Assembly (NCBI GenBank): GCA_013215865.1
Contig: JABSQL010000026.1
Span: 1-10,110 of the forward strand
Origin: Candidatus Margulisiibacteriota bacterium
GTDB taxonomy: Bacteria; Margulisbacteria; Marinamargulisbacteria; DT-59
Reading direction: 5' to 3'
DNA: 10,110 nucleotides
The notes under the pieces are model-generated. The model was not told the DNA's origin. It saw only the letters and a list, made by a program, of their open reading frames with translations, and searched no databases. Within the stretch, counting starts at the first letter, position 1; every line of letters begins with the position of its first letter. Below are positions 1 to 10,110 of the stretch, piece by piece. Made by a program: the position numbers and the translations under genes.

Positions 1-441
1 GATATTGAAGATTTTGCAAATAATACGGATAGGAAAGTAGCAGAATCTGGATTTGACATACATTCAGATGATTCTTTATCTCCGTTTTTTTCCTTTGTGA
101 ATGGTCCAGTTGAAATGACAGCTACCAATTTTCAGTATACCTTAACAAATCATGAAGGACTCCGTCAAAAAGGATCATTTTCTATCCCTCCTGTTGGCAA
201 ATATCAAACTGTTTTTTTACATTTCAATGAACATATTGATGGTCTAGCTTCTTTTCTTGATGAGGATGGGGACAAAAAGGCAACGATTAATGGCAGAAAA
301 CTGGACCTGACTTCTCTTGGTTCAACAACTGCGTTTGCCGCTGAAGTTCAGTTTCTTCAGACCCAATCTTCCTTTGCCTCAGATTTATTTAATTTTTCAA
401 AGAGTCTGGAGCAAAAATTATTTAGTAACTTAGGATCGTAA
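1..441 (+). CDS. C-terminal part of an unrecognised protein (5' end outside window)
   Basis: The frame is open from base 1 to the TAA at 439-441, giving 146 visible C-terminal residues. A GTG at 97 is in frame but has no ribosome-binding site and sits in continuous coding sequence, so it is not a credible start. The visible part has a beta-like stretch (ATNFQYTLTN, then GSFSIPPVGKYQTVFLHF), an acidic turn (DEDGDKKATINGRKLDL) and a final amphipathic helix from about AFAAEVQFLQ to the end. A mixed beta region ending in a C-terminal helix also occurs in flagellar axial proteins, and a hook-family gene lies downstream. However, the helix lacks the usual SNVD and QRxY signatures, so I do not assign it to that family. 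It ends 49 bp before the next gene on the same strand, with no clear terminator hairpin between them. Function unknown. Confidence 0.75.
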   Translation, partial: DIEDFANNTDRKVAESGFDIHSDDSLSPFFSFVNGPVEMTATNFQYTLTNHEGLRQKGSFSIPPVGKYQTVFLHFNEHIDGLASFLDEDGDKKATINGRKLDLTSLGSTTAFAAEVQFLQTQSSFASDLFNFSKSLEQKLFSNLGS

Positions 442-459
442 TTGATGTAGAACACAACT

Positions 460-482
460 AGGGGGTAATTTATGCATAAAGG
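460..482 (+). promoter_or_regulatory. Leader of first paralogue: strong SD, 12-bp palindrome, second SD
   Basis: AGGGGG at 460-465 is followed by the perfect palindrome TTTATGCATAAA at 469-480 and a second purine site, AAAGG, at 478-482, eight bases before ATG 491. The AGGGGGTAATT segment matches AGGGGGCAATT at 7458-7468 ahead of the downstream paralogue, and the palindrome core TTATGCATAAA recurs at 7368-7378. Here the stronger SD is spaced for ATG 472, which is out of frame with the large gene and opens a 26-codon frame ending at TAA 550-552. This could be a leader peptide or an operator overlapping the translation start. It could also be the remnant of the original ribosome site after a small rearrangement. 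The site itself is directly visible; its role is inferred. Confidence 0.4.
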
Positions 483-490
483 TTTGATAA

Positions 491-2260
491 ATGATAAAAC
501 CAAGTTATCCCATACTCGTGCCTCTTATGATTCCACTAACAAGGAACTATAAGGAAAGCTCTGATGAAACAGCGCAACGGGCGAATACAATGACCACAGG
601 CTTTGCAATGCAGGTGTTCAAATTCATAGAGCAACAAGCGCCATTCACAGATGGAGATGTTGTACCGAAAAATATGACACGGGACAGCATTTGGAACCCT
701 TTTGTAAAAAGCGATGAACGTGAGAATTGGGATTATGCGTCATCTTCGCAATACCAAACGGCCTTTGCAATGACCGAAACGGATTGGAATCGTACACAAA
801 CCATTCTTGAAAATCATAATATATATAACTATCGATATATGGTGCAATCTGGATTGTGGCAAGGAATGGATACAGAGTCCCTATACTACGCTAACAAGGC
901 AGCCACAGAAAGTAAGCGTCGGGGACTAGAATCTCTTCGATATATGTATGGATCATCTGTTCAGAATCTGCCAACACCCACACATGGTTTATATAATATG
1001 CATCGCGAATTTTCATCGCCAGATCCTGAAACGGATGGTATGTCACAGGAAGCGCTAAAAACCATGATGCAGTCTCAAGTGGATGGAGCCTTGGAATGGT
1101 ATACCCAAGTTCAATCCCAAGTACCACCCGAAAATTCCTGGATATATAGACAAATATTTGAAAATGACCACGATATTATGAAGGGCCTAGATGCCTTTGG
1201 AAATGACCCTGTATTTGATCTGTATCGAGACCATAGTGTTAAAACATTGTTCAATTGGATACAATCTCAAAACAAATTATCTTCACATTTGAGGGCCCTG
1301 CCTTCTTCAGAGAATGCATCTCCGTTTATAAATGGACTTATTGAGACATATCAATCCTATTATCAACAGATCCAAAATGCCGATGTTCAAAGAATGTCGA
1401 CCCAGGAGGTCATCAACCTGCTTGGGAATTTCTATAAATTATCTGCGGGTTACCTTGAGGGTCTTCTTAAAGGCCGCTTACAGGGCCTGGAAGCGTATCT
1501 TCCTGAAAAGACGTTAATAAGCGTCGTAAATGAGCTGGCGCCTATTGTGGAGCTTTTCTGGCCAATTGAGAACGATTTAGTGGGTGCGAGGCGTATTTCT
1601 GACCCATATTCAAGTGGTGAAGAAACATTGGAGGACACAGCGCGTATTGTCCAGAATATATTAACCAATAAACTGCGGGTCCCCACAACAGACAGCGCCC
1701 ATTTTAATAACCCAGAGGGTGTGATTTCGTTAGAGCGACTGTCTTTTGATTATTTACCCCATTCCATTGATACTCTGGTCGAAGAAACCATTCATACACA
1801 GTACACACTCCAAGGATACGATGGATTTGTTCAAATGAGCGAAGAAAATGATGATATGACATTTTCTAGAAGGGGATTCTTAGATACATCACAGTCCGTA
1901 TTTGGAAAGCCAGCAAACGAGATTTCTTTAAATGATATTGAGGATGATATGGAAGTGATTCAACATCCATTTGACCCATTTGTGACCCTTTTATCAAATG
2001 TAGCAACGTATGAGCAGGCGTTTGCCCGAAACCAGATTCTCCAACTGACAGTAGGAATGATGTTTGATGATCTACAAAAAGGGGAAAGACAGAAGTATAG
2101 AAGAAACAAAGAAGAATATGATGAGTATATGTTAAATGAGGCCAGGGAAAGGGCCAGAAGCGCTCAAAGAGGCAGGCAAGAAAGAAAAAGGGCTGAGAAT
2201 GCAAGCCAAAATTCTGCAAAAATGGCCACTAAGAAATCGAGGTCGAAGAAAAATAAATAA
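491..2260 (+). CDS. Unknown-family 589-aa protein with basic C-terminal tail (short paralogue)
   Basis: I do not recognise this family. The start at 491 is supported by AAAGG eight bases upstream and by alignment of its first residues (MIKPSYPILVPLM) with the downstream paralogue (MTTKPFRPLPLM). No signal peptide or transmembrane segment is evident; the protein is hydrophilic and rich in aromatic residues, Asn and Gln. Blocks shared in order with the gene at 7473 are: WDY...QY..AF (80-92), ESKRRGLESL (140-149), ENS....IFENDH..M (214-230), GNFYKLSAG (312-320), LAPIVELFW (349-357), NKLRVPTT (393-400), FDYLPHS (419-425) and GRQERKRAEN (561-570). From about 530 the chain is a charged helix ending in a Lys/Arg/Ser tail (KKSRSKKNK). 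The tail could act as a secretion signal, bind an acidic partner, or bind nucleic acid. A strong SD for the next gene follows the stop after two bases, suggesting cotranscription. Confidence 0.9.
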   Translation: MIKPSYPILVPLMIPLTRNYKESSDETAQRANTMTTGFAMQVFKFIEQQAPFTDGDVVPKNMTRDSIWNPFVKSDERENWDYASSSQYQTAFAMTETDWNRTQTILENHNIYNYRYMVQSGLWQGMDTESLYYANKAATESKRRGLESLRYMYGSSVQNLPTPTHGLYNMHREFSSPDPETDGMSQEALKTMMQSQVDGALEWYTQVQSQVPPENSWIYRQIFENDHDIMKGLDAFGNDPVFDLYRDHSVKTLFNWIQSQNKLSSHLRALPSSENASPFINGLIETYQSYYQQIQNADVQRMSTQEVINLLGNFYKLSAGYLEGLLKGRLQGLEAYLPEKTLISVVNELAPIVELFWPIENDLVGARRISDPYSSGEETLEDTARIVQNILTNKLRVPTTDSAHFNNPEGVISLERLSFDYLPHSIDTLVEETIHTQYTLQGYDGFVQMSEENDDMTFSRRGFLDTSQSVFGKPANEISLNDIEDDMEVIQHPFDPFVTLLSNVATYEQAFARNQILQLTVGMMFDDLQKGERQKYRRNKEEYDEYMLNEARERARSAQRGRQERKRAENASQNSAKMATKKSRSKKNK

Positions 2261-2275
2261 GTAAGGAGGGGAACC

Positions 2276-3034
2276 ATGGCACATGAAGATAGAATAATTG
2301 ATATGGTGGGTGCCGGTGGTGCAGACCAAATTGAAGAGAATCCTTATCATAAAAAGATAAAGAAAGAAATTTCTCAAAAACATCAACAAAAAGAACAGAA
2401 AAAAAACAGTGTGAAAATGGACCTCAAAGACAAAGTTCAGCTGTCACAACCTTTCAAGTGGCGAGAATCCAAAAAGGGGTCATTTGAACTCGAAGAAACC
2501 CCTCAGGAAAAAGAATATACCCGGTTGAAACACAGTGGTACCAAGGTATTGCAGATATTGGGACTAAAAATCGATTTGGCGGAACGAAAAGATGTATTAA
2601 TGGAATCTTACAAAAAAGTATTTATCGAAACCAAATCACATAATTGGCTGTTTGCGAAACTATATCAGTTGAAAGCAGGGGTGATGCAATTTTTATTATC
2701 ACGGTTGGGGCTAACACCAAAAGAGCTGGATACCCTTCGAAAAGAAGCAACAGAGGGGGCGTTTGAGGACAATAAAAAAAAGTTTGCACAAAATGAATAT
2801 AATAGTGAATTATTTGGTATTTTTAGTGCTGGACGGGAAAAGAAAAAATTGAAAGCGTTCAATGAAGTGCGGGGCCAATTGATGAAACAAATGATTAACC
2901 TTGGAAAAAAAAGTGTTTACACAAAAACAAGCGTATTATCCATACAATTGGATCAAGTCACTAAGATTTATGACGATTTGAGGGAAGAAAAGAAAAATTT
3001 AATTTTCAAGAGGGATTATTATGCACATGGATAA
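2276..3034 (+). CDS. Charged helical protein of unknown function, 252 aa
   Basis: An excellent SD (AAGGAGGGG, 2263-2271) precedes ATG 2276, only 15 bp after the upstream stop. The N-terminal 60 residues are very hydrophilic and Lys/Gln-rich (for example HKKIKKEISQKHQQKEQKK) and are probably disordered or coiled coil. Residues about 80-250 are predicted largely helical by eye, and the C-terminal helix (about 215-246) looks amphipathic. Around 139-163 is the motif FLLSRLGLTPKEL followed by F163. Its pattern, L-x-x-x-x-G-x-T-x-x-x-L then F 12 residues on, resembles two segments of the protein encoded at 4635-6044. No catalytic motif, signal peptide or membrane span is visible. Its 3' end overlaps the next start by 14 nt, implying coupled translation. 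A scaffold or chaperone role is possible but not shown by the sequence. Confidence 0.85.
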   Translation: MAHEDRIIDMVGAGGADQIEENPYHKKIKKEISQKHQQKEQKKNSVKMDLKDKVQLSQPFKWRESKKGSFELEETPQEKEYTRLKHSGTKVLQILGLKIDLAERKDVLMESYKKVFIETKSHNWLFAKLYQLKAGVMQFLLSRLGLTPKELDTLRKEATEGAFEDNKKKFAQNEYNSELFGIFSAGREKKKLKAFNEVRGQLMKQMINLGKKSVYTKTSVLSIQLDQVTKIYDDLREEKKNLIFKRDYYAHG

Positions 3035-3263
3035 AAAGAATTCTAGGATCATGTATAGAGAGCCAGACCCTAAACGTGAAACCATAGAAGACGTTCAAAA
3101 AAAGATAAATCGGGTGGACATGTATTTGGAGCGGGCCAATTCCCGAAAAATGAAATTAGAACGCCAACTCAAAAATGCCCAAAATATCGAAAAAGAAGTG
3201 GATTTGGTCAATCAAGGTAAAAAACTGTACGACTTGGAATCTGATATGTCCATGGAGGTGTAA
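3021..3263 (+). CDS. Small coiled-coil protein, 80 aa
   Basis: The start overlaps the last 14 nt of the preceding gene and has its own SD (AAGAGGG, 3008-3014) six bases upstream. From about residue 20 to 75 the chain is one long charged helix with heptad-like hydrophobic spacing (IEDVQKKINRVDMYLERA, then MKLERQLKNAQNIEKEVDLV), so a coiled coil is likely. In size and character it resembles small helical adaptors or chaperones of secretion systems such as FliJ-like proteins, but no sequence signature supports naming it so. It lies between a larger helical protein and the glycosyltransferase, whose SD (GGAGGTG) is embedded in its final codons. Confidence 0.8.
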   Translation: MHMDKKNSRIMYREPDPKRETIEDVQKKINRVDMYLERANSRKMKLERQLKNAQNIEKEVDLVNQGKKLYDLESDMSMEV

Positions 3264-3264
3264 G

Positions 3265-4395
3265 ATGAAGTTATCGTTACTGCTGATGGTGAAAAATGAA
3301 TCAGAGATGCTCAAGAAAACGTTGCCGAACTTTATTAAGGCAAAAATTCCTGTCTATGTGTTAGATACGGGTTCTACAGATGATACCATTGACTACTTAC
3401 ACTCGCAGGGAGCAACGGTTTTTCAATATGATGACTGGGACATGAATTTTGCCAAAGCCCGTAATGCACTTTTGGATAAAGTAGAGTCTGACTGGGTCTT
3501 ATTCTTAGATGCAGACGAATATATGGAGTTAGAAGCAATTATTGCATTACATAATTTGGTTCAAGAAACGAACTGTAAAGCGTTTGCACTGGCTATTCAT
3601 CAAAATAGACCAGGAGAATTAAACGTGTCAGACTTACAAAATAGACGAATAAAGCTATTTTGCTTAGACGCGGGATTTCGGTATCAACGGCCTGTGAATG
3701 AGACACTCCAGGACAAAGAGGGTGTTAATGTATTGGCTCAATCTACTTTCGTGAAAGATGTTTGTATATATCATTGGGGAAATTATTATCCTGAAGATAA
3801 GAAATTTATAAACAAAAAAGAATTTTATCTGAAAGTATTTCAAAATGCGCTTAAAGATAAGGCATATGCCAAAGACTATAATCTTTGGTATCAACTGGGC
3901 ACCCATTATAGAGGTCTAAAAAAATACCCAGAAACAATATCCTGTTATTTGAAATCGATTCGATATTGTAAGAATGATCAGATAAAACACTTTTTATACC
4001 ATGATTTATTAAATATGCTTTTATTTCTCAAAAGAACGCGCCGTATTGAGTCCTACTGTGATGCCTTGGAAAAGCGATATGCTACCCTCAATAAAGAATT
4101 GTATTGTATCAGGGGGCGTGTGTATCAGCTTCAAAATAAGATTAAGGAGGCCAAAAAATACTATCTCAAAAGCGTGGCCTATCATAATCCCAAAGACCCT
4201 TTTCTTTTTACTCTCAATTACAAATACAGGGGTTTTTTTCAGTACGTGGCATTGGGATACATAGAAGAAAAACAGGGCCAATTTGAACAGGCCAAAGAAT
4301 ATTATCTTAAAGCCTCTGAATTAGGAAGTGCAGATGTTCTGACAAAATCTCTGAAAAGAATATCATCTGCCTTGGAAAAAGGAAGTGATACCTAA
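3265..4395 (+). CDS. Family 2 glycosyltransferase with C-terminal TPR-like repeats
   Basis: Predicted to transfer a sugar from a nucleotide-sugar donor in the cytoplasm. Start 3265 is chosen because GGAGGTG (3254-3260) precedes it and the GT2 fold begins at once; an in-frame ATG at 3175 lies inside the previous gene. The 376-aa chain shows the GT-A N-terminus MKLSLLLMVKNE (1-12), LDTGSTDDT (33-41), W.MNFAKARN (58-67, typical of the SunS-like and TPR-linked GT2 branch), and LDADE (81-85), the DXD-type metal and nucleotide-sugar site. RRIKLF (127-132) and IYHWGNY (168-174) follow. Three TPR-like helical pairs follow at about 204-237, 278-308 and 324-354 (for example GQFEQAKEYYLKASELG). Donor and acceptor are unknown. 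In this context the acceptor could be one of the locus proteins, as in flagellar or S-linked protein glycosylation, but that is inference. The stop overlaps the next ATG (TAATG). Confidence 0.92.
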   Translation: MKLSLLLMVKNESEMLKKTLPNFIKAKIPVYVLDTGSTDDTIDYLHSQGATVFQYDDWDMNFAKARNALLDKVESDWVLFLDADEYMELEAIIALHNLVQETNCKAFALAIHQNRPGELNVSDLQNRRIKLFCLDAGFRYQRPVNETLQDKEGVNVLAQSTFVKDVCIYHWGNYYPEDKKFINKKEFYLKVFQNALKDKAYAKDYNLWYQLGTHYRGLKKYPETISCYLKSIRYCKNDQIKHFLYHDLLNMLLFLKRTRRIESYCDALEKRYATLNKELYCIRGRVYQLQNKIKEAKKYYLKSVAYHNPKDPFLFTLNYKYRGFFQYVALGYIEEKQGQFEQAKEYYLKASELGSADVLTKSLKRISSALEKGSDT

Positions 4396-4550
4396 TGTCT
4401 ATTTCGAATTTTAAACCAGGTTCAGATTCTCTGAATATCAACGCCCAAATGAAAGCCCTTGAGGTGGAGAAAACCGATGGTGCAGACAAAGATCGGAGTG
4501 ATGAACTACGGAAAGGAGACACCCAGCTATCCCAACTGTTACAAGGATAA
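4395..4550 (+). CDS. 51-aa N-terminal segment, separated by in-frame TAA from the downstream frame
   Basis: ATG 4395 overlaps the glycosyltransferase stop (TAATG) and has an SD, AAGGAAG at 4379-4385, with a nine-base spacer, so initiation here is credible. The frame ends at TAA 4548-4550. The next codons continue in the same frame without another stop to 6044. The 28 codons between the TAA and ATG 4635 read as ordinary protein (KSAKQNLLQASAALAS, then an Ala/Glu-rich helix). The visible head is hydrophilic (MSISNFKPGSDSLNINAQ) and looks like the N-terminus of a longer helical protein. The simplest reading is one gene of about 549 codons interrupted by a single nonsense change, or a base-call error at 4548. 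A real short protein followed by re-initiation is the alternative. Confidence 0.55.
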   Translation: MSISNFKPGSDSLNINAQMKALEVEKTDGADKDRSDELRKGDTQLSQLLQG

Positions 4551-4634
4551 AAGTCTGCCAAACAAAACCTTCTTCAGGCTTCAGCAGCGCTGGCATCTTC
4601 AGCGGCGTCAGAAGCTCAAGAAGATACAGAGTTA

Positions 4635-6044
4635 ATGAAGGGCCTGAAAAAGGAAGTAACGAATTTTATGGGGAAGGTAGAAGGTGAAGACTCAGCACGT
4701 TTGTCCAACACAGCAACCCAGCATCTTACGGAGCAAAAACAACTCAAGAAAAAAACCAAACCGTATCAATTTTTTTCAGGGGGTCGGAAAGCTGCAGAAA
4801 AGGAGCTTTTTTCATATTCCAATTCTTTGGCGGCTTATGTGTTATCCAAGTCCCCAAAAGAAAAACAGGAATTGGAAAAATCTAAAAAAAGATTGTTACA
4901 AGGGGGTATTACCACCCGGCAACTCGGGGAAATGGAAGGAAAAATGTCAAAAGTGGTATTTCAACAAGCGTATTCTCACCTCAGGAAACAGTTGGTAAAA
5001 CAGGGATTATCTGGAACGGGGTCAATGGTTGAACAGTATCTTTCGGGAATGGGTTCAAAACACCTTCTCACTCAGTTCTTGTATGACTCATCTTTATTGG
5101 GCGTAACTAAGGGCAAATCTCTTAGGGCAGATTTGGAAGGAGAGGATTATAAACATTCTAGGTTCAAATTGCGCTCTGAAGTAGGAAGAGAGCTCAGAAT
5201 GTTTCTATTTGATGAAGCCTCTGCTCAGTTATCCAAGGCTTTATTGGGAAATAAGCAAGGCGCGGAACAACTGGATCAACTGGTCCGAGCCATTAAAAAA
5301 TCTAAGACCCCATATAATGCCACCGATTTAAAAAATTCCATGCATAACATGATTGTTCATATGGGGCTGGAACATTTTGTTCCGCCAGAATCAGGCGGCT
5401 CTGTCGATTACTCGGATGATAGAGGCGATGAAAGAGGCCGAGAACAAAAAGAACCCGTGTATCTCAGTCCCCAGGATCAGCTGGAAGATGAAATTAGAAT
5501 CCTTTTCATGAAGCAGGCCCTTCAGCCGGGTTTCCGGTCGACCATTTCAACCTATCTCCAGACCCGCCATTACGCGAAACAACTCAAAAATTTGGGGTAT
5601 CAAGACGAAAATGTGTTGAAACAGATGAAAAAGGAAGGCGAGTTATTGGCACGATCAGAACTACTGGAAGAATTAAATGCCTCTTTTATTGAAGAGGCAA
5701 CGCTTGCGGAATTAAAGGGCCCAACCTATAAGCTCATTGTGAAAAATCGAAGGTATATACTCAAACGCCTTATTAAACTGGGTGGAAAGCCTTCCAAGAC
5801 TTTGTATCATAAAATAAGGGATGATGCCCATCTGAAAGTCTTTGATGTGGTTAAAGAGCAGCTGCATCTTTTGGAAATGGAGCAGTCTCAATTACCCATT
5901 CAGAAGCTTCGCCTTAAAAGACGGGAATTGTCGCGAATTATAGAGAGAATTCAAAAAGTAACCCCATTGCCAGACAACTTAGTTATCCCGGGTCTGGCCA
6001 TGGAGGGGTATCTGTCGGACAGCAGTATTACAGAAGCAGTGTAG
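4635..6044 (+). CDS. Large helical protein of unknown function, body of the split frame
   Basis: As an independent gene this would be 469 aa from ATG 4635, but no convincing SD precedes that ATG and the same frame is open back to the TAA at 4548. The natural start is therefore probably 4395. The protein is almost wholly helical and highly charged, with no signal peptide or membrane span. There are two helical halves: about 50-250 and 280-445. They are joined by an acidic, Gly-rich linker (about 252-275, SGGSVDYSDDRGDERGRE). Segments RLLQGGITTRQL (86-97) and RLIKLGGKPSKTL (378-390) resemble each other and FLLSRLGLTPKEL in the protein at 2276-3034, suggesting a weak repeated helical module. It terminates with tandem TAG codons (6042-6047), unlike the TAA used by the other complete genes. 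Function unknown; a structural or scaffold role is only a guess. Confidence 0.75.
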   Translation: MKGLKKEVTNFMGKVEGEDSARLSNTATQHLTEQKQLKKKTKPYQFFSGGRKAAEKELFSYSNSLAAYVLSKSPKEKQELEKSKKRLLQGGITTRQLGEMEGKMSKVVFQQAYSHLRKQLVKQGLSGTGSMVEQYLSGMGSKHLLTQFLYDSSLLGVTKGKSLRADLEGEDYKHSRFKLRSEVGRELRMFLFDEASAQLSKALLGNKQGAEQLDQLVRAIKKSKTPYNATDLKNSMHNMIVHMGLEHFVPPESGGSVDYSDDRGDERGREQKEPVYLSPQDQLEDEIRILFMKQALQPGFRSTISTYLQTRHYAKQLKNLGYQDENVLKQMKKEGELLARSELLEELNASFIEEATLAELKGPTYKLIVKNRRYILKRLIKLGGKPSKTLYHKIRDDAHLKVFDVVKEQLHLLEMEQSQLPIQKLRLKRRELSRIIERIQKVTPLPDNLVIPGLAMEGYLSDSSITEAV

Positions 6045-6097
6045 TAGGGAAGTTGGACCGATGTTTGTGCATGCGGTAGAATGAAAGCGAGGTATAT

Positions 6098-6985
6098 ATG
6101 TTAGATATTATCTATTCTTTATCCAATTCTATTACAGGGTACACAGAGGCTATTCGTACCTTGACACTGGATGTTCAAAATTTTCAGACAGCTGGATATA
6201 AAAAAACAGATGCTGATTTTAGTTCGTTGTTTACGAGAGCGGTGGGCATCCCTGGAGGCTCCTCATATGGCGGATTTGGTTGGAGTAATTCAGTGACCCT
6301 TAACCAGGGGTCAGCCTACGTTGTGAGAGGGCATAATTTTACCCAAGGAGGGCTTGTCGAACAACCCGGTTTATCTGCAGCCATATTGGGTGTTGCCAGT
6401 TTGTTCGTAGTCACACACCCAAACTCTAGAAAGAAGCAATTTACAAGATCCAGTAATTGGCTATTTGACAGTAACGGAAGTCTGCGAGACACCCAGGGTC
6501 GGCAGGTGATGGGGTATCATATGGTGAACGGGGTGGCAGATAAAAGTGCGTTGGTTCCCATTTCAATTGACCCAGAAAATATTGATTTAACCGATTTGGG
6601 ATTTGAAAGCGGGGGGATACTTCGCACCAATTATCAAGCAAGAAAGGCGGCTCTTGATTCGGGTGAGAGTGAATTGCCACCAACCGAAGATTTATTCCAG
6701 CTGGGTTTGGCACGTTTCGCAAACCCAAATGGATTAAGGTCAGCCTCTGGAGATTCATATGTGGAATCTCCTATATCTGGACCGGTCTCAGGTTTTGGTG
6801 TGAGTGGTGAAGCCAAGTTTGGAGAGGTATTTGGCGGGTTTGTAGAGGCATCAAATGTAGACCCAGCAGAAGTGTCTATTGAGGGCACTCAGCTCCAAAG
6901 AGGGTATAATGCGGTGCAGGGTATGTTGACCATGGTCAATCGAATACTTCAGAGCTTTATACAAAGTGTATCCCAATTTAATTAA
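6098..6985 (+). CDS. Flagellar hook/rod-family axial protein (FlgE/FlgF/FlgG-like)
   Basis: Family signatures appear in the expected order. An N-terminal rod-type helix ends in the degenerate motif LDVQNFQTAGYKKTDADF (24-41), in place of the usual ANNxANxxTxGYK. The conserved core includes FVV (103-105), FTRSSNWLFDSNGSL (115-129) and QGRQVMGY (133-140). Next come LARFANPNGL (204-213), SGDSYVES (217-224), and the C-terminal SNVDPAE (252-258) with QRGYNAVQ (267-274). In known flagella these proteins are exported without a Sec signal by the flagellar type III apparatus and polymerise into rod or hook through paired terminal helices. At 295 aa it is slightly longer than a typical FlgG and shorter than a typical FlgE, so I do not assign a symbol. 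An SD (GCGAGG, 6087-6092) precedes the start. No other standard flagellar gene is recognisable nearby, so it may be a specialised paralogue. Confidence 0.88.
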   Translation: MLDIIYSLSNSITGYTEAIRTLTLDVQNFQTAGYKKTDADFSSLFTRAVGIPGGSSYGGFGWSNSVTLNQGSAYVVRGHNFTQGGLVEQPGLSAAILGVASLFVVTHPNSRKKQFTRSSNWLFDSNGSLRDTQGRQVMGYHMVNGVADKSALVPISIDPENIDLTDLGFESGGILRTNYQARKAALDSGESELPPTEDLFQLGLARFANPNGLRSASGDSYVESPISGPVSGFGVSGEAKFGEVFGGFVEASNVDPAEVSIEGTQLQRGYNAVQGMLTMVNRILQSFIQSVSQFN

Positions 6986-7320
6986 TGGACTCAAAGCTTC
7001 TTGAAGATAAGAAAGAGTTGTGTCAGCAGCTACAAGACCTTACTCAGAAATATCTTGCAGATTTAGATCCCGTCGGAAATAGTTTAGATAGAATCAAGGC
7101 CGCGCCTTCATTAACCAATATCCAGAAAGAATTAGTGGAAACCGTCCTTTTAGAGTACCAAGACCATATGCATAATTTAAAGCAACTGTCTGAAGAGCTT
7201 GCGAATATAAATGCTCTGAAAAATATGGAGGTGAATTTGTTGCTCGAAATTGGATATACGGTATTGTCACAAGCAACGTCATTTTCAAAAGAAGTCCCCC
7301 AACGTTTGAAAGATATCTAA
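6985..7320 (+). CDS. Small all-helical protein, possible export chaperone, 111 aa
   Basis: The start is fused to the stop of the hook-family gene (TAATG at 6983-6987) with no clear SD of its own, so translation should be coupled to it. The chain looks fully helical with amphipathic repeats (ELCQQLQDLTQKYLADL, then HNLKQLSEELANINALKNM) and no cysteines, signal peptide or membrane span. Size, acidic-amphipathic character and coupling to an axial protein fit a FlgN/FliT-type flagellar export chaperone. I see no diagnostic motif, so this is positional inference. A small structural partner of the hook-like protein is the alternative. Confidence 0.78.
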   Translation: MDSKLLEDKKELCQQLQDLTQKYLADLDPVGNSLDRIKAAPSLTNIQKELVETVLLEYQDHMHNLKQLSEELANINALKNMEVNLLLEIGYTVLSQATSFSKEVPQRLKDI

Positions 7321-7321
7321 C

Positions 7322-7377
7322 TTGTTCAGATAGTGAACATATTATATTAAGAAATATCATTACAAGATTATGCATAA
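7322..7377 (+). promoter_or_regulatory. Candidate promoter/operator region upstream of long paralogue
   Basis: The 152-bp gap 7321-7472 is the only long intergenic stretch in the window. It begins with a perfect inverted repeat TGTTCA-GATAG-TGAACA (7323-7339) directly after the stop codon. A weak sigma70-like pair overlaps it: TTGTTC (7322-7327), 17 bp spacer, TATTAA (7345-7350). The 10-bp palindrome TTATGCATAA at 7368-7377 repeats the element found just upstream of the 589-aa paralogue. The dyad lacks GC-rich arms and a T-run, so an operator fits better than a terminator. I see no clear sigma28 or sigma54 consensus. The rest of the gap is AT-rich without further structure, ending in AGGGGG (7458-7463) nine bases before ATG 7473. 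Confidence 0.3.
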
Positions 7378-7472
7378 AAAGACCGTTATTAGGGTATATA
7401 TAGGTATGGAGAGAAACTTTATAACCTATTAACAATAAATATACGTAAATTTGTATAAGGGGGCAATTATAC

Positions 7473-10110
7473 ATGACTACAAAGCCATTTCGGCCACTTC
7501 CATTGATGCCGTTTGTGAAGCCAGATATTGAATTTAGACAGTCACGAAATGATGATCCAAATTCTGTGAAGGCGCAAGCACGGGCCATGAATTTTGGCCT
7601 TGAACTACTCAAATTCTTATCTCCCGAGCGTGTCGCTTGGCTAGCGAGTGATTCCACTAAATTTGATAAAAATGAAGGATATCAAGGGATTAAGGCGAAT
7701 AACCGTGCTTGGTGGGCGCCGATGGAGTATTATGCAGAAAAAACAGGTTATACGGGAAACGTCATAAAGGAGAGTATGCATGATAGAATGGACCCGCATA
7801 GATCTGATGCTTTTGACGATAAAGAGCGTCGCTATAGCTCTACCCATAGATCTTCTTCCGGTTCATTTGCAGGTGGTTGGGTGGGTGGTGACTTTCATGG
7901 CTCTCTAAAGAATGTGAATATGTTTGGGGGCTTATCGGGGGGGTTTAGTGGATCCGAAGGAAGGTTGAATTTTCAAAATACCTGGAACCATTTTGCGACC
8001 CATGAGAAACGCCGGTCTCAATGGGACTACGGTGTTTCAGACCAATATATGTCCGCATTTCAGGTAACAGATGGTAATGACTGGAGAACCATGCAAAGTC
8101 AACTGGGTCATATCAGCAGGCAAGTCATTGCCATGAAAGATGCCAGAATTGGATACGAAACAGACCTATTTCATGCAGATTCACATAAAGAAGACTATAA
8201 ACAGCTTGGAGATCAATTACAAACGGGATGGCGTAAAGTACAAGGCGAATCAATTTCAGGCAAGGTTAGAGGTGGGGGACAGAATACAGTTCATCAAAAC
8301 ACATCCATCAAATCTTGGGGCCTTACCCCTGATGGGAAGCATAAACAATCCCAAGCCCCCAACTATTTCGAGATCATTAATTCAGGTGCCTGGGCAAAAT
8401 GGGCCCTTGAGGTAAGACCTGGGAAAAAAGGTTATGCCTATAATAAACTTGATATTAATAATCCAAACCATTTAAATGCGACCAACACCGTTATTCCTGA
8501 TGCTGTAGCTGAAAGCCCCTATTGGCATAGACTGATGGGTGACAGGTTCTACTATTTTGCCAAATCAATGGTAGAGAGTAAGCGGCGTGGTTTAGAGGCT
8601 CTCAAGCATTTCCACGGATCAAAAGTAGAAGATCTTGCCGCACCTTTGAATGATAAGTCAACAGGAAAATTATATGAAGAATATTCCCGAGAAGAAAGAG
8701 CAAGGCTTCGGATAAAAATGATGGCCCAGGCTGCAGGTGCTAAAGATTGGTATTGGAATGTACTAAGGAAACAATCCTATGAAAATTCATATTTTAATAG
8801 TCTGATTTTTAAGATGGATCATGAAATGATGAATATTTTGGATGGTATGGGTGAATATGGGGCAACGACAACAAGTAAAAGAATGACAACAGAAGCCAAT
8901 GAAAATGCCATGTTCCAAAAAGCCACAGTAACGGCCATTGACCACTATTTGAAGAATGACAATAATGGCCTAAAGTCTATATGGCCTAGAGATGGAAAAC
9001 CTGTCATGCCGGAGGGGGTAGATTCAGACAGTAAAGAAGGGAAATTATTTTCTAAATTCAAAGACTACTATAACGCTTACTTTACACGAACGGACACCAA
9101 AACGTCAGATATTGTACGCAAAAAAATGGGAAACCTCTATAAGGTGGCTGCAGCATTGGTAGAAGGAAAGTTTTTTGAAGATAACGATACAAATATGAAA
9201 CTTCTCAAAGTGGTTAATATGTTGGCACCCACCGTTGAATTATTCTGGAATCGACATTGGGATAACAAATGGAATCGAGACCTCTTTACAGCAAATTATG
9301 ATGCAAATGACTTTATCAGTAAAGTGATTGAAAATAAACTCAGAGTACCGATTACAAAAGCATCTCATTATAACCATGTTAACCAATCGATCACCCTTGA
9401 TATGATCGAGTTTGACTTTCTTCCCCATTCCAGTTGGAATGCTGGTTATGCTGAAATTGGCAGAGAAAATTCAATGGGATATGACCAATATATTCTTGCA
9501 AATGGGTATACAGAGGCCGGGTGGATTAAGAATTTAGGTGTCTCAGGTCTTCATATTTATCCAGGGTTTGATGGTGAAATGAATTCTCTTAGAGATGGGG
9601 GTAAGAGATCTGTATCTTGGGTTAATGCACTTAGGAGGGATCGTAATCAGTTTATGTATTTTCATGAGAAAAATATATATGATTCAAATGGCAACTACAA
9701 TTCTCCAGGTGGGGCTTATTGGGCGTCAGGTAAAAACAGTTATACTAGATTCAAAGAACATATTGATGTCAAGCGCTACAGACACAGTGACCCCAATAAT
9801 AGAGGCTACTATCGAGAAATAGATTTTAATCCAGCCTATGCGGTGGCTGCCTATACCACTAGACCCCACATTGATAACGCATATGATGCACTAAACTATT
9901 TGGTGATGGGACTGGGTACATTGCAGATGAATCGTGTCAATTTGAAGAGATACAAGGCAAGGCAAGAAGCGTATGAAGATGAAGAACGAGAAGAACTAAG
10001 AAATGAAGCTCGGGGAGAGGCAGCCGGGCGTTCTGAACGAAAACGGGCAGAGAATGCGGCAAAAAGATCGGCCCAAAAAGCCAGAAAAGCAAGTAAGAAA
10101 AATAAGAAAA
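7473..10110 (+). CDS. Unknown-family large protein, long paralogue of the 491-2260 product (3' end outside window)
   Basis: The frame is open from ATG 7473, with AGGGGG at 7458-7463, to the end of the window: 879 codons without a stop. It is paralogous to the 589-aa protein. Shared blocks are: WDYGVSDQYMSAF (184-196), ESKRRGLEAL (368-377), ENS....IFKMDHEMM (437-452), GNLYKVAAALVEG (553-565), LAPTVELFW (584-592), NKLRVPIT (621-628), FDFLPHS (647-653) and GRSERKRAEN (852-861). The short protein has 19 residues after its GRQERKRAEN block. Here 18 are visible (ending KASKKNKK), so the stop should lie within a few codons. The extra length is in three places: a Gly/Ser/aromatic-rich stretch at about 130-170, an insert at about 215-345, and a longer, Tyr/Asn-rich segment at about 655-800. 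No signal peptide or membrane span is seen. Function unknown; it looks like a large structural or exported protein. Confidence 0.88.
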   Translation, partial: MTTKPFRPLPLMPFVKPDIEFRQSRNDDPNSVKAQARAMNFGLELLKFLSPERVAWLASDSTKFDKNEGYQGIKANNRAWWAPMEYYAEKTGYTGNVIKESMHDRMDPHRSDAFDDKERRYSSTHRSSSGSFAGGWVGGDFHGSLKNVNMFGGLSGGFSGSEGRLNFQNTWNHFATHEKRRSQWDYGVSDQYMSAFQVTDGNDWRTMQSQLGHISRQVIAMKDARIGYETDLFHADSHKEDYKQLGDQLQTGWRKVQGESISGKVRGGGQNTVHQNTSIKSWGLTPDGKHKQSQAPNYFEIINSGAWAKWALEVRPGKKGYAYNKLDINNPNHLNATNTVIPDAVAESPYWHRLMGDRFYYFAKSMVESKRRGLEALKHFHGSKVEDLAAPLNDKSTGKLYEEYSREERARLRIKMMAQAAGAKDWYWNVLRKQSYENSYFNSLIFKMDHEMMNILDGMGEYGATTTSKRMTTEANENAMFQKATVTAIDHYLKNDNNGLKSIWPRDGKPVMPEGVDSDSKEGKLFSKFKDYYNAYFTRTDTKTSDIVRKKMGNLYKVAAALVEGKFFEDNDTNMKLLKVVNMLAPTVELFWNRHWDNKWNRDLFTANYDANDFISKVIENKLRVPITKASHYNHVNQSITLDMIEFDFLPHSSWNAGYAEIGRENSMGYDQYILANGYTEAGWIKNLGVSGLHIYPGFDGEMNSLRDGGKRSVSWVNALRRDRNQFMYFHEKNIYDSNGNYNSPGGAYWASGKNSYTRFKEHIDVKRYRHSDPNNRGYYREIDFNPAYAVAAYTTRPHIDNAYDALNYLVMGLGTLQMNRVNLKRYKARQEAYEDEEREELRNEARGEAAGRSERKRAENAAKRSAQKARKASKKNKK

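Follow-up and report, generated by a model that had tools for sequence, protein, structure and literature searches.

A family of divergent proteins from a conserved operon of Margulisbacteria, probably parts or cargo of a flagellum-like export machine

To our knowledge, known flagellum-type export systems are either swimming flagella or injectisomes. The hallmark of injectisomes is the absence of hook, rod and P ring, with a short SctJ in place of FliF, and we know of none with rod- or hook-like proteins, FlgI, FlgH or a long FliF. The margulisbacterial genome studied here resembles a flagellum-bearing one in that it encodes homologues of FlhA, FlhB, FliP, FliQ, FliR, FliO, FliN, FliF, FlgI and FlgC, with a hook-like protein in the locus described below and both FlgH and an FlgE/F/G-type protein confirmed in one relative of its class. 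Unlike a flagellum, this machine comes without a flagellin match in any of the 27 genomes of the class, with a FliG in its fliF operon that lacks the FliG_C domain, with an FlhA from a separate deep clade, and with an extra operon of undescribed families. With injectisomes it has the export gate families and the lack of flagellin in common; it differs from them in having FlgI and a FliF of 553 aa (own genome), FlgH (class relative) and proteins of the rod and hook type. Because the flagellin test failed and the machine retains parts that, as far as we know, injectisomes lack, we count it as a new form of flagellum-type apparatus. The proteins that concern us, A and B, may share with flagellins and hook-associated proteins a role as the outer part of a tube, but neither they nor their family match those proteins.

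The window, that is, the whole stretch of DNA analyzed, spans contig C179 in full (10110 bases); the genome it comes from has 2.2 Mb in 495 contigs and is 78.5% complete (Table 1). A BLASTP comparison of A with B gave three significant, colinear pieces: A 68-106 with B 171-211 (E 2e-5), A 117-447 with B 345-674 (E 5e-32, 119 bits) and, at the C-terminus, A 552-589 with B 843-878 (E 1e-6). When B was shuffled 500 times, 324 of the shuffles yielded any hit at all and the top score was 28.1 bits. A three-way alignment with a third protein, P0001, contains more than eight common blocks, including ESKRRGLE, WY..V, AP..E, NK...P and FD..PHS. Judged by these alignments, A and B are true paralogues. 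Neither matched Pfam at E up to 1, nor PHROGs or NCBIfam at E up to 0.1. A 19-row profile of the family, searched in place of A or B singly, retrieved nothing from the PDB sequences up to E 1, and no Pfam family was hit by more than one of the 19 members (best E 0.004). No third copy was found in the 78.5% complete genome. An earlier note on this DNA had proposed two large paralogues of unequal length, sharing at least eight ordered motif blocks and belonging to no recognized family; the alignment scores and blocks bear out the first two points, the named motifs included, and the match to a characterized family that would speak against the third was absent from Pfam, PHROGs and NCBIfam for A and B, and from PDB for the family profile.

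Table 1. Genes of the window, in order along the contig.
Feature	Position	Strand	Description
c1	1..441	+	Small protein truncated by the contig start, with its C-terminal 146 codons present; BLASTP L072_03 1.1e-6, L074_07 1.6e-6
A	491-2260	+	Family member of 589 aa in the standard operon slot, shorter than B
C2	2276..3034	+	Conserved operon protein, no family assigned
c7	3021..3263	+	80 aa, charged; labelled from its position and by eye, with relatives at the corresponding place
Glycosyltransferase family 2 with C-terminal TPR repeats	3265..4395	+	PF00535 3e-11; TPR families above cut-off
C3	4635..6044	+	469 aa here; the operon's most widely conserved protein without known family
Short hook-like protein, FlgE/F/G family	6098..6985	+	295 aa; TIGR03506, PF06429 and PDB matches
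c6	6985..7320	+	111 aa; BLASTP L072_09, L075_06, L074_01, E 6e-8 to 4e-6
B	7473-10110	+	Second family member, at least 879 aa; no stop codon, runs off the contig end

Direct searches revealed few relatives. Against 5.8 billion proteins, A found none, B found one of 957 aa, and a ten-row alignment found three. Across 95 genomes, its own included, A alone matched only its own; DNA-pattern scans of genome contigs with A and with a three-row alignment (A1) yielded no confirmed relative, A1 likewise yielded none among viral contigs, and outside its own genome the A1 profile gave tail matches only. The hook-like gene served as another entry point: among the loci around 17 of its matches, many class members repeat the gene order c1, a protein of 762-914 aa, C2, c7, C3 and hook-like protein, and the large protein in A's slot carries the A/B motif blocks in the same order, as judged by eye. 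A first hhalign comparison of A/B sets with these class proteins was only suggestive, with A, B and P0001 together reaching P 70% and E 4e-5 (other clusters 0.6% or less), B with P0001 reaching 29.5% (other clusters 1.2% or less), and A alone reaching P 1.1, below its 5.7 with the slot protein c12. Alignment of A, B and P0001-P0003 with 12 class proteins gave P 97.7 and E 2e-12, whereas 15 column-shuffled versions of the 12-row class alignment gave P 0.1 or less; with six proteins of other classes the same set reached P 99.3 and E 6e-21.

Individual profiles reach parts of this family. In hmmsearch, with E-values calculated for 5000 sequences, the profile of the other-classes proteins found P0003 (2e-21), P0001 (2e-9), B (1.5e-8) and P0002 (2e-5) and missed A (E 1), while the class profile reached neither A nor B (E about 10) and did find members in other classes (best 1e-10). 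A profile from seven class proteins (A3) found 14 strong class members, 7 of them its own rows, and missed both A and B. Since the class profile misses both window proteins and the other-classes profile misses A, family membership is, by these profile comparisons, a chain of matches into which A is tied through B. We recognized members by profile homology and by a position between c1 and C2; A shows both, its homology running via B, and B shows the homology and lies outside that slot. In G003, G012, G014 and G017, the four class genomes whose hook-like genes are closest, the slot holds a shorter protein of 182-331 aa with a basic tail. Two such proteins were considered as shortened members and not accepted: c12 (318-331 aa) reached at most 8.7% against the class proteins by hhalign, and with the 182-aa protein added the comparison gave 0.6-0.7% against the A/B/P0001 sets. 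Separately, a repeat-like stretch at about positions 410-500 of the A3 profile weakly matches very long ORFs, the longest of 7,430 aa, in many of the phylum's genomes, for example G011:C9, G004:C32 and G014:C61.

The family resides in a conserved operon. Among 42 family ORFs in the compared loci, both window copies included, C2 lies within the next two genes of 36 and C3 within seven genes of 36; the six without C3, B among them, all hit a contig end downstream. On the upstream side, c1 is found no more than two genes away in 32, and some of the other ten (L221, L223 and L224) have unlabelled genes in that place instead. A glycosyltransferase precedes C3 in 19 of the 42; in the window's class, its position between family member and C3 is confined to this window. 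The last 20 loci, for which we used C2 and C3 profiles built from earlier loci, contained a family ORF in 19, C2 in 16 and C3 in 15. Across the phylum the conserved order is thus a protein of about 100 aa, the family member, C2, c7, in some cases the glycosyltransferase, and C3. The short hook-like gene often joins this operon in the window's class, but in G002 (same class), G031 and G061 it adjoins genes read as fliM/N/O/P/Q/R. By gene order, what the family accompanies is the operon, not the hook-like gene as such; the constant linkage to that gene that the earlier note would have taken as support for a system held often within the class and failed in those three genomes. The note's reading of A and B as subunits of one machine agrees with the conserved operon; its idea that the two are functionally distinct received no such support: A occupies the standard slot, and B is an extra copy. 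Beside the operon in several class genomes we also observed a very large protein, c5 (L085:15547-19000 and relatives), with sizes of 704-2,482 aa, many members being cut by contig or stretch ends; one has a weak transglutaminase-like match below cut-off.

The neighbors of A and B are mostly without described families. C2 matches 11 ORFs of class loci (E 6e-18 to 2e-43) and no PDB sequence in a profile search; PDB profile searches of C3, C2 and c1 returned nothing convincing, nor did Pfam for C3, and c7 has only weak Pfam matches, all below cut-off. Relatives of c1 are about 100 aa long and usually lie just upstream of a family member. The hook-like protein is better defined, with 84.9 bits to TIGR03506 (subfamily; cut-off 70.25), 27.1 bits to PF06429 (cut-off 23) and a best match of 4.5e-10 among FlgG/FlgE sequences of the PDB. 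From its size and place, c6 may be chaperone-like. The first possible start of the glycosyltransferase in the ORF list is 3175 and the likely one that given in Table 1. The C3 profile match already starts 180 bases ahead of the ATG (window 4455-4635) and crosses one in-frame TAA. The notion that c1 and proteins of 83-90 aa are needle or rod subunits was an impression from their sequences, for which Pfam yielded nothing, and we set it aside. We also rejected contamination of the contig, because, within the set of compared loci, it is to class relatives that C2, C3 and the hook-like protein are most similar.

At E 0.01, the 19-row profile detected family members in 46 of the phylum's 74 genomes, several of which had supplied rows, and in 15 of the 27 genomes of the window's class. 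For f19 and f23, the flagellate families, the matches were weak and partial, and that in G028 found no confirmation in the stretch retrieved. FliF or FlhA is present in 27 of the 28 genomes without a family match, and thus the machine occurs without a recognizable family member. No genome besides the window's has two clear full-length copies; in G043 and G069 two contigs give matches, but these are weak or truncated. C3 is found in 63 of the 74 genomes, versus 1 of 212 genomes of other phyla, and this sole outside match (43 positions, E 2e-4) looks like chance. One C3-profile match, on contig C3 of G053 (G053:C3, about 206892-207998), falls inside an ORF reported as 24,416 aa. Hook-like proteins of the FlgE/F/G type match in 63 of the 74 genomes and 19 of the 27. 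In G018 (74% complete) and G020 (65% complete), operon genes are present and a FliF or FlhA match is absent.

Genes for a flagellum-type basal body and export gate occur in most genomes of the phylum, with FlhA in 66 and FliF in 68 of the 74 genomes (22 and 24 of the 27 in the class). The window's own genome holds all five gate components (FlhA, FlhB, FliP, FliQ and FliR): contig C246 encodes FliN, FliO, FliP, FliQ, FliR and FlhB together with an FlhA cut by the contig end. On contig C164, FlgI, FliF (553 aa) and the N and middle domains of FliG score above cut-off, FlgC just under it, and FlgB- and FliE-like proteins below it; a sigma factor is also encoded there. The flagellin family PF00669, which gave a signal in 4 of 14 controls, was absent from this 78.5% complete genome and from the 27 class genomes, and was found in 8 of the 74 genomes of the phylum. 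The FliG beside fliF on C164 (L173:4943-5458) has 171 aa and N and middle domains only, and another (L175:7463-8278) has 271 aa and the same two domains, the middle one below cut-off. FliG_C gave no match in the window's genome and occurs in 22 of the 27 class genomes in other proteins, in ORFs of 211-828 aa, making a split motor possible; the machine may be non-rotating. At the ends of export-gate operons in the class we noted, by reading only, a ParA/MinD-like gene (L089:5706-6446) and a sigma-factor-like gene (L101:6855-7460).

The rod proteins of the class have an unusual start. In the window's genome, the FlgB/FlgC-like proteins (L173:1945-2861) begin with a hydrophobic stretch that by eye resembles a Sec signal, and the FlgC match begins at residue 30. 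Seven FlgB/FlgC-like proteins from four class loci (L174-L177) have a similar start, with a best 15-residue hydropathy of 1.4-2.9, whereas four from two loci of other classes (L178-L179) do not (0.45 or less). This pattern suggests that rod proteins of the class are sent out via Sec, not through the type III gate.

What, then, do A and B do? Their sequences and surroundings suggest that they are probably parts or cargo of the flagellum-like export machine. Neither has a hydrophobic stretch in its first 60 residues, and a 19-residue stretch above the membrane threshold (1.6) occurs, anywhere in the sequence, in 1 of the 42 family ORFs. Cysteine makes up 0.14% of the family, versus 0.76% of 331 other ORFs and 0.02% of the hook-like family; C2 (0.35%) and C3 (0.14%) are also poor in it, so that a scarcity of cysteine does not by itself mark a protein as an exported part. 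The N-terminus is proline-rich, with K/R-P in the first 36 residues of 39 of the 40 family ORFs that have an N-terminus (two cut ORFs omitted), versus 55 of the 331 others. The C-terminus is basic, with a median net charge of +7 in the last 30 residues compared with +1 in the others; such an end would be unusual in a filament protein. Uncut members range from 500 to more than 900 aa. B is similar in length to P0001-P0003 and outscores A against them, A's shorter length lowering its score, and for these reasons B looks nearer to the ancestral form. The structure prediction and fold search proposed in the earlier note did not help: models were too poor (mean pLDDT 40 for B and 49 for A), and the best PDB match to A's model had E 0.52.

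The absence of an N-terminal hydrophobic stretch, the low cysteine content, the K/R-P motif, the basic end and the hook-like and glycosyltransferase neighbors would fit a product exported through the gate to the outside. We therefore propose, with confidence evenly balanced between right and wrong, that A and B are duplicate members of a family encoded in the accessory operon of a flagellum-type export machine without flagellin, and that they are exported to its outer end. The accessory operon would comprise c1, the family member, C2, c7, the glycosyltransferase, C3, the hook-like protein and c6. Family members would leave through the FlhA/FlhB/FliPQR gate and a rod/hook-like tube, perhaps glycosylated by the operon's glycosyltransferase, and would form or decorate the outer end, replacing flagellin. 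A would be the standard component and B a longer duplicate that supplies an alternative version of it. The firm part of this model, established by the sequence comparisons above, consists of the family, its operon and the presence in these genomes of genes for the basal body and export gate.

The same sequence features allow an internal assembly factor: a cytosolic sorting platform, ruler, gatekeeper or co-chaperone whose basic C-terminal helix would bind the gate or axial proteins. The conserved operon slot and the basic end suit such a factor, as does the length range from 500 to over 900 aa, which can occur in rulers and scaffolds; the very low cysteine content, common to the hook-like family, and a proline-rich N-terminus in place of a folded start speak against it, and we consider it unlikely, although it is the most serious competitor to a part at the outer end. 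Wide divergence in length and sequence, duplication in one lineage and an adjoining glycosyltransferase could alternatively point to secreted cargo, adhesins or effectors acting on neighboring cells, in which case the family would not be structural and B would represent an expansion of the cargo set. Yet keeping to one slot as a single copy is more usual for a part than for cargo, and none of the 19 members has a toxin or enzyme domain, leaving this explanation improbable.

The history of the machine bears on whether the operon still has a function. We built a tree of FlhA with 49 rows from 42 genomes and no named outside sequence, leaving out a fragmented second copy of G037 and an extra fragment on C53 of G061. 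It splits into two clades with support 100/100, separated by branches of 1.87 and 1.73 changes per column. One clade has 8 rows, which are exactly the flagellin-bearing genomes; the other has 41, comprising the 34 other sampled genomes and second copies from 7 of the 8 flagellin genomes. We infer that the 8-row clade represents the ordinary flagellum, because of the flagellin and because in G031 FliF, a full-length FliG and FlhA lie on one contig. Within the larger clade, the window's class contributes 16 rows, of which 15 form one group (100/99) and one, G002, stands outside at an unsettled fork; the pattern broadly fits vertical descent. By its FlhA, then, the machine looks like an old and separate lineage of the flagellum type, and not like a decayed form of the flagellum of those eight genomes. 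That the operon is what remains of a flagellum in decay, with A and B as accessory genes without current function, would agree with the absence of a flagellin match in 66 of the 74 genomes and the reduced FliG of the window's genome, but the second type of FlhA is kept across classes, and beside the flagellin-linked one in 7 genomes, and C3 persists in 63 of the 74; we regard decay as very improbable. An unrelated housekeeping role for A and B, with the hook-like neighbor there by chance, is scarcely credible given the synteny of 36 of the 42 family ORFs across the phylum.

By the database searches above, the A/B family is a new protein family. Taken with our preferred reading of A and B as exported parts, these comparisons raise the tentative and somewhat doubtful possibility that flagellum-related type III machines include a third kind, distinct from both the motile flagellum and the injectisome, in which an outer structure of the A/B family would replace flagellin. 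Such a machine would have been passed down from an early stage of the phylum, some members running it alongside a true flagellum; its innermost rod proteins would, within the window's class, have been rerouted to Sec. In the literature we searched, restricted to open-licence papers, we found no description of such a system. The operon supplies marker genes for the machine, namely c1, the A/B family, C2, c7 and C3, of which C3 is the best. More generally, a deep branch with a basal body, rings and a hook-like protein and without flagellin would reveal other uses of the machine, and bears on the origin of injectisomes.
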